From a marine bacterium B5-7 (GTDB lineage: Bacteria > Pseudomonadota > Gammaproteobacteria > Arenicellales > CAJQKF01): DNA of 64,000 nt. How positions within the stretch are numbered: position 1 is the stretch's first letter; the number at the start of each line of letters is the position of its first letter. Shown here piece after piece: positions 1 through 64,000 of the stretch. The DNA is taken from the NCBI GenBank assembly GCA_021604525.1, contig BQJD01000020.1:1-64000 (forward strand), given 5' to 3'. Under the pieces are notes generated by a model, which was not told the DNA's origin, did not search any database, and was given only the letters and a program-made list of their open reading frames with translations. A program made the translations under genes and the position numbers.

Positions 1-391
<391 letters not shown>

Positions 392-493
392 AAGCTTTTT
401 TGGCCTCTTAAAGAGACCTGCTCTTTCGAGCCAAACTTCTGGATTGAAAGTCAAGAATCGACTGAAGCGCCCTCACAATCTGCTTGGTATTAA

Positions 494-522
494 CTTTTAA
501 AAGAGCTAGATGGCAAGCCATC
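494..522 (-). promoter_or_regulatory. rrn leader boxB/boxA antitermination signals
   Basis: On the minus strand a perfect 6-bp hairpin (GATGGC-TT-GCCATC, 509-522) is followed directly by TAGCTCTTTTAAAAG (494-508). The second element resembles the ribosomal boxA consensus TGCTCTTTAACA. The order boxB then boxA between promoter and 16S matches the classical Nus-factor antitermination site of proteobacterial rrn operons. The position, about 100 bp before the 16S 5' end, fits. Confidence 0.7.
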
Positions 523-534
523 CAAGGAGCGCGA

Positions 535-562
535 ATTATACGCTCGCGACGATTTTCGTCAA
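535..562 (-). promoter_or_regulatory. proximal rrn promoter
   Basis: The minus strand reads TTGACG (557-562), a 16-bp spacer, then a perfect TATAAT (535-540). A GC-rich discriminator (TCGCGCTCC) follows, as in stringently controlled stable-RNA promoters. Transcription should start near 528, just before the boxB/boxA leader. Confidence 0.8.
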
Positions 563-712
563 CCAATATTTTTCACTGTTTTGAAAATCAAAGGCTGATA
601 AATTGTCACTCCCCTTGCAATATTTCGGGATTCATCTCGTGATGACAACCCAACTGAAAAATAGCGTTCCAGCCGAAGCCAAACACCGTCGTCAGCTGCT
701 TGGGGAGGCGCG

Positions 713-768
713 ATTATACAAGCAGAATTGGTTTTGACCAGCCCAATTCCAATGTTTTTTTTATAAAG
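713..768 (-). promoter_or_regulatory. distal rrn promoter with AT-rich upstream element
   Basis: A second perfect TATAAT on the minus strand at 713-718 is followed by TCGCGCC, nearly the same discriminator as the proximal promoter. The -35 is weak (CTGGTC at 736-741, 17-bp spacer). An A/T run at about 751-768 lies just upstream and could act as an UP element compensating for it. Tandem promoters are usual for rrn operons. The rest of 392-826 holds no gene that I can support. Confidence 0.6.
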
Positions 769-826
769 CTAACGAAAGGCCCAAAAGCCGCGGGAAATTC
801 GATCAATTTAACTTTCAGTTGTTGTC

Positions 827-2035
827 TCAATTGAGCATGATTTTGGCAAATTTTCTCTTTCCGACCTGCACAACCCCCGAAAACCCTGACCGTACAATCC
901 ATTTCTTGTCACTAACTGGCTGCTGATCCACACGTACTGCGCCTTGATCGATCATCCGCATGCCTTCCCCGTTGCTGGAAACGAGACCACACTGACGCAA
1001 GAGGCTGGCAATCGGTATGCCGGATGAGCCGGCATTCAACTCAATTTCTGTAATTTCTTCAGGTAGAGCACCTTTCTGAAATCGATTGATGAACTCGTCA
1101 CGCGCGCGGATCGCATCGGCTCTTGAATGAAATCGTCCAACTATTTCCTCGCCTAGCAGAAACTTGATGTCACGTGGATTTTTACCATCAGCAATCTGGC
1201 GCTTGAATTGTTCAATTTCATCAAGTGATCGAAAACTCAGAAGTTCGAAATACCGCCACATGAGATCATCAGAGACAGACATCAGCTTACCGAACATATC
1301 TGCTGGTGCATCTGTGATGCCAATATAGTTGTTTAATGACTTGGACATCTTGTTAACACCATCCAGGCCTTCAAGAATCGGTACAGTCATGACCACCTGG
1401 GGTTTTTGACCGTACTGCTTTTGAAGCTCGCGACCGACCAGGAGATTAAATTTCTGATCTGTGCCACCAAGCTCAACATCTGACCGCATAACCACTGAAT
1501 CGTACCCTTGCATCAGTGGATAGAGAAATTCGTGAATCGATATCGGCTGCCCACTCTTGTAACGCTTATCGAAATCATCTCGTTCCAGCATCCGTGCCAC
1601 GGTGTATCTGGCTGCCAGCTTAATCATGCCTCGAGCACCTAACTTGTCGCCCCACGTTGAATTAAACGCGACTCTGGTCAGATCAGGATCAAGTATTCGG
1701 AAAACCTGTGATTTATATGTATCGGCGTTTGCAGTAACTTCTTCTGCAGTCATCGGCGGGCGCGTAGTGTTTTTCCCTGTGGGATCACCTATTAACCCGG
1801 TGAAATCGCCGATTAGAAATGTCACCTGGTGACCCAGGCGCTGAAACTGGGCCATCTTATTAATAAGTACCGTATGACCCAGATGAAGGTCAGGAGCGGT
1901 TGGATCGAACCCTGCCTTAACCTCAAGGGTTTTTCCGGCTGACAGTTGCTGCTTGAGCTCATCAGCAACAAGTACTTCGTCTGTACCGCGCACCAGCTCC
2001 GTAAATTCGTCTTGACTCGATTCCCTGATATTCAC
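827..2035 (-). CDS. tyrS: tyrosyl-tRNA synthetase (TyrZ-type)
   Basis: Class I aminoacyl-tRNA synthetase that charges tRNA-Tyr in the cytoplasm. The HIGH motif appears as LHLGH and the KMSKS loop is intact (NKMSKSL). This marks the KMSKS-type enzyme, as in Pseudomonas TyrZ, rather than the E. coli KFGKT type. An S4-like tRNA-binding tail lies at the C terminus. I chose the GTG at 2033-2035 because AAGGTG stands six bases upstream and the resulting 402 residues match the family; an in-frame ATG at 2101 would add 22 residues but has no ribosome-binding site. The gene lies directly upstream of the 16S gene. A hairpin (2105-2136) sits in its leader. Confidence 0.93.
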
Positions 2036-2104
2036 CTGGGACACCTTATATATGTATGTCGAAGTTTGATTAAATATATACCGTCGATACTCGCGGAACA
2101 TCCA

Positions 2105-2136
2105 GACTTACAGGAATCTGCGAAATCCTGTAAGTC
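2105..2136 (-). promoter_or_regulatory. perfect 11-bp inverted repeat in the tyrS leader
   Basis: GACTTACAGGA (2105-2115) and its exact complement TCCTGTAAGTC (2126-2136) flank a 10-nt loop. The element lies between the likely tyrS promoter and the tyrS start. No T-run follows on either strand, so it is not a simple terminator. It could be an operator or an RNA structure in the 5' leader. Confidence 0.5.
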
Positions 2137-2177
2137 ATATATTCTCGTCGCTAGCGATCGGGCACACGAAGCCGCGG

Positions 2178-2183
2178 ATTATA
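2178..2183 (-). promoter_or_regulatory. probable tyrS -10 element
   Basis: A perfect TATAAT on the minus strand is followed by CCGCGGC, a GC-rich discriminator like those of the two rrn promoters downstream. The -35 is poor (CGTGAG at 17 bp). This is the best promoter candidate in the 410-bp tyrS/M23 divergent interval (2036-2445), which contains no gene I can support. I found no clear promoter for the plus-strand gene. Confidence 0.4.
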
Positions 2184-2445
2184 GTCAATCCAGGCTCTCC
2201 CTCACGATGAAGATCAACGATCTCTGGATGAAATTCCATAACCAACTTTGTGTATCGCTTTAAGTTTCCCCAATAAGTCGATGAATAAATTTTGTATGCC
2301 CACAAAAGACAAAAATACGGACATTAATATCATGTCGCGTGTGCGCGAATCCTTTTGACCTTGACCGTCAACAACGGTAGATTACCGGCCAACTATGGGA
2401 GCCCGTCAGGGAACCTGAACGTCAATTTATAGACCGCATTATTCA

Positions 2446-4188
2446 ATGAGTTCAAACCGACCGGAACTGTTTACAAGCGATCTCAAATTTCTGGTCGACG
2501 CTGACCCACCTCATCGAAAAAGGCGTGGTAATCATTCTCACTGGCTTTTAACTGGCTTTATCGCAGTTCTAGTTGGGGTCTGGCTTGGCAGTGACCCAAG
2601 CGCATCCATTGGGAATGTCGATAGCAACAGTAATCGACGCCTGGCTTCCAATACTACCAGCCAAATTCCTCTGATTGATCCTGATTTTGAATCGTTTGCA
2701 ATCTCCACTTTTGACGACTCAAACAACGTAGATCACTTGGACAATTCATCTGCAGAATCTGTCAATGTCAGTTATGTTGCCTTATCGCAAAATACAGAGA
2801 CCGACCAAAGCATCGACGACGTATTTGACTGGCCAGATAATAGACAGGCCATTACAGGAGTCAGTTTTGGTCCGCTTCTTGGCGACTCCTCGGAAATAAC
2901 TGACCGCTATTTACCCGCAACACTCACTCAACCTGAGTTTACCCCTAATCTTGAAGCCATAAACACAATACCGCACGGCGATGCTCTGGACGAGGCTGTG
3001 GAAACCACCGAGATCCCATCCTCTCGTGCAGTTGCAAGCATTGGTGTTGATCCCCTCGATGGCTATAAGGTGACTACTGATTTCGATCTGAGTGCAATGG
3101 ATGTCGAATCGGGAACCGGATGGCAAGTGATCAACATCCGTAAGGGCGACACGCTTAGCAAAATATTCGGTCGGCTTGGTATAGATCCGGAACTTACTCA
3201 TCGACTTACCTCGAATTCTGAGGGAAAGCGTCTCAATGCATTGCAGACCGGTCCGAACCTTAAAGTTCTATTCGATGAGCAAGGCCAACTCGAGAGCCTC
3301 CGCTACAACATCGATGCAGTTCGTATTCTTGTTGCAAACTTTTCAGATACCCAGATCGACACATCGATCGAAGAACGAACAATTGAAATCCGTCAACGAC
3401 AAGTGAACGGCACCATCCGCAGTTCCCTGTTTCGCGCGGCGACGGAAGCTGGTCTTTCAGATCAGTTTACCTTGCATCTGGCATCGATTTTTAAGTGGAA
3501 TATCGATTTCACACGGGATCTTCATCCCGGCGATCGATTCGCGGTGATATTTGAAGAAAAATTTATTGACGACCGTAAAATTGCCACCGGTGAAATCGTT
3601 GCAGCAGCCTTTTCTATTAATGACCGGAAATACACCGCAATTCGTCACGTTGAGGCAAATGGCGATGTTAACTATTACTCTAGCGATGGCCAGAGTCTTA
3701 GGCGTGCATTTTTACGCTCACCAGTCAAATTTTCACGAATATCTTCCGGTTTTTCGCCCAAAAGATATCATCCCATCTTGAAAAGATGGAAAGCTCACAA
3801 TGGCGTCGACTATGCCGCTCCACGGGGTACTCCCGTACTTGCCACTGCCGGAGGTGTGATTGACTTTGTGGGTCGCAAGGGTGGATATGGTAAGGCTGTG
3901 ATTATTCAGCATGGCCGAAAATACTCCACCTTATATGGACACCTTGACCGTTTCGGGAAAAAAATCCGAACCGGAATGAAAGTACAACAGGGCGATATCA
4001 TTGGCTATGTTGGCAGTACCGGCCTTGCGACAGGGCCACACCTTCATTACGAGTTTCGCATTGCCGGTAAGCACAAGAATCCACTGACCGTCGATGTACC
4101 CCGTGCTCTACCTATCACCGGCGCGGAAAGAACCGCTTTTCTTAAAATGGCCGGAAGCCTTGAACGTAGATTGATTCGCATCCAGTAA
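2446..4188 (+). CDS. membrane-anchored M23 murein endopeptidase (MepM/OapA-like)
   Basis: Zinc metalloprotease expected to cut peptidoglycan cross-links in the periplasm. A single N-terminal membrane segment (about residues 33-49) precedes a long, acidic, low-complexity spacer. A LysM/OapA-like domain begins near WQVINIRKGDTL (about 226). The C-terminal M23 domain carries H451xxxD455 and the H532-L-H534 zinc/catalytic signature. The protein has 580 residues, longer than E. coli MepM because of the spacer. It lies nine bases upstream of anmK, so the two are probably cotranscribed: one gene opens the wall and the other recycles its anhydro-MurNAc. The same pair occurs beside tyrZ in Pseudomonas. 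Confidence 0.9.
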   Translation: MSSNRPELFTSDLKFLVDADPPHRKRRGNHSHWLLTGFIAVLVGVWLGSDPSASIGNVDSNSNRRLASNTTSQIPLIDPDFESFAISTFDDSNNVDHLDNSSAESVNVSYVALSQNTETDQSIDDVFDWPDNRQAITGVSFGPLLGDSSEITDRYLPATLTQPEFTPNLEAINTIPHGDALDEAVETTEIPSSRAVASIGVDPLDGYKVTTDFDLSAMDVESGTGWQVINIRKGDTLSKIFGRLGIDPELTHRLTSNSEGKRLNALQTGPNLKVLFDEQGQLESLRYNIDAVRILVANFSDTQIDTSIEERTIEIRQRQVNGTIRSSLFRAATEAGLSDQFTLHLASIFKWNIDFTRDLHPGDRFAVIFEEKFIDDRKIATGEIVAAAFSINDRKYTAIRHVEANGDVNYYSSDGQSLRRAFLRSPVKFSRISSGFSPKRYHPILKRWKAHNGVDYAAPRGTPVLATAGGVIDFVGRKGGYGKAVIIQHGRKYSTLYGHLDRFGKKIRTGMKVQQGDIIGYVGSTGLATGPHLHYEFRIAGKHKNPLTVDVPRALPITGAERTAFLKMAGSLERRLIRIQ

Positions 4189-4197
4189 GTTCGAAGT

Positions 4198-5316
4198 GTG
4201 AGTCATGGACCCATTGTGAGTACCTACATAGGGTTAATGTCCGGTACCAGCGTCGATAGTGTCGACGGTGCATTGATTAGAATTGATAATGGTGATCTCT
4301 CCCTTCTCCAGACATCGTCAATTGACACACCAGATGCAATACGGAACGAGGCAATTGATCTCATTCGCTCGGATAGACAAAGTCTTGATCGTGCCTGGAG
4401 ACTAGGTAACAAGATGGCGGAAATATTCGCCGATGCCGCTCATCCACTTATTGAAGCTGGCAAAGGTGAGGTTGATGCAATCGGCTGTCATGGCCAGACT
4501 CTCAGGCACTTCCCCAACGACCCGCAATCCCCATTTAGTGTTCAAGTAGTAAATGGCGCAATGCTCGCCATCCGAACAGGCTTACCCTGCATCACAGATT
4601 TTCGATCGGCAGACATGGCGTTGGGCGGCCAAGGTGCCCCTCTCGCCAGTGGGCTCCACGCCAACTGCTTCAGATCACCTGCCATCGATCGGGTTATCGT
4701 CAATATCGGCGGTATTGCCAATGTGACTTCACTGCCAGCTGATTCAGAGGGTTCAATTATTGGTTTTGATACTGGCCCTGGCAACGGCCTGATGGATGAA
4801 TGGGCATTTCGTCATATTGGAACAAGATATGATGCAGACGGCGCTTGGGCAGCAAGCGGTATATGCAGTGACACTCTGCTTGCACGGATGTTAACTGATT
4901 CTTATTTCACTCGATCGGCACCTAAGAGCACCGGGCGAGAATATTTCAATATTAGTTGGCTAGACAAGCACGTGGCGCCCATGGGAGAACTTGACGCGGC
5001 TGACGTACAGGCGACGCTGGTCGAACTGACAGCAACTACTATTGCCAATTCGATTGGCAACTTGTTTAACTCAAAGCCCGGAGTATTGGTTTGCGGTGGG
5101 GGCTATCGAAACAAAATGTTAATGAAACGATTGGCTGCTCGACTTGGCGTCAACACAATTGCTAATACAAGTGCGCTTGGAATTCCGCCTGAATGGGTGG
5201 AATGCGTGACATTTGCATGGCTGGCACATCAACGAATGTCGGGATTACCAGGAAACGTGCCCAGCGTGACAGGCGCCAGAAGAGCTGCCATTCTCGGCGC
5301 GCTCTATCTTCCATAA
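4198..5316 (+). CDS. anmK: anhydro-N-acetylmuramic acid kinase
   Basis: Cytoplasmic enzyme of murein recycling: it hydrolyses the 1,6-anhydro ring of anhMurNAc and phosphorylates it to MurNAc-6-P. The family signature GLMSGTSxDxxD is at residues 12-23. The GFDTGPGN phosphate-binding segment and a second glycine-rich ATP motif (VCGGGYRN) are intact. Length is 372 residues, normal for the family. Translation starts at GTG (4198), nine bases after the M23 peptidase stop. Confidence 0.96.
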   Translation: MSHGPIVSTYIGLMSGTSVDSVDGALIRIDNGDLSLLQTSSIDTPDAIRNEAIDLIRSDRQSLDRAWRLGNKMAEIFADAAHPLIEAGKGEVDAIGCHGQTLRHFPNDPQSPFSVQVVNGAMLAIRTGLPCITDFRSADMALGGQGAPLASGLHANCFRSPAIDRVIVNIGGIANVTSLPADSEGSIIGFDTGPGNGLMDEWAFRHIGTRYDADGAWAASGICSDTLLARMLTDSYFTRSAPKSTGREYFNISWLDKHVAPMGELDAADVQATLVELTATTIANSIGNLFNSKPGVLVCGGGYRNKMLMKRLAARLGVNTIANTSALGIPPEWVECVTFAWLAHQRMSGLPGNVPSVTGARRAAILGALYLP

Positions 5317-5480
5317 ATCACGCGACCTGAAACCGACTTTGCCTGAATATCGAATCAGGTCGGCAGGAACACGCGACTACGGCGTTTGCGTTGCCAGGTT
5401 GACCACTACGGGCAAGGGAGTCTGCGTGACGATTGTTGCATCTGGTAATACGACAGACCGTAAAATCCCGATGCATTCCT

Positions 5481-5825
5481 TCAGATTGAAAACGATGAAC
5501 CACAACCACAAGTGGTTGATGCATTAGGATTTCGCACCACAAAGCGGCTGCCCTGCAAGTCGTTCATAAAATCTATTTCCGCACCCATCAGATATTGATA
5601 GCTCAATGGGTCAACAACGACATTAACCCCTTCATTTTCGATGAGCAGATCTTCTTCATCACGTTCGTTCTCAAACTGGAAGCCGTACTGAAAACCCGAG
5701 CATCCGCCACCTTGAACAAAAACTCGTAACAACAGGTCAGGGTTATTCTTTTGTAGTTTCAGTGCCGCCACCTGCTGTGTAGCAGTATCTGAGAGTTTGA
5801 GCGTCGATACACTGGTTGTAGTCAT
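5481..5825 (-). CDS. erpA: iron-sulfur cluster insertion protein ErpA
   Basis: Small A-type Fe-S carrier that delivers [4Fe-4S] clusters to apo-enzymes. It has 114 residues with the three invariant cysteines C42, C106 and C108 (GGGCSGF and TTCGCGSS). Host targets in this window could include AprB. A perfect TATAAT on the minus strand at 5862-5867 lies about 40 bp upstream of the ATG; the -35 is weak, suggesting an activated promoter. It is convergent with anmK across about 165 bp without a gene. Confidence 0.95.
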
Positions 5826-5913
5826 TTGATCGAAATACGATAAATATTTGGAATGAGTCTTATTATAAGGCTAAATCCAGTAATTTAAACCCGACTCCGC
5901 CATCTGTCACTCG

Positions 5914-6639
5914 CTAGCTGTTTGCCGCCACTACCCAATCGAAACGCCGCTCAATCTCTGTGGTTTTACTCTTTCCAGAGGCGCTCGATGTAACCTGCAC
6001 GATCACCGAGTTCGGCTCAAATCCTTCCGGCAACGTTAATCCACCCTCGATTATCTGAAAATACCTGAATTCCAGATTATCAGGCGAATCACCAATATCG
6101 GCTAACGGAACTCGCGATGCGATACCGTTACTAACGCCCTCTATGTATACCCGGGCCTTCCCAACAATCGATTGTTCATGTTTTAAAGCTTGAACTATGG
6201 TCAATTTGTAGTCATATGCATTGGCTGCCTGACGTGGGCTAATCTCAAAGTCCTGGATTCTGACACCGGATTGGTTATCGCGTGGTGAAATGATGCTTTG
6301 ATAAAAATCGAGTTCCTCACGCAGTTCAGTAATGTAAGACGATGACTCACCAAGTTCCGCTGTTAAAGTCTGATATGCAATATGGTCAACCTGGAGTTGC
6401 CTTTCTATCCGCGCAAGATTTGTACGAATAGTCTCATTTTCCTTCTCAAGTTCCGCATTTCTTGCCCCCAAACGTGACATTTCATCTATTGCCGATCGGT
6501 AGGCTCGTCTTTGTTCGACATTTTCGAGTGACGACCAAACGATTCCCGCCGTAAATACGCCACCAAGCAGCAGCATGGCAGCTATTATCAATAACAACCG
6601 ATGGTTAAGCAGTTTTTTAAAGATATCAGCCGCCTTCAT
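5914..6639 (-). CDS. membrane-anchored coiled-coil protein, DUF6776-type
   Basis: Conserved protein of unknown function, 241 residues from the ATG at 6637-6639. That start removes a non-conserved extension overlapping argC. It has a short basic N terminus, one transmembrane helix at about residues 14-34, then a heptad-rich coiled coil at about 40-115 and a beta-rich C-terminal domain outside the membrane. It begins 25 bases after argC and is probably cotranscribed with it. Its place between argC and erpA is conserved in Pseudomonas. Function not known. Confidence 0.8.
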   Translation of the reverse strand: MKAADIFKKLLNHRLLLIIAAMLLLGGVFTAGIVWSSLENVEQRRAYRSAIDEMSRLGARNAELEKENETIRTNLARIERQLQVDHIAYQTLTAELGESSSYITELREELDFYQSIISPRDNQSGVRIQDFEISPRQAANAYDYKLTIVQALKHEQSIVGKARVYIEGVSNGIASRVPLADIGDSPDNLEFRYFQIIEGGLTLPEGFEPNSVIVQVTSSASGKSKTTEIERRFDWVVAANS

Positions 6640-6664
6640 GGTCTTTTTATGATAATTGGCATTA

Positions 6665-7693
6665 TCAAGGCACCAAGCCTGGTCCCTGAAGACCTGCGGC
6701 CTCATCAAAACCACACATTAAATTCATGTTTTGAATCGCCTGACCAGCTGCACCTTTAACCAAATTATCTTCGACAGAAAGGATCACCACCATATCCCCA
6801 TCTCCCGGCCGATGCCACGAAATACGCACCGTATTCGCTCCTCGAACACTGCGGGTATCCGGATGCGATCCTGCGGGCATAACATCGACAAACGGTTCAT
6901 TCGCAAAACGCGATTCAAACAGCGCTTGAATATCGACGCTACGATCCGGAACTCGAGCATACAAGGTGGCATGAATTCCACGAATCATCGGCACAAGATG
7001 TGGGATGAAAGTTAACTCGACAGGATGTCCGGCGATACGTTCCAGTCCCTGGCAGATCTCAGGCAAATGACGATGGCCGGATGCACCATAGGCCTTGAAG
7101 GAATCACCGGCTTCGCACAAGTTGAATGCAATCTTCTCGGTACGACCAGCTCCGGACACGCCTGACTTGGCGTCGGCAATCAGGCCGCCTTCAACTACGC
7201 CGGCTTCTATCAACGGTAGAAATCCAAGCTGTACCGCGGTTGGATAACAACCTGGATTAGCGACCAACCGAGCGGACTTTACCCGTTCACGCTCTATCTC
7301 CGGCAAGCCATATACTGCGCTAGCAAGTAGCTCTGGCGCAGCGTGTTTCATTCCATACCACCGCTCCCAGAGAGCTTGGTCGGAAATCCTGAAATCCGCC
7401 GACAGGTCAATAACCTTTATCCCCTTGTCGAGTAACTTGCCAACCAAGGTCATGGCAACGCCATTTGGTGTTGCACAGAACACAACATCGCAAGTCCCCA
7501 GATTAACCGTCGCCGGATCTTCGAATTTCAAATCACTGAAACCACGAAGGCTCGGAAACAGCTCACTCACTGGAGTACCTGTTACGTTCCGGGATGTGAT
7601 CACCACGGGTTTAGCATCGGGATGATGCACCAGAAGACGAATAAGTTCTGCCCCCGTGTAGCCCGTTCCACCCACTATTCCAACACTAGCCAT
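6665..7693 (-). CDS. argC: N-acetyl-gamma-glutamyl-phosphate reductase
   Basis: Third step of arginine biosynthesis: NADPH-dependent reduction of N-acetylglutamyl phosphate to the semialdehyde. The N-terminal Rossmann motif [10 protein letters not shown] lies at residues 5-14. The catalytic cysteine is C149 in ANPGCYPT. It has 342 residues, the usual size of the long-type ArgC. A GAGG ribosome-binding site sits just before the ATG. Other arginine biosynthesis genes are not in the window, whereas arginine catabolism genes are (24411-28269). Confidence 0.96.
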
Positions 7694-7847
7694 AAGACCT
7701 CATATAGCGGTAATAATATTAATTCTGACGTGAACCGAATCAGAGCGTAGTCTATCATCGCCGGTCACCTACCGTGGTCAATACAATAACCTGCTCGGTT
7801 ACACTATCGCCTCATTAAAAATAATCGTAACAGTCGGACAAGCCACC

Positions 7848-8789
7848 ATGAAACGTCAACGCATCCTCGTAACCGGCGGGGCCGGATTTCTAGGTTCACA
7901 TCTGTGCGCCAGATTACTTGAAGAAGGTAATGAAGTCGTTTGTGTCGATAACTATTTTACCGGCAGTAAAAGCAATATTCTCAACCTGTTGGATAATCCG
8001 CTATTTGAAATAATACGGCATGACGTGACATTTCCACTTTATGTCGAGGTCGACTCAATTTACAACCTGGCCTGCCCTGCATCACCAGTGCACTATCAGC
8101 ATGACCCTGTGCAAACAACCAAAACCAGTGTACATGGCGCAATCAATATGCTGGGGCTTGCCAAGCGAATCAATGCACGAATTCTTCAAGCCTCGACATC
8201 AGAGATTTACGGCGATCCGCAAATTCACCCACAGAGCGAAGACTATTGTGGCCATGTAAACCCGATAGGTGTCCGTGCCTGCTATGACGAAGGGAAACGA
8301 TGCGCGGAGACATTGTTTTTCGATTATCACCGCCAACATGATCTGATCATCAAAGTTGCACGAATATTCAATACATATGGACCCAACATGGTGCCCCATG
8401 ATGGCCGGGTAGTATCAAATTTTATCGTTCAGGCACTTCGAAACCAGAATATTACCGTCTATGGAGATGGCTCCCAAACACGTTCGTTTTGTTATGTCGA
8501 TGATTTGGTTGATGGTCTGATCAAACTGATGAACTCCGACGATGACTTCATAGGGCCTGTGAATCTTGGTAATCCAAGTGAATTCAGCATTCTCGATCTC
8601 GCGCAAAAAGTAATTCACTTATGCGGATCAAAAAGCCGGATTGAATACAAGCCACTGCCAATGGACGATCCCAAACAACGATGTCCGGACATATCTTTGG
8701 CTATGAATCATCTTAAATGGAAACCGACAGTTAGTCTTGAAGACGGGTTGACCAAAACAGTTGCCTATTTCCAGAACATCGCACTCTAG
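7848..8789 (+). CDS. UDP-glucuronic acid decarboxylase (UDP-xylose synthase)
   Basis: Extended short-chain dehydrogenase that converts UDP-glucuronate to UDP-xylose, a sugar donor for surface polysaccharide. It has the NAD-binding GGAGFLG motif (residues 10-16), the catalytic Y146xxxK150 and the family segment STSEIYGDP with RIFNTYGP further on. It has 313 residues, normal for the soluble bacterial enzyme. It is monocistronic and convergent with metZ. The glycosyltransferases at 55402-57803 are possible users of such a donor, but nothing in the sequence links them. Confidence 0.93.
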
Positions 8790-8811
8790 TAGAAGCCGTT
8801 CAGAGCCGAAT

Positions 8812-10029
8812 TTATTCAGGTTTTAGACACGCATCCAACCCGGTCGCCAGATCGCTGACTATATCGTCGATCGCCTCCAAACCTACTGCGACACGGATAA
8901 GTCCCTCAGAGATACCCCCCTTTTGTCGTTGAATATCGCTCAAGCGCCCGTGGGTTGTGGTTGCAGGATGCGTAATAGTGGTTTTTACATCGCCAAGATT
9001 TGCTGTGATGGATAACAACCGGGTTGAATCAATGACACGCCATGCGGCGGCGCGTCCTCCTTCCACTTCGAACGACAGCACGCCACCGAAACCGGATTGT
9101 TGTTTGCATGCCTGTTCATGATGTCGATGCGAAGGGAGACCGGCATAATTTACACGGGTAACCGCACCATGCTGTTCCAGCCAGGTGGCCAGACGCATTG
9201 CATTATCGCAGTGTGCCCGCATCCTGATCGGTAATGTTTCAAGCCCGTTCAACAACACCCAGGCATTGAATGGACTCATGGACGGACCGGCGGTGCGAAG
9301 ATAATTGAAGCAGGCTTCGTGTACTTCTTCGCTACGAGTTACTATGGCACCACCAACGCACCTGCCCTGTCCATCAAGATATTTTGTTGCCGAGTGAACC
9401 ACAACATCAGCACCAAAATCGAGTGGTCGCTGTAATACCGGTGTACAAAACACATTATCGACAACCAGCAAACAATCTGCGTTGTGAGCGATATCGGCAA
9501 GTACAGATAAATCGGCTATCTCACACAGCGGATTCGAGGGTGTCTCGACAAATAAAATCCTCGTGTTATCACGAATTGCATTAACCCACTGATCGGGGTC
9601 GGTCATCGGCACAAACGTAGATTCGATGGCAAAACGTCCGAGTATTTTTTCAAACAAAGACACTGTACTGCCGAAAACATTGGCTGAGACGACCACATGA
9701 TCACCGGCCTTGAGCAATGACTGCATAACCATCTGTATTGCCGCCATGCCCGAGGACGACGCAACGGCGAAGTCAGCGCCCTCAAGACTCGCCAGACGTT
9801 GCTCGAATGTCCGTACTGTCGGATTGGTAAATCGCGAGTAGACATTGCCTGGGGCATTTTCGACGAATCGGGCGGCCGCTTCAGCGGCATTTGCAAACAC
9901 AAAACTCGATGTCAAATAAATCGGATCATTGTGTTCGCCCTCGGGTCCCCGGATTTGACCCGAGCGAATGGCTAATGTATCGCTTTGGTATGGCGAAGGT
10001 TCAAGAGATGGAAATTGAATATCTGACAC
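8812..10029 (-). CDS. metZ: O-succinylhomoserine sulfhydrylase
   Basis: PLP enzyme of the Cys/Met metabolism family that makes homocysteine directly from O-succinylhomoserine and sulfide. The PLP lysine is K216 in SATKYLDGQ. I chose the GTG at 10027-10029 because CGGGAG precedes it by six bases; a GTG at 10056 would add nine residues with no ribosome-binding site. The protein has 405 residues, typical of MetZ. It could instead be a related sulfhydrylase or gamma-synthase, but the TSSFVF and GQGRCVGGA segments favour MetZ. No SAM riboswitch could be recognised upstream. Confidence 0.9.
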   Translation of the reverse strand: MSDIQFPSLEPSPYQSDTLAIRSGQIRGPEGEHNDPIYLTSSFVFANAAEAAARFVENAPGNVYSRFTNPTVRTFEQRLASLEGADFAVASSSGMAAIQMVMQSLLKAGDHVVVSANVFGSTVSLFEKILGRFAIESTFVPMTDPDQWVNAIRDNTRILFVETPSNPLCEIADLSVLADIAHNADCLLVVDNVFCTPVLQRPLDFGADVVVHSATKYLDGQGRCVGGAIVTRSEEVHEACFNYLRTAGPSMSPFNAWVLLNGLETLPIRMRAHCDNAMRLATWLEQHGAVTRVNYAGLPSHRHHEQACKQQSGFGGVLSFEVEGGRAAAWRVIDSTRLLSITANLGDVKTTITHPATTTHGRLSDIQRQKGGISEGLIRVAVGLEAIDDIVSDLATGLDACLKPE

Positions 10030-10249
10030 GGTGAACTCCCGTATGGGGCAGCTCACGGAACTCGCACGACTGGCTGAAAGTCTCCCGTATTTGGGTAGAA
10101 CTAATGGCGGGCAGGATGATCACCCACTCTTTAGCAGCACTTGTTACGCGCCCGCAAGCTGCAGATCAAATCGGCGCACTAAGGCTTCAAAGGTACCCAA
10201 GCAAAATGACTCTGTCAAGAAGTGTGGCATTACCCGCTTGAGAGTTTGG

Positions 10250-10948
10250 TTATTGTGGTTGAACAATTGCTGCCAGGGCAGTCAAGTCGAAAATCTCATG
10301 GTCAACTTTGACACCAAGCTTTTCTGAGCGCTGACGAAACCGGTTGATCCAGGTCACCGAAAAACCGAATGCCTTCGCACCAGCCGCATCCCAGGCATTA
10401 GAAGACATGAACATGATTTCGTCCGGCTTGAGCCTGAATTGGTCGCACGCAAGTTGGTACACCCTCGGGTCGGGTTTATAAATCTTGAGCGCATCCACGG
10501 AGAGAACGGCATCAAGCCATCGATCGATGGCCGATGACTCGACGGCACTTTTCAGCATCTCAGGCGACCCGTTAGACAATATACCGAGACTCATATCGTT
10601 GCTCGATAGCGTTTCAAGTACTGACGGTACTTCCGGATAACAATCGAGCGAAAGATATGCGTCGAGTAACAGTCGACGCAATTCCCTGTCATCGACATGA
10701 TGAGTTTCAAGAGCGAAGTCCAGGGCATCGGCAGTCACTGTAGAAAAATTCTCATAGCGACCCATGAGACTGCGTAGCCAGGTATATTCAAGCTGCTTGG
10801 TTCTCCACAGAGCCGAGACCGCATCCGCGCTATCGCCCAAGCGCGAACGCAGGCGAGCCACGGCTGAATGTACGTCAAACAACGTGCCGTATGCATCGAA
10901 TACACAGGCTCGAGGTGATACTGGTTTCTTCAATTCAAGGATCCTCAA
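10250..10948 (-). CDS. HAD-superfamily hydrolase, haloacid dehalogenase type II
   Basis: HAD hydrolase of the L-2-haloacid dehalogenase subfamily. The nucleophile is D18 in FDAYGTLFDV. The later motifs LSNGS, the KPDPRVYQ lysine and the SSNAWDAAGA acidic-loop region are all present. It has 232 residues. The true substrate may be a 2-haloacid or a phosphorylated metabolite. It overlaps the thioesterase upstream by four bases (ATGA), so the two are translationally coupled. Confidence 0.85.
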   Translation of the reverse strand: MRILELKKPVSPRACVFDAYGTLFDVHSAVARLRSRLGDSADAVSALWRTKQLEYTWLRSLMGRYENFSTVTADALDFALETHHVDDRELRRLLLDAYLSLDCYPEVPSVLETLSSNDMSLGILSNGSPEMLKSAVESSAIDRWLDAVLSVDALKIYKPDPRVYQLACDQFRLKPDEIMFMSSNAWDAAGAKAFGFSVTWINRFRQRSEKLGVKVDHEIFDLTALAAIVQPQ

Positions 10949-11364
10949 CGATGGGGAGGGATTGAGTAAGTCGCAGTCACATGCGCTACCATGGTCGGAT
11001 CCTCGATGGTGTGAATCGGTACATCACCCACCGCCAATCGTTTACCGAGCTTGATCAACCGGGCATCGGCAATAAGATCGCCCGGCGCCGGTTTTTGCAG
11101 AAAATTAATATTCAGGTTGGTTGTGACTGCAAGTTCTACCGGTCCGATTGACGCCAATACCGCTGCATACATGGCATAGTCGGCCAGCGCCATCATTGCC
11201 GGACCGGAAATGGTGCCACCGGGACGCAAGAAAGCACCGTTGGCGGGTAGCCGAACGCGCGCCTCGCGGTCTCCCAGATATTCGACAATAAAGTTATAGG
11301 GCTTGGCGAACGGCAATTGTTCGCGGGTAAGCGTTTCGAGCTGTTCAAATGTGATTTGTGACAT
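10945..11364 (-). CDS. PaaI-family hotdog thioesterase
   Basis: Single hotdog-fold domain (139 residues) of the PaaI/YbgC type, expected to hydrolyse acyl-CoA thioesters. The conserved segment GGTISGPAMMALADYAMYAA carries the catalytic acidic residue on the central helix. It is the first gene of a two-gene operon with the HAD hydrolase. A divergent crotonase-fold gene and nearby acyl-CoA genes suggest a role in CoA-ester turnover. The substrate is not predictable. Confidence 0.85.
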   Translation of the reverse strand: MSQITFEQLETLTREQLPFAKPYNFIVEYLGDREARVRLPANGAFLRPGGTISGPAMMALADYAMYAAVLASIGPVELAVTTNLNINFLQKPAPGDLIADARLIKLGKRLAVGDVPIHTIEDPTMVAHVTATYSIPPHR

Positions 11365-11445
11365 AGTCAGGAATTATAGACAATAGACATGTAAACCATA
11401 ACCACCCGTACCAATTCATATGCATTTTCCGCACAAGGACAGATC

Positions 11446-12222
11446 ATGACCACCGAAGATGTCTTGCTTCGAGCCGACCACGACGCCATCGCCACATTAA
11501 CACTCAACCGGCCGGCCCAATATAACGCCTTGTCCGAGGAGTTGCTCGATGCACTCGGGGCAGAATTAATCCGCCTTGGAAGCGACGATACAATTCGGGT
11601 GGTCATCATTACCGGTGCCGGCAAGGCGTTCTGCTCTGGACATGACCTGAAGGAAATGCGTACTCATCATGACGAAAAATATAACCGCCATTTATTCCGG
11701 AAATGCAGCGACATGATGCAATCCATCATTGGCCTGCCACAACCGGTGATCGCACGGGTTCAGGGCATGGCCACCGCCGCAGGATGCCAATTGGTGACAT
11801 CGTGTGATCTTGCCATCGCCGCTGATGATGTGCGTTTTGCAGTGTCAGGTATCAGTGTAGGTCTTTTTTGCTCAACGCCGGGCGTCGCCTTGTCCCGAAA
11901 TATAAGTCGAAAGCACGCCATGGAAATGTTGCTGACAGGTGAATTTATCGATGCCGACACGGCTGAACGTTATGGCCTTATCAACCACGCGGTTCCACGC
12001 GCCGATCTGGATTCAACGGTTGAGCGCCTGGAGACAGTCATTTCTGCTCGACCAACCGAGGCAGTGCGACTGGGCAAACAGCTATTTTACCGACAAATCG
12101 AGAAACCTCTGGCCGAAGCCTATAACCATGCCATCGACTCAATGGCCTGCAATCTCATGCAGGAAGCGACATTGGAAGGTATCGACGCATTTATTGAAAA
12201 ACGCCCGCCTCGCTGGGATTAA
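11446..12222 (+). CDS. crotonase-fold protein, ECHDC3-like
   Basis: Crotonase-fold protein of 258 residues. The oxyanion-hole segments are present (CSGHDLKEM and GMATAAGCQL). Both catalytic glutamates of true enoyl-CoA hydratases are missing: the first is Q115 and the second position reads G135 in VSGISVGLFC. The segment GLFCSTPGVALSR matches what I recall of the ECHDC3 family, whose biochemical role is poorly defined. Annotation as a working enoyl-CoA hydratase would be unsafe. It is transcribed alone, divergent from the thioesterase. Confidence 0.82.
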   Translation: MTTEDVLLRADHDAIATLTLNRPAQYNALSEELLDALGAELIRLGSDDTIRVVIITGAGKAFCSGHDLKEMRTHHDEKYNRHLFRKCSDMMQSIIGLPQPVIARVQGMATAAGCQLVTSCDLAIAADDVRFAVSGISVGLFCSTPGVALSRNISRKHAMEMLLTGEFIDADTAERYGLINHAVPRADLDSTVERLETVISARPTEAVRLGKQLFYRQIEKPLAEAYNHAIDSMACNLMQEATLEGIDAFIEKRPPRWD

Positions 12223-12245
12223 TTCAAAAAACGAGAACATCACAT

Positions 12246-12273
12246 CCGGACGCAAATGACTATCCGCGTCCGG
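12246..12273 (+). terminator. hairpin between convergent crotonase and gabD genes
   Basis: Perfect 8-bp arms CCGGACGC (12246-12253) and GCGTCCGG (12266-12273) with a 12-nt loop lie between two convergent genes. The plus strand continues with GTATTCTTCC, a weak T-rich tail. Confidence 0.5.
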
Positions 12274-12286
12274 GTATTCTTCCGAC

Positions 12287-13753
12287 TCAGGCTTTATCTA
12301 CACCTGCCAGACACACATATTTCATCTCGAGAAATTCGTCGATTCCATATTTTGACCCTTCGCGACCGATACCTGATTCCTTGACGCCCCCAAACGGGGC
12401 AACCTCGTTGGAAATAATGCCAGTGTTTATACCGACGATTCCATATTCGAGTGCTTCGGAAACGCGCCAGGTGAGCCCGATATCACGCGCATAGAAATAC
12501 GCGGCCAGTCCGAATTCAGTATCGTTGGCCATGGATATCGCTTCTTCTTCCGTTTTGAATTGAAACAGCGGTGCCAGCGGACCAAAGGTCTCGTCCCGAG
12601 CGACTTTCATATCCGGTGTTACCCCGGTCAACAAGGTCGGCTCGAAGAAGGTGCCGCCGAGCTCATGACGCTTGCCACCACATACCACCTTGGCGCCCTT
12701 GGATACAGCGTCTGATATATGCTCTTCAACTTTCTCAACCGCGGCCATCTCGATGAGTGGACCTTGGGTGACGCCATCTTCAAAACCATTTCCAACCTTA
12801 AGACCACTGACTGCTTTGGCCAGTTTTTCGGAAAAGGCATTGTAAACACCGTCCTGTACCAGAATACGGTTTGCGCAAACACAGGTCTGACCGGTATTAC
12901 GGTACTTCGAGGCCATCACGCCATCAACAGCGGCATCGAGATCGGCGTCGTCAAAGACGATAAACGGGGCGTTACCGCCGAGTTCCATTGATACCTTTTT
13001 AACCGTTCTGGCACACTGCTCCATCAACACTTTGCCGATTTCGGTGGAACCGGTAAAAGTCAGTTTGCGGACGGTGGGGTTGGATGTCATCTCCCCACCA
13101 ATTGCACTCGCTGATCCGGTAATACAACTGATTACACCGGCTGGAATGCCGGCGCGCTCCGCCAGCTCACATAGTGCAAGGGCGGAAAAAGGGGTGTAGG
13201 TCGCCGGCTTCAGAACCATGGTGCAACCTGCAGCCAGTGCGGGCCCCGCTTTGCGGGTAATCATCGCTGCTGGAAAATTCCATGGTGTTATCGCCGCGCA
13301 AACACCAATCGGCTGTTTCAGTACGGTGATTCTACGATCTGCGATCGGTGATGGGATCGTATCGCCGTAGACTCTTTTTGCCTCTTCGGCAAACCATTCT
13401 ATAAACGACGCCGCGTAGGCAATCTCACCACGAGACTCCGCCAGCGGTTTACCCTGCTCGGCAGTCATCAGGCAAGCCAGATCTTCCTGATTTTCCATCA
13501 TTAGCTCAAACCACCGCTTCAATATCCCGGCACGTTCCTTACCAGTTTTCGATCCCCATGGCGCCAGTGCAACACGCGCCGCCTTAATGGCCTTGCGGGT
13601 TTCATCGGCACCCATTTTCGGAACTGTCCCTATGACATCACCATTTGATGGGTCGATTACGTCGATGGTTTCACCGCTTGCAGCATCCTGCCATTGACCG
13701 TCGATATAACACTGCTGGCGGAGCAGCCCGGCATCGGCGAGGTTAAGTTTCAT
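12287..13753 (-). CDS. gabD: NAD(P)-dependent succinate/glutarate semialdehyde dehydrogenase
   Basis: Aldehyde dehydrogenase of the GabD/DavD type, oxidising succinate or glutarate semialdehyde to the diacid. Present are the cofactor segment TPWNFPAAMI, the general base in ELGGNAPFIV and the nucleophilic cysteine in NTGQTCVCANR. It has 488 residues, normal for the family. A strong AGGAG lies six bases before the ATG. It starts 72 bases after the glutaryl-CoA dehydrogenase, which favours glutarate semialdehyde from lysine as the substrate (DavD role), but sequence alone does not separate GabD from DavD. Confidence 0.88.
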   Translation of the reverse strand: MKLNLADAGLLRQQCYIDGQWQDAASGETIDVIDPSNGDVIGTVPKMGADETRKAIKAARVALAPWGSKTGKERAGILKRWFELMMENQEDLACLMTAEQGKPLAESRGEIAYAASFIEWFAEEAKRVYGDTIPSPIADRRITVLKQPIGVCAAITPWNFPAAMITRKAGPALAAGCTMVLKPATYTPFSALALCELAERAGIPAGVISCITGSASAIGGEMTSNPTVRKLTFTGSTEIGKVLMEQCARTVKKVSMELGGNAPFIVFDDADLDAAVDGVMASKYRNTGQTCVCANRILVQDGVYNAFSEKLAKAVSGLKVGNGFEDGVTQGPLIEMAAVEKVEEHISDAVSKGAKVVCGGKRHELGGTFFEPTLLTGVTPDMKVARDETFGPLAPLFQFKTEEEAISMANDTEFGLAAYFYARDIGLTWRVSEALEYGIVGINTGIISNEVAPFGGVKESGIGREGSKYGIDEFLEMKYVCLAGVDKA

Positions 13754-13825
13754 ATGATCTCCTGAAATAATTGACTTGTATTTAAACGGATTAAGTAAAT
13801 GGATATAGTCTCGGATGTACTGATT

Positions 13826-15010
13826 TCAACCGCTAAATGCCTGTAATCCGGTCTGCGCGCGACCCAGAATCAGTGCATGGATATCGTGAGTACCTTCGTA
13901 GGTATTAACGGCTTCAAGATTCATCAGGTGTCGAATCACGTGATACTCATCCGAAACACCGTTTCCACCGTGCATGTCTCGGGCTACTCGTGCAATATCC
14001 AGTGCTTTGCCACAGTTATTTCTCTTCATCATCGAGATAACTTCCGGTGAGCAGCTATGTTCATCAAGCATTCGGCCGGCCCGTAGTGCGCCATTCAGCC
14101 CTAATGCGATTTCCGTCTGCATGTCGGCCAGCTTTTTCTGTATCAACTGGTTTGCTGCCAGTGGGCGACCAAATTGCTTACGGTCGAGGGTATATTGGCG
14201 AGCCGCATGCCAGCACGCTTCAGCGGCGCCCATCGAACCCCAGGCGATCCCGTAGCGGGCTTTGTTCAAACAGCCGAATGGTCCTGCAAGACCGCTGACA
14301 CCCGGAAGGAGGTTTTCCTCTGGGACCTCGACACCATCGAGCACGATTTCGCCAGTGATCGACGCACGCAAACTGAATTTTCCTTCAATTTTCGGCGTTG
14401 ACAAGCCGTCCATGCCTCGCTCAAGAATAAATCCCCGTATAGTTCCTTCGTCATCCTTGGCCCACACCACCATGACGTCGGCTATGGGTGAGTTGGTGAT
14501 CCACATTTTTGCGCCGCTCAAAAGATAACCACCATCAATTGATTTAGCCCGGGTTTTCATACCCGATGGATCGGAGCCATGATCGGGTTCAGTCAGCCCA
14601 AAACAACCGACCTTTTCACCGCTGGCAAGCGCCGGGAGATACCGTTCTCGCTGGTCGTCATTTCCATAAGCGTGAATCGGGTGCATAACCAGACTCGACT
14701 GCACACTCATTGCTGATCGATACCCCGAGTCGACCCGCTCAATCTCACGAGCGATCAGCCCATAAGACACATGCCCCAATCCTGCACAGCCGTAACCGTC
14801 AATAGTCGGACCCAGCATACCCAGTGCGCCGAGTTCACTGAATATTTCCCGATCAAACGTTTCATTTCGATGCGCCATCAGAATCCGTGGCAGCAACTTT
14901 TCCTGACAATAATCGTGGGCGGTTTGACGAACCATCTTTTCTTCTTCGTTAAGAAGATTCTCGAGCAGAAACGGATCCTGCCAATTAAACGATACGCGCT
15001 TGGATGACAT
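13826..15010 (-). CDS. gcdH: glutaryl-CoA dehydrogenase
   Basis: FAD acyl-CoA dehydrogenase that oxidatively decarboxylates glutaryl-CoA to crotonyl-CoA in lysine, hydroxylysine or tryptophan catabolism. Signature segments are [22 protein letters not shown] and the catalytic-glutamate region [10 protein letters not shown]. It has 394 residues, the normal size. A GGAGG ribosome-binding site precedes the ATG. It is the first gene of a probable operon with the semialdehyde dehydrogenase, which together would take glutarate semialdehyde on to crotonyl-CoA once a CoA transferase (not seen here) activates glutarate. Confidence 0.93.
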
Positions 15011-15282
15011 GGATAGATAGCCTCCGTTTAATAATATGAATCAATAAGATATCGTGTATGGCTTGCAAACACGTTTAGTAGTCGGGCGAAACCTGGCAAA
15101 TGTAAGTCTGCTACCTGGTGAATCAAAAACTTCACAAGCATATTATCATCTGCGCAACATGTAAGACCATTTTGACCCGGATCTTCTGGCATCTGATTGT
15201 TGATACCAGACTGTCAATCGTCGACTCGGTATACTAGCGGGTCATTAAGTCCGAAAGCCACCTCCGACACAAGATCATCTCC

Positions 15283-15894
15283 ATGGAAACAGAACTTAGC
15301 TGGCAGGCTATCAGCGCATTCCTGCAAGTCATTGCCGTCGATTTGGTATTGGCAGGTGACAATGCCATCGTGGTCGGCCTGGTTGCAGCCAGCGTGCCTG
15401 CACAACTACGCCGCCGTGTGATTATGGTCGGTATTATCGCAGCCACCATTATGCGAATAGGTTTTGCTCTGATCACCGTGCAGTTGCTGCAGATTATCGG
15501 ACTGGTGCTGGCAGGTGGTATTTTACTTTTATGGGTCTGTTGGAAGCTATGGCGCGAACTCCGTAAATCAGCCGCATTATCAAAAGCGGACGGGACTGCA
15601 CCGAATCGGCAACCCAAGAGCCTTGGGCAAGCCGTTTTCCAGATTGTGCTGGCAGATATCTCGATGTCCCTGGATAACGTCTTGGCTGTTGCCGGAATTG
15701 CCCGCAACGAGCCACTCGTACTGGTGTTTGGTCTGACGCTCTCAGTAGCCTTGATGGCGTTTGCGGCAAGCTTGATTGCGCGACTTCTCGAGAAATATAG
15801 CTGGATTGCCTATATCGGCCTCGCGACCATACTATACGTGGCGTTAACCATGATATGGCAAGGCAGCAATGAAGTTCTTGCCGCGACCCTGTAA
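15283..15894 (+). CDS. TerC/YjbE-family integral membrane protein
   Basis: Inner-membrane protein of 203 residues with about six or seven hydrophobic helices. It carries the two TerC-type acidic signatures GDNAIV (D26) and SLDNVLAV (D131). Members are linked to metal export, especially manganese or calcium, and to tellurite resistance. The particular substrate here cannot be told. It has its own promoter region, as the gene on the left is divergent. An ATG at 15283 follows a weak ribosome-binding site. Confidence 0.87.
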   Translation: METELSWQAISAFLQVIAVDLVLAGDNAIVVGLVAASVPAQLRRRVIMVGIIAATIMRIGFALITVQLLQIIGLVLAGGILLLWVCWKLWRELRKSAALSKADGTAPNRQPKSLGQAVFQIVLADISMSLDNVLAVAGIARNEPLVLVFGLTLSVALMAFAASLIARLLEKYSWIAYIGLATILYVALTMIWQGSNEVLAATL

Positions 15895-15974
15895 GACATT
15901 TGATATCGTTTACCCATTGAGCCTAAAACGCCTTGAATCACGCACCAGTTGATGCTGGCCTTTTCAAGATCACG

Positions 15975-15980
15975 TATAAT
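15975..15980 (+). promoter_or_regulatory. -10 element upstream of the Sel1/SH3 gene
   Basis: A perfect TATAAT on the plus strand, 31 bases before the start codon, is followed by a GC-rich CTGGGCGC. No good -35 is present at 16-18 bp. Confidence 0.4.
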
Positions 15981-16011
15981 CTGGGCGCTAATCGCCCTGG
16001 TAAAAAATTCC

Positions 16012-17157
16012 ATGCCCGTTCGAAAAAAATTCATTGAGTCCATCGCATTAACCCTCTTGCTATTCGTCGCCTCTAATGCTGGTGCCTCACCGGACGACGA
16101 TGCACGAGCCGCCTATGATTCTCGCGACTATGCAACCGCCTATCAGATCTGGTCTGATCTGGCCGAGCAAAACGATGGCCGCGCGCAATATGCACTCGGT
16201 GTAATGAGCGCCACCGGGAGTGGCAGAGAAAAAAATCCAACTGAAGCATTTGAATGGTTTAGCAAAGCTGCTGAGAATGGTCACGTCAAAGCAATGTATA
16301 ACCTGGGCATTGCCTATTGGACTGGTGTTGGCACTCTTGAGGATCATGAAGAAGCCACCCATTGGTGGCGAATGGCGGCCGAACGAGGCGACATGGTTTC
16401 CCAGTACAATTTGGGAATTGCCTACTACAACGGAATGGGCGTTAATCAGGATATTGTGGAAGCTACTCGCTGGATACGTGCCTCGGCTAAACAAAACTAT
16501 GTAACTGCGATCGAGCTACTTCCAACACTTGAAGAGAAGCTCCGGGAGACGACACCGGTTGCTGACACAGCCAGCACCACCACTGCGGAAGAATCGGCGA
16601 GTACCGCGCCGGCAACACCGCCAGGCTCCGCACCGTCTACAACTGCTGACGTATCGGATACATCAAACGCGCCTGCGACGGGTATGGAAAGCGACAAACC
16701 CATCGATGCCGACCTGACTGCCGGTTTTGTCAAAGTCGAATCAGCTGAAGTTCGCGCGGATGCCACCCCCAACGCGCCTGTACTTGAACAATTACCCCGT
16801 GGCGCACCGGTCAAAGTTATTGAATCAAGGCAGGGCTGGAGTCATGTTGAAGCACCTGGCGGTTTTAAAATGTGGGTATTCGGCAAGTATGTCACAGGAG
16901 ATGGCGACCAAGGTCGTATTAATGGTGAAGCTGTTCGCTCTAGATCCCTTCCCTCAACTTCAGACAAGTCCATATCCCTCGGCAGCTTCAAAAAAGGCGA
17001 TGCGGTTCGGGTTCTTAAAACCGAAGGATCCTGGAAACAAGTGCAGGGTCCAGCACACTTGAGCGCCTGGATAAAGTCGAGCAATATTTCAGTATTGAAG
17101 GCGCCAACCGAGTCCTGGGCGAAGCGCTGGAAACAGGATGGCGGAACCATACCTTAA
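16012..17157 (+). CDS. secreted Sel1-repeat and SH3-domain protein
   Basis: Exported protein of 381 residues. The start at 16012 gives a clean signal peptide (KK, hydrophobic stretch, cleavage near NAGA-SP at about residue 25). An upstream in-frame ATG would overlap the promoter. Three Sel1-like TPR repeats follow (about 58-165, each with an A-x-YNLG-x-AY core). A Thr/Ser/Ala/Pro-rich linker comes next (about 180-225), then two bacterial SH3 domains (about 235-300 and 305-370). SH3 domains usually bind murein and Sel1 repeats bind proteins, so an envelope scaffold role is likely. The precise function is unknown. Confidence 0.85.
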   Translation: MPVRKKFIESIALTLLLFVASNAGASPDDDARAAYDSRDYATAYQIWSDLAEQNDGRAQYALGVMSATGSGREKNPTEAFEWFSKAAENGHVKAMYNLGIAYWTGVGTLEDHEEATHWWRMAAERGDMVSQYNLGIAYYNGMGVNQDIVEATRWIRASAKQNYVTAIELLPTLEEKLRETTPVADTASTTTAEESASTAPATPPGSAPSTTADVSDTSNAPATGMESDKPIDADLTAGFVKVESAEVRADATPNAPVLEQLPRGAPVKVIESRQGWSHVEAPGGFKMWVFGKYVTGDGDQGRINGEAVRSRSLPSTSDKSISLGSFKKGDAVRVLKTEGSWKQVQGPAHLSAWIKSSNISVLKAPTESWAKRWKQDGGTIP

Positions 17158-17568
17158 CGGCCCGCTAAAGAAAGTCTGAAGAAAATGACTTGACCAAGGA
17201 ATCAGGACGATGATTTCTACCAGACAAAAATGCGTTATCAAATTGATTGACTACAGCTTGCCCAATCAACTAGCCCATGATATCTGGTAATCAGTCAAGC
17301 ATCCGTCAATATCAGTGTGCTCCATGCATGCTGCCAGTTTGTAGCAGACAGGATAGCTCACCACACCATTTTGGAATAATCTGATTCAACAAATCCAGGT
17401 AGAGCTTGGATATTGTCGGAGAACAAATAAAAATAACAAAATTTACCGGGATTTCTCGTAGAAACCTCGACGGATGCGAGAGGTGTAGAGTTACCCGTTT
17501 GCTTCTATCAAGCTGACGAAGGATTGATATTTAAAGATCGATCCGGTCGAATGGTAGTAGAAGTTTCT
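17158..17568. other. gene-free convergent interval
   Basis: 411 bases between the Sel1/SH3 gene and the end of the ABC importer operon. I see no credible coding sequence, tRNA or strong terminator. The only structure noted is a weak 5-bp hairpin (ACCTC/GAGGT) near 17465-17490. It may hold an unrecognised small RNA or decayed sequence. Confidence 0.5.
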
Positions 17569-18420
17569 CTATGCGGGAGTCACGCCGCGGAGTCTTTCCG
17601 TTCGCCGACGGAGCAACTCGACAACGGTCAGCAGCATAATGGAAACAATAACCAGAATCGTTGCAACCGCCAATATGGTAGGACTTATCCGCTCGCGTAT
17701 CCCGGAAAACATTTGCCAGGGAATTGTTCTTTGCTCATAGCTGCCTACGAACAACACAACAACCACTTCGTCGAAAGAGGTAATAAATGCAAACAACGCA
17801 CCCGAGATAACACCTGGCAGAATCAGCGGAACAATTATTCTGAAGAAAGTCGTCGTCGGAGTCGCACCGAGACTGGCCGCGGATCGAATTAGAACGAGAT
17901 CGAAGCCAGATAATGTTGCGGTTACAGTAATCACGACGAATGGTGTTCCTAACGCCGCATGGGCCAAAATTACCCCAATATATGTTCCCTGAAGGCCAAT
18001 CCTTGAGTAGAAGAAGTACATGCCGGCAGCAGAGATAATCAGCGGTACTATCATGGGCGATATTAATAGGGCCATGATAGTCGATTTGAATGGCATCTCC
18101 GACTTGCTCAGGCCAAGTGCGGCAACAGTGCCTAGAAAAGTAGCAATCAGGGTTGAGAAAAGCGCAATAATTCCACTATTTTTTACTGCGCCACGCCAAT
18201 TCAAGCTGGTAAAGAAATCCTCATACCATTTCAGCGAGTAACCTGCCGGGTCGAACTTGAGCATTTCTTCGGTGAAAGTAAAAAACGGTACTGCGTTGAA
18301 CGACAGTGGAATAATCACCACGATTGGTGCGATCAGGAAGAAAAATATCAGTCCACATATGGTTCGATAACTGTAGAACCAAACGCGTTCGCCGGGTGTT
18401 GTATATGCTGGTAACGCCAT
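17569..18420 (-). CDS. ABC importer permease, PotC-type
   Basis: Inner-membrane permease (283 residues, six predicted helices) of the spermidine/putrescine class. The cytoplasmic EAA loop appears around IRSAASLGATPTTTFFRIIVPLILPG, where it contacts the ATPase. It is the last gene of a four-gene minus-strand operon: ATPase, binding protein, permease 1, permease 2. It begins 42 bases after permease 1. Confidence 0.9.
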   Translation of the reverse strand: MALPAYTTPGERVWFYSYRTICGLIFFFLIAPIVVIIPLSFNAVPFFTFTEEMLKFDPAGYSLKWYEDFFTSLNWRGAVKNSGIIALFSTLIATFLGTVAALGLSKSEMPFKSTIMALLISPMIVPLIISAAGMYFFYSRIGLQGTYIGVILAHAALGTPFVVITVTATLSGFDLVLIRSAASLGATPTTTFFRIIVPLILPGVISGALFAFITSFDEVVVVLFVGSYEQRTIPWQMFSGIRERISPTILAVATILVIVSIMLLTVVELLRRRTERLRGVTPA

Positions 18421-18462
18421 TTGTATTTTCTATTTTCCTGATTGAGTTCCCAAACCCAATGT

Positions 18463-19728
18463 TTAACCGAACTTCATATTGTCGACACCGACAATTTTGT
18501 CGTAGAAGTAGTAAAGGACGAGAACAATGCCAAGCAGCAATACACCGAGCGCTGCGGCAAGCCCCCAGTTGAGCGACGTCGACATGTGATAAGCAATAAA
18601 GTTACTGATTAAAGTACCATCAACACCACCAACGAGAGCCGGGGTGATGTAATAACCTATGGAAATAATGAAGACCAGTATTCCACCTGCGCCAATTCCA
18701 GATACTGTGTTTGGAAAGTAGACACGAATAAATGCCACGGTTGGGGTTGCGCCAAGATTTTTAGCGGCCCGCATATAGGTCGGCGGTATTGTTTTCATAA
18801 CCGAAAACAAGGGGAGAACCATGAAAGGCAGAAGAATATGCGTCATGGCAACGACAGTTCCCGTCGCATTATGAATCATCGCCAATCGGTTATCGTCGGT
18901 TATTAAGCCAAAGTAAACCAGAAGGTCGTTGATGACACCCTCCTGTTGCAGTAAGGCAATCCATGCGGTCGTACGCACCAGCAAAGAAGTCCAAAACGGC
19001 AACAACACCAATATCATTAGCAAGTTGCTCGTTTTAAGCGGCAGCGTCGACATTAAATAGGAAATTGGATAAGCCAGCGCAAGACACAAAATCGTAATTA
19101 GAAAACTGAGCTTTAATGTTCGCCAGAACAGGGTCAGGTAAATTGCCTCACCCTTTGGCTTCATCGTGATATCACCACTCGGTCCGTAGCTCAAGTCCAT
19201 GGCGGCAAGATAATAGGAAATTGTGAATGCACCGGATTCCCTTTTCAGTATGCGCCAGGTATCAAGATCACCCCATTTCCTGTCAGCTTTGATGAACGCC
19301 TCCTTATAAGGCGATTCAAAGTTCTTGGCTCTTCGCGCGGTTTTTCTGAACAAGCTCGAGAATCCCGATTGTTCATAATTCATACGGCTGCCAACTCTTA
19401 AAATCGTCTTGGCTTTCGCTCCCTTTACGAAATCTTCTTTGGCAGCAGCAAAGACTTCTTCAGGAGGTAACTCGCCATCCCGATCATCCCATTTAAGCAA
19501 TAATGGTGCCGTATTCTCCAGCACCTCCGGGACAATCTGGTTTTCGACACTGCGAAAAAGCATATCGAAAACAGGAACAAAAAATGTAATCAGGATAAAA
19601 AGCAACAGTGGAGCAACAAGTAGAAGTGCACGTATCTTGAGGCGACGCTGAGCTTTGGCAAGACTCACTTTTAACGGTGTGCCATCAGCGGTCGTCATCA
19701 CCTGCTGTGTAGCTGCTTCTGTGGTCAT
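18463..19728 (-). CDS. ABC importer permease, PotB-type, with large periplasmic insert
   Basis: Permease partner of the PotC-type gene, 421 residues, much longer than E. coli PotB (about 275). After the first membrane helix (about 32-53) there is a hydrophilic, charged stretch of about 130-140 residues before the remaining helices. Topology puts it in the periplasm, where it could touch the binding protein. The EAA loop (MRAAKNLGATPTVAFIRVYF) is normal. It is preceded by a strong intercistronic hairpin (19793-19828). Confidence 0.88.
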   Translation of the reverse strand: MTTEAATQQVMTTADGTPLKVSLAKAQRRLKIRALLLVAPLLLFILITFFVPVFDMLFRSVENQIVPEVLENTAPLLLKWDDRDGELPPEEVFAAAKEDFVKGAKAKTILRVGSRMNYEQSGFSSLFRKTARRAKNFESPYKEAFIKADRKWGDLDTWRILKRESGAFTISYYLAAMDLSYGPSGDITMKPKGEAIYLTLFWRTLKLSFLITILCLALAYPISYLMSTLPLKTSNLLMILVLLPFWTSLLVRTTAWIALLQQEGVINDLLVYFGLITDDNRLAMIHNATGTVVAMTHILLPFMVLPLFSVMKTIPPTYMRAAKNLGATPTVAFIRVYFPNTVSGIGAGGILVFIISIGYYITPALVGGVDGTLISNFIAYHMSTSLNWGLAAALGVLLLGIVLVLYYFYDKIVGVDNMKFG

Positions 19729-19792
19729 AATCCGCTGCTTATTCTGGTTACGGTTACATTCAGGTGATAGTTGCGTGACAATCTGATAACCC

Positions 19793-19828
19793 TTGATGAT
19801 GGCGGGGTTAACATCCCGCCATCATCAA
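19793..19828 (-). promoter_or_regulatory. 14-bp perfect intercistronic hairpin
   Basis: Arms at 19793-19806 and 19815-19828 are perfectly complementary over 14 bp with an 8-nt loop, just after the binding-protein stop. No T-run follows on the minus strand, so it is more likely an mRNA-stabilising or attenuating stem-loop than a full terminator. Such hairpins are common behind binding-protein genes, which need higher expression than the permeases. Confidence 0.65.
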
Positions 19829-19838
19829 AACGCAAACT

Positions 19839-20945
19839 CTACTGAGCCAGCCAGGCGTTGAAGCGCTCGGTCAAGTCGTCGCGTCTATCAGCCCACCACT
19901 CGTAGTTGAACAGCAATGTGTGCTTTGCGTTTTCGGGCGCTGTAGGCATATGCGGACCCATCTCAATACCCAGGGAAGCATGCTTGCCAACCAACGGTGC
20001 AGATGATTTACGTGCCGGACCATAGGAGATGAACTTCGCCTGATCAGCAAGACGCTGGGTGTCCGTTGCAAATTTCAGGTAATCCATGACGAGGTCATGA
20101 TTTGGGCCACCTACAGGAACAACCCAGCCGTCAAGATCGAATACCTGCCAGTCCCACATCATGGCAACAGGCTGCTTCTCTTCTTCAATTACCGAGAACA
20201 GGCGACCGTTGTATGTGGAACCCATCACCACCTCACCGTCGGCGAGAAGTTGGGGTGTCTGAGCACCGGCTTCCCACCAAACAACCTGATCCTTGATGGT
20301 ATCGAGTTTGGCAAATGCGCGATCGACACCTTCTTCAGTATCGAGTACGTCATATACCTTTTCAGGGTCGACACCGTCTGCAATCAGCGCCCACTCAAGA
20401 TTCCCGATCGGGCGCTTTTCCAGTGACCTCTTGCCCGGGATTTTTTCAAGATCGAAGACGTCGGCAATAGTTGTCGGGGGTTCTTTAACAAGGTCGGTAC
20501 GATAACCGAAAGTCGTGGAATAGACGATTTGCGGAATAAAGCATGGCGACACAATCAGATTACCGAAGTCCTGTGAGGCTGGCGTCCCATCAGGCGCTGG
20601 AGCCAGCACTTTGTCGAAATCGATCTCTTCAATGAGACCTTCATCGCACAAGCGTATGGCGTCTGATGCAACAGCATCGACCAGTGCCCAGGAAACATTT
20701 CCGGATTCCGACATGGCGCGCAGCTTGGCAACCGCTTCGGCCGATGAATCATCGTTAACGATTTTCACATCCGGATGCATGGCCATGTAAGGCTCATGAT
20801 AAGCCTTTTGTTGACTGTCTGTGTAAGCGCCGCCCCAAGAGACGACGACCAGGGTTTCCTCGGCGTTCGCCACGCTGATACTACCGATACCAATTGCAGC
20901 TACCGCGGCTAGTGCCAAGGCAGATTGCTTGAGAGATACGTTCAT
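19839..20945 (-). CDS. ABC importer periplasmic substrate-binding protein, PotD/PotF-like
   Basis: Exported binding protein of 368 residues with a classical signal peptide cut after A28 (SVANA-EE). The mature N terminus LVVVSWGGAYTDSQQKAY is typical of the extracellular solute-binding family near PotD. Two cysteines (in IRLCDEG and IVSPCFIP) may form a disulfide. Polyamines are the family default, but related marine proteins bind other cationic or opine-like solutes, so the ligand is uncertain. It lies between the ATPase and permease genes of the same operon. Confidence 0.9.
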   Translation of the reverse strand: MNVSLKQSALALAAVAAIGIGSISVANAEETLVVVSWGGAYTDSQQKAYHEPYMAMHPDVKIVNDDSSAEAVAKLRAMSESGNVSWALVDAVASDAIRLCDEGLIEEIDFDKVLAPAPDGTPASQDFGNLIVSPCFIPQIVYSTTFGYRTDLVKEPPTTIADVFDLEKIPGKRSLEKRPIGNLEWALIADGVDPEKVYDVLDTEEGVDRAFAKLDTIKDQVVWWEAGAQTPQLLADGEVVMGSTYNGRLFSVIEEEKQPVAMMWDWQVFDLDGWVVPVGGPNHDLVMDYLKFATDTQRLADQAKFISYGPARKSSAPLVGKHASLGIEMGPHMPTAPENAKHTLLFNYEWWADRRDDLTERFNAWLAQ

Positions 20946-21106
20946 TTACAAACTCCTAACGTTTTCATGTTAATCATATTCGTACTATTTGTACTATTGT
21001 GCTGCAAACCAACCAAAGCGTTCTGCAACAGCGCTGACAGCATTTTGTTGCCAGCACGGAATCGGCATACTGTCATGAATGCATGCCGAGACACTTTTTA
21101 CGATTA

Positions 21107-22198
21107 TCAGGCATCAAGTGCCCGACAATCATCACTACTCCACCCGACCTTCACCGTTTGCCCTTTGGACAATTGTGAATGTTCTTGTGAATTAGGAATT
21201 TTGACGACAAAATCTTCATTTTGACCAACGGCGACGCGGGTTCTGATGTGATCACCCAAATAAATTAACTGAAGTACTTTGGCATCAAGCATGTTAGGCA
21301 TCGACCCAGCTTCCGGATTGATGGAAACTCGCTCCGGTCGCAGAGACAAGGTCGTTTTGTCACCCACGTTACCGACGTTAACCGGTTTGGCCTTGATGAT
21401 ATACCCGCCATCCACTTCAACCGAACATTCGTTATCGGAAAGTTCCTTAATGGTACCGACAAAGCGATTATTCTCACCGATAAAATAAGCGACAAAAGCG
21501 TTACGTGGTTCTTCGTAGAGGGTACTCGGTGAATCTATTTGCTGGATGACACCATCATCGAATACCGCAATACGGTCCGACATGGTCAGCGCTTCCTGTT
21601 GGTCGTGGGTCACGAAGACCATGGTGAGCCCGAGTGAGTCATGAATACTCTTCAACTCGTATTGCATCTCTTCGCGCAAATTCTTGTCCAGTGCGCCAAG
21701 CGGCTCGTCCAGCAAAACCAGCTTGGGTTCAAATACCAGGGCACGGGCCAGTGCTACACGTTGTTGCTGACCACCTGATAATTGCGCAGGACGACGGTTG
21801 CCGAAACCTCCGAGACGCACCATATCCAGTGCGCGATCGACTCGTTCGCGTATTTCATTTTTCGGCTGTTTACGAACCTCAAGCGGGAAAGCAAGATTTT
21901 CAGATACCGTCATGTGAGGAAACAGCGCATAGTTCTGGAATACCATTCCTATGTTTCGTCTGTGTGGGGCGACCTTATTTATGCCTTGGCCGTCGAGATA
22001 TATTTCACCATGCGTTGCGGTTTCAAAACCGGCGAGCATCATCAGGCAGGTCGTCTTACCCGATCCGGATGGACCAAGCATCGTGACGAATTCACCGCGT
22101 GAAATATCGAGATTCAAGTTTTTTACGACCAGTGTTTCACCGTCGTAACTTTTCTGGACTTCGGAAAATCGTACGAACGCAGTGTCGGATTCAGTCAT
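21107..22198 (-). CDS. potA: ABC importer ATP-binding protein, PotA-type
   Basis: ATPase of the importer, 363 residues. Walker A GPSGSGKT (42-49), signature LSGGQ (140-144) and Walker B VLLDE (161-165) are intact. A C-terminal TOBE domain (about 285-355) is typical of the PotA/MalK class. It is the first gene of the operon. A minus-strand TATAAT at 22250-22255 lies about 50 bases upstream. The gene symbol follows family similarity; the transported solute is not proven. Confidence 0.92.
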   Translation of the reverse strand: MTESDTAFVRFSEVQKSYDGETLVVKNLNLDISRGEFVTMLGPSGSGKTTCLMMLAGFETATHGEIYLDGQGINKVAPHRRNIGMVFQNYALFPHMTVSENLAFPLEVRKQPKNEIRERVDRALDMVRLGGFGNRRPAQLSGGQQQRVALARALVFEPKLVLLDEPLGALDKNLREEMQYELKSIHDSLGLTMVFVTHDQQEALTMSDRIAVFDDGVIQQIDSPSTLYEEPRNAFVAYFIGENNRFVGTIKELSDNECSVEVDGGYIIKAKPVNVGNVGDKTTLSLRPERVSINPEAGSMPNMLDAKVLQLIYLGDHIRTRVAVGQNEDFVVKIPNSQEHSQLSKGQTVKVGWSSDDCRALDA

Positions 22199-22587
22199 AT
22201 TGCAACCGGATTCCCCTCACTTCGGATAAATGATATGAAGCAGTAGTTATTATATTTTCAAGCCAATTTTAAACACGACATAAAAATTGGCACACGACTG
22301 TAGCCCCAAAGTCTAAAGCAATTTTTCATCGAGTTAAAGGCCAAGTCTCTGATGGCAACATGTCATCATCGTTTAATCACATCAACTTGCGCACTGCAAT
22401 ATTGACAATAATTCGCTTATATAACCAGATACTTCTAATAGCAAAAATCACATCATTCAATGAGATAAATCTGTTTGCGAAATCATAAGTTTTCGCGTCG
22501 CTCAAGCACGTTATTGAAACGTATAATCGTTCATCATTTCAACCTGTGAGACATTCTCACACGTACTTTTAGGACTTGGCTTTCATT
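22199..22587. promoter_or_regulatory. divergent control region of the ABC importer and dapE
   Basis: About 390 AT-rich bases without a gene. Minus-strand TATAAT at 22250-22255 probably drives potA. A perfect 8-bp inverted repeat (CCAATTTT 22263-22270, AAAATTGG 22283-22290) overlaps its -35 region and could be an operator. Plus-strand TATAAT at 22522-22527 probably drives dapE. Neither -10 has a good -35. Confidence 0.45.
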
Positions 22588-23733
22588 GTGATCACCCGTC
22601 AACGAATCGAAGATACGATTAGTCTTGCCGTCGAGCTGGTGCAGCAACCCTCGGTAACTCCTGCCGATGCCAACTGCCAGGAGATCATATCCTCACGCCT
22701 GTCATCACTTGGGTTTTCAATCACGCCGTTGCGTTTTCAGGAAGTAACCAACCTGTGGGCGCAACGTGGTACGGGCACGCCACTATTTTGTTTTGCAGGA
22801 CACACAGATGTTGTACCCACCGGTCCGGAAGAACTATGGGAATACCCGCCATTTGCCGCCGTGATCGCAGACGGTTTGTTACATGGACGCGGCGCTGCAG
22901 ATATGAAAGGGTCACTCGCCGCCATGGTAACAGCGTGCGAATCGTTTATTGCACGGCAACCTGATCATCGTGGCTCGATCGCATTTTTGTTAACCAGCGA
23001 TGAAGAAGGCCCCGCAGTCAATGGAACAGCCCGTGTCATTGATCATCTGCTGGCTAACGACATAAAGATTGATCATTGCATCGTTGGCGAACCCACCAGC
23101 ACGGCAACAATTGGTGATGTGATAAAGGTAGGCAGACGCGGCTCACTTACGGCTGCGATTCGGGTCAAGGGCACGCAGGGTCATATTGCCTATCCAGAGT
23201 TGGCGAACAATCCGATACCGGGGGCGGCACGGTTGATTGATGTGCTGGATGGAATCCCCTGGGATCAGGGTAATGACAATTTTCCACCCACCTCTTTTCA
23301 AGTCTCCAACGTTCATGGCGGCACCGGCGCCGGCAACGTGATTCCTGCATACGTCGATATATTATGCAACTTCCGTTTTTCCCCCGAATCGGATCCCGAT
23401 TCATTGAAAGAGAAAATACATCGCTGCTGTACCGATCTCTGTCTGGATGTTGAAATTGACTGGACGTTATTCGGTATGCCGTTTGAAACAACGCCGGGCG
23501 AATTGCTTGATGCAACTGAATCGGCAATCCTTCAAATCACATCGAAGCCAACTGAAAGATCGACTACCGGCGGGACATCGGATGGCCGATTTATTGCATT
23601 AACAGGCGCACAAATTCTGGAACTCGGACCACTCAATGCAACTATTCATCGCGTCAACGAAAGTGTATCGGTAAACGATCTCGCTTACCTGTCTCTCATA
23701 TACGAAAAAATACTCGATCGACTCGTTGCCTGA
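22588..23733 (+). CDS. dapE: succinyl-diaminopimelate desuccinylase
   Basis: Zinc M20-family amidohydrolase of lysine/meso-DAP biosynthesis, removing succinate from N-succinyl-L,L-DAP. Metal and catalytic motifs are FAGHTDVVP and SDEEGPAVNGT, with the C-terminal metal histidine in NATIHRVNE. I prefer the GTG at 22588 (381 residues). A TTG at 22576 is also in frame but abuts the AGGA ribosome-binding site too closely. It is convergent with the Lrp-type gene eight bases away. Confidence 0.93.
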   Translation: MITRQRIEDTISLAVELVQQPSVTPADANCQEIISSRLSSLGFSITPLRFQEVTNLWAQRGTGTPLFCFAGHTDVVPTGPEELWEYPPFAAVIADGLLHGRGAADMKGSLAAMVTACESFIARQPDHRGSIAFLLTSDEEGPAVNGTARVIDHLLANDIKIDHCIVGEPTSTATIGDVIKVGRRGSLTAAIRVKGTQGHIAYPELANNPIPGAARLIDVLDGIPWDQGNDNFPPTSFQVSNVHGGTGAGNVIPAYVDILCNFRFSPESDPDSLKEKIHRCCTDLCLDVEIDWTLFGMPFETTPGELLDATESAILQITSKPTERSTTGGTSDGRFIALTGAQILELGPLNATIHRVNESVSVNDLAYLSLIYEKILDRLVA

Positions 23734-23741
23734 GGTACCCG

Positions 23742-24245
23742 TTATGAAGCATCGTCCGTGATTGTGCTTGCGGTAATCAGTGCATCGAGCGGCACACCGG
23801 CAAACAATTTGGTTTCCTCCATGACGATATAACTGCTTACACTTTCAATACCGACACCAAGGGCGAGTAATTGATCGTTTAATTCGTTGTAACGGGCAAT
23901 ATCTCTACAAATAACCTTCAGCATAAAATCGTATTGACCGCTTAACATGAGGCACTCAACAACCTCCGACTGACGTCGCATTGCCGAAGAAAAACGGGCA
24001 AAAGCACCACTGCCATGATGATCCAGTTTGATCAATGCCACACACTGGATTGACGGTGCTAACCGGGCCACATCGATTCGTCCATGATAGGCACGAATCA
24101 CCTTCGACTTTTCCAGTCGTCGAACACGCGCCAGGCAGGCGCTTGCAGATAGGCCGACCCGCGCTGCGAGACGCCTATTGCTGATGCGCCCATCCTCTTG
24201 AAGGACAGTCAGAATATCGATGTCGAGTTGATCGAGTTTGACCAA
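23742..24245 (-). CDS. Lrp/AsnC-family transcriptional regulator
   Basis: Feast/famine regulator with an N-terminal helix-turn-helix (LDILTVLQEDGRISNRRLA onward) and a C-terminal RAM ligand-binding domain. A TTG at 24243-24245 has AAGGAG six bases upstream and gives 167 residues, typical of the family. An ATG at 24281 adds 12 residues but lacks a ribosome-binding site. It is divergent from astA, so it likely controls arginine catabolism. The ligand is unknown, but arginine or a related amino acid is the obvious guess. Confidence 0.88.
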   Translation of the reverse strand: MVKLDQLDIDILTVLQEDGRISNRRLAARVGLSASACLARVRRLEKSKVIRAYHGRIDVARLAPSIQCVALIKLDHHGSGAFARFSSAMRRQSEVVECLMLSGQYDFMLKVICRDIARYNELNDQLLALGVGIESVSSYIVMEETKLFAGVPLDALITASTITDDAS

Positions 24246-24410
24246 CAGTCTCTCCTTTTCGGTGAATGAGCAGGCCCGCATATTATTCGGCGTTGGACGT
24301 TGCCTGCAATCGAAAGTTGCGGTTCCAACCGATCCGCACCCTATCGAATTCTTATCACCAATAGTAATCTACGCCACGCATTCGCCCTTAATTCTCACCG
24401 AGGCATTTTC

Positions 24411-25436
24411 ATGCTCGTCATCCGACCTGCAATTGATAGCGATGTCGATCAATTGTTCAGTATCTCGGCAGCGACCGGTCCCGGTATGACCTCAATGCCG
24501 GCTGATCGATCGATGTGGGAAGCACGACTTCAAAAAAGCGCCGAATCGTTCAGCACAACGCCACCCGAATGCAGTGGTACCTATTTCATGGTGCTTGAGG
24601 ACACCAATAGCGGAATGATAGCCGGCAGCACGGCTATTTATACGGAGATCGGACGAAAACATCCGTTCTACTCCTACAAACTGTCGACCCTGGTCAATTA
24701 CTCCCAAAACCTTGATCGAACGATCAGTCACCAGATCCTGCACCTGGTCAACGACTACACCGGCGCCACGGAAATCGGTTCGCTGTATCTCGCGCCGGCG
24801 TATCGTCGTGACGGAAACGGCTCGTTCGTGTCACGAGCGCGTTACCTGTTGCTTGCCGGCCTGAGGGAACGTTTTGCCGACATCGTCATAGCGGAAATGC
24901 GCGGCTGGCAGAATTCGGCCGGTAACTCGCCCTTTTGGGAACACCTTGGGAAAAAGTTCTTTGGCCTCGCCTTCGAAAATGCAGACTATATGAATGCAGT
25001 CAGCGGTACCCAGTTTATCTCCGACCTGATGCCGCGCTATCCCGTCTACGTCGATCTGTTGCCTGAAACGGCGCAGGCGGTTATCGGCAAACCTCACAAG
25101 GACTCGGCAAAGGCCATGTCGCTGCTGGTCCGCGAAGGTTTCCATTTCGCCGACTATGTAGACATTTTCGATGGCGGCCCGACCGTTCAGTGTAGAACCG
25201 ATGACATCCATTCAGTACAAGCGGTTCGTGTACATGAAGTTACCAGAATCGAGAACGACACATGCCTCGCGAATGACGACGCATACATTCTCGCCAATGA
25301 CAGAATGGATAACTATCGAATCGTTCGGCAACGTGCGCGTATCGATGGTGACCGAATTATTCTCGGGGCTGGTGCATCCGAGGCTCTTGATGTATCCACC
25401 GGCGACCAGATTTCAGCACTTGGAACCAATAAATGA
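24411..25436 (+). CDS. astA: arginine N-succinyltransferase
   Basis: First step of the arginine succinyltransferase (AST) pathway: succinyl-CoA plus arginine to N2-succinylarginine. The N terminus MLVIRPA-DSDVDQL and the segment GSLYLAPAYRRDGNG are family hallmarks. The ATG at 24411 follows GAGG and gives 341 residues, the normal length. It overlaps astD by four bases (ATGA). The usual aminotransferase astC is not nearby. Confidence 0.95.
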   Translation: MLVIRPAIDSDVDQLFSISAATGPGMTSMPADRSMWEARLQKSAESFSTTPPECSGTYFMVLEDTNSGMIAGSTAIYTEIGRKHPFYSYKLSTLVNYSQNLDRTISHQILHLVNDYTGATEIGSLYLAPAYRRDGNGSFVSRARYLLLAGLRERFADIVIAEMRGWQNSAGNSPFWEHLGKKFFGLAFENADYMNAVSGTQFISDLMPRYPVYVDLLPETAQAVIGKPHKDSAKAMSLLVREGFHFADYVDIFDGGPTVQCRTDDIHSVQAVRVHEVTRIENDTCLANDDAYILANDRMDNYRIVRQRARIDGDRIILGAGASEALDVSTGDQISALGTNK

Positions 25437-26905
25437 CTATGAAACCCGGCGTGTTCGCTGACGGCACCTATCACCAGGGTGGCGGCGAGATTTTTGAATC
25501 CTTGAACCCGGTCACCGGGGAATGTCTCTGGCAAGGCCATTGCGCAGATAAAAATGATATTGACCTGGCCTGCCAGTCTGCCCGCCGGGCGCTGGCCGAT
25601 TGGAATCGTATTGGTATCGATCAGCGTACAACCATTATCAAGCGATTCGCAACGATACTTGGCGAACACTCCGAAGATATCGCTCGAACCATTGCCACAG
25701 AGACAGGCAAGGCATTATGGGATTGTCGTCAGGAACTCAGCGCCAGTGTTGCCAAGGCAGGCATATCCGTCCAGGCCTGCCACCAGCGCAGCGGTAGTGA
25801 ATCCGTGGATTCGGCAGGTGGGAAACGCGAACTCAGACACAAACCCCACGGCGTGCTTACCGTTTTCGGGCCCTTCAACTTTCCGGCACACCTGCCCAAT
25901 GGGCATATCATTCCGGCACTTCTCGCGGGCAACACCATAGTTTTCAAGCCCAGCGAAATGGCCCCGGAAAGTGCGCGACGTTATCTTGAATGCTGGACTA
26001 AAGCCGGCTTGCCGGCTGGTGTTTTAAATGTTGCCAATGGCAGTCGCGACACCGGTGAGGCGCTACTTGATCATTCGACAATCGACGGCGTGTTATTCAC
26101 CGGCAGTGCGCGCACCGGCCAGCTTATTCATCAACGGTTCGCTGGACAAACCGGGAAACTACTGGCACTTGAGTTGGGTGGCAATAACCCACTTGTCATC
26201 TCCGACACAACAAATTCAGATGCGGTTTTGGCAACAATCGTCCAGTCTGGATACTTAAGTGCGGGTCAACGCTGCACCTGTGCCAGGCGATTGATCGTTA
26301 TCGACAATCCAGATAACCGTAATCTGCTATCAGGGCTTGAACCGGTACTTGAGAGTTTGAAAGTAGGTGATCCACTTTCCACTGACCAGCCGTTCTATGG
26401 CGCTGTGATATCAAACGATGCGGCAGATGCAATACTCGAACACCAACAAGAGCTGGTAGATGCCGGGGCACAGGTGTTGCATCGATGCAGCAGAATACAA
26501 ACGGGTAAGCCGTTACTGAAACCCGGCCTTATCGATGTAACCAATCTTGATGGCATTGCCGACGAAGAAGTATTCGGGCCTTTGGTCAAGGTCATACGCG
26601 TCGCTGACCTGGATGCTGCGATTGATGAGGCAAACCGTACCCGATTCGGACTCGCCGCCGGAATAATCACAAACGATGACGCGACCTGGGAACGATTTCT
26701 TAATGAAAGCCGTGCCGGAATCGTCAATCGCAACCTGCCAACCACCGGTGCCAGTAGCGCACTGCCTTTCGGTGGCATTGGCGCAAGCGGCAATTTAAGA
26801 CCCAGTGCCTTCTACGCTGCCGACTACTGTGCCTACCCAGTCGCCAGCATGACTCTGGATCATCCCAAAGTACCTGAAAACCTTCCGCCTGGCCTGACCC
26901 TATGA
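25433..26905 (+). CDS. astD: succinylglutamic semialdehyde dehydrogenase
   Basis: Fourth AST step, oxidising N-succinylglutamate semialdehyde with NAD. It has the aldehyde dehydrogenase fold with GPFNFPAHLPNGH, the general base in ELGGNNPLV and the nucleophilic cysteine in SAGQRCTCARR. It has 490 residues, typical of AstD. It is translationally coupled to astA and astB by 4-bp overlaps at both ends. Confidence 0.95.
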   Translation: MTMKPGVFADGTYHQGGGEIFESLNPVTGECLWQGHCADKNDIDLACQSARRALADWNRIGIDQRTTIIKRFATILGEHSEDIARTIATETGKALWDCRQELSASVAKAGISVQACHQRSGSESVDSAGGKRELRHKPHGVLTVFGPFNFPAHLPNGHIIPALLAGNTIVFKPSEMAPESARRYLECWTKAGLPAGVLNVANGSRDTGEALLDHSTIDGVLFTGSARTGQLIHQRFAGQTGKLLALELGGNNPLVISDTTNSDAVLATIVQSGYLSAGQRCTCARRLIVIDNPDNRNLLSGLEPVLESLKVGDPLSTDQPFYGAVISNDAADAILEHQQELVDAGAQVLHRCSRIQTGKPLLKPGLIDVTNLDGIADEEVFGPLVKVIRVADLDAAIDEANRTRFGLAAGIITNDDATWERFLNESRAGIVNRNLPTTGASSALPFGGIGASGNLRPSAFYAADYCAYPVASMTLDHPKVPENLPPGLTL

Positions 26906-28269
26906 GTGCATTGGAAGTCAATTTCGATGGCCTGCCTGGACCGACGCATAATTTTGCCGGACTCGCCTACGGCAACCTGGCGTCTGCAGGATCCGCCGGT
27001 GAACGCTCATGGCCGCGCAGCGCCGCCCTGCAAAGTATTGCCAAGATGCGCACCTTGAAATCCCTCGGTCTGGTGCAGGGAATTTTGCCACCACACCCGC
27101 GGCCGGCACTCGATCTATTGCGTGACAGCGGATTTGATGGCAATCCGGATACCCTCATTACCACCTCAGCCAAAAGCGAACCGGCTCTTCTTGCCGCGGC
27201 ATATTCATCTTCGCCCATGTGGGTAGCCAATGCGGCAACCGTAACGCCATCTTTCGACAGCGGCGATGGTCGAATCCATTTCACCCCCGCCAACCTGTCA
27301 AGCCAGTTACATCGCTCTATCGAATCATCCTTCACTGCGAGGCTGCTGAAGGCGATTTTCAACAACGAAAAGACTTTCTGTCATCACCCGCCCCTACCCT
27401 GCGCCATGCCGGATGAAGGTGCGGCAAACCACACCAGGCTTTCCTCTGACTACGCTGCACCCGGTGTCGCGTTGTTTGTCTACGGCCGTCGATTGTTCGA
27501 TAACGGCATCAGCAACAAAGACGCCACAGCATTACCCCGATTGCCCGCGCGGCAGTCGTTGGAAGCGTCGCGGGCAGTCGCGCGCGCCCATCGGCTTGAC
27601 CCACAAAAAACCGTATTCGCACAACAAAGTCCGCAGGCTATTGACGCCGGTGTTTTCCATAACGATGTAATCAGCGTCGGCAATCGTAATCTGTTTCTCG
27701 CCCACCAGAACGCTTTTGTCGATCAGCACAACGTTTATGCTGCTCTCGAGAAGGCCTTTAAGGGAGAGCTGAAAATCCTCGAAGTCCCGGCGCAGCAGAT
27801 TCCAGTTGAGCGGGCGGTTTCTTCCTATCTGTTCAACTCACAGTTGGTTTCACCGGAATCGGGTGACCGTCAAGTGATGATTGCACCTGGCGAATGTCGT
27901 GACGATCCGGATGTCTATGGGTGGCTGAAAACCCAACAAGAATCCGGCATCATCGACGATCTGGTATTTCTCGATGTACGCCAAAGCATGAAAAACGGAG
28001 GCGGCCCCGCCTGTCTCCGGCTTCGCGTAGTGCTATCTCCAGCACAATTAAACAGTATTCAGAGTACTGTTATCGCAACTGAAAAGCAGCTTGACTCGCT
28101 TGAAGACTGGATCGAGGCGAACTACCCCGAATATGTCGATCCTGCAGATCTAGCCGATCCATCGTTGATGAGAAATGCAGACGTTGCCCTGCGCGGCGTC
28201 TATCGGATTCTCGGCCTTGAAGGACTTATCGACGATGAAGATCATGTGCAGATCGCTAATTCCCACTGA
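26902..28269 (+). CDS. astB: N-succinylarginine dihydrolase
   Basis: Second AST step: releases two ammonia and CO2 from N2-succinylarginine to give succinylornithine. The amidinotransferase-fold triad is visible in PDEGAANHTRL (Glu), FHNDVISVGN (His) and NGGGPACLRLRV (Cys). It has 455 residues, slightly above the usual 440-450. It is the last gene of the astADB run. astE, often downstream, is absent from the window. Confidence 0.96.
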   Translation: MSALEVNFDGLPGPTHNFAGLAYGNLASAGSAGERSWPRSAALQSIAKMRTLKSLGLVQGILPPHPRPALDLLRDSGFDGNPDTLITTSAKSEPALLAAAYSSSPMWVANAATVTPSFDSGDGRIHFTPANLSSQLHRSIESSFTARLLKAIFNNEKTFCHHPPLPCAMPDEGAANHTRLSSDYAAPGVALFVYGRRLFDNGISNKDATALPRLPARQSLEASRAVARAHRLDPQKTVFAQQSPQAIDAGVFHNDVISVGNRNLFLAHQNAFVDQHNVYAALEKAFKGELKILEVPAQQIPVERAVSSYLFNSQLVSPESGDRQVMIAPGECRDDPDVYGWLKTQQESGIIDDLVFLDVRQSMKNGGGPACLRLRVVLSPAQLNSIQSTVIATEKQLDSLEDWIEANYPEYVDPADLADPSLMRNADVALRGVYRILGLEGLIDDEDHVQIANSH

Positions 28270-28371
28270 AACTGGCGATCTGTGTCACCCACTCCACATG
28301 TACAGAATTTAAGCACCTCTCCACCTTCCGGTAACCCGCTACCCTGTAGCGTATGCGGTGCAATCACCAAT

Positions 28372-28405
28372 CCGCCAAATCGTCGTTTGCAAACCGATTT
28401 GGCGG
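28372..28405 (+). terminator. strong hairpin downstream of astB
   Basis: Perfect 11-bp arms CCGCCAAATCG (28372-28382) and CGATTTGGCGG (28395-28405) with a 12-nt loop, about 100 bases after the astB stop. No clear T-run follows, so termination efficiency is uncertain. It may separate astADB from the two-component genes. Confidence 0.45.
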
Positions 28406-28528
28406 GTAATCTTGCGACGGTTTCCCATTAATTTCGGCAACGGCGGTTCGGAATTCCCCACGAACTGTTTTCTTATCGCTATGATGAACATATATTACAC
28501 ACCGACTATGACATCCAGAGTAGTGCCC

Positions 28529-29200
28529 ATGCGAGTAATGATCGTGGAAGATGACCGCGAAACAGCGGAACACATCAAGCGCGGACTTGAAGAATGTGGC
28601 TATGTGGCCGACCATGCCGACAACGGCATCGACGGTCTCAACATGGCTATGGACGGATCGTACAATGTGATTATCGTCGATCGGATGCTGCCGGGGCTTG
28701 AAGGCCTCGAATTGATTCGTCGATTACGCGAACACGAAGATCTGACACCCGTGCTGATCTTAAGTGCCCTTGGCGATGTCGACGACCGTGTTCAGGGTCT
28801 TCGCGCCGGTGGTGACGACTATCTGACCAAGCCGTTCGCCTTTGTCGAGTTGCTGGCGCGAGTTGAAGCACTGAGCCGGCGTAAAGATCAGGACAGCACG
28901 ATCACCGAGTTGGAGCTGGACGATCTGTACCTCAACCGCCTCACCAGGGAAGTTCGTCGCGGCGGACAGAAAATTAATTTGCAACCACGGGAATACCGGT
29001 TGCTCGAGTATCTGATGCGCAACAGCGGGCAAGTGGTTACTCGAACCATGCTGCTTGAAAATGTCTGGGACTATCATTTCGATCCCCAGACAAACATTAT
29101 TGATGTCCACATTAGCCGTCTACGCGGGAAGATCGACAAGGGCTTTGACAAGCCGCTGCTACAGACGGTACGTGGTGCCGGTTACATGCTAAAACCCTGA
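28529..29200 (+). CDS. OmpR-family response regulator
   Basis: Two-component response regulator of 223 residues. Receiver domain with acidic pocket EDD (7-9), phospho-acceptor D51 and K101 in LTKPF, then an OmpR-type winged helix (about 127-222). I start at the ATG preceding RVMIVEDD, which is where the receiver domain begins; upstream in-frame codons are not conserved in character. It is followed after about 80 bases by its presumed sensor kinase. The regulon is unknown. Confidence 0.92.
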   Translation: MRVMIVEDDRETAEHIKRGLEECGYVADHADNGIDGLNMAMDGSYNVIIVDRMLPGLEGLELIRRLREHEDLTPVLILSALGDVDDRVQGLRAGGDDYLTKPFAFVELLARVEALSRRKDQDSTITELELDDLYLNRLTREVRRGGQKINLQPREYRLLEYLMRNSGQVVTRTMLLENVWDYHFDPQTNIIDVHISRLRGKIDKGFDKPLLQTVRGAGYMLKP

Positions 29201-29283
29201 ATTTTGTCGATGCGGCATTCGATCAAACGATTTTCGTACAATAAAGTATCGCGCCCGCCGGACACTGCTCTTTAGTAACGGGC

Positions 29284-30753
29284 ATGGCACGACCACTCCT
29301 TAGAAGTTCAACCTTCAAGCTGACCCTGCTATACATCAGCCTGTTCAGCACCTCGGTCATCATCCTGTTCGCGTTTATCTACTGGTCAACGCTCAGTTAT
29401 ATGACTGAGCAGGCTGACGAAGCACTCAATCTGGAAATTCGAGGCCTCAAGGAACGCTACAAGGATGCCGGGCTGAATGGTTTAACGCAGCTTATTCGCG
29501 ACCGAATCAACACACAGCCGCCATCCGGATCGACAATCTATCTGTTAACCAGTTTTCGGTTCGACAGCATTGTCGGCAACCTGGATCGATGGCCCCGGGG
29601 TCCTGAAGATGCCGAGGGATTCATTGATTTCGTACTTGAAGACAGCCGTTTCGAACCACGCCCTGTAATCCACGTTCGGGCCCGGGCATTCAATCTGGAC
29701 GGCGGGTTTCGGTTATTGGTCGGACGCGGCATCGAAGATCTGTTTATTGCCCGCAAGCGCATTATATGGACGCTGGGCTGGGGCCTTGGAATCATGGTTC
29801 TGCTTGGCCTGATCGGTAGTATCTTGATGAGTCGCGGGATGCTTCGAAGAATCGATCAAATTACCGCAACCAGTGAGCAGATCGTATCCGGTGATCTCGG
29901 CCGTCGGGTTCCTACCCGAGGTACCGGGGATGACTTCGACAGGCTGTCGGAACACCTCAACCGAATGCTCGACCAGATCGAGTCACTGCTCGATAGTGTC
30001 AGGCGGATTTCTGACAATATCGCTCACGACTTGAAAACTCCGTTGACTCGACTTCGCAATCGTCTCGAATCGATGTCTCATTCCGGGGCGGATTTTCACC
30101 ATCATCTCGATCCGGCGATACGCGAGGCGGACGGTCTGTTATCAACCTTCAATGCGCTGCTCAGAATTGCCCGTATTGAAAATGACGCGCGCAAGGAGGG
30201 TTTTAGCTCCATTCGGCTTGAGGAAGTGGTTGCAGATGTGGTCGAACTCTATGAACCGCTAGCCGAGGAAAAGCTTCAGACACTGACTCTTGAGCAGCGT
30301 CACACACCACCGATTAACGGTGACCGTGACCTGGTTTTTCAGGCAGTGGCCAATATCCTTGACAATGCTGTGAAGTACACGCCGGAAAATGGCATCATTC
30401 AGGTGTCGATAAAGACAGGCGGTAAACGAGTCCGCGTGACCGTCACCGACAACGGTCCGGGTATTCCGGACGCACTGCACGAGAAAGTAGTGCAACGATT
30501 CTTCCGCACAGACTCGAGCCGTAACCAAAGCGGCAATGGTCTCGGTCTCAGCATGGTTGCGGCCGTATGCAAACTACACGGCGCGCAGCTACGCTTCGAG
30601 GAACTGGATCCAGGACTTTCTGTACATATGGACTTCATGCTACCCGTTGTCGAGAAACAGTCAAAATTCGCTGACTCAGCATCAGAATCAGACGGCATAT
30701 CAACCAACTCAAGTACAAACTACGCTAATACCAAACCATCGGCAGCTCATTGA
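29284..30753 (+). CDS. sensor histidine kinase
   Basis: Inner-membrane kinase of 489 residues. TM1 is at about 11-34, a periplasmic sensor region of about 125 residues follows, then TM2 at about 159-182, a HAMP linker, and a HisKA domain with phospho-accepting H248 in AHDLKTPL. The ATPase domain shows an N box around N361, DNGPGIP and GNGLGLSM. The layout resembles the QseC/CzcS-type OmpR partners. The signal cannot be told. A Ser/Asn-rich tail ends the protein. Confidence 0.92.
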   Translation: MARPLLRSSTFKLTLLYISLFSTSVIILFAFIYWSTLSYMTEQADEALNLEIRGLKERYKDAGLNGLTQLIRDRINTQPPSGSTIYLLTSFRFDSIVGNLDRWPRGPEDAEGFIDFVLEDSRFEPRPVIHVRARAFNLDGGFRLLVGRGIEDLFIARKRIIWTLGWGLGIMVLLGLIGSILMSRGMLRRIDQITATSEQIVSGDLGRRVPTRGTGDDFDRLSEHLNRMLDQIESLLDSVRRISDNIAHDLKTPLTRLRNRLESMSHSGADFHHHLDPAIREADGLLSTFNALLRIARIENDARKEGFSSIRLEEVVADVVELYEPLAEEKLQTLTLEQRHTPPINGDRDLVFQAVANILDNAVKYTPENGIIQVSIKTGGKRVRVTVTDNGPGIPDALHEKVVQRFFRTDSSRNQSGNGLGLSMVAAVCKLHGAQLRFEELDPGLSVHMDFMLPVVEKQSKFADSASESDGISTNSSTNYANTKPSAAH

Positions 30754-30825
30754 CTTATTACGTCGGGAATCAGAACCTGTCCCAGACTGAGTAAAGACCG
30801 CCAAGACAAGAGAAATGGGAGAGAA

Positions 30826-31155
30826 CTAGTGATCCTCCTTTGCACTGGCGCAATTGATACACCAGCGTGTCGTGGGTAGTGCCTCAAGCCGCCGGATGTT
30901 TATCTCATCTCCACATTCTTCACAGGTGTTCCATTCACCGGCGTCGATTCGCCGCAAAGCCTGCTTGATATCGGCAATCTCCGAGCGGGTTATATCATCC
31001 AGCGCCTCTACGACCTCATCATTCTCACGAAAGGTTGCAAGTTCTTCCCAGTCACTCGGTGGAGTTTCTCGTAGATGTTCTGATATACGACCGGATCGCT
31101 GTAGCAGCGATGCCAGCTTTTCGACCAGATCTACCCGGATCTTGCTTGACGGCAT
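30826..31155 (-). CDS. DksA/TraR-family C4 zinc-finger protein
   Basis: Protein of 109 residues with a C-terminal C4 zinc finger (C78, C81, C99, C102; CEECG and WCINC) after a helical N-terminal region. Family members bind RNA polymerase through its secondary channel. It is shorter than DksA (about 150) and the coiled-coil tip DxxDxA is not obvious, so it is better called DksA-like than DksA. Confidence 0.85.
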   Translation of the reverse strand: MPSSKIRVDLVEKLASLLQRSGRISEHLRETPPSDWEELATFRENDEVVEALDDITRSEIADIKQALRRIDAGEWNTCEECGDEINIRRLEALPTTRWCINCASAKEDH

Positions 31156-31254
31156 GTTTTTGTCCCCTTATCAGTTTCTGTATTGCAGCTTAATTTAAAA
31201 AACGCTTTCACTAAACGATTTGATACAAATCAACCTTATCAATGATTTCAGGTT

Positions 31255-31926
31255 TCAAGCTAATTCGATACGTATTTCGGTTTGCAGACTACAGGTTAGA
31301 TCGCGCACATCAAAACTGACCAACTCGATTCGATTCGCTGTAAATGCAATTGGTGGCTCGAAGGTGAGCCCACTCAATGCCTTGGCAATATCATCCGTGG
31401 CATAGGATTCGCGATACAGACCGATAGTGATGTGTTGCAGATAATCTTCGGAACGGGGTTCACCATGAACCTGCAAAAGTGATTCTCTCAGCGTGTGGAA
31501 ATGTCGATCAAGGCATTCAATTTCCAAAAACGGTGCTGCTAAAAAACTATTGGCGTCACCGGCAGATAATTCAAGAGGCACTTTGCAATTCTCAGAAATG
31601 ATTTGCGATTGGCGGTCAATCAGCTCAGGCGTCAAATCATCATCGTATACCATTTTGGAAGCTAAAAAACCGCCGGCCAAAATCGTGACGTGCGGCTCAC
31701 ACAACCACGGCTGCAACAGCCACTCGGACAAATGCTTGCGGGCTTTTTCAAGTCTGCCTGAAACAAGTGTGTCCGTAACAGGAATAATCCAGGCGGCATA
31801 GCGATTGCGACCCTTTCGCCAAATCGGATAATCTGTCTTGTCAGTGGCGAGCACATGGCTGGCGCAGACAAACTTTTGCCAGGTTTCGGCTACATCGCCA
31901 TATGACAATGATCGAGTGTTGAGCAA
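31255..31926 (-). CDS. 2H phosphoesterase superfamily (2'-5' RNA ligase-like) protein
   Basis: Protein of 223 residues with the two HxT motifs that define the 2H superfamily: H79-V-T81 (EPHVTI) and H165-I-T167 (QHITIGL). Spacing and length fit the LigT/2'-5' RNA ligase-like group, which act on cyclic phosphodiesters at RNA ends or in nucleotides. The exact substrate is unknown. Confidence 0.8.
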   Translation of the reverse strand: MLNTRSLSYGDVAETWQKFVCASHVLATDKTDYPIWRKGRNRYAAWIIPVTDTLVSGRLEKARKHLSEWLLQPWLCEPHVTILAGGFLASKMVYDDDLTPELIDRQSQIISENCKVPLELSAGDANSFLAAPFLEIECLDRHFHTLRESLLQVHGEPRSEDYLQHITIGLYRESYATDDIAKALSGLTFEPPIAFTANRIELVSFDVRDLTCSLQTEIRIELA

Positions 31927-31982
31927 TGATGTCCTCTTATCGTTTGAAAACGATATTACTGTACCAGTTCATCGTATCAAGA

Positions 31983-33440
31983 CTAAAAGACTTCAAAATA
32001 CTCACGTTGTTCCCAATCAGTTACTTCAGAGAAAAATCGTGCAACCTCGGCTTCCTTGATCGTTAACAGGTAGTCAATGAAACTGTCACCAAAAGCGTCC
32101 CGAAACAGTCGACTGGAACGGGTTTGGTCAATTGCCTGCACCAGGTTCGATGGTAATTTTTGTGCGGACGATTCATACGGCGCATTTGAAGGTTGTGGAG
32201 GCTCCAAAGAACGCACTACCCCATCCAGGCCGCTATAAATCTGTGAGGCAAAGTAGAGATAGGGATTGGCAGCGGATTCGGCGACTCGATTTTCGATTCT
32301 CGAGCCGTTATCGCCGACATCGCTGATAACGCGAATCATGGCCGCCTTGTTATCCTTGCCCCAGTGGATTCGATCGGGAGCCAGCGTGTAGGGTTGGTAT
32401 CGCTTATAGCCGTTAATCGTCGGCGTGGTGAATACGCATGCGGCAGCAGCGTGTTCCAATAGTCCGGCGACAAAGTGACGACCAAGAGGCGATAGGAGTT
32501 CGTCTTTATGATCCGGGATCATCAAGTTGGCACCACTTTTCGAATCCACTAGTGACTGGTGCAAATGCCAGCCACTGGAAAACAGGTTGGCAAGTGCTGG
32601 GCGACACATGAAAGTTGCATGATAGCCATGACGTCTGCAGACCTGTTTCACGGCACTTCGAAACAGCACCATGTTGTCTGCGGAGATCAGCCCATCCTCG
32701 GGATGAAATGTAAATTCGACCTGGCTGGGTCCGAATTCAACCTCCATGGAACGAACCGGTAGAGCCAGTCCTTCTGCAGTCTTTCGGATGAGTTCCAGCA
32801 CCGGTTCAAGTTCATCGAATCGGGATTCGGTCAAGTATTGATAACCATGAGCTAACAGTTCGACCTGTGGTGACGTGGGTGGATGGGTTGCATCGGACGG
32901 AGATAATTTGGGATCGATGAGTTTCATGATGTGAAACTCAACTTCGAGTCCGGTTCGGTACCCGTAGCCCATTTCATCGAGTCTGTTGAGTGCATCGACA
33001 CATAACTTCCGGGTCGACAGGCCAAGGTCGCTGCCGTCAGGGAAATACAGATCACATAGCAACCAGCCGGTATCCTCAGACCACGGCAAAACCCGATAGG
33101 TCGAAGGATCGGGCAGCATGATAAAGTCTGATGCGCCGCGCAATCCTTCAAGACCCAGTACAGGCGCCTCGCTCCACACCGGAAACACGGTTCGATGAGA
33201 GGTGTCCTTGAGCAACAGTGTCGTGGTCATAGAGACACCGTTGTTCAATGCATCGGCAATATCCTCTGCCCGAATGGTCTTGCCTCGCAGTACGCCATGC
33301 TGATCAACGAATGACACCCGTACTTTATTGATTGAGGTTTTACCAATTTCCAGGGCAAGCTCCTGCGCATGCTTCGTCTGTTCAGCATTTCTGAGCTGAT
33401 AGCGCGAAGCGAAATCGCTCCTTCCAAGGCTGCCGCTCAT
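31983..33440 (-). CDS. glutamine synthetase-like gamma-glutamyl ligase
   Basis: Glutamine-synthetase superfamily protein of 485 residues. It has the beta-grasp N domain (VRVSFVDQHGVLRGK), the metal-binding GLEVEFH segment, a FHPEDGL-type loop, and NGYKRYQPYTLAPDRIHW with a following IENRVAESAANPYLY. It is not housekeeping GlnA: the adenylylation-site context is lost. Such paralogues ligate glutamate to amines (polyamines, aniline, isopropylamine, ethanolamine). It overlaps the Rieske oxygenase gene by four bases, which suggests ligation and oxidation of the same amine substrate. The substrate is not known. Confidence 0.85.
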   Translation of the reverse strand: MSGSLGRSDFASRYQLRNAEQTKHAQELALEIGKTSINKVRVSFVDQHGVLRGKTIRAEDIADALNNGVSMTTTLLLKDTSHRTVFPVWSEAPVLGLEGLRGASDFIMLPDPSTYRVLPWSEDTGWLLCDLYFPDGSDLGLSTRKLCVDALNRLDEMGYGYRTGLEVEFHIMKLIDPKLSPSDATHPPTSPQVELLAHGYQYLTESRFDELEPVLELIRKTAEGLALPVRSMEVEFGPSQVEFTFHPEDGLISADNMVLFRSAVKQVCRRHGYHATFMCRPALANLFSSGWHLHQSLVDSKSGANLMIPDHKDELLSPLGRHFVAGLLEHAAAACVFTTPTINGYKRYQPYTLAPDRIHWGKDNKAAMIRVISDVGDNGSRIENRVAESAANPYLYFASQIYSGLDGVVRSLEPPQPSNAPYESSAQKLPSNLVQAIDQTRSSRLFRDAFGDSFIDYLLTIKEAEVARFFSEVTDWEQREYFEVF

Positions 33441-34771
33441 AACGGCGTTGAACGAATAGCGGAAAACCAGGCCGCTTCGCCGCGCACGGCTTCAGCGCGT
33501 TCGACCCATAATTCGGTCCAACAACTCTCATCGACAATTGTATCGACAGTCAATGGTCCATCCACCACGAGGGTACTACCCTTATCGTCATACAGTGGCA
33601 AGGCTCCACCATTTTCATGACTGTTGAGAGCGTTCTGCAACAAACGCCGGTACTGGACAATACCTATATCACTGCGCGCGAGATGTTCTTTCGTGCGATC
33701 CTGAATTGGACCCTGGGATTCGATTGCCCATTGATCGTGTACATTGATGTCATGACCCATACCGGTGAACGTTTTTGTACGCTGCTCTTCAGGATCAAAG
33801 CCATATTGATTTTGCAGGTTCTTGCGTGGCACGTAGTCAGGCAATTCGTAGAGTTCAAGCCGCTGTTGATGCATTTTCTCGCGGTCGACCGGATCCTTGT
33901 AACTGGTGAAGATCGCATACCAGTAACAATGAGTGTCGTCTATGGGAACATGCCATTGCGTGATAGTCATCTCACGTGACATGGGAATAACAATTGCATG
34001 GGGAAAAACCTGATTGGTCACACGCACATGCATGTCGGTTTCATTCAACCTTCGCAAGGCGGTCAGGCGAACGCCATAGTCGGTTTGCTCGGCTTGAATA
34101 TCCGGGCGTGGAAAATCCCTGAGAACCTGGGTTACAGGAACATCCGTACCCTTTACTGCGTCACGAAACTGTTTGCCGTAACTCTCGTTGGTGTCTTCAT
34201 CTTCAAAGAAGCGATGAAGAAACGATGCATGCGCCGGATCGATACCGACTTCAAGCGCCTGTAACCAGTTGCATTCGATCAGGCCCTTGAATGCAAAGGT
34301 ATGGGAATCAGGCGCACGCAGAGCGTCAATCGTGGGCAGTGCGGGTGCCTCGCCCTCACCCATCCATGCGAATATAATCCCGTTCCGTTCAATCAACGGA
34401 TAACTTGTTAATTTGATTCGCGAATAAAATTCGCTTCCATCCGGCTCAGCCGGTTGTTGCAGACATTGACCAGTTCGATCAAACAGCCAACCATGAAACG
34501 GACAACGAATACCGCCGTCTTCAAGGCGACCATAACAAAGGTCCGCGCCACGATGCGCGCAGTGGCGATCTATCAATCCGAGTTCGCCGTTATTATCACG
34601 GAACAGCACCAATCGCTCGCCAAGAAGATTAACCGGACGAACTGCCCGCACCCCTTCAAGCTCATGTGATAGCGCTGCCGGTTGCCAGTATCGACGCATC
34701 AAACCACCGAGTGCCGTATCAGGGCCACTTCGGGTGAATAATTCGTTTTGTGCTGCTCTCAAGACCGTCAC
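33437..34771 (-). CDS. Rieske non-heme iron oxygenase, phthalate dioxygenase-type
   Basis: Oxygenase alpha subunit of 444 residues. The Rieske [2Fe-2S] ligands are C71-x-H73 and C90-x-x-H93. The mononuclear iron site follows with D178, H181 and H186 in DPAHASFLH. The LigXa-like C-terminal region places it with phthalate 4,5-dioxygenase and related single-component oxygenases/demethylases, which use a separate reductase. No reductase gene is nearby. It is the first gene of a two-gene operon with the ligase and is translationally coupled to it. Reactions in this family include ring hydroxylation and O- or N-dealkylation. Confidence 0.88.
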   Translation of the reverse strand: MTVLRAAQNELFTRSGPDTALGGLMRRYWQPAALSHELEGVRAVRPVNLLGERLVLFRDNNGELGLIDRHCAHRGADLCYGRLEDGGIRCPFHGWLFDRTGQCLQQPAEPDGSEFYSRIKLTSYPLIERNGIIFAWMGEGEAPALPTIDALRAPDSHTFAFKGLIECNWLQALEVGIDPAHASFLHRFFEDEDTNESYGKQFRDAVKGTDVPVTQVLRDFPRPDIQAEQTDYGVRLTALRRLNETDMHVRVTNQVFPHAIVIPMSREMTITQWHVPIDDTHCYWYAIFTSYKDPVDREKMHQQRLELYELPDYVPRKNLQNQYGFDPEEQRTKTFTGMGHDINVHDQWAIESQGPIQDRTKEHLARSDIGIVQYRRLLQNALNSHENGGALPLYDDKGSTLVVDGPLTVDTIVDESCWTELWVERAEAVRGEAAWFSAIRSTPL

Positions 34772-34957
34772 CTCATTGCATGTCGTTATGTTTTTATGAT
34801 CGCGCCGGCTTATCGATTAATGACACGGGCACTAATAATTGTATACGGATGACCAGTGTTGGCAATGGGTAGCCGTTTCCCCTACAACTTATTGTGCACT
34901 TAAGTGCCAGCGAAATAAATTGTCGGCTAATTCAATCGCGGGTCCAAGGTTATGCAC

Positions 34958-35605
34958 CTAACTGGATCGGTCTGATCCGGGACGAGCACGACCAACAGGT
35001 AAATTTTTCAGTCGCCGATACTCGCCACGACTAAAAGATTCGGGATCAGCCAATTGCTCGATTACCATCTCGGTCGAATCAACGCCCCAGAACAAAAGGC
35101 CGTCAACCTCGAATGTCGGCACCCCGAAAATTCCGAGATTGATAGCCTGCTCGGTATTGTCTCGAAGCGCCAGCTTCACCGTATCGTCATAAACAGGAGG
35201 TGGCAAATATTCCACGTCATAACGATCTCGACAGAGTTCATTAAAGCGCGCATCCTCCGGTAATATCCCATGCTCGAATAGTGTACGAAAATAGGCTTCT
35301 ACCACTTCGGGGGTTGAACCAAGGCGAAGCGTTTCACGTAGCATCACGAGTGGGTTGAATGGGTGCGATTCAGGCATTCGAAACGGCAGGGCGTGTCGCT
35401 TGGCATACCACTGGCAATAACGATAAGTCTGTTCGCGCTTGGCGGGAATCTCGGCGGGTCCCTTATGCCCAAAGTGGCCAAGCAGTCCGGCAAACAACAC
35501 CGGAATCCGTTCGATACTTACATAAGATGGTAATCTGTCGAACTGCAGCATTTGCAGGTAAGCAAAGGGCGATACATAGTCGAAATACCAACGAATTGTT
35601 TTCAT
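34958..35605 (-). CDS. 2-hydroxychromene-2-carboxylate isomerase-like DsbA-fold protein
   Basis: Protein of 215 residues with a thioredoxin/DsbA fold of the kappa-GST and NahD type. The N-terminal active-site segment is FDYVSPFAY (serine in place of the CxxC). A cis-Pro region GVPTFEVDG and the tail GVDST follow. Family members isomerise hydroxychromene-carboxylates in naphthalene-type degradation with glutathione. Here no other naphthalene genes are visible, so the real substrate is open. It lies about 185 bases upstream of the Rieske gene on the same strand. Confidence 0.83.
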   Translation of the reverse strand: MKTIRWYFDYVSPFAYLQMLQFDRLPSYVSIERIPVLFAGLLGHFGHKGPAEIPAKREQTYRYCQWYAKRHALPFRMPESHPFNPLVMLRETLRLGSTPEVVEAYFRTLFEHGILPEDARFNELCRDRYDVEYLPPPVYDDTVKLALRDNTEQAINLGIFGVPTFEVDGLLFWGVDSTEMVIEQLADPESFSRGEYRRLKNLPVGRARPGSDRSS

Positions 35606-35766
35606 TCAGATTGCCTTTTAAGTCTTGTTTCCCGATTTGCAATCCACGCGACAACTAACCTGCCTCGCAGAATTTGATAATACTGCTATGCGAGGAACGA
35701 CAACGACGTCATAATTTGCAGCTTCAATCAAGCATTAATGAACCACATTGAAGGATAAACCGATAC

Positions 35767-36702
35767 GTGAGCACACCGCAAAGCATACATATCAAGGGGC
35801 TTTTAATTGTAACGCTTGGCGTCGTGGTGCTGAGTTTTGATGCCTTGCTGGTGCGTCTTGCAGGAACGACCCCGTGGAACGTTGCGTTTTGGCGCGGTGT
35901 ATTTATATTTATCGCGTTAGGCAGTGTATTACTGGTTCGAAAACGGGGACTCGGTCAGGGTGTGCACCCCGTATGGGGTCTGTCAATCATCGGCAGCCTT
36001 GCAGGTGTCGGGCTGATTTTATTCCCCGTATCAATACTTCATACCAGCACCGCAAACACGGTAGTCATACTGACATCCGCACCGTTTTTTGCTGCCCTGT
36101 TTTCCCGGCTGTTTCTAAGGGAAAAAATTCCCACACGCACATGGACTGCGATTGCCATCGTTTTCTTTGGTATTGCTGGAATATTCTCAGGTTCCTTAAA
36201 GGCAGGCGGATTGATCGGTGATCTGGTAGCGCTTGTCGCGGCCATCAATTTCGGTCTTAACATGACGCTGCTACGATCCATGCCGAACCTGTCCAGGGTA
36301 GCCATTACCTGTTTAAGTGGTCTGGTATCGTGCCTGCTGTGCCTGCCACTGGCGACGCCTTTAAATCTGCCCGTAATGAGCATGGGCGTACTCGCTGTAT
36401 CAGGTCTTTTTCAGATGCCCACCGCCATGGTACTCATTGCTACCGGCACACGTTTTCTACCTGCTGCGGAAGTAAGCCTTCTGCTGCTCGTCGAAACATT
36501 ACTGGCGCCTGTTTGGGTATGGTTCATTCTCTCGGAACAACCTCCCCTGGCCACGGTCTTCAGCGGAAGTATCATCCTGGCGACATTGTTCATCCATTCA
36601 TGGCTCGGCCTTCGCGAACAGTCACGCAACGCCCGATTAGCCAAAGCTATAACACTTGATACATCTGCGAAGGAAGTAACCACCGCACAACCTGTACGAT
36701 AA
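35767..36702 (+). CDS. EamA/DMT-family transporter
   Basis: Drug/metabolite transporter of 311 residues with about ten hydrophobic helices in two EamA repeats. Starts at GTG (35767) behind AAGGA. Substrate unknown. It is followed 17 bases later by the HpcH/HpaI aldolase, so the two are likely cotranscribed. Confidence 0.87.
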   Translation: MSTPQSIHIKGLLIVTLGVVVLSFDALLVRLAGTTPWNVAFWRGVFIFIALGSVLLVRKRGLGQGVHPVWGLSIIGSLAGVGLILFPVSILHTSTANTVVILTSAPFFAALFSRLFLREKIPTRTWTAIAIVFFGIAGIFSGSLKAGGLIGDLVALVAAINFGLNMTLLRSMPNLSRVAITCLSGLVSCLLCLPLATPLNLPVMSMGVLAVSGLFQMPTAMVLIATGTRFLPAAEVSLLLLVETLLAPVWVWFILSEQPPLATVFSGSIILATLFIHSWLGLREQSRNARLAKAITLDTSAKEVTTAQPVR

Positions 36703-36719
36703 ACACGGAGATTCATCAT

Positions 36720-37469
36720 ATGTCAGGCTCATTCAAACAGCACCTGTCCCGCGGCACAAAAACTCGCGGCGCATTCCTGGTGCTTGGCAACGAGATCATT
36801 GCAGAGATTGCGTCGAATAGCGGCTTCGACTATGCGGTGGTCGATTGCCAGCATGGCACGTTTGGATACGATGCCATGCGACAGATGATCATGGCGATTG
36901 AATCAGGTCATGCAACGCCCATTGTACGCGTGCCGCCGGGTGATGATTATCAGGTTGGGCGGGCACTGGATGCGGGCGCCAAGGGCCTTATTATTCCGTT
37001 AATAAACTCTGCCGACGATGTCAGAAATGCAGTCAAGGCTGCAGCGTATGGACCCGATGGACTACGCTCGTTCGGCCCGATGCGTGCCCTGACTCGACAT
37101 GGCGTGGCTGAATTTCACAAGGCGCAGAACGACTGCGTGTTACTGCCGCAAATCGAAACCGCCGAGTCGCTGGATCACTTGGCTGAAATCGTTCGAGTGC
37201 CTGGTATTGACGGGGTTTATGTCGGGCCAATGGATCTTGCCATTGCACTGGGTCTTGAGCCGGCGCTCGATAGTGACGAGAAGATTTTTGTCCAGGCCCT
37301 TGAGCATATCGTGTCGGAATGCCGAAGTGCGGGTATCGCTGCGGCGATTCATGCCAATGCGACGCTTGCAGCCAAACGTGCAGAGCAAGGTTTTACAATG
37401 ATAACCGTCGCAACCGATATCTCCATTCTCGGTCAAGGATTTGCGTTATCGCTTAAAGATGACTCTTGA
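36720..37469 (+). CDS. HpcH/HpaI-family aldolase
   Basis: Class II metal-dependent pyruvate aldolase of 249 residues. The catalytic histidine is in VDCQHGTF, the pyruvate-binding arginine in VRVPPGD, and the metal ligands in PQIETAES and YVGPMDLA. Family members cleave 4-hydroxy-2-oxo acids to pyruvate and an aldehyde. A CGGAG ribosome-binding site precedes the ATG. A strong terminator follows. The true aldehyde partner is unknown. Confidence 0.9.
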   Translation: MSGSFKQHLSRGTKTRGAFLVLGNEIIAEIASNSGFDYAVVDCQHGTFGYDAMRQMIMAIESGHATPIVRVPPGDDYQVGRALDAGAKGLIIPLINSADDVRNAVKAAAYGPDGLRSFGPMRALTRHGVAEFHKAQNDCVLLPQIETAESLDHLAEIVRVPGIDGVYVGPMDLAIALGLEPALDSDEKIFVQALEHIVSECRSAGIAAAIHANATLAAKRAEQGFTMITVATDISILGQGFALSLKDDS

Positions 37470-37476
37470 AGATGAT

Positions 37477-37506
37477 CGAAGCCGGGCTGTTCATGGCCCG
37501 GCTTCG
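37477..37506 (+). terminator. terminator hairpin between convergent aldolase and phnY
   Basis: Perfect 11-bp arms CGAAGCCGGGC (37477-37487) and GCCCGGCTTCG (37496-37506) with an 8-nt loop, eight bases after the aldolase stop, followed by TATTCATTTCC. It probably ends the DMT/aldolase transcript and may serve both strands. Confidence 0.75.
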
Positions 37507-37530
37507 TATTCATTTCCAATAGCTGGAAAA

Positions 37531-40301
<2,771 letters not shown>

Positions 40302-41438
40302 CTATTGTGATGGCGCGCCACTTGTAACGCCCATGGTTGCAAGCACTTCGGTAACAGCAGTTATGGCACCGCGCATGTGGGTTTCATCGAGGCGACCGAT
40401 ACAGCCCATTCGAAAACTGTCGACTTCGGTCAGCTTGCCCGGATAGATCACATAACCCCTTTCAGCCAATCCATCGTAGAAAGACTGGAATATAAAGTTC
40501 GGGTCGGCCGGCATTACAAATGTCACGATGATCGGTGCCTGAAGAGAATCAGGCAGCAATGTCTCAAAACCCATGGCACGCATACCGCTCGTCAATAAAT
40601 CACAGTTATGTTGATAGCGCCCGCCGCGCCCTTTCACGCCGCCTTCCGCTTCAAATTCGGTTAATGCCTGGTCAAATGCCAGAATGCAATGAGTGGGTGG
40701 AGTAAATCGCCATTGGCCATTGGATTCCATGGCCCGATGCTGGGCATAAAGATCGAAACACAGGCTATCGGAATTACCTTCTGTACCCTCAAGGGCGTGT
40801 TTTTCAGCCAGACAGAAACCCATCCCCGGTACGCCCTCGAGACACTTGTTGCTTGAAGCAACCACGGCATCGAAAGTAACCCGACCGACTTCAAGCGGCA
40901 GCGCGCCGAATGCACTCATGGAATCGATCAACAAGCGTCGTTGATGTCGCGCAACAACTGCGGATATTTCTTCCAAGGGATTTTTAATACCGGTTGTCGT
41001 CTCGCAGTGAACGACAGCCACATGCGTAATCAATGGATTTTTTGACAGGTATTCATCCACCATAGCCGGATCGATCGGCTCGTGTTCGCGCCAGCTCAAG
41101 TTATCGTGGGGAATATTGTGATAGTCGCAAATAGTGACCATGCGTGTACCGTAGGCGCCGTTGATGAGTATCAGAAGACGTCCGTCCTTCGGCACGAAAT
41201 TACTCAACATCGCCTCGACAACAAATGTGCCGCTTCCTTGCAAAGGCACGCACACATGGGAATCGCGACCCGCAATGATATCGACCAACCGGTCGAGGAC
41301 CCGTTGATTGATATCAATAAAGCGGGTATCGCGAGAACCGTAATCGTGCAACATGGCCTGTTTGACGGAAAGCGACGTCGTCAGTGGCCCGGGGGTTAGC
41401 AAGTAAGGATCGGAATCGATTGAAACGGACTGAGTCAT
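40302..41438 (-). CDS. phnW: 2-aminoethylphosphonate-pyruvate transaminase
   Basis: Class V PLP aminotransferase of 378 residues, giving phosphonoacetaldehyde and alanine. The PLP lysine is K198 (SSNKCLEG) and the ring-nitrogen aspartate is D172 (IDSMSAFGA). The N terminus LLTPGPLTTS is typical of PhnW. It heads the phnW-phnA-phnY operon. A minus-strand promoter candidate reads TTGTAC (41517-41522), 18 bp, TATAAA (41493-41498). Confidence 0.95.
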   Translation of the reverse strand: MTQSVSIDSDPYLLTPGPLTTSLSVKQAMLHDYGSRDTRFIDINQRVLDRLVDIIAGRDSHVCVPLQGSGTFVVEAMLSNFVPKDGRLLILINGAYGTRMVTICDYHNIPHDNLSWREHEPIDPAMVDEYLSKNPLITHVAVVHCETTTGIKNPLEEISAVVARHQRRLLIDSMSAFGALPLEVGRVTFDAVVASSNKCLEGVPGMGFCLAEKHALEGTEGNSDSLCFDLYAQHRAMESNGQWRFTPPTHCILAFDQALTEFEAEGGVKGRGGRYQHNCDLLTSGMRAMGFETLLPDSLQAPIIVTFVMPADPNFIFQSFYDGLAERGYVIYPGKLTEVDSFRMGCIGRLDETHMRGAITAVTEVLATMGVTSGAPSQ

Positions 41439-41538
41439 TGGGTATCACCTGTGTTGTCACGACGGACAAAACTAAAAGCAAGCTGGAACTGCTTTATAGC
41501 GAAAATATTGATATACGTACAATCGATAGTTACTATAT

Positions 41539-41563
41539 GTAATATTGGTTTAAACAATATTAC
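41539..41563. promoter_or_regulatory. LysR-type operator candidate between phnW and its regulator
   Basis: Nine-base arms GTAATATTG (41539-41547) and CAATATTAC (41555-41563) are perfectly complementary around a 7-bp centre. The element lies just upstream of the phnW -35 and upstream of the LysR start, the usual place for an LTTR recognition site controlling both genes. Confidence 0.6.
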
Positions 41564-41585
41564 GTTTCTCGCTTCAGGAAAGATA

Positions 41586-42455
41586 TTGAGCATCAGCGCC
41601 AGCCATCTACGTGCCTTTCACGCAGTTGCAGCAAACGGCAGCTTCTCCCACGCCGCAAACGCACTGCATTTGACACAACCGACGTTATCCGGGCAGGTGA
41701 AAAGCCTTGAGGAACGCTTCGGCGCGCGGCTTTTTCATCGTCGACGTCGCGGTATCGAACTAACCGACCTCGGCCGCCGTCTGTATGCATTGACCATGCG
41801 TATCGACGAAGCGGAGCATGAAATCAATACTTTGCTAATGCGTGAAAAAGCAGAAATTGCCGGTCGGTTAAGCATTGGCGCAGACTCCCCCTACCAGATC
41901 ATGCCGATCGTGGCGGAATACAAGCAGCGCCATCCGTCGGTCGCCCTGTCGATTCAGTTTGGGAATTCCAGGTGGCTGGCGACAGCTCTCAAGGAAGGAT
42001 CGGTGGATGTCATCATTGCGCCCAATCTCGCACGGCGGGCGCGTCTGGAGCTACTCGAACTCGCCCCCGATCACCTGCGGGTATTTGTCAGCCGGGATCA
42101 TCGCTGGCGCACTCGTAAGACGATCAACCTCGAAGAATTGCAAAGTGAAACCGTGATCCTGAGAGAGTCCGGATCAACCACGCGGGCGATCCTCGATCGC
42201 TCACTAAAACGCGCAGCCATACGCCTGCAACAAACAATTGAGGTAGGCAGCCGCGAGGCCGTTCGCGAAGCCGTCGCGGCGGGTCTTGGTGCCAGCGTGA
42301 TACCGGACAGTGAACGCGGCGCGGATCAGCGCTTTCATTTTATCGTTGTGGCTAACGCAGCACTGTCCAACACTGAATATATCGCCTGCCTCAAGACCCA
42401 GGCGGGACAGCAACCCATAAGAAGTTTTCTCGACTGCTGTCGGGATTTCGTATAA
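41586..42455 (+). CDS. LysR-family regulator of the phnWAY operon
   Basis: LysR regulator with an N-terminal winged HTH (LRAFHAVAANGSFSHAANAL, then QPTLSGQVKSLE) and a C-terminal periplasmic-binding-like effector domain. Starts at TTG (41586), with AGGA six bases upstream, giving 289 residues; sequence upstream in frame overlaps the promoter and palindrome. Divergent from phnW, so it probably activates the phosphonate genes in response to 2-aminoethylphosphonate. The effector is inferred from context. Confidence 0.9.
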   Translation: MSISASHLRAFHAVAANGSFSHAANALHLTQPTLSGQVKSLEERFGARLFHRRRRGIELTDLGRRLYALTMRIDEAEHEINTLLMREKAEIAGRLSIGADSPYQIMPIVAEYKQRHPSVALSIQFGNSRWLATALKEGSVDVIIAPNLARRARLELLELAPDHLRVFVSRDHRWRTRKTINLEELQSETVILRESGSTTRAILDRSLKRAAIRLQQTIEVGSREAVREAVAAGLGASVIPDSERGADQRFHFIVVANAALSNTEYIACLKTQAGQQPIRSFLDCCRDFV

Positions 42456-42517
42456 CCAGAGATTGACTGTAACAGGCTTGAAATTGAATAACCGTCACAA
42501 GGACTGTTCTACATGTT

Positions 42518-43732
42518 TCAGGTGTCGGACATCGATCCCCAGGCACCTCCGCCTGCCGGGTCCTGTACCATGAGGTGTAAATCCGTTCCAGTCCACGGAT
42601 ACGCCCGTGCAACTTCTTCATCCAGTTCGACCCCGATGCCGGGTTCGCTCGGTACGATGATATTTCCCTCGTGCCATTCAATGGGCTTCTTCAGGATACG
42701 TCCGTAAAACCCGCTGAAGTCGAGGATGCCTTCCTGGATCAGGAAGTTGGGGCTGCAGGCATCCAGTTGTATATTGGCAGCCGCTTCGATCGGCCCACAG
42801 TAAAGATGCGGGGCAATCTGGCAGTAATGCGCTTCGGCAATAGCGGCAATCTTCTTGCCCTCCAGTATTCCCCCTACCCGGCCTAGCGCCATCTGAATAA
42901 TCGATGCAGCACCATTTGCCATCAGGCGGGCGAATTCGTACTTGCCAGACAGACGCTCGCCGGTAGCGATTGGAATGCTCGTTGCTGCGGCCACCCGCGC
43001 CATCTCTTTCATATTTTCAGGTGGCACGGGTTCTTCAAACCACAAAGGATCGTATGGTTCTATTCTCCGAGCGAGACGAATTGCACCGGCTGCGGTTAGC
43101 TGTCCATGGGTGCCGAACAGCAGGTCGCAGCGCTCGCCCACCGCTTCACGCAGGGTACGCGTGAAGCGCTCGACATGGTTCAGGGTTTCAAGATCCAGTT
43201 GGCGAGGATCGAGAGCGGTATACGGCCCGCACGGATCAAACTTGATGGCGGTAAATCCCATTTCCGCCATCTCGCATGCGCGTGTCGCGGCTGTGTCGGC
43301 GTCGCTATAAACGCTCGCGGCATCACCCGGTTTTGGATAAAGGTAAGTATAAGAGCGAAGATTTTCGTGCAACCTGCCACCGAGCAGATCGTAAACCGGT
43401 TTTCCAAGCGCCTTGCCAGCGATGTCCCACAGCGCGGTTTCGATACCACTTAAAACGGACATCAATGAGAGTTCACTACGCTGCGAATAGCCTGCCGAAT
43501 AAACCCGACGCCACAGCCTTTCGATCTGAAACGGATCGGTTCCTTCAACGAATCGAGCGAACACATCGGCAACCATCAACTCCACAACGCTGGGAGAGAA
43601 CGCGGCCGCGTACACTTCACCATAGCCGACGATGCCATTGCTTGCGGTTAACTTGACGAACAACCAGTAGCGTCCACCGAGGTCACGATCTGGATTTCCT
43701 ACCACGAATGTTTCAAGATCGGTTACGTGCAT
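42518..43732 (-). CDS. enolase-superfamily (mandelate racemase/muconate lactonizing) sugar-acid dehydratase-like enzyme
   Basis: Enolase-superfamily protein of 404 residues with capping domain and TIM barrel. Barrel motifs are KFDPCGPY (Lys region), LLFGTHGQLT, WFEEPVPPE (metal Glu) and ATGERL (metal Glu). The GTHGQ form, where many family members have an aspartate ligand, resembles galactonate dehydratase-like proteins. The likely reaction is dehydration of an acid sugar, but the substrate is unknown. It is the last gene of the M24/dehydrogenase operon, 36 bases after its neighbour. Confidence 0.85.
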   Translation of the reverse strand: MHVTDLETFVVGNPDRDLGGRYWLFVKLTASNGIVGYGEVYAAAFSPSVVELMVADVFARFVEGTDPFQIERLWRRVYSAGYSQRSELSLMSVLSGIETALWDIAGKALGKPVYDLLGGRLHENLRSYTYLYPKPGDAASVYSDADTAATRACEMAEMGFTAIKFDPCGPYTALDPRQLDLETLNHVERFTRTLREAVGERCDLLFGTHGQLTAAGAIRLARRIEPYDPLWFEEPVPPENMKEMARVAAATSIPIATGERLSGKYEFARLMANGAASIIQMALGRVGGILEGKKIAAIAEAHYCQIAPHLYCGPIEAAANIQLDACSPNFLIQEGILDFSGFYGRILKKPIEWHEGNIIVPSEPGIGVELDEEVARAYPWTGTDLHLMVQDPAGGGAWGSMSDT

Positions 43733-43768
43733 GGTGCATCCTTTAGTTGAACGAATAGTCGAATGGGG

Positions 43769-44617
43769 TCAGTCAGAATCATACGGTTCGATATTTCTGA
43801 GCGCGGTGGCCAGTGCATCTTCTATAAACCCCGGCGCACTTGCATCACCCGCTTCTGACAAGGCCACACAGGCTGCGGCGAGATCCTTCTCAAGAATCCC
43901 GATGGTATTGTCAGCTTGGTAGCCCTCGCGTGACCAGGGTATCTCATCGAACCGATCGCCGTACCAGGTTGAACCGGAGCTTTGCGACATGATCTGACGT
44001 AGTCGAACCGGATCTATGCCGAGCCGCGTGGCTGCGTCGAGAACGCGCCTCACCGCCACCACCGACGATACGGCCACATAGTTATTGAGCACCTTGACGG
44101 ACATACCGGCGCCAAGTGAGCCGCAGTAGTGAATATGCTTGCCCATTGATTCAAACAACGGGCATAAGTCCTCAAATTCATCGCTCGTGGCGCCTACCAT
44201 GAAAGTAAGGTCACCACGTCGAGCGCCAGAAGGCGCGCCGGACATGGGCGCGTCGATCAGGTCGATACTCGAATCAAGTCGTTCACCAAGGTCTTCGACA
44301 ACACGCGGCGCGAGAGTCGAGCTGATAATCAAGCGGCGGATTGTTGTGCCGGAAGCCAGGACACCCTGTTGATCGAAACATAAGTCGAATGTCTGGCGGG
44401 CGTCCCGTACCACGGAAATCAACATATCGCAGGATTTCGAAAACCTCACCGGGTCTTCGATCATTAAAGCTGCAAATTCTCCAAACTCGTTGCGTGGACG
44501 TACATCGAAGCCGACAACATCAAAACCGGCCAGGACCAGACATTGGGCCATCGGCAATCCCATGGCACCACAGCCGGCAACACCGATAGTACCGTAACGA
44601 CTGGTCTCAATTGTCAT
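43769..44617 (-). CDS. 3-hydroxyisobutyrate dehydrogenase-family oxidoreductase
   Basis: Beta-hydroxyacid dehydrogenase of 282 residues. It has the Rossmann motif GVAGCGAMGLPMA, a substrate-binding DAPMSGAPSGA segment and the catalytic lysine in SVKVLNNYVA. Substrates in the family include 3-hydroxyisobutyrate, tartronate semialdehyde and sulfolactaldehyde. It overlaps the end of the M24 peptidase gene by 11 bases. Confidence 0.88.
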   Translation of the reverse strand: MTIETSRYGTIGVAGCGAMGLPMAQCLVLAGFDVVGFDVRPRNEFGEFAALMIEDPVRFSKSCDMLISVVRDARQTFDLCFDQQGVLASGTTIRRLIISSTLAPRVVEDLGERLDSSIDLIDAPMSGAPSGARRGDLTFMVGATSDEFEDLCPLFESMGKHIHYCGSLGAGMSVKVLNNYVAVSSVVAVRRVLDAATRLGIDPVRLRQIMSQSSGSTWYGDRFDEIPWSREGYQADNTIGILEKDLAAACVALSEAGDASAPGFIEDALATALRNIEPYDSD

Positions 44618-45836
44618 CGGCTAACGAGGCAAACGGATCATCCACGGACAGCGAGGGTTCTGTGAACCAGATGGGCCCGGAATCACTCATGTAGAAATGA
44701 TCCTCCAGTCGCACGCCGAATTCCCCCGGCAGCACCAGCATCGGTTCGTTGCTGAACACCATGCCTGGCGCAAGGGGTGTACGATCACCGCGGACCAGAT
44801 AGGGCGGTTCGTGTATTTGCAGACCACAACCGTGGCCTGTCCGATGAGGGAGTCCCGGCAGCGTGTAACCGGGCCCGAAACCATAAGACTCAAGCACTCG
44901 TCGGGCGGCCGCATCGACAGCTTCGCAGGACGCGCCTAATACCGCGGCATCAAAAGCTGCTGCCTGAGCTTCTTTCTCGATATCAAATGCCTCTCGTTGT
45001 CGTGCTGTTGGCGATCCGAAGGCATAGCATCGGGTGATATCGGAGTGGTAGCCGTTGATACGGCAACCCGTGTCGATCAACACCCAGTCACCCGGCTGTA
45101 AAGTTTGTGGTTCGCGAACGCCATGGGGAAAAGCTGTTGCACCGCCAAACAGGACAATACAAAACGACGACCCACCGGGGGCACCGGCATATCGGTGCGC
45201 GCTGTTAATAAAGCGGGTCACATCGGTTGTGGTGATGCCTTCATGCAGTATTCGCGCAGCAGATTTATGAACTTCCAATGTCAATGTCTTGGCGTGTTGC
45301 AGACAGGCGATCTCAGCCGCCGACTTCCTCGACCGGCAGCCGTTGACGACATTTGCGCCACTTGTGAAATCGAACCCGCGAAGCGCCTTTCGGAGTCCTT
45401 CGAAGAGAAAAAATGGGGCGTCGGGATCTATGGCAAGGTGTCCATCCTTTACCTGAATGCCGCACAGGATTTCCGCCATCAGATCATAGGGATTGTGATG
45501 TTCCTCCCAGGTATGCAGCTCGCCTGGCAACTGCATATAGTCGAGTACCGTGCCTCGTTCGAATGCCGGGGCGATGTACTGAATATCGCCTGCCGCGGGA
45601 ATTATGGCGCCTAATAACCGCTCACTGGGACTGATCCGCATGCCGGTAAAGTATTCGAGATTAGCGCCGGCGTTAGCAAACAGTGCGTCGATGCCCTCGA
45701 TAGACATCAACTCGCGAACACGTTGGCAGCGTTGCACGTAGTGACTGGCATCAAGTGGTGATGTTGGTCGCGCCAGACTGGCCAGGCGGGCGAATTCTGC
45801 ATCAGGTGTTGAACCACCGATAGCGTATGTCATCAA
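44607..45836 (-). CDS. M24-family Xaa-Pro peptidase/creatinase-like protein
   Basis: Pita-bread-fold hydrolase of 409 residues with a creatinase N domain and an M24 catalytic domain. Metal ligands appear in DTGCRINGYHSDITR (two Asp), RTGHGCGLQIHEP (His), FSNEPML (Glu) and VRLEDHF (Glu). All five are present, so it should be a metallopeptidase, most likely a proline dipeptidase/aminopeptidase P, although related enzymes act on other substrates. It heads a three-gene operon with the dehydrogenase and enolase-superfamily genes. Confidence 0.87.
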   Translation of the reverse strand: MMTYAIGGSTPDAEFARLASLARPTSPLDASHYVQRCQRVRELMSIEGIDALFANAGANLEYFTGMRISPSERLLGAIIPAAGDIQYIAPAFERGTVLDYMQLPGELHTWEEHHNPYDLMAEILCGIQVKDGHLAIDPDAPFFLFEGLRKALRGFDFTSGANVVNGCRSRKSAAEIACLQHAKTLTLEVHKSAARILHEGITTTDVTRFINSAHRYAGAPGGSSFCIVLFGGATAFPHGVREPQTLQPGDWVLIDTGCRINGYHSDITRCYAFGSPTARQREAFDIEKEAQAAAFDAAVLGASCEAVDAAARRVLESYGFGPGYTLPGLPHRTGHGCGLQIHEPPYLVRGDRTPLAPGMVFSNEPMLVLPGEFGVRLEDHFYMSDSGPIWFTEPSLSVDDPFASLADDN

Positions 45837-45887
45837 ACCTCCCTGGCCGTGACTCGGGTTAAGGAAATCGATCAGCCGGTTGTCAGA

Positions 45888-46250
45888 TTATCCCGATGCG
45901 GGATTGGCGAAAAATATATAAGACGTAGAGTAGTCACTGAACTCAAAGTAGACTTTTTTCTCGCCTGGATCGCTGCGATTATTGAGATTCACATCAAGCA
46001 CGCCATAACCGAAACGGTATGGTCGCGACTCACCGGTACCGGTACCACCGGCAGTACTGAGTTTGTCTATCTCAAGGAATCGACGCACCAGCTTATCACC
46101 GGCGTAGATCTCAAGAATCCCGTCGGTCCCGGTCCAGTTTTGTACGGCACGACCGAACTTGTTCTGTACCTCCTGGGTACAACCACTGACCGCAAGCACA
46201 CATGCCGTCACAAGGACGGGAAAAAACCTAGCTATCGTGCTCTTCGACAT
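45888..46250 (-). CDS. small conserved lipoprotein, function unknown
   Basis: I do not recognise the family. Starting at the ATG at 46248-46250 it has 120 residues with a lipoprotein signal peptide ending in LAVSGC (Cys24). A compact, aromatic-rich domain follows, with conserved-looking NWTGTDGILEIY and RPYRFGYGVLDVN segments. It overlaps the end of the upstream membrane-protein gene by 23 bases, so the two are coupled and may act together at the envelope. Alternative ATGs at 46253 and 46259 are in frame. Confidence 0.7.
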   Translation of the reverse strand: MSKSTIARFFPVLVTACVLAVSGCTQEVQNKFGRAVQNWTGTDGILEIYAGDKLVRRFLEIDKLSTAGGTGTGESRPYRFGYGVLDVNLNNRSDPGEKKVYFEFSDYSTSYIFFANPASG

Positions 46251-46677
46251 CATCAACATCGAGCTGGCCACTAAGACGCCGCCTGATGTGCGACCACGAC
46301 ATACCAAGCGCCATGATGCCGGCAATCGCTATCAACACCAACCAGGTAATAACGTCGGGGTTATCGAGGGACAACCAGCCGCGATCGAAAAACAACCAGA
46401 ACAGCAGCACAAAGAATGCCGTTGCCAGGGCCAGGCCAAATGCGCCTAGAGAACGTTGCGTGGAGCGAATGAATATGGTCCAGCCAACAATGAGGATCAA
46501 CCCGACAAGCGCCTTGAACACGTCAAACGATGCACCATCGGCCCCTCCGAACAAGGGTGCCAGTGCCCAGTGATAATAAGACAGTAAGCCAAGCGGATTG
46601 TAGGTGGCAAACACCAACACCAACGCGAGGCCGAATCGGATCAGGAAATGCTGTGTTTTAAATCGTGTAACTGCCAT
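46228..46677 (-). CDS. small four-helix membrane protein, DUF6524-like
   Basis: Integral membrane protein of 149 residues with four hydrophobic helices (about 10-30, 53-70, 76-97 and 107-126) and an acidic C-terminal tail. It resembles proteins annotated as DUF6524; no function is known. It is the first gene of a coupled pair with the lipoprotein downstream. Confidence 0.75.
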   Translation of the reverse strand: MAVTRFKTQHFLIRFGLALVLVFATYNPLGLLSYYHWALAPLFGGADGASFDVFKALVGLILIVGWTIFIRSTQRSLGAFGLALATAFFVLLFWLFFDRGWLSLDNPDVITWLVLIAIAGIMALGMSWSHIRRRLSGQLDVDDVEEHDS

Positions 46678-46797
46678 GAAACCTCCCAGGGTTATCGCAC
46701 AGAATCCAAGGTACGACGCAACGCTTGGGACACTGTCCGAATGTCATCACGTCAAGCCGACAAACATGTGTCATTGTAGCATTGGCATCCTAACAAA

Positions 46798-49700
46798 TTA
46801 TCCGTCCCGACCGACAAAAACCCGGGCGTTTCCAAACAATCGCATCCATGGACTGTACTCGCCCCAGTCGGATGGGTGCCAGGACATGCAGCGAGTCCTG
46901 AAAATACGTTCGGGATGAGGCATCATAATAGTGGCTCGTCCATCGATACTGGTCAGTGCGGTAATTCCATCGGGGGAACCATTGGGATTGGCAGGATAAC
47001 GCGCAGCGACGGCACCGTGGTTATCAACAAACCGCATGGACAACTGCTGACCTTGCTGCAATGCCGCATAGTCTTTTTTGTGGTTGTAGAACACGCGGCC
47101 CTCACCATGGGCAACCACGACAGGCATTCGTGAGCCCACCATACCGGTGAACAACACCGAGGGGCTTTGCATCACCTCGACCATGACCAGTCTCGCTTCG
47201 TACTGTTCGGATCGATTGCGCACGAAAGTAGGCCAGTGGCCGGCACCTGGAACAAGTTGTCGAAGTTCCGCCAGCATCTGGCAACCATTGCACACACCCA
47301 GGGTAAATGTATCGGGGCGATTAAAAAATGCCTCGAACGCATCACGCAACATCGTATTGAACAGAATCGACTTGGCCCAGCCCTGGCCGGCTCCCAGTAC
47401 GTCGCCAAATGAAAATCCGCCGCAGGCAGCCATGCCGATGAACGATTCAAGCGAATGCCGACCGTCAACCAGATCCGACATGGTGACATCCACCGCATCG
47501 AAGCCGGCAAGGGTAAAAGCGGCAGCCATTTCGAGTTGGCCGTTAACCCCCTGCTCTCTCAGGATAGCGACTCGTGGCCGTACACCGCGAGCGATCATCA
47601 TCGAAGCTTGATCGTCCTCGCTGTTGAATGTCAGGACGGCATCAAGACCGGGATCGGTACTATCCAGCAGGCTATCGTATTCCTCCCTGGCACAATCCGG
47701 ATGATCCCTGAGAGTTTGCATCCGCCAGGTAGTCTGTGACCACAAACGATGAAGCGTAGTACGAGACTCCTCAAGCAGAACGTCATCGCCAGAGTAAATC
47801 CGGATCGTATCGCTTGCAGATACGCGTCCGATATATCGCGCACAACTGCTTAATCCGCCCTGCTCAAAACGTTCGTCAATTATATGTTTTTGATCCGCAC
47901 GATATTGGATCACCAGGCCGACTTCCTCGGCGAATAGCGCACCGATCATATCCGCTTGAGTTTTGTTGTCACCACCGAGATTGATATCGAGCCCGACCCG
48001 CCCGGCAAACGCCATCTCGCACAGGGTGACAATCAAACCGCCGTCGGATACATCATGACAGGCGAGCAACAGGCCATCGCGATTGAGGCCAAGCACCGTC
48101 TTAATGAGGATCTCAAGTTGTGCGGGGGAATCGACATCCGGACAACCATCGCCAAGCTGTCCGTAAACCTGGGCAAGACACGACCCACCGAGGCGCGTCG
48201 TATCCGGTGCAAGAGTCAGGTGAACGATTAACGTGTTATCCGCATCGTTCACGAGCGCGGGGGTCAGTGTCTTGCGGGTGTCGACCACCGGTGCAAAGGC
48301 CGACGCAATCAGGGTCAGCGGTGAGGTCACCGAGATCGTCTCGACGTCGTTATGCCAACTGCTGTGCATGGACATGGAATCCTTGCCGACCGGAATCGAT
48401 ATGCCGATCTCCCGGCAAATCGCACTGGCCGCTTCGACTGCTTCAAACAGGGCCTGATCCTGACCGGGTTGACCGGCCGCCGCCATCCAGTTCGCCGACA
48501 ACACGACCCGTGACAGATCTTCGATATCGGCGCTTACAAGGTTGGTCAATGCCTCGGCAATTGCCATGCGTGCGCTGGCAGCCGGGTTGATCAACGCCAG
48601 CGGCGAGCGCTCACCAACAGCCATCGCCTCGCCGCGATCACCCGTAAAACCAGACGCAGTGACTGCCACATCCGCTACCGGCACCTGCCAGCGACCGACC
48701 ATCTGGTCGCGGACGATCTGACCACCGACACTACGATCGGCAATGGTGATGAGAAAGGTCTTGTCGGCGACCGTGGGCAGACTCAATACCCGTTCCAGCA
48801 TTGCCTTGACGGGGATATCGGCCGACATGGTCACCGCTGACAATGACATGCTTTCACTGGTGTATTGACGCGTCATTTTCGGCGGATGGCCGAGAAGCAT
48901 TTTAAGATCGAGGTCGATAGGTCGCTCGACACCCTCGCAAGCACCCGCAGTACCGGGGTTTAACGGGTCATCAAGGATAAGTCGCGTTTCTTTCGTGGCA
49001 TGACCCACCACGGCGTACAGACAACGCTCACGCTTGCATAGCGATTCAAATCGTTCAAGATTTTCCCTGGTCACAGCCAGTACGTATCGCTCCTGCGCCT
49101 CGTTACACCAGATCTGCATTGGCGACAGGCCGGAATCGTCGTTCAACACCGCACGCAAGTCGAAGTGACCGCCGCGTGAGGCATCGTTTACCAGCTCCGG
49201 CAAGGCATTGGATAATCCACCGGCACCTACGTCATGAATCGCGATGATCGGATTGTCATCACCCAATGCAATGCAGCGATCGATCACTTCCTGGCATCGT
49301 CGTTGCATCTCCGGATTACCTCGTTGCACCGAGGCGAAATCGAGGTCTTCACTGGAGCGACCAGCGGACACGCTCGACGCCGCGCCACCACCGAGACCGA
49401 TCAACATGGCCGGGCCACCGAGAACGATGATCGCAGCGTCCTCGGGAATCAGGTTCTTGGTAACGTGACCAGCACGAATATTGCCAATGCCACCTGCCAC
49501 CATCACCGGTTTGTAGTAACCGTATCGACGAGCATCGGACGCAGACATCATCTCGAATGTCCTGAAGTATCCGCAGATATTGGGACGGCCGAATTCGTTG
49601 TTGAACGAAGCACCGCCAATCGGACCTTCCAGCATGATATCAAGCGCCGAAGACATTCTCGGATTAGCCCACGGCGGGCACTCCCAGGGCCGCACGGCGT

Positions 49701-50736
49701 CAGGCAAATTCAGGTTCGATACGGAATATCCGCTGAGTCCGGCCTTCGGCTTGCCGCCGCGGCCGGTTGCTCCCTCGTCACGGATCTCGCCGCCGGATCC
49801 GGTTGCAGCACCCGGGAATGGTGAGATAGCTGTCGGATGATTATGAGTTTCCACCTTCATGAGGATTGGCGCACTCTCCTCGGTAAACTCAAAGCGGCCG
49901 CTCGTCGGATTCGCCATCAGCCAATGACTTTCTCCTGCGTCGATGACTGCCGAATTATCACTGTAGGCGACCAGGGTGCCGCCGGGATGCGCGCGATGTG
50001 TACTGCGTATCATCGAGAACAGCGACTCGTCACGAGCAACACCGTCAATAGTCCAGTCAGCATTGAAAATCTTGTGACGGCAATGTTCGGAATTCACCTG
50101 GGCGAACATCATCAATTCAACGTCAGTCGGATTACGGCCAAGCGCCTTGTAACAATCGACCAGGTAATCGATCTCGTCATCCGACAGGGCATAGCCGTTG
50201 GTTTCGCTATCCCGTACCAGGGCCTGGCGTCCACCGCCAAGCACATCGACACAACACAATGGTTGTGGATCGGCATGATCAAATAATGATTCTGGCAGAC
50301 TATCGTTGATAAAAACCGACTCGGTCATCGGGTCGTGCAATAAGTTGGCGGCAATACGCAAAGGGTTATCGTCAACACCCGCATCACGATCAAAAATCCA
50401 GCGCACGGCGCGTTCGATACGGGAAACCGTGTCGAGCCCGCAATGACGGGCTATGTCAGTAGCCTTGGTTGACCAGGGAGATACGGTACCAATACGCGGA
50501 GCAATAAGGATAGTGAAACGCCCGGGTGTCGCGGGGTCGATGCTCGCTGAATGACCGTATTTGAGAAGTTTCGTTAATACGTCGCGATCAGCTGTGGAAA
50601 TTGGCGCAGTCAGTTCGACAAAATGACGGTAGTGCGCCGAGGTAATCCGAACGCCTTGTACTTGCCGCGACAAAAGCTGGTTCAGTCGGACAATACGAAA
50701 GTCTGATGCTGCGGCGCCACCGTCAATGTAGAACAT
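46798..50736 (-). CDS. purL: phosphoribosylformylglycinamidine synthase
   Basis: Large single-chain FGAM synthase of 1312 residues, the fourth step of purine biosynthesis, using glutamine. It has a PurS-like N domain, a linker, two AIR-synthase-type halves (e.g. [23 protein letters not shown] across the active site) and a C-terminal class I glutamine amidotransferase with the cysteine in GVCNGCQML and HGEGR later. It starts seven bases after the purC stop and is probably cotranscribed with it. Confidence 0.97.
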
Positions 50737-50742
50737 GTGCGA

Positions 50743-51459
50743 TCAGTCTTGTAGTGGCACACCGAGTCGCCGTGCGACTTCTTCATAGGCTTCAACCACA
50801 TCGCCGAGGTCGCGACGAAACCGGTCCTTATCGAGCTTGTTACGGGTTTTTGCATCCCACAACCGACAGCCGTCCGGCGTAAATTCATCGCCAAGGGCAA
50901 GCTGGTCGCCGTCACGTCCGAACTCCAGCTTGAAGTCCACCAGCAGTATCCCCGCATTGGCAAACAGTGGCTTCAGTATATCGTTGACTTGCAGCGTTAA
51001 TGTGCGCATTGCATCGATCTCGGCATCAGATGCCCAACTAAAGGCACGAATATGTGAGTCGTTGATGAACGGGTCGTGCAAGGCATCGTCTTTCAGGAAA
51101 AACTCGAACACCGGCTGGTCGAGGTCAAAGCCTTCCTCGATACCGAGCCGCTTACTTAATGAGCCGGCAACGATATTGCGCACTACGCATTCCACCTTGA
51201 TCATATCGAGACGTTTGACCACGCTGTCAACGGCGCTGATTCGTTCGATAAAATGCGTTGCGATTCCGGCCGATTCGAGATGCCCCATGATGAATGTGTT
51301 GATGCGGTTATTCATCTCGCCCTTGCGGTCGAGCTTGGCCAGCTTGGCGCCATCGAATGCCGAGGTGTCGTTTCGAAAATGCAGTATCAGACGATCTGCC
51401 TGGTCGGTGGTGTAAACCGATTTTGCCTTGCCGGTATAAAGCAGATCACCCTTTTTCAT
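50743..51459 (-). CDS. purC: phosphoribosylaminoimidazole-succinocarboxamide synthase
   Basis: SAICAR synthetase of 238 residues, joining aspartate to CAIR with ATP. It has [11 protein letters not shown] at the N terminus, then [14 protein letters not shown] and LVDFKLEFG. Normal length for the bacterial short form. A minus-strand TACAAT (51531-51536) with a GC-rich discriminator lies about 70 bases upstream and may drive purC-purL. Confidence 0.96.
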
Positions 51460-51592
51460 GAACGCATCGACCTGTAGGTTCGGAAGTCAGTTGGGCCGGA
51501 AATCTGCCCGACCAGGAATTCGAGCGCGCGATTGTACCACCGCCTCTGGTGTATCGGTCGATGTGCGTTATTACGACTGCACACCTACTGGA

Positions 51593-51657
51593 ACCCATCT
51601 CAAACTGAGCGCGCACGTATCTCCGTATTGGTGGGTTGCAGCCAGATTGAGATGGGT
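51593..51657. repeat. 15-bp imperfect inverted repeat
   Basis: Arms at 51593-51607 and 51643-51657 match in 14 of 15 pairs around a 35-nt loop. The right arm starts five bases after the minus-strand LD-carboxypeptidase stop codon. No T-run is attached. It could be a transcript-end structure or a repeat element. Confidence 0.45.
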
Positions 51658-51662
51658 GCTAT

Positions 51663-52604
51663 TTAGCAAGCCATTTCAGTATCCGTTGCCCGGCTTCCGA
51701 ATTGAAGCTCGCCACGGGCGATTCGCGCCGGTGCGCCAATCATCAGCGGCACATTGGGGCTTACATGACCGAATCCTGTGCTCTGGAATACTGCGACTGG
51801 CGAGCGCTCCTGAATCAACTCGGGCAATGCAGTAAGTCGCGCCCGCTCCTGCGGGTCGCGATGCCCGAAGCAGCCAGTCACGACCGCGCTGACACCGTCC
51901 ATAGCGCCTGACTGCAGCCACTGGTTCCATGCCCGCAACACCTGGGGCACGCTTTCGTTGACGTCTTCGAGGAACAGAATATGCTGGCCGAGATCGGCGG
52001 GGAAATAACGAGTACCCACCAGCGCTGAAAGCACGCTCAAGCAACCGCCAAACAGCTTGCCTTCAATTACATCGCCGTTGTATTGATGAGGCTGTGGCGG
52101 GTCTGACCCGGCCAATCCGGGAACAACGGCTGGGGCGACAGATAACCGGCCGATTGAGGGTTCCGGCCAGTTTTCGATTATCTCTATCAGCGCCGCTACG
52201 TCCGGTCCGTCCGTCTGCCACAACGTCGAGCCTGGCATCGGTCCATGAATCCCACGCCAGCCTAATTGTGCATACAAGGCTGAATGCAAGGCACAGATAT
52301 CGGAAAACCCGACCACCAGCCGCTCAGGCAAGTGTTTGAGGTGATCGTAATCAAGTCCTGATATGAGATCGCTTGCCCCATAGCCGCCGCGCGCGCAGAC
52401 AATCACTTCATGATTTGATAACGCCTCCTCAAGTATCGCAAGGCGAGCCGAAATCCCCTGGATTCCAAGGCGATCGCCGTGAGATTGACAATAGCGAATG
52501 AACGAGCACTTGATGCCCGATTGCTCGAGTGCAGCGATATTACGTTTAAGCGCGTCATCGTCCGGCTGCCCGGAAGGGTCAACAATAGCAATGCTCATCG
52601 ACAA
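51663..52604 (-). CDS. ldcA: muramoyltetrapeptide carboxypeptidase (LD-carboxypeptidase, S66)
   Basis: Serine peptidase that trims the terminal D-Ala from L,D-linked murein tetrapeptides in the cytoplasm during wall recycling. Triad residues appear as S101 (GFSDICALH), E213 (LFLEDVNE) and H280 (GFGHVSPN). It has 313 residues, normal. It complements anmK elsewhere in the window. Confidence 0.92.
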   Translation of the reverse strand: MSMSIAIVDPSGQPDDDALKRNIAALEQSGIKCSFIRYCQSHGDRLGIQGISARLAILEEALSNHEVIVCARGGYGASDLISGLDYDHLKHLPERLVVGFSDICALHSALYAQLGWRGIHGPMPGSTLWQTDGPDVAALIEIIENWPEPSIGRLSVAPAVVPGLAGSDPPQPHQYNGDVIEGKLFGGCLSVLSALVGTRYFPADLGQHILFLEDVNESVPQVLRAWNQWLQSGAMDGVSAVVTGCFGHRDPQERARLTALPELIQERSPVAVFQSTGFGHVSPNVPLMIGAPARIARGELQFGSRATDTEMAC

Positions 52605-52704
52605 CTGGCGACCCGATTGTCGTGACCATCCGCTGCGACGACAATGTCGCCCTTGAGGATAGCGCTTGATGAAGAGTTACACATAAACCATTTTGAAACA
52701 GGTT

Positions 52705-55347
52705 CTAGCCTGATTGGGGCAATAATTGCTTCATCCAATCAGTCTCCCTGACCTCATCGAAGGCACCATGACCTACGATGGCTCCACCATGCATGACCAG
52801 TGTTTGATCGAACAACACGGATAACTCGGGCCGCTCCAATACCCAAATCAGTCCGCGTTCGCCCTGGTACTTTAGAACATTCTTGACAAGACGTTCCTGG
52901 GCATTGGGATCGATGGACGTCATTGCCTCATTAACAATCAGGACATCGGGTTGTTTCATCAGGCAACGAGCAAGCGCCAGCTTTTGCTTCTGCACCAGGC
53001 TAAGTCGTGCACCGGAACTGCCCACATGATAGTTGAGTCCAATTTTGAGAATGTCCTCGTCAAGTCCCGCCTGCGCTATGACATTACGAAGGACGACAGC
53101 AATTTTGTCTTTGGCATTCGCCTGTCCGTAGACAATCGTCCCGAAAAGCACATTTTCCTGGAGGGTGATTGCCGGATTGACAGCATTCTCATCCAGAAAG
53201 CGGATGGAATCATTTTCTTCGCCAAGACGTTCATGAAGTTGACGACGAACAGTGACAATGCGCTCCTGCATGTCTTCGTCCAGCAATCCCAGACGATGTC
53301 GCGCCAACACCAGTTTAAACGGCAGATCGAGAAATTTTCGTCGATCCTCCGAACGCCATTGCATGGGATCCGGATCTGTTGCACGACCGGTGAGCGTTTT
53401 GTATTCGGCAAGCGCTTCGGAGCTTAAAAAACTGAACTGCTCAAATAACGGATCACCCGGTGGGGCATCGGCAAACAGTTCGAGCATGATGTTGGCAGCT
53501 TTTTTACCTATCAAACAGAATTGCCCGTATAAGTCGTTCTCCTTGAGCAACTCAACAATCAATGGATTATCGGCCAGATTATCGGCTTCAAATTCGACGT
53601 TCAAGGGTGCACCGAACAGGAAATTCTCAGCCACAGACATGCTGCGATTGAATGCCGACGAATCGAAACTTTCCACCAGTTCAGACTGACCGCTTTCTGC
53701 AAGCGTGGCTTTCAATTGCTCGCGAGCCTTGAGTACATGCTCGAACAGATGATCCTGGGAATTTACATCGAGTTTTGAACTCAGGCCAAATTGATAAACA
53801 TCCCGTTCAAGATCGGTCACCTCAAGCACATCGACAACCCGCCTGAACAATTCATCCTGATCTTTGGCATTGGCAGATTCGTAATCGATCCAGTCTGCGT
53901 CGTGATTATCAAGACTGTTGGCGGTCAGCCGGGCTATTTCACGACGCTTCGCATGCTCGTCATGGTTACGCGCCTCCTCTTGTTCGGGTATCGCAGTCGG
54001 CACGTGCATCAGGCCATACAAAAGATTGCCGCGAATGGTCCCGGTGAAGATATGCGCGCCGGACCCCACATAGGCCTGGCGGCGACCAAGAACGCCTTCC
54101 GGCATGGAAGCCAGATCAATTCCATCGACAGTGACACGACCACTGGTGGGCATCACCAGTCGAGCGATCAACTTGGACAACTCGTCCTTGCCGCTACCGG
54201 TTGCACCCACAGTACTCACGCTCTGATTGATGCCTATAGAGAAATTGGCGCCATCGACCGGCTTGATCGCACCATCTTCACTGTAAACGAGGTTACTCGC
54301 CATTAACTCGCCTTTAAGAGGTTCCACAGTCTCAGGTGGCTCCTGCAGTTCTTGCGGAAACATGTTCTCAGGATCGAATTGTTCAATGATTTGTTCATAC
54401 TTGACGCGAATGTCTTCCTTGGTCTGGTAGTACTTGAGCAATTCCTTCCAGGGTGGCGAGATATCCTTGTAGGCGGCGAGTACCGCGACCATGGCACCCA
54501 ACGACAATTCCCCTTTTATAACGAAATAACCACCGATGGAATAAAAGAAAAACGGTGTTAACTGGGCAAGAAAGTTGTTTAAGAACTTTATGAAGAACTT
54601 GCGTTTGAACAGATCGATGCGGATGATATAGATCGACCCAAGCCGATAGGATATCTCCGACTTTTCCATCCGTGATGTGTCGTGGGCGTGAATTTCATTG
54701 ATACCGGAGATCGACTCACCCACGCGATCAGCCAGTCCGCGCACTTCCTTGACACGACGCTTGGCAAGCGCATTGACCTTGCGTTGCAAACGCGGAATCA
54801 ACCAGAGTTGCGGTGGATACAGTGCGATCGCCGCGAGCCCGAGAAAGAAGTCCTGCTGGAATATGAAAAACAGGTACGTCACCAATAAGCCGCCCTGGAA
54901 GGCGGGCAAGGTGAAAGCTTCGCCAATGAACCCACCAAGCGGTTCGGTTTCGGCGGTCACCATGGGGATGATCTCACCTTGAGATGTCCGCTTGAAATGC
55001 GGCAACGGAAACCTCAGGATTCTCTCGTAAAGCGAATATCGAAAGCGCATCAGCATGCGCTCGCCGATAGTACCGCTGTAGACGCTGATGGAATACTTGA
55101 TACCACCATTGATGGCGATAACGCCCAGGAAAGCGAAGCACAGGGCCAGTAAATAACCGACCTGACCCATGGGAACACCGAACAGTTCGTATGGCGCGGC
55201 CTGACCACCAATCGCGCCATTGATGATGATCTTGGGTATTTCAAGCGAAATATAGATGAACGGAAGATTGACCAGAGTCATAACCAACAGGTATATCTGG
55301 TCTTTCGTCGTATACTTCAGTACGAATTTATATATCGATTTTTCCAT
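52705..55347 (-). CDS. atypical ABC exporter-like protein with degenerate, interrupted ATPase domain
   Basis: Protein of 880 residues. Residues about 15-300 form an ABC-exporter membrane domain with about six helices. The ATPase domain begins near 345. Walker A reads GATGSGKD (381-388), with Asp where Ser/Thr is required. The Q loop follows at Q424. A region of about 275 residues (about 450-725), rich in charged helices, interrupts the domain. The signature is degraded (SGARLSLVQ, 778-786), Walker B has Asn806 for Asp (LIVNEA, Glu807 kept), and the H-loop histidine is replaced (VLERPE). Either it works without normal hydrolysis or it uses a modified site. It is upstream of, and divergent from, two glycosyltransferases. 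Confidence 0.88.
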   Translation of the reverse strand: MEKSIYKFVLKYTTKDQIYLLVMTLVNLPFIYISLEIPKIIINGAIGGQAAPYELFGVPMGQVGYLLALCFAFLGVIAINGGIKYSISVYSGTIGERMLMRFRYSLYERILRFPLPHFKRTSQGEIIPMVTAETEPLGGFIGEAFTLPAFQGGLLVTYLFFIFQQDFFLGLAAIALYPPQLWLIPRLQRKVNALAKRRVKEVRGLADRVGESISGINEIHAHDTSRMEKSEISYRLGSIYIIRIDLFKRKFFIKFLNNFLAQLTPFFFYSIGGYFVIKGELSLGAMVAVLAAYKDISPPWKELLKYYQTKEDIRVKYEQIIEQFDPENMFPQELQEPPETVEPLKGELMASNLVYSEDGAIKPVDGANFSIGINQSVSTVGATGSGKDELSKLIARLVMPTSGRVTVDGIDLASMPEGVLGRRQAYVGSGAHIFTGTIRGNLLYGLMHVPTAIPEQEEARNHDEHAKRREIARLTANSLDNHDADWIDYESANAKDQDELFRRVVDVLEVTDLERDVYQFGLSSKLDVNSQDHLFEHVLKAREQLKATLAESGQSELVESFDSSAFNRSMSVAENFLFGAPLNVEFEADNLADNPLIVELLKENDLYGQFCLIGKKAANIMLELFADAPPGDPLFEQFSFLSSEALAEYKTLTGRATDPDPMQWRSEDRRKFLDLPFKLVLARHRLGLLDEDMQERIVTVRRQLHERLGEENDSIRFLDENAVNPAITLQENVLFGTIVYGQANAKDKIAVVLRNVIAQAGLDEDILKIGLNYHVGSSGARLSLVQKQKLALARCLMKQPDVLIVNEAMTSIDPNAQERLVKNVLKYQGERGLIWVLERPELSVLFDQTLVMHGGAIVGHGAFDEVRETDWMKQLLPQSG

Positions 55348-55401
55348 CGATTCTTCATCTAAAGTCTACCCGGCACCGAATCCATCCGACCGCCGAATAT
55401 T

Positions 55402-56688
55402 ATGAATGTGTCAACCGCGCCTGGCGCCCAATCCGCACTCGAACCGGGCGGCAATAGTTATGTCGCGGTCATTCTGAAAGGATATCCACGCCTGTCTGAA
55501 ACATTTATAGCCCAGGAAATCAAAGCCCTGGAAGACCTCGGCCTTGAACTGAAACTGTTTTCACTAAGACAACCCACCGATCACACTATACACCCGATCC
55601 ACAGCGAAATTCACGCTCCGGTAAGCTATCTCCCCGAGTACGTTTATCGTCAGATTCCCCGTGTGCTACGGGGATTATGGCACAGCATAAGGTACTGTAG
55701 TTTCAGTAAGGCAGTCCGCGCGTTTCTTACCGACGTGCGGCGTGACCCGACACCCAATCGTATTCGCCGGTTCGCTCAGGCATGTGTACTGGCGAGGGAA
55801 CTGCCGCCGGGTTGCCTCGGACTGTATGCCCATTTCATGCACACACCGGGTTCCGTGGCGCGCTATGCAGCGATGTTGGTCAATGTGCCCTTTGCATTGT
55901 CTGCACATGCCAAGGACATCTGGACGATACCCGAGTGGGAAAAACGCGAAAAACTCGACGGATGTACCTTTACCGTCACCTGTACAGCAGTCAACCACGC
56001 ACATCTCGAATTATTGGCGCGTGACCCAGGCAAAGTCCACCGGCTCTATCACGGCCTTGATCTCGCGAGATTTCCGGATCCGAAAATTGCAACAAACATC
56101 ACTTATAAAAGCAGACACAATGGGAGTGACGGACAACCGGTATCACTGCTTTCAGTGGGACGCGCTGTGCCAAAAAAAGGCTACGATATGCTGCTGGATG
56201 CCCTGGCGCGATTGCCAAAAGGCCTGAAGTGGCGCTTTCGACATATCGGCCAGGGGCCGGCGCTGGAATCTCTTCGCCATCAGGCTGTAAAACTCGGCAT
56301 CGATGACAGTATTGAATGGCTCGGACCACTACCCCAGCAGGAAGTGCTCGAGGCCTACCGGGCCGCCGACTTATTTGTACTTGCTTCAACCGTGGCGGAA
56401 GACGGTGACCGTGATGGCCTGCCCAATGTGTTGATGGAGGCACAAAGCCAGAGACTGTGCTGCATCGCAACGCGTGTTTCAGGGATTCCTGAAATCATCA
56501 TCGATGAGAAAACCGGCTTTCTCGTCGACGATGGCGATGATCACGCCATGGCACTTGCCATTGAGCGACTCGCCCGCAATCCGATACTGCGACATATCAC
56601 GGCCGATACGGCTCTGCATCGACTTGAAGATAAGTTTTCGATGGACAGGCAAATCCGCACACTTCGGGATTTACTGGTACGCCTTTGA
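55402..56688 (+). CDS. glycosyltransferase, GT4-type
   Basis: Retaining GT-B glycosyltransferase of 428 residues. The N domain includes LKGYPRLSETFI; the C domain has LSVGRAVPKKGYD, the donor-site motif around EAQSQRLCCIATRVSG and GIPEIIID. The N terminus resembles polysaccharide-assembly enzymes such as the WcaL/colanic acid group. Donor and acceptor are unknown. It overlaps the second glycosyltransferase by four bases. Confidence 0.88.
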   Translation: MNVSTAPGAQSALEPGGNSYVAVILKGYPRLSETFIAQEIKALEDLGLELKLFSLRQPTDHTIHPIHSEIHAPVSYLPEYVYRQIPRVLRGLWHSIRYCSFSKAVRAFLTDVRRDPTPNRIRRFAQACVLARELPPGCLGLYAHFMHTPGSVARYAAMLVNVPFALSAHAKDIWTIPEWEKREKLDGCTFTVTCTAVNHAHLELLARDPGKVHRLYHGLDLARFPDPKIATNITYKSRHNGSDGQPVSLLSVGRAVPKKGYDMLLDALARLPKGLKWRFRHIGQGPALESLRHQAVKLGIDDSIEWLGPLPQQEVLEAYRAADLFVLASTVAEDGDRDGLPNVLMEAQSQRLCCIATRVSGIPEIIIDEKTGFLVDDGDDHAMALAIERLARNPILRHITADTALHRLEDKFSMDRQIRTLRDLLVRL

Positions 56689-57803
56689 ATATCGCCTTCT
56701 ACGCGCCCCTGAAGTCCCCCGGTCATCCTCACCCGTCCGGTGATCGATTACTCGCGAGAGCGTTGATCAGGGCCCTTGAGACCGGTGGTCACCAGGTCGG
56801 CATTGCCAGTGAATTACGGTCGTTCGAAGGTCACGGCAACACGGATGCGCAACAAAGCATTCGCCGTGCAGCCGATGGCGAGATTGAACGATTATTAAAA
56901 CAGTATCGCACCACAACGCCACCGGATGCCTGGTTCAGTTATCACATCTATCACAAGGCGCCGGACTGGGTGGGCCCGACAATCTGCGAACTCCTGAGCG
57001 TTCCCTATATTGTTGCCGAAGCATCCGTTTCACCCAAACAACAAAACGGTCCATGGCGAGACGGTCACCGCCAGGCGATTCACTGCATCAACAAGGCCGA
57101 TGCCATGATCGCGCTCAACAAACGCGACATGCAATGCGCCCTGCCCCATTTGTCGGCCACTGCACGGCACCTTCGACTCAAGCCGTTTATCGAAGTCGAC
57201 AAGCACCATATAAAGGGAGATAACCAGAAGAATCCTGAAAATCCGGACAGGAAGATCCAGCTTGTGAGCGTCGCCATGATGCGTCGGGGCGATAAAATGC
57301 GCTCCTTCGAACAACTTGCCGAGTGGCTTGGTCGATTGCCAAATGAAAATTGGTACATCGACGTGGTAGGCGACGGAGTAATGCGCGCCGAGGTGGAACG
57401 ACTGATTTCCGATGTTGCCGGGACCAAGGCCACCTTCCATGGTCAACTCGAAGGCGACCCGCTGCACGCGCTACTCGATCAATCCGACATCCTCGTCTGG
57501 CCTGCCATCAATGAAGCATTCGGCATGGTGTTTCTGGAAGCGAGTACACATCATCTGGCGGTTGCCGCCGGTCGTAACGGCGGCGTTACCGAGGTCGTTT
57601 ATAATGGCCTCACGGGAATGCTGCTGGATGCAGTAGATACAGACAGCGCCGCGCGTGGTTTGAACTACCTTATCGAACGGCCTGATGTCATCGCACGCAT
57701 GGGCAACGAAGGCTATAAACAAGTCACTCAACGCCACGATATCAACACAGCCGCCATTCGGCTTACTCAACTACTGGAATATCTATGCGGGAAGTCGTAC
57801 TGA
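56685..57803 (+). CDS. second glycosyltransferase, GT4-type
   Basis: GT-B glycosyltransferase of 372 residues, starting at TTG (56685) that overlaps the previous stop (TTGA). It has the N-terminal APLKSPGHPHPSGDR, a VSVAMMRRGDK segment beginning the C domain, and the donor-site motif AFGMVFLEASTHH with NGGVTEVV. The N-terminal motif PSGDR is characteristic of a bacterial GT4 subgroup. The third gene, a phosphatase, overlaps its end by 19 bases. Confidence 0.87.
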   Translation: MNIAFYAPLKSPGHPHPSGDRLLARALIRALETGGHQVGIASELRSFEGHGNTDAQQSIRRAADGEIERLLKQYRTTTPPDAWFSYHIYHKAPDWVGPTICELLSVPYIVAEASVSPKQQNGPWRDGHRQAIHCINKADAMIALNKRDMQCALPHLSATARHLRLKPFIEVDKHHIKGDNQKNPENPDRKIQLVSVAMMRRGDKMRSFEQLAEWLGRLPNENWYIDVVGDGVMRAEVERLISDVAGTKATFHGQLEGDPLHALLDQSDILVWPAINEAFGMVFLEASTHHLAVAAGRNGGVTEVVYNGLTGMLLDAVDTDSAARGLNYLIERPDVIARMGNEGYKQVTQRHDINTAAIRLTQLLEYLCGKSY

Positions 57804-58366
57804 TCAGACATGGGCTCACGCAATGGAATATCGATCGCCGCATTCAGGGGCAAACCGATATTCCGCTGTGCGAACAAGGCATTGAACAAGTTCTCTCATG
57901 GCGTTTCCAATCACACTACCTCAACTATCAGTGGTACTCCAGTCCGCTGATACGAACCTGCGAAACCGCTCGATTAATGGGTATCGATGCACCTACCAAA
58001 GCGGATGACCTGATTGAGATGGATTGGGGCGAGTGGACCGGCCGGCATTTGAAAAGCCTGCGCAATGAATTGGGTCAGGCGATGGAAGAAAATGAAAATC
58101 GCGGACTGGATTTCCAACCGCCGGGAGGCGAATCGCCGCGACAGGTTCGAGAGCGTTTGGCTGCCTGGCTGAAATCCCTGCCCCACAGCGACAAACCCGT
58201 TTTCATAGTGACCCATAAAGGCGTCATCCGATCCGCCATCAGTCTCGCCACAGGCTGGGATCTGAAATGCGAATTCGGTGAAAAACTCGAACGCGATGCA
58301 TTGCATCGCTTTTATTTAAACGACTCCACTTTCTCACTCGATGGCCTGAATTTCCCGCTTTTGTAA
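57785..58366 (+). CDS. histidine phosphatase-family protein
   Basis: Phosphoglycerate-mutase-like phosphatase of 193 residues. The RHG motif R8-H9-G10 (LIRHGLTQWN) and the second histidine in VTHKGVIR are intact, with EMDWGEWTG for the acidic residue. Substrates range from sugar phosphates to cobalamin intermediates. Linked by overlaps to two glycosyltransferases, a sugar-phosphate role is a reasonable inference. Confidence 0.88.
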   Translation: MREVVLIRHGLTQWNIDRRIQGQTDIPLCEQGIEQVLSWRFQSHYLNYQWYSSPLIRTCETARLMGIDAPTKADDLIEMDWGEWTGRHLKSLRNELGQAMEENENRGLDFQPPGGESPRQVRERLAAWLKSLPHSDKPVFIVTHKGVIRSAISLATGWDLKCEFGEKLERDALHRFYLNDSTFSLDGLNFPLL

Positions 58367-58412
58367 CTTCACTCGATTGAATGATTGCCAGCAATCCGGG
58401 AATCGCTTGTCA

Positions 58413-58584
58413 TTAGAACAGACCGGCTTGTTCCACCAAACGGTTGATTTCAACCTTCCCGGCAACAACCTGTCCCGGATATGCCCTCCCCATCACCGAT
58501 AATGCCATTCTTGAAAAGACGACTTTCCATAAATAATCCAGCCAGAATCTCCTTCAAATCCGAGACCTCGGATCGCAAGACCAT
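58413..58584 (-). pseudogene. possible decayed small gene in the phosphatase/aprM interval
   Basis: Within the 412-base gap 58367-58778 the minus strand has an ATG at 58584 with AAGGTG five bases upstream. It reads 44 protein-like codons (MVLRSEVSDLKEILAGLF...) to a stop at 58450. Around 58495 the next frame becomes protein-like (MGRAYPGQVVAGKVEINR) and runs to a stop at 58413. A single frameshift would join the two. I do not recognise the product. It may be a short real gene, a remnant or chance. The rest of the gap is AT-rich and probably holds the aprM promoter, which I could not define. Confidence 0.3.
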
Positions 58585-58778
58585 TTCCACACCTTAGGGC
58601 GGCTTACCGGGCAGTGCCACAATGCAGATCTGTCCAACGGTTGATTAAGGTGCACTGTCAAAACCACATAAAACAAATTTATGCCCAGACTTGCACAATG
58701 GTTAGTTATACACACATTTATTGAATACATTTAGCACCTTTTGATAATGCCCCTTCTCCATCGAGGAAATTAGACATA

Positions 58779-59624
58779 ATGATTTCAAGCAATCCCTTCT
58801 CCGAGATTTCGGCAACCATCCCCGCCATCGTGATGCAGGGATATGTGGTCGTGATGTTCCTGATGGTGATAGGTGGCACCATTGTCGACATGATTCATAA
58901 GGGAAGTGCGCGGTACTTCTTTGAAAATTCCAAAAAGGCCAAGGCACAGGCAGTCCGCCCGGTCGGTGCAGGCACTAAGGCATCGCTTGCGTTGCAAACC
59001 GTTGCCAAAGAGGTTCTGACATCCGGTGAATTCTCGAATCAGAAACGTCGATTGTCACACTTGCTTACGATGTATGGATTCATCATCTTTGTTGTAACTA
59101 CGGCAATCATGATTTTCTCCTATCCCACACCTGAAGTACCCACGCCTTCCTACCTGCCCATGTTGTGGCATCTCGGTGCGCTGATGATTTGTATCGGCGG
59201 CTATTGGTTCTGGTTCTCCATCCGGGTCGATGTGTCGTCAGAAGGAAATCCATGGTATCGCCTGGTGCGTGCTGATTTGTTCATTGTCTCCCTGTTGCTG
59301 ACCGCAACCTTTGCGCTGATCTGGTCAGTGTTTCAGGCGGGTGATATTGCCGGCTGGGAAACATTGTTTTTTGTCTTGTTTATTGCTTCAAGCACAACAT
59401 TGTTCAGCACCGTATTGTGGTCGAAGTTCGCACATATGTTCTTTAAGCCAGCCGCCGCGTATCAGAAACGCATAACAAAGGCGGATGGATCCAGAGAGAA
59501 TCTTCCTGAGCTGGCGGATAGAAACAACCCTGCCGACAGGGATCGTCATTCAATGGAATTGCTGAAAGACGCGCCAATGGATATGGGTCTCGGCATCGCT
59601 CGCGAAGCGCCCCGCCATTACTAA
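58779..59624 (+). CDS. aprM: adenylylsulfate reductase membrane anchor AprM
   Basis: Integral membrane protein of 281 residues with about five helices, thought to anchor the AprBA complex and pass electrons between it and the quinone pool. It resembles the NarI/HdrE-like cytochrome b fold. First gene of aprMBA. AprM is typical of gammaproteobacterial sulfur oxidizers, whereas sulfate reducers use QmoABC instead, so its presence indicates oxidation of sulfite to sulfate via APS. Confidence 0.88.
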   Translation: MISSNPFSEISATIPAIVMQGYVVVMFLMVIGGTIVDMIHKGSARYFFENSKKAKAQAVRPVGAGTKASLALQTVAKEVLTSGEFSNQKRRLSHLLTMYGFIIFVVTTAIMIFSYPTPEVPTPSYLPMLWHLGALMICIGGYWFWFSIRVDVSSEGNPWYRLVRADLFIVSLLLTATFALIWSVFQAGDIAGWETLFFVLFIASSTTLFSTVLWSKFAHMFFKPAAAYQKRITKADGSRENLPELADRNNPADRDRHSMELLKDAPMDMGLGIAREAPRHY

Positions 59625-59678
59625 GCCAGAACTAACAAAATCACTGAATTTAATATCACTGAATTTTAGAGGAATACA

Positions 59679-60158
59679 ATGCCAACTTTTGTATATATGA
59701 CACGTTGTGATGGTTGCGGCATGTGTGTCGATATCTGTCCTTCCGATATCATGCATATCGATAAAACCACTCGTCGTGCCTATAACATCGAACCCAATAT
59801 GTGCTGGGAATGCTATTCCTGCGTAAAGGCCTGCCCACATCAGGCGATAGACGTGCGTGGCTATGCCGATTTCGCCCCGTTAGGTCATAGCGTGCGGGTA
59901 ATTCGTGAAGAGGAAAAAGGTACGATTGCCTGGCGAATCAAGTTCAGGAACGGCACCGAAAAGAATTTCCTGTCACCCATTACCACGAAGCCATGGGGAC
60001 GGGATATACCGAAGCTTGCGGACGAGCCGGAGCCATCTCAGGAAATGCGTGACAGTCAGTTGTTATTTAACGAGCCCAAATACATTCGAATGGATGATGG
60101 GGATTTGCACACACTTGAGTCAAATGGCCTGAAGATGAAAGAAGGGGTGTATTACTAA
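59679..60158 (+). CDS. aprB: adenylylsulfate reductase beta subunit
   Basis: Ferredoxin-like electron-transfer subunit of 159 residues with two [4Fe-4S] clusters: C10, C13, C16, C20 and C42, C45, C48, C52. A C-terminal tail wraps around AprA. AGAGGA lies six bases before the ATG. A 12-bp direct duplication lies in the leader (59640-59651, 59655-59666). It overlaps aprA by one base (TAATG). Confidence 0.96.
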   Translation: MPTFVYMTRCDGCGMCVDICPSDIMHIDKTTRRAYNIEPNMCWECYSCVKACPHQAIDVRGYADFAPLGHSVRVIREEEKGTIAWRIKFRNGTEKNFLSPITTKPWGRDIPKLADEPEPSQEMRDSQLLFNEPKYIRMDDGDLHTLESNGLKMKEGVYY

Positions 60159-62002
60159 TGGCATACAAGACTGTCGTTGAAGACAACATCGATGTGCTGG
60201 TGGTCGGTGCAGGCCTTGGTGGAACCGGCGCCGCATTCGAAGCCAGATACTGGGGCAAGGACAAGAAGATTATAATCGCAGAGAAAGCGAACATTGATCG
60301 TTCCGGTGCGGTTGCACAAGGCTTGTACGCTATCAACTGTTACATGGGTACCCGCTTCGGTGAGAATAATCCTGAAGATCACGTGCGCTATGCGCGGAAC
60401 GATCTGATGGGGATGGTTCGCGAAGATTTGCTGTTTGACATGGCTCGTCACGTTGACTCAACGGTGCATCAGTTTGAAGAGTGGGGCCTGCCGTTGATGA
60501 AGGATCCGGAAACCGGTGCCTACTTGCGGGAAGGAAAATGGCAGATCATGATACACGGCGAGTCGTACAAGCCGATCGTGGCGGAAGCCGCTAAAAAGTC
60601 AGCGGACAAGGTTTATAACCGCGTATGTGTCACCCATTTATTGCTCGATGAATCCAGGGAAAACCGAATCGCCGGCGCAGTAGGATTTAATGTGCGCACG
60701 GGTGACTACCACGTATTCAAATCCAAAACCGTTATTGTTGGTGCCGGCGGTGCGTCCAATATATTCAAGCCCCGCTCAGTGGGTGAAGGTGCGGGGCGTG
60801 TGTGGTACGCCCCCTGGTCTTCCGGTTCCGCGTATGCATTGCTGATTAATGCCGGCGCAAAAATGACGCAGATGGAAAACCGCATCGTACTGGCAAGATT
60901 CAAGGATGGATACGGTCCCGTTGGCGCCTACTTTCTGCATCTTAAAACCTATACCCAAAATGGTGAGGGTGAAGAATACGAGTCCAAATGGTACGACCAC
61001 ACCAAGGCAATCGTCGGCGAGTATATCGACCATCATCCAACGCCAACCTGCTTGCGTAATCATGCGTTCATCCACGAGGTTAATGCAGGTCGCGGCCCAA
61101 TCCACATGGTCACCATGGAAGCCTTCCAGGATCCGCACCTCGAAGAAGTTGGCTGGGAGAATTTCCTGGGCATGACAGTCGGTCAGGCGGTATTGTGGGC
61201 GGCGACAGATGTCGATCCCAAATACGAGAATCCTGAACTGACCACATCCGAGCCATATGTCATGGGCTCCCATGCAACTGGTTGTGGCGCATGGTGCTCC
61301 GGTCCGGAGGATATTTCACCACCGGAGTATTTCTGGGGTTACAACCGCATGATGACCATTGATGGTCTGTTCGGTGCGGGGGATGCCGTTGGCGGAACAC
61401 CGCACGCGTTCTCATCCGGGTCATTTACCGAAGGCCGTCTGTCTGCGAAAGCCGCTTGTAAATATATAGACGATGGCAAGGGCGAAGGTATTGTTATATC
61501 TGAGAAACAGATAAACACCTTAAGGGAAGTCGTCTATAAACCGATGGAGCATTACAAGACTTTTCGTAATGAAATAACTGCCGGTTCCGTTAACCCGAAC
61601 TACATCAATCCCCGTCAGGGTCTGGATCGTTTGCAGAAATTAATGGATGAATACGGCGGCGGTGTAACAGTCAGTTATATGACTAACGAAAATCTTCTGA
61701 ACATCGGTCTGAAGAAACTAAAGATCATGGAAGAGGATCTGGAAAAGGTTGCGGCTGAGGACCTTCATGAATTGATGCGCGCATGGGAGCTTAAGCATCG
61801 TCATCGTACTTCCGAGTGTGTGTTACAGCACACCCTGTTTCGCAAGGAAACCCGCTGGCCTGGATATTATTACCGTGGCGACGCAATGAAACTGGACGAT
61901 GAGAACTGGCACGTATTGACAGTATCCCGTCGTGATCCCAAGACCGGTGAATACACGTTGGAAAAGGCACCGTGTTATCACCTGGTTTCAGAAAACGAAT
62001 AA
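60158..62002 (+). CDS. aprA: adenylylsulfate reductase alpha subunit
   Basis: FAD catalytic subunit of 614 residues. In sulfur oxidizers it joins sulfite and AMP to make APS. The FAD-binding motif VVGAGLGGTGAAFEA is at about residues 15-29, and the active-site region contains SHATGCGAWCSGPEDI (about 371-386) and GAGDAVGGTPHAFSSG. The length matches the family. The strong terminator at 62030-62055 ends the aprMBA transcript. Confidence 0.97.
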   Translation: MAYKTVVEDNIDVLVVGAGLGGTGAAFEARYWGKDKKIIIAEKANIDRSGAVAQGLYAINCYMGTRFGENNPEDHVRYARNDLMGMVREDLLFDMARHVDSTVHQFEEWGLPLMKDPETGAYLREGKWQIMIHGESYKPIVAEAAKKSADKVYNRVCVTHLLLDESRENRIAGAVGFNVRTGDYHVFKSKTVIVGAGGASNIFKPRSVGEGAGRVWYAPWSSGSAYALLINAGAKMTQMENRIVLARFKDGYGPVGAYFLHLKTYTQNGEGEEYESKWYDHTKAIVGEYIDHHPTPTCLRNHAFIHEVNAGRGPIHMVTMEAFQDPHLEEVGWENFLGMTVGQAVLWAATDVDPKYENPELTTSEPYVMGSHATGCGAWCSGPEDISPPEYFWGYNRMMTIDGLFGAGDAVGGTPHAFSSGSFTEGRLSAKAACKYIDDGKGEGIVISEKQINTLREVVYKPMEHYKTFRNEITAGSVNPNYINPRQGLDRLQKLMDEYGGGVTVSYMTNENLLNIGLKKLKIMEEDLEKVAAEDLHELMRAWELKHRHRTSECVLQHTLFRKETRWPGYYYRGDAMKLDDENWHVLTVSRRDPKTGEYTLEKAPCYHLVSENE

Positions 62003-62029
62003 TTGCCCATCATTCGGGCTTTGATTATC

Positions 62030-62055
62030 GGCGCCTCTGAGATATCGGAGGCGCC
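62030..62055 (+). terminator. aprMBA terminator
   Basis: Perfect 8-bp GC-rich arms GGCGCCTC (62030-62037) and GAGGCGCC (62048-62055) are followed by TTTATGTTTTATTTG. A smaller hairpin, GCCC-ATCATTC-GGGC then TTTGATT (62005-62024), precedes it. Confidence 0.85.
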
Positions 62056-62105
62056 TTTATGTTTTATTTGTTTACAAACTTGATTATTCATACTTATATC
62101 AACAT

Positions 62106-62498
62106 ATGAACGCTACTACCGAGTTGGCCATGGATGCTCAAGATTCGAAAAACATTATCGATTCCACTGATGACGAGATACTCGCTGTCGCCCATCCCTT
62201 GTGGGAAGACCTGGTCAGGTATTCCAATAAGGGTCAGTATGGAAAATTCATACGGAAATTTTCCTATAACCTGTTAATTGGTCTTAACGAAGTGGAGTTG
62301 GGAAAGCAGTTTGCCAAAAGCGAGCTGACGAGAAATCTTTCATCCGATTATGATTACCTCGGTATTATTCGTCGAGGTCAGCACGTGACCGTGCTCTACA
62401 AGGTTACCAGCACAAAGCGGGAAGGAGAATGGCTGGGTCGCCTGGTGCTCGGCTACGAGGACGGGGAAGTCAGGATATTTGGCGCATCAGTATTTTAA
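62106..62498 (+). CDS. hypothetical protein downstream of aprA
   Basis: I do not recognise this 130-residue soluble protein. The sequence is rich in mixed helix and strand; a helical half (residues about 25-75, with HPLWEDLVRYSNKGQYGKF) is followed by strands (about 85-130). The layout is compatible with an NTF2-like or similar small alpha+beta fold, but that is a guess. It starts about 50 bases after the apr terminator, so it probably has its own promoter. The SlyD-like gene follows 61 bases later. Confidence 0.7.
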   Translation: MNATTELAMDAQDSKNIIDSTDDEILAVAHPLWEDLVRYSNKGQYGKFIRKFSYNLLIGLNEVELGKQFAKSELTRNLSSDYDYLGIIRRGQHVTVLYKVTSTKREGEWLGRLVLGYEDGEVRIFGASVF

Positions 62499-62559
62499 AA
62501 AGCAACGTATCATTATTCCCCGCCAAAAAGCATGCAGCTTGCTTGCAGAGTATTGTCCA

Positions 62560-63081
62560 ATGAATGAAACAAGATCACTTATTGAAGATAACAAGTACGT
62601 AGAGCTCAAGTACAAGGTTATCGATTCCACGACAGGAAATATCCTCACAGAGGTTGAGTATCCACTTGGCTATGTCCATGGTGTAAACGAGATATTGGCC
62701 CCTACCGTCATGGCCGAACTCGAGGGGAAAGCCGCCGGAGATATTATTGAGGTGCCAATCGACTGTAACAAGCTCTATGGCCCAAGGAATGAATCCCTTG
62801 TGGTCACTGATTATCTCGATAATGTACCTGAAGAATATCGTGAAATCGGTACGGCGATATTGATGGAAAATCAGAAAGGACAAACAAAGAGTTTTCTGGT
62901 CACCCGGATCGATGGCAGCATGATCACGATTGATGGAAACAACCCACTGTGTGGCAGGGAGGTTATCTTTAAGCTTGAGATTCTTGTGGTCCGCGACGCA
63001 ACTGAAGACGAAATCGAGGCCGGCGGCAAGGTAGAAAATGAGCCCGATGTAGGGGATGGAGTCAAGATTCCGTTACAGTAA
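62560..63081 (+). CDS. SlyD-like FKBP-type peptidyl-prolyl isomerase
   Basis: Protein of 173 residues from the ATG at 62560. An in-frame upstream start would overlap the preceding gene and add a region without family character. The FKBP core starts KYVELKYKVIDSTTGNIL and includes an inserted-in-flap domain (about 70-125), as in SlyD. The metal-binding His/Cys tail of E. coli SlyD is absent. It may be a chaperone for the neighbouring Apr enzymes, an inference from position only. Confidence 0.82.
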   Translation: MNETRSLIEDNKYVELKYKVIDSTTGNILTEVEYPLGYVHGVNEILAPTVMAELEGKAAGDIIEVPIDCNKLYGPRNESLVVTDYLDNVPEEYREIGTAILMENQKGQTKSFLVTRIDGSMITIDGNNPLCGREVIFKLEILVVRDATEDEIEAGGKVENEPDVGDGVKIPLQ

Positions 63082-63118
63082 CCGCACCGGGTTGGGCATA
63101 AATTTCTACGTGAATATC

Positions 63119-63931
63119 TTACTGGTCCAGCGCAAGCCGAAAGCCGACGAAATTGCGTCGTCTGAACGGATCGCTACGGTAGCGATAAGCCGATCGTACA
63201 TAGGCTGGCCGAAGGTTGAACGAGCCACCGCGGGTGACACGTGGACTGACATCCTGAGACGAAGCGCAGTCAGTCTCTGCGCCAGCGTAGTTGTCAGAAT
63301 AAATGGAGCACGTCCATTCCCAAACGTTACCGCTCATGTCGTACAGCCCGAGTCCATTGGGTTGCTTGCCACCGACAACCTGTTTTGTTGAACCGCTGTT
63401 TTCTACATACCATGCGAGCTGTTCAATATCGTCCCGGCCACAATACTTCTCTTCCTTGCCACCGCTCCGGCATGCGTATTCCCACTCGGCCTCAGTCGGC
63501 AATCGATAATTCTTACCGGTCATCTGATTCAATCTATCGACAAATCTTTCGATATCCTTAACGGATACCTGTTCCACAGGATAGTCCCCACCAAATTTGT
63601 TACCTGATGGGTTAACGCCCAGCACCATCATCCACAGGTGTTCAGTGACCTCATACTTGCCGATACTAAAATCTTCTACACATATACGGTGTCTTCGTTC
63701 GTTAAGTCGCCATTCAAACGCACTTGGCAAACTGCCCATATCAAAACATCCGCCGGTCACATCGACCATTGGATATTTATAGCTATCGATTTGTATGGAT
63801 TGATCAGACAATGAACCAGCCGGATCCGAAGTGACCGTATCGGCAAGAGCTGGCATAGACATCAGTAATCCCGATACGATTGTCGATGCGACAATCAATC
63901 CGAGATGCGGTTTCAATTTAACTTTTAACAT
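63119..63931 (-). CDS. secreted SUMF1/formylglycine-generating enzyme-fold protein
   Basis: Exported protein of 270 residues. Starting at the ATG at 63929-63931 gives a signal peptide ending near PALA (about residue 31). The SUMF1 fold is clear: GKYEVTEHLW, YRLPTEAEWEYACR, GLYDMSGNVWEWT and RGGSFNLRPAYVRSAYR. The copper-binding cysteine pair of true formylglycine-generating enzymes, expected near the RGGSF segment, is missing, so it probably has a binding or structural role. An ATG at 63967 would add 12 residues and blur the signal peptide. Convergent with the SlyD-like gene. Confidence 0.87.
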   Translation of the reverse strand: MLKVKLKPHLGLIVASTIVSGLLMSMPALADTVTSDPAGSLSDQSIQIDSYKYPMVDVTGGCFDMGSLPSAFEWRLNERRHRICVEDFSIGKYEVTEHLWMMVLGVNPSGNKFGGDYPVEQVSVKDIERFVDRLNQMTGKNYRLPTEAEWEYACRSGGKEEKYCGRDDIEQLAWYVENSGSTKQVVGGKQPNGLGLYDMSGNVWEWTCSIYSDNYAGAETDCASSQDVSPRVTRGGSFNLRPAYVRSAYRYRSDPFRRRNFVGFRLALDQ

Positions 63932-64000
63932 GACATAACCCGCCTGTCTGCCAACCAACATGCCCATGTTCGATAGCTTCCATAGTATGCCGTTTGCTCC

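Follow-up and report, generated by a model that had tools for sequence, protein, structure and literature searches.

Among the type IV ABC exporters of Proteobacteria is a branch, apparently undescribed so far, whose catalytic motifs are altered or lost across its whole breadth under purifying selection and whose nucleotide-binding domain (NBD) carries the helical subdomain in three tandem copies. The member examined here lies in the window, the 64,000-nucleotide stretch of DNA that was analysed, where the gene at 52705..55347 on the minus strand encodes an ABC-exporter-like protein of 880 residues, recognised from its open reading frame, Pfam matches, homologues and a structural model, with the same start methionine as its homologues. 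An earlier note on this DNA had described degenerate ATPase motifs and an insertion in this one protein; the family-wide state and the conserved partners are what it missed.

The overall architecture is that of an exporter. Residues 1-325 (54373..55347, minus strand) make up the transmembrane domain (TMD; PF00664, ABC_membrane, 2.1e-18) and a split ABC_tran match (PF00005) covers the NBD, both over cut-off. The whole chain was modelled by AlphaFold2 (pLDDT 85.6), and because the NBD of the model superposes on that of ComA over 238 of 239 residues (rmsd 1.7 Å, Z 31), the canonical NBD fold appears to be intact around the insertion. The best whole-chain structural matches were TM287/288, MsbA and Sav1866 (Z ~29-31 for Sav1866, MsbA and TM287), together with MsRv1273c/72c. 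A six-helix exporter TMD joined to an NBD of canonical fold places the protein, as modelled, among the type IV ABC exporters. Its best NCBIfam match is TIGR02203 (MsbA) at 162.3 bits, below the curated cut-off of 602 bits. Database records name members of the family simply as ABC transporter proteins, so the motif defect has gone unnoticed in annotation.

The catalytic motifs were compared in 124 homologues, namely 104 aligned members and 20 more distant ones. Canonical Walker A (GxxGxGK[ST]) and Walker B (hhhhDE) are absent from this protein, which reads GKD and VNEA instead, and the same holds family-wide. Walker A is the degenerate GATGSGKD at residues 381-388 (54184..54207, minus strand), where position 388 is Asp or Glu in 76 of the 104 aligned members and Ser or Thr in 14. 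Walker B is the degenerate DVLIVNEA at residues 801-808 (52924..52947, minus strand), in which N806 replaces the usual Asp and the catalytic E807 is kept; position 806 is Asn in 75, Ser in 12 and Asp in 10 of the 104. At the H-loop position Glu838 (52834..52836, minus strand) replaces His, a residue found in 30 of the 104 aligned members and 30 of the 124 homologues. These readings of GKD, Asn for Asp and the missing His agree with the earlier note, which had also called the LSGGQ signature unrecognisable; on this point we differ. Residues 782-786 (52990..53004, minus strand), within GARLSLVQKQKLALAR, read LSLVQ, and in the sequence and the family alignment this remnant retains L, S and Q with both glycines gone, so the signature can still be recognised. 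LSxxQ is the family form, and Gly-Gly occurs in 2 of the 124 homologues. The full set of six hallmark features was found in none of the 124, the best member having four of six, so the canonical homologues that the earlier note named as a possible refutation do not occur among those carrying the insertion. Among the distant members 20 of 41 have no hallmark feature at all, and some divergent members lack Walker A without trace. The degeneracy of the NBD is thus a family-wide trait, not the decay of a single gene.

Some catalytic residues persist. E807, D813 and K387 are mostly retained across the 104 members (E807 in 60 and K387 in 65), and since this member keeps both K387 and E807, weak ATPase activity is possible. 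One alternative we considered takes this further and proposes that the ATPase still works through a swapped metal site, with Asp or Glu at 388 replacing the missing Walker B Asp and an altered hydrolysis continuing. The conservation check proposed in the earlier note for D388 and N806 speaks to it: an acid at 388 without an acid at 806 occurs in 71 of 104 members, and Ser or Thr at 388 goes with Asp806 above expectation (5/14 vs 5/90, Fisher 0.004, tree ignored). However, when the charge swap was tested on the tree the independent changes were too few and the support was lost; the signature Gly-Gly is also missing in nearly all members, and K387 or E807 in many. We regard a swapped metal site as unlikely.

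The family is widespread. Of 60 genomes from the order, about half encode a homologue with the insertion (31 with E < 1e-60), the family is present in 26 of 299 genomes sampled from the phylum, and it was found at more than 580 places in a species-level genome set, mainly in Alpha- and Gammaproteobacteria, as well as on 262 plasmid records, mostly of Rhizobium and Sinorhizobium. Every occurrence of the insertion in the phylum sample lay within a long frame of the exporter-like family. Over 13 pairs, dN/dS was 0.02-0.16 for the TMD, 0.03-0.22 for the NBD core and 0.03-0.42 for the insertion, and the TMD, with many invariant residues, is the best conserved and most constrained region. In distant members the NBD hallmarks are gone and the TMD and the repeat motifs are retained.

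These data also bear on whether the gene is a decaying pseudogene or an assembly artefact. One homologue (L114) does contain two in-frame stops and the homologue of S. meliloti 1021 has a homopolymer frameshift, but about half of the 60 relatives from the order encode a full-length orthologue, Rhizobium and Sinorhizobium plasmids carry such orthologues too, and dN/dS lies far below 1 in every region. On dN/dS gene decay was rejected, and decay or artefact together are left with a vanishingly small probability; the frame, open over 880 codons, the family-wide state and values below 0.45 in TMD, NBD core and insertion alike uphold the earlier view that this is not simple decay. The individual cases deserve mention in their own right. 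The copy at L114:4181-6757, the same gene as in L040, is apparently decayed. In S. meliloti 1021 the pSymB homologue (L165:14001-16713) differs from L162:9001-11712 by one base in a C run, the frameshift beginning after about residue 134, and several other S. meliloti records also differ in total length; phase variation or sequencing error are both possible explanations. A second subgroup in the same order (L021, L022, L023 and L024) has proteins of ~840 residues with Walker A wholly lost and a shorter first helical unit, and a conserved divergent neighbour of ~217 residues stands in place of glycosyltransferases.

The second defining feature is the insertion at residues 447-726 (53170..54009, minus strand), about 280 residues delimited by canonical chains that align on both sides and by the model. 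The Q-loop position at 429 and the signature at 782 lie ~353 residues apart, a distance that is 57 in the canonical exporter L166, so that the ~275 residues previously estimated for this distance fall short. The helical subdomain, running from the Q-loop exit to the signature helix, is present here in three tandem copies. Unit A (residues 424-557; 53677..54078, minus strand; assigned by profile comparison and model) begins with the Q-loop strand and TIRGNLLYG at 437-445. Unit B (558-714; 53206..53676, minus strand; assigned by profile and structure) bears SVAENFLFG at 571-579, with N575 in 124/124, and unit C (715-797; 52957..53205, minus strand) bears TLQENVLFG at 728-736, with N732 in 124/124, and contains the signature remnant. 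Units A and B account for the insertion, and unit C is the one whose whole length matches canonical exporters.

Evidence for this triplication comes from profile matches, PDB comparison, a common unit layout and a near-invariant Asn. Profiles built from the family gave E values of 1.3e-11 for B-C, 1.8e-6 for A-B and 4.3e-6 for A-C, with column-shuffled controls reaching a probability of 12 at most. Against a profile of 19 canonical exporters, unit A scored 5.8e-10 (start only), unit C 1.6e-19 and unit B 3.1e-4; control segments gave no match to that profile. The insertion profile also matched the third copy in separate proteins (E ~1e-8). The earlier suggestion that the later segments echo TIRGNLLYG therefore stands at profile level, where all three are related, and not in the single sequence: there, in 18-residue windows, SVAENFLFG vs TLQENVLFG scored above all 300 shuffles, and neither pairing with TIRGNLLYG did. 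The internal duplication of NBD pieces that the note had suspected is borne out as three tandem units. Each unit has a short strand, the motif [ST]-hydrophobic-x-x-N-hydrophobic-hydrophobic-[FY]-G at its start and a helix at its end, and the motif Asn is found in 124/124 for units B and C and in 120/124 for unit A.

Modelled alone by AlphaFold2, residues 447-728 are mostly helical (pLDDT 92), and when the insertion alone was compared with PDB chains, residues 561-707 aligned at the top of the list with the helical subdomain of ABC NBDs, those of MsmX, IrtA, MalK, LolD, MacB and MJ0796 (Z 2.8-4.5). Since unit B bears only a weak resemblance to canonical helical subdomains (E 3e-4; Z 4.5 over 69 residues, below the safe level of the tool), its identity rests mainly on its likeness to unit C. 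A second NBD, which the earlier note had named as a possible refutation, was looked for in residues 447-726, where there is no Pfam ABC match and no P-loop motif in the sequence; extra helical-subdomain units occupy the place instead. Searches of the insertion turned up no foreign domain, giving only DUF6809 at 0.27 in Pfam, no match among PDB sequences and a best Foldseek PDB E of 0.34.

Sugar-building enzymes recur in the genomic neighbourhood. A divergent GT4-type glycosyltransferase (55402..56688, plus strand; Glycos_transf_1 3e-34), a second glycosyltransferase (56685..57803, plus strand; 1.2e-21) and a histidine phosphatase (57785..58366, plus strand; His_Phos_1 2e-39), the last conserved in 45 loci, are conserved neighbours of the exporter gene. 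A cluster of GT4-type glycosyltransferase genes lies upstream of the exporter gene in 81 of 94 loci, mostly on the opposite strand and rarely downstream, with such genes at position -1 in 62 and at -2 in 58 of the 94; an oligopeptide-type importer and a methyltransferase also recur nearby. The linkage to glycosyltransferases is lost in most divergent family members. Elsewhere in the window, the DUF6524 membrane protein encoded at 46228-46677 lies close to purL and purC, and homologues of it occur at three more loci in near relatives. Frames at 58779-62002 resemble, by reading of the sequence, a QmoC-like membrane protein and the adenylylsulfate reductase subunits AprB and AprA, which suggests a sulfur-oxidising host.

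The same neighbourhoods weigh on the idea that the protein is the degenerate half of a heterodimer, more extreme than those of TM287/288, TmrAB and TAP, whose canonical partner exporter is encoded elsewhere. The rank of TM287/288 and MsRv1273c/72c among the best whole-chain matches agrees with such a pairing, as does the presence of five other PF00664 proteins (exporters) in the source genome, with which pairing in trans would be a candidate only. Yet no linked canonical partner exporter was found in the neighbourhood within the window or in the conserved neighbourhoods of the family. With the Walker side and the signature side altered together, a dimer would moreover have no canonical composite site, and in distant members Walker A is missing. 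A heterodimer seems to us unlikely.

A second conserved partner is a 160-residue protein whose sole domain is cNMP_binding (hereafter the cNMP protein). Its gene lies directly downstream of the exporter in 20 loci, and in 14 proteins it is fused to the exporter C-terminus, with L142, L148 and L039 providing homologues that bear such a fusion; in the source genome it is encoded in trans (G000:C29:28390-28836). Across the 60 order genomes, both proteins occur in 29, one only in 2 and 2, and neither in 27 (Fisher 3e-12, shared ancestry ignored). In the phylum sample the cNMP protein was found in 20 of 26 family genomes and in 0 of 273 others (Fisher tests ignore shared ancestry), and every strong match (E < 1e-20) was in a family-bearing genome. 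Its phosphate-binding cassette, GEIAIL..PRTAT, is intact, so the protein may bind a cyclic nucleotide.

Taken together, the protein may export a glycan or glycolipid as a pseudo-ATPase or altered ATPase under the control of a cyclic-nucleotide sensor, a reading to which we assign an even chance; its substrate, its energetics and the cNMP control are what we infer. Two exporter copies would pair as a homodimer and transport the glycan or glycolipid that the neighbouring glycosyltransferases make. Normal hydrolysis of ATP would be absent or very slow, nucleotide binding may persist in members that keep the P-loop Lys, this protein included, and at the metal Asp388 perhaps stands in for the Walker B Asp that was lost. 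In normal NBDs the helical subdomain holds the TMD coupling helices; the extra helical subdomains might form a docking surface for partners, and the cNMP sensor would set the state of the transporter. A bolder form, an ABC exporter scaffold without ATP-hydrolysis drive that is opened and closed by a dedicated cNMP sensor, with the tripled subdomain docking and gating, is in our judgement a long shot. It is similarly improbable that a former transporter now serves as a scaffold or receptor in the membrane, keeping glycosyltransferases and cNMP sensor in place there. The stable partner set and the distant members described above, which have TMD and repeat motifs without NBD hallmarks, are consistent with such a role, but the constraint on the whole six-helix TMD, with its invariant residues, exceeds what anchoring would need.

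ABC transporters are ATP-driven motors. Here is a widespread branch, at hundreds of loci, in which the TMD is strongly selected, the motor residues have been discarded, the coupling subdomain has been tripled and a cNMP sensor has been acquired, and it would allow a test of whether transport or gating by an ABC fold can do without hydrolysis. Its linkage to sugar-building enzymes and to a cNMP sensor suggests that the family exports sugar and differs from ordinary ABC pumps in how it works or is switched. The scaffold is already known; the new part is that a pseudo-ATPase NBD, a tripled helical subdomain and a cNMP partner occur together. For this combination no match was found among the curated family models searched, and searches of open-access papers gave no description of the family.

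Several known systems invite comparison. The S. meliloti MsbA2 (SMb21191), a proposed exporter of a polysaccharide of unknown function (PMC3687685, PMC12239276), adjoins two glycosyltransferases as here, an analogy of setting only. A suspected identity of MsbA2 with the S. meliloti homologue of this family was rejected, the two being at different pSymB loci (~938 kb vs 842 kb). For the Rhizobium gene pRL110056 (PMC11103875) no mapping to the exporter cluster was obtained, and a PADLOC match to mad3 (1.3e-6) was taken as a generic ABC ATPase match. MsbA and other type IV homodimeric exporters (TIGR02203) are alike in TMD and NBD fold; here, in contrast, the motifs are degenerate, the helical subdomain is tripled, the partners are others and the score of 162 bits falls below the 602-bit cut-off. 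TM287/288, MsRv1273c/72c, TmrAB and TAP share the overall fold and have the catalytic residues of one NBD altered, and such heterodimeric exporters with a degenerate subunit generally have one composite site impaired and one canonical (e.g. PMC12038006), whereas the present family has both its Walker and its signature side altered and shows no linked partner gene. The insertion, finally, finds a parallel in layout outside the exporters. SMC and Rad50 heads and ABC-F proteins with their arm also carry a large insert that parts the Q-loop half of the NBD from its signature half; theirs is a coiled coil or an arm, whereas here it consists of copies of the helical subdomain itself.
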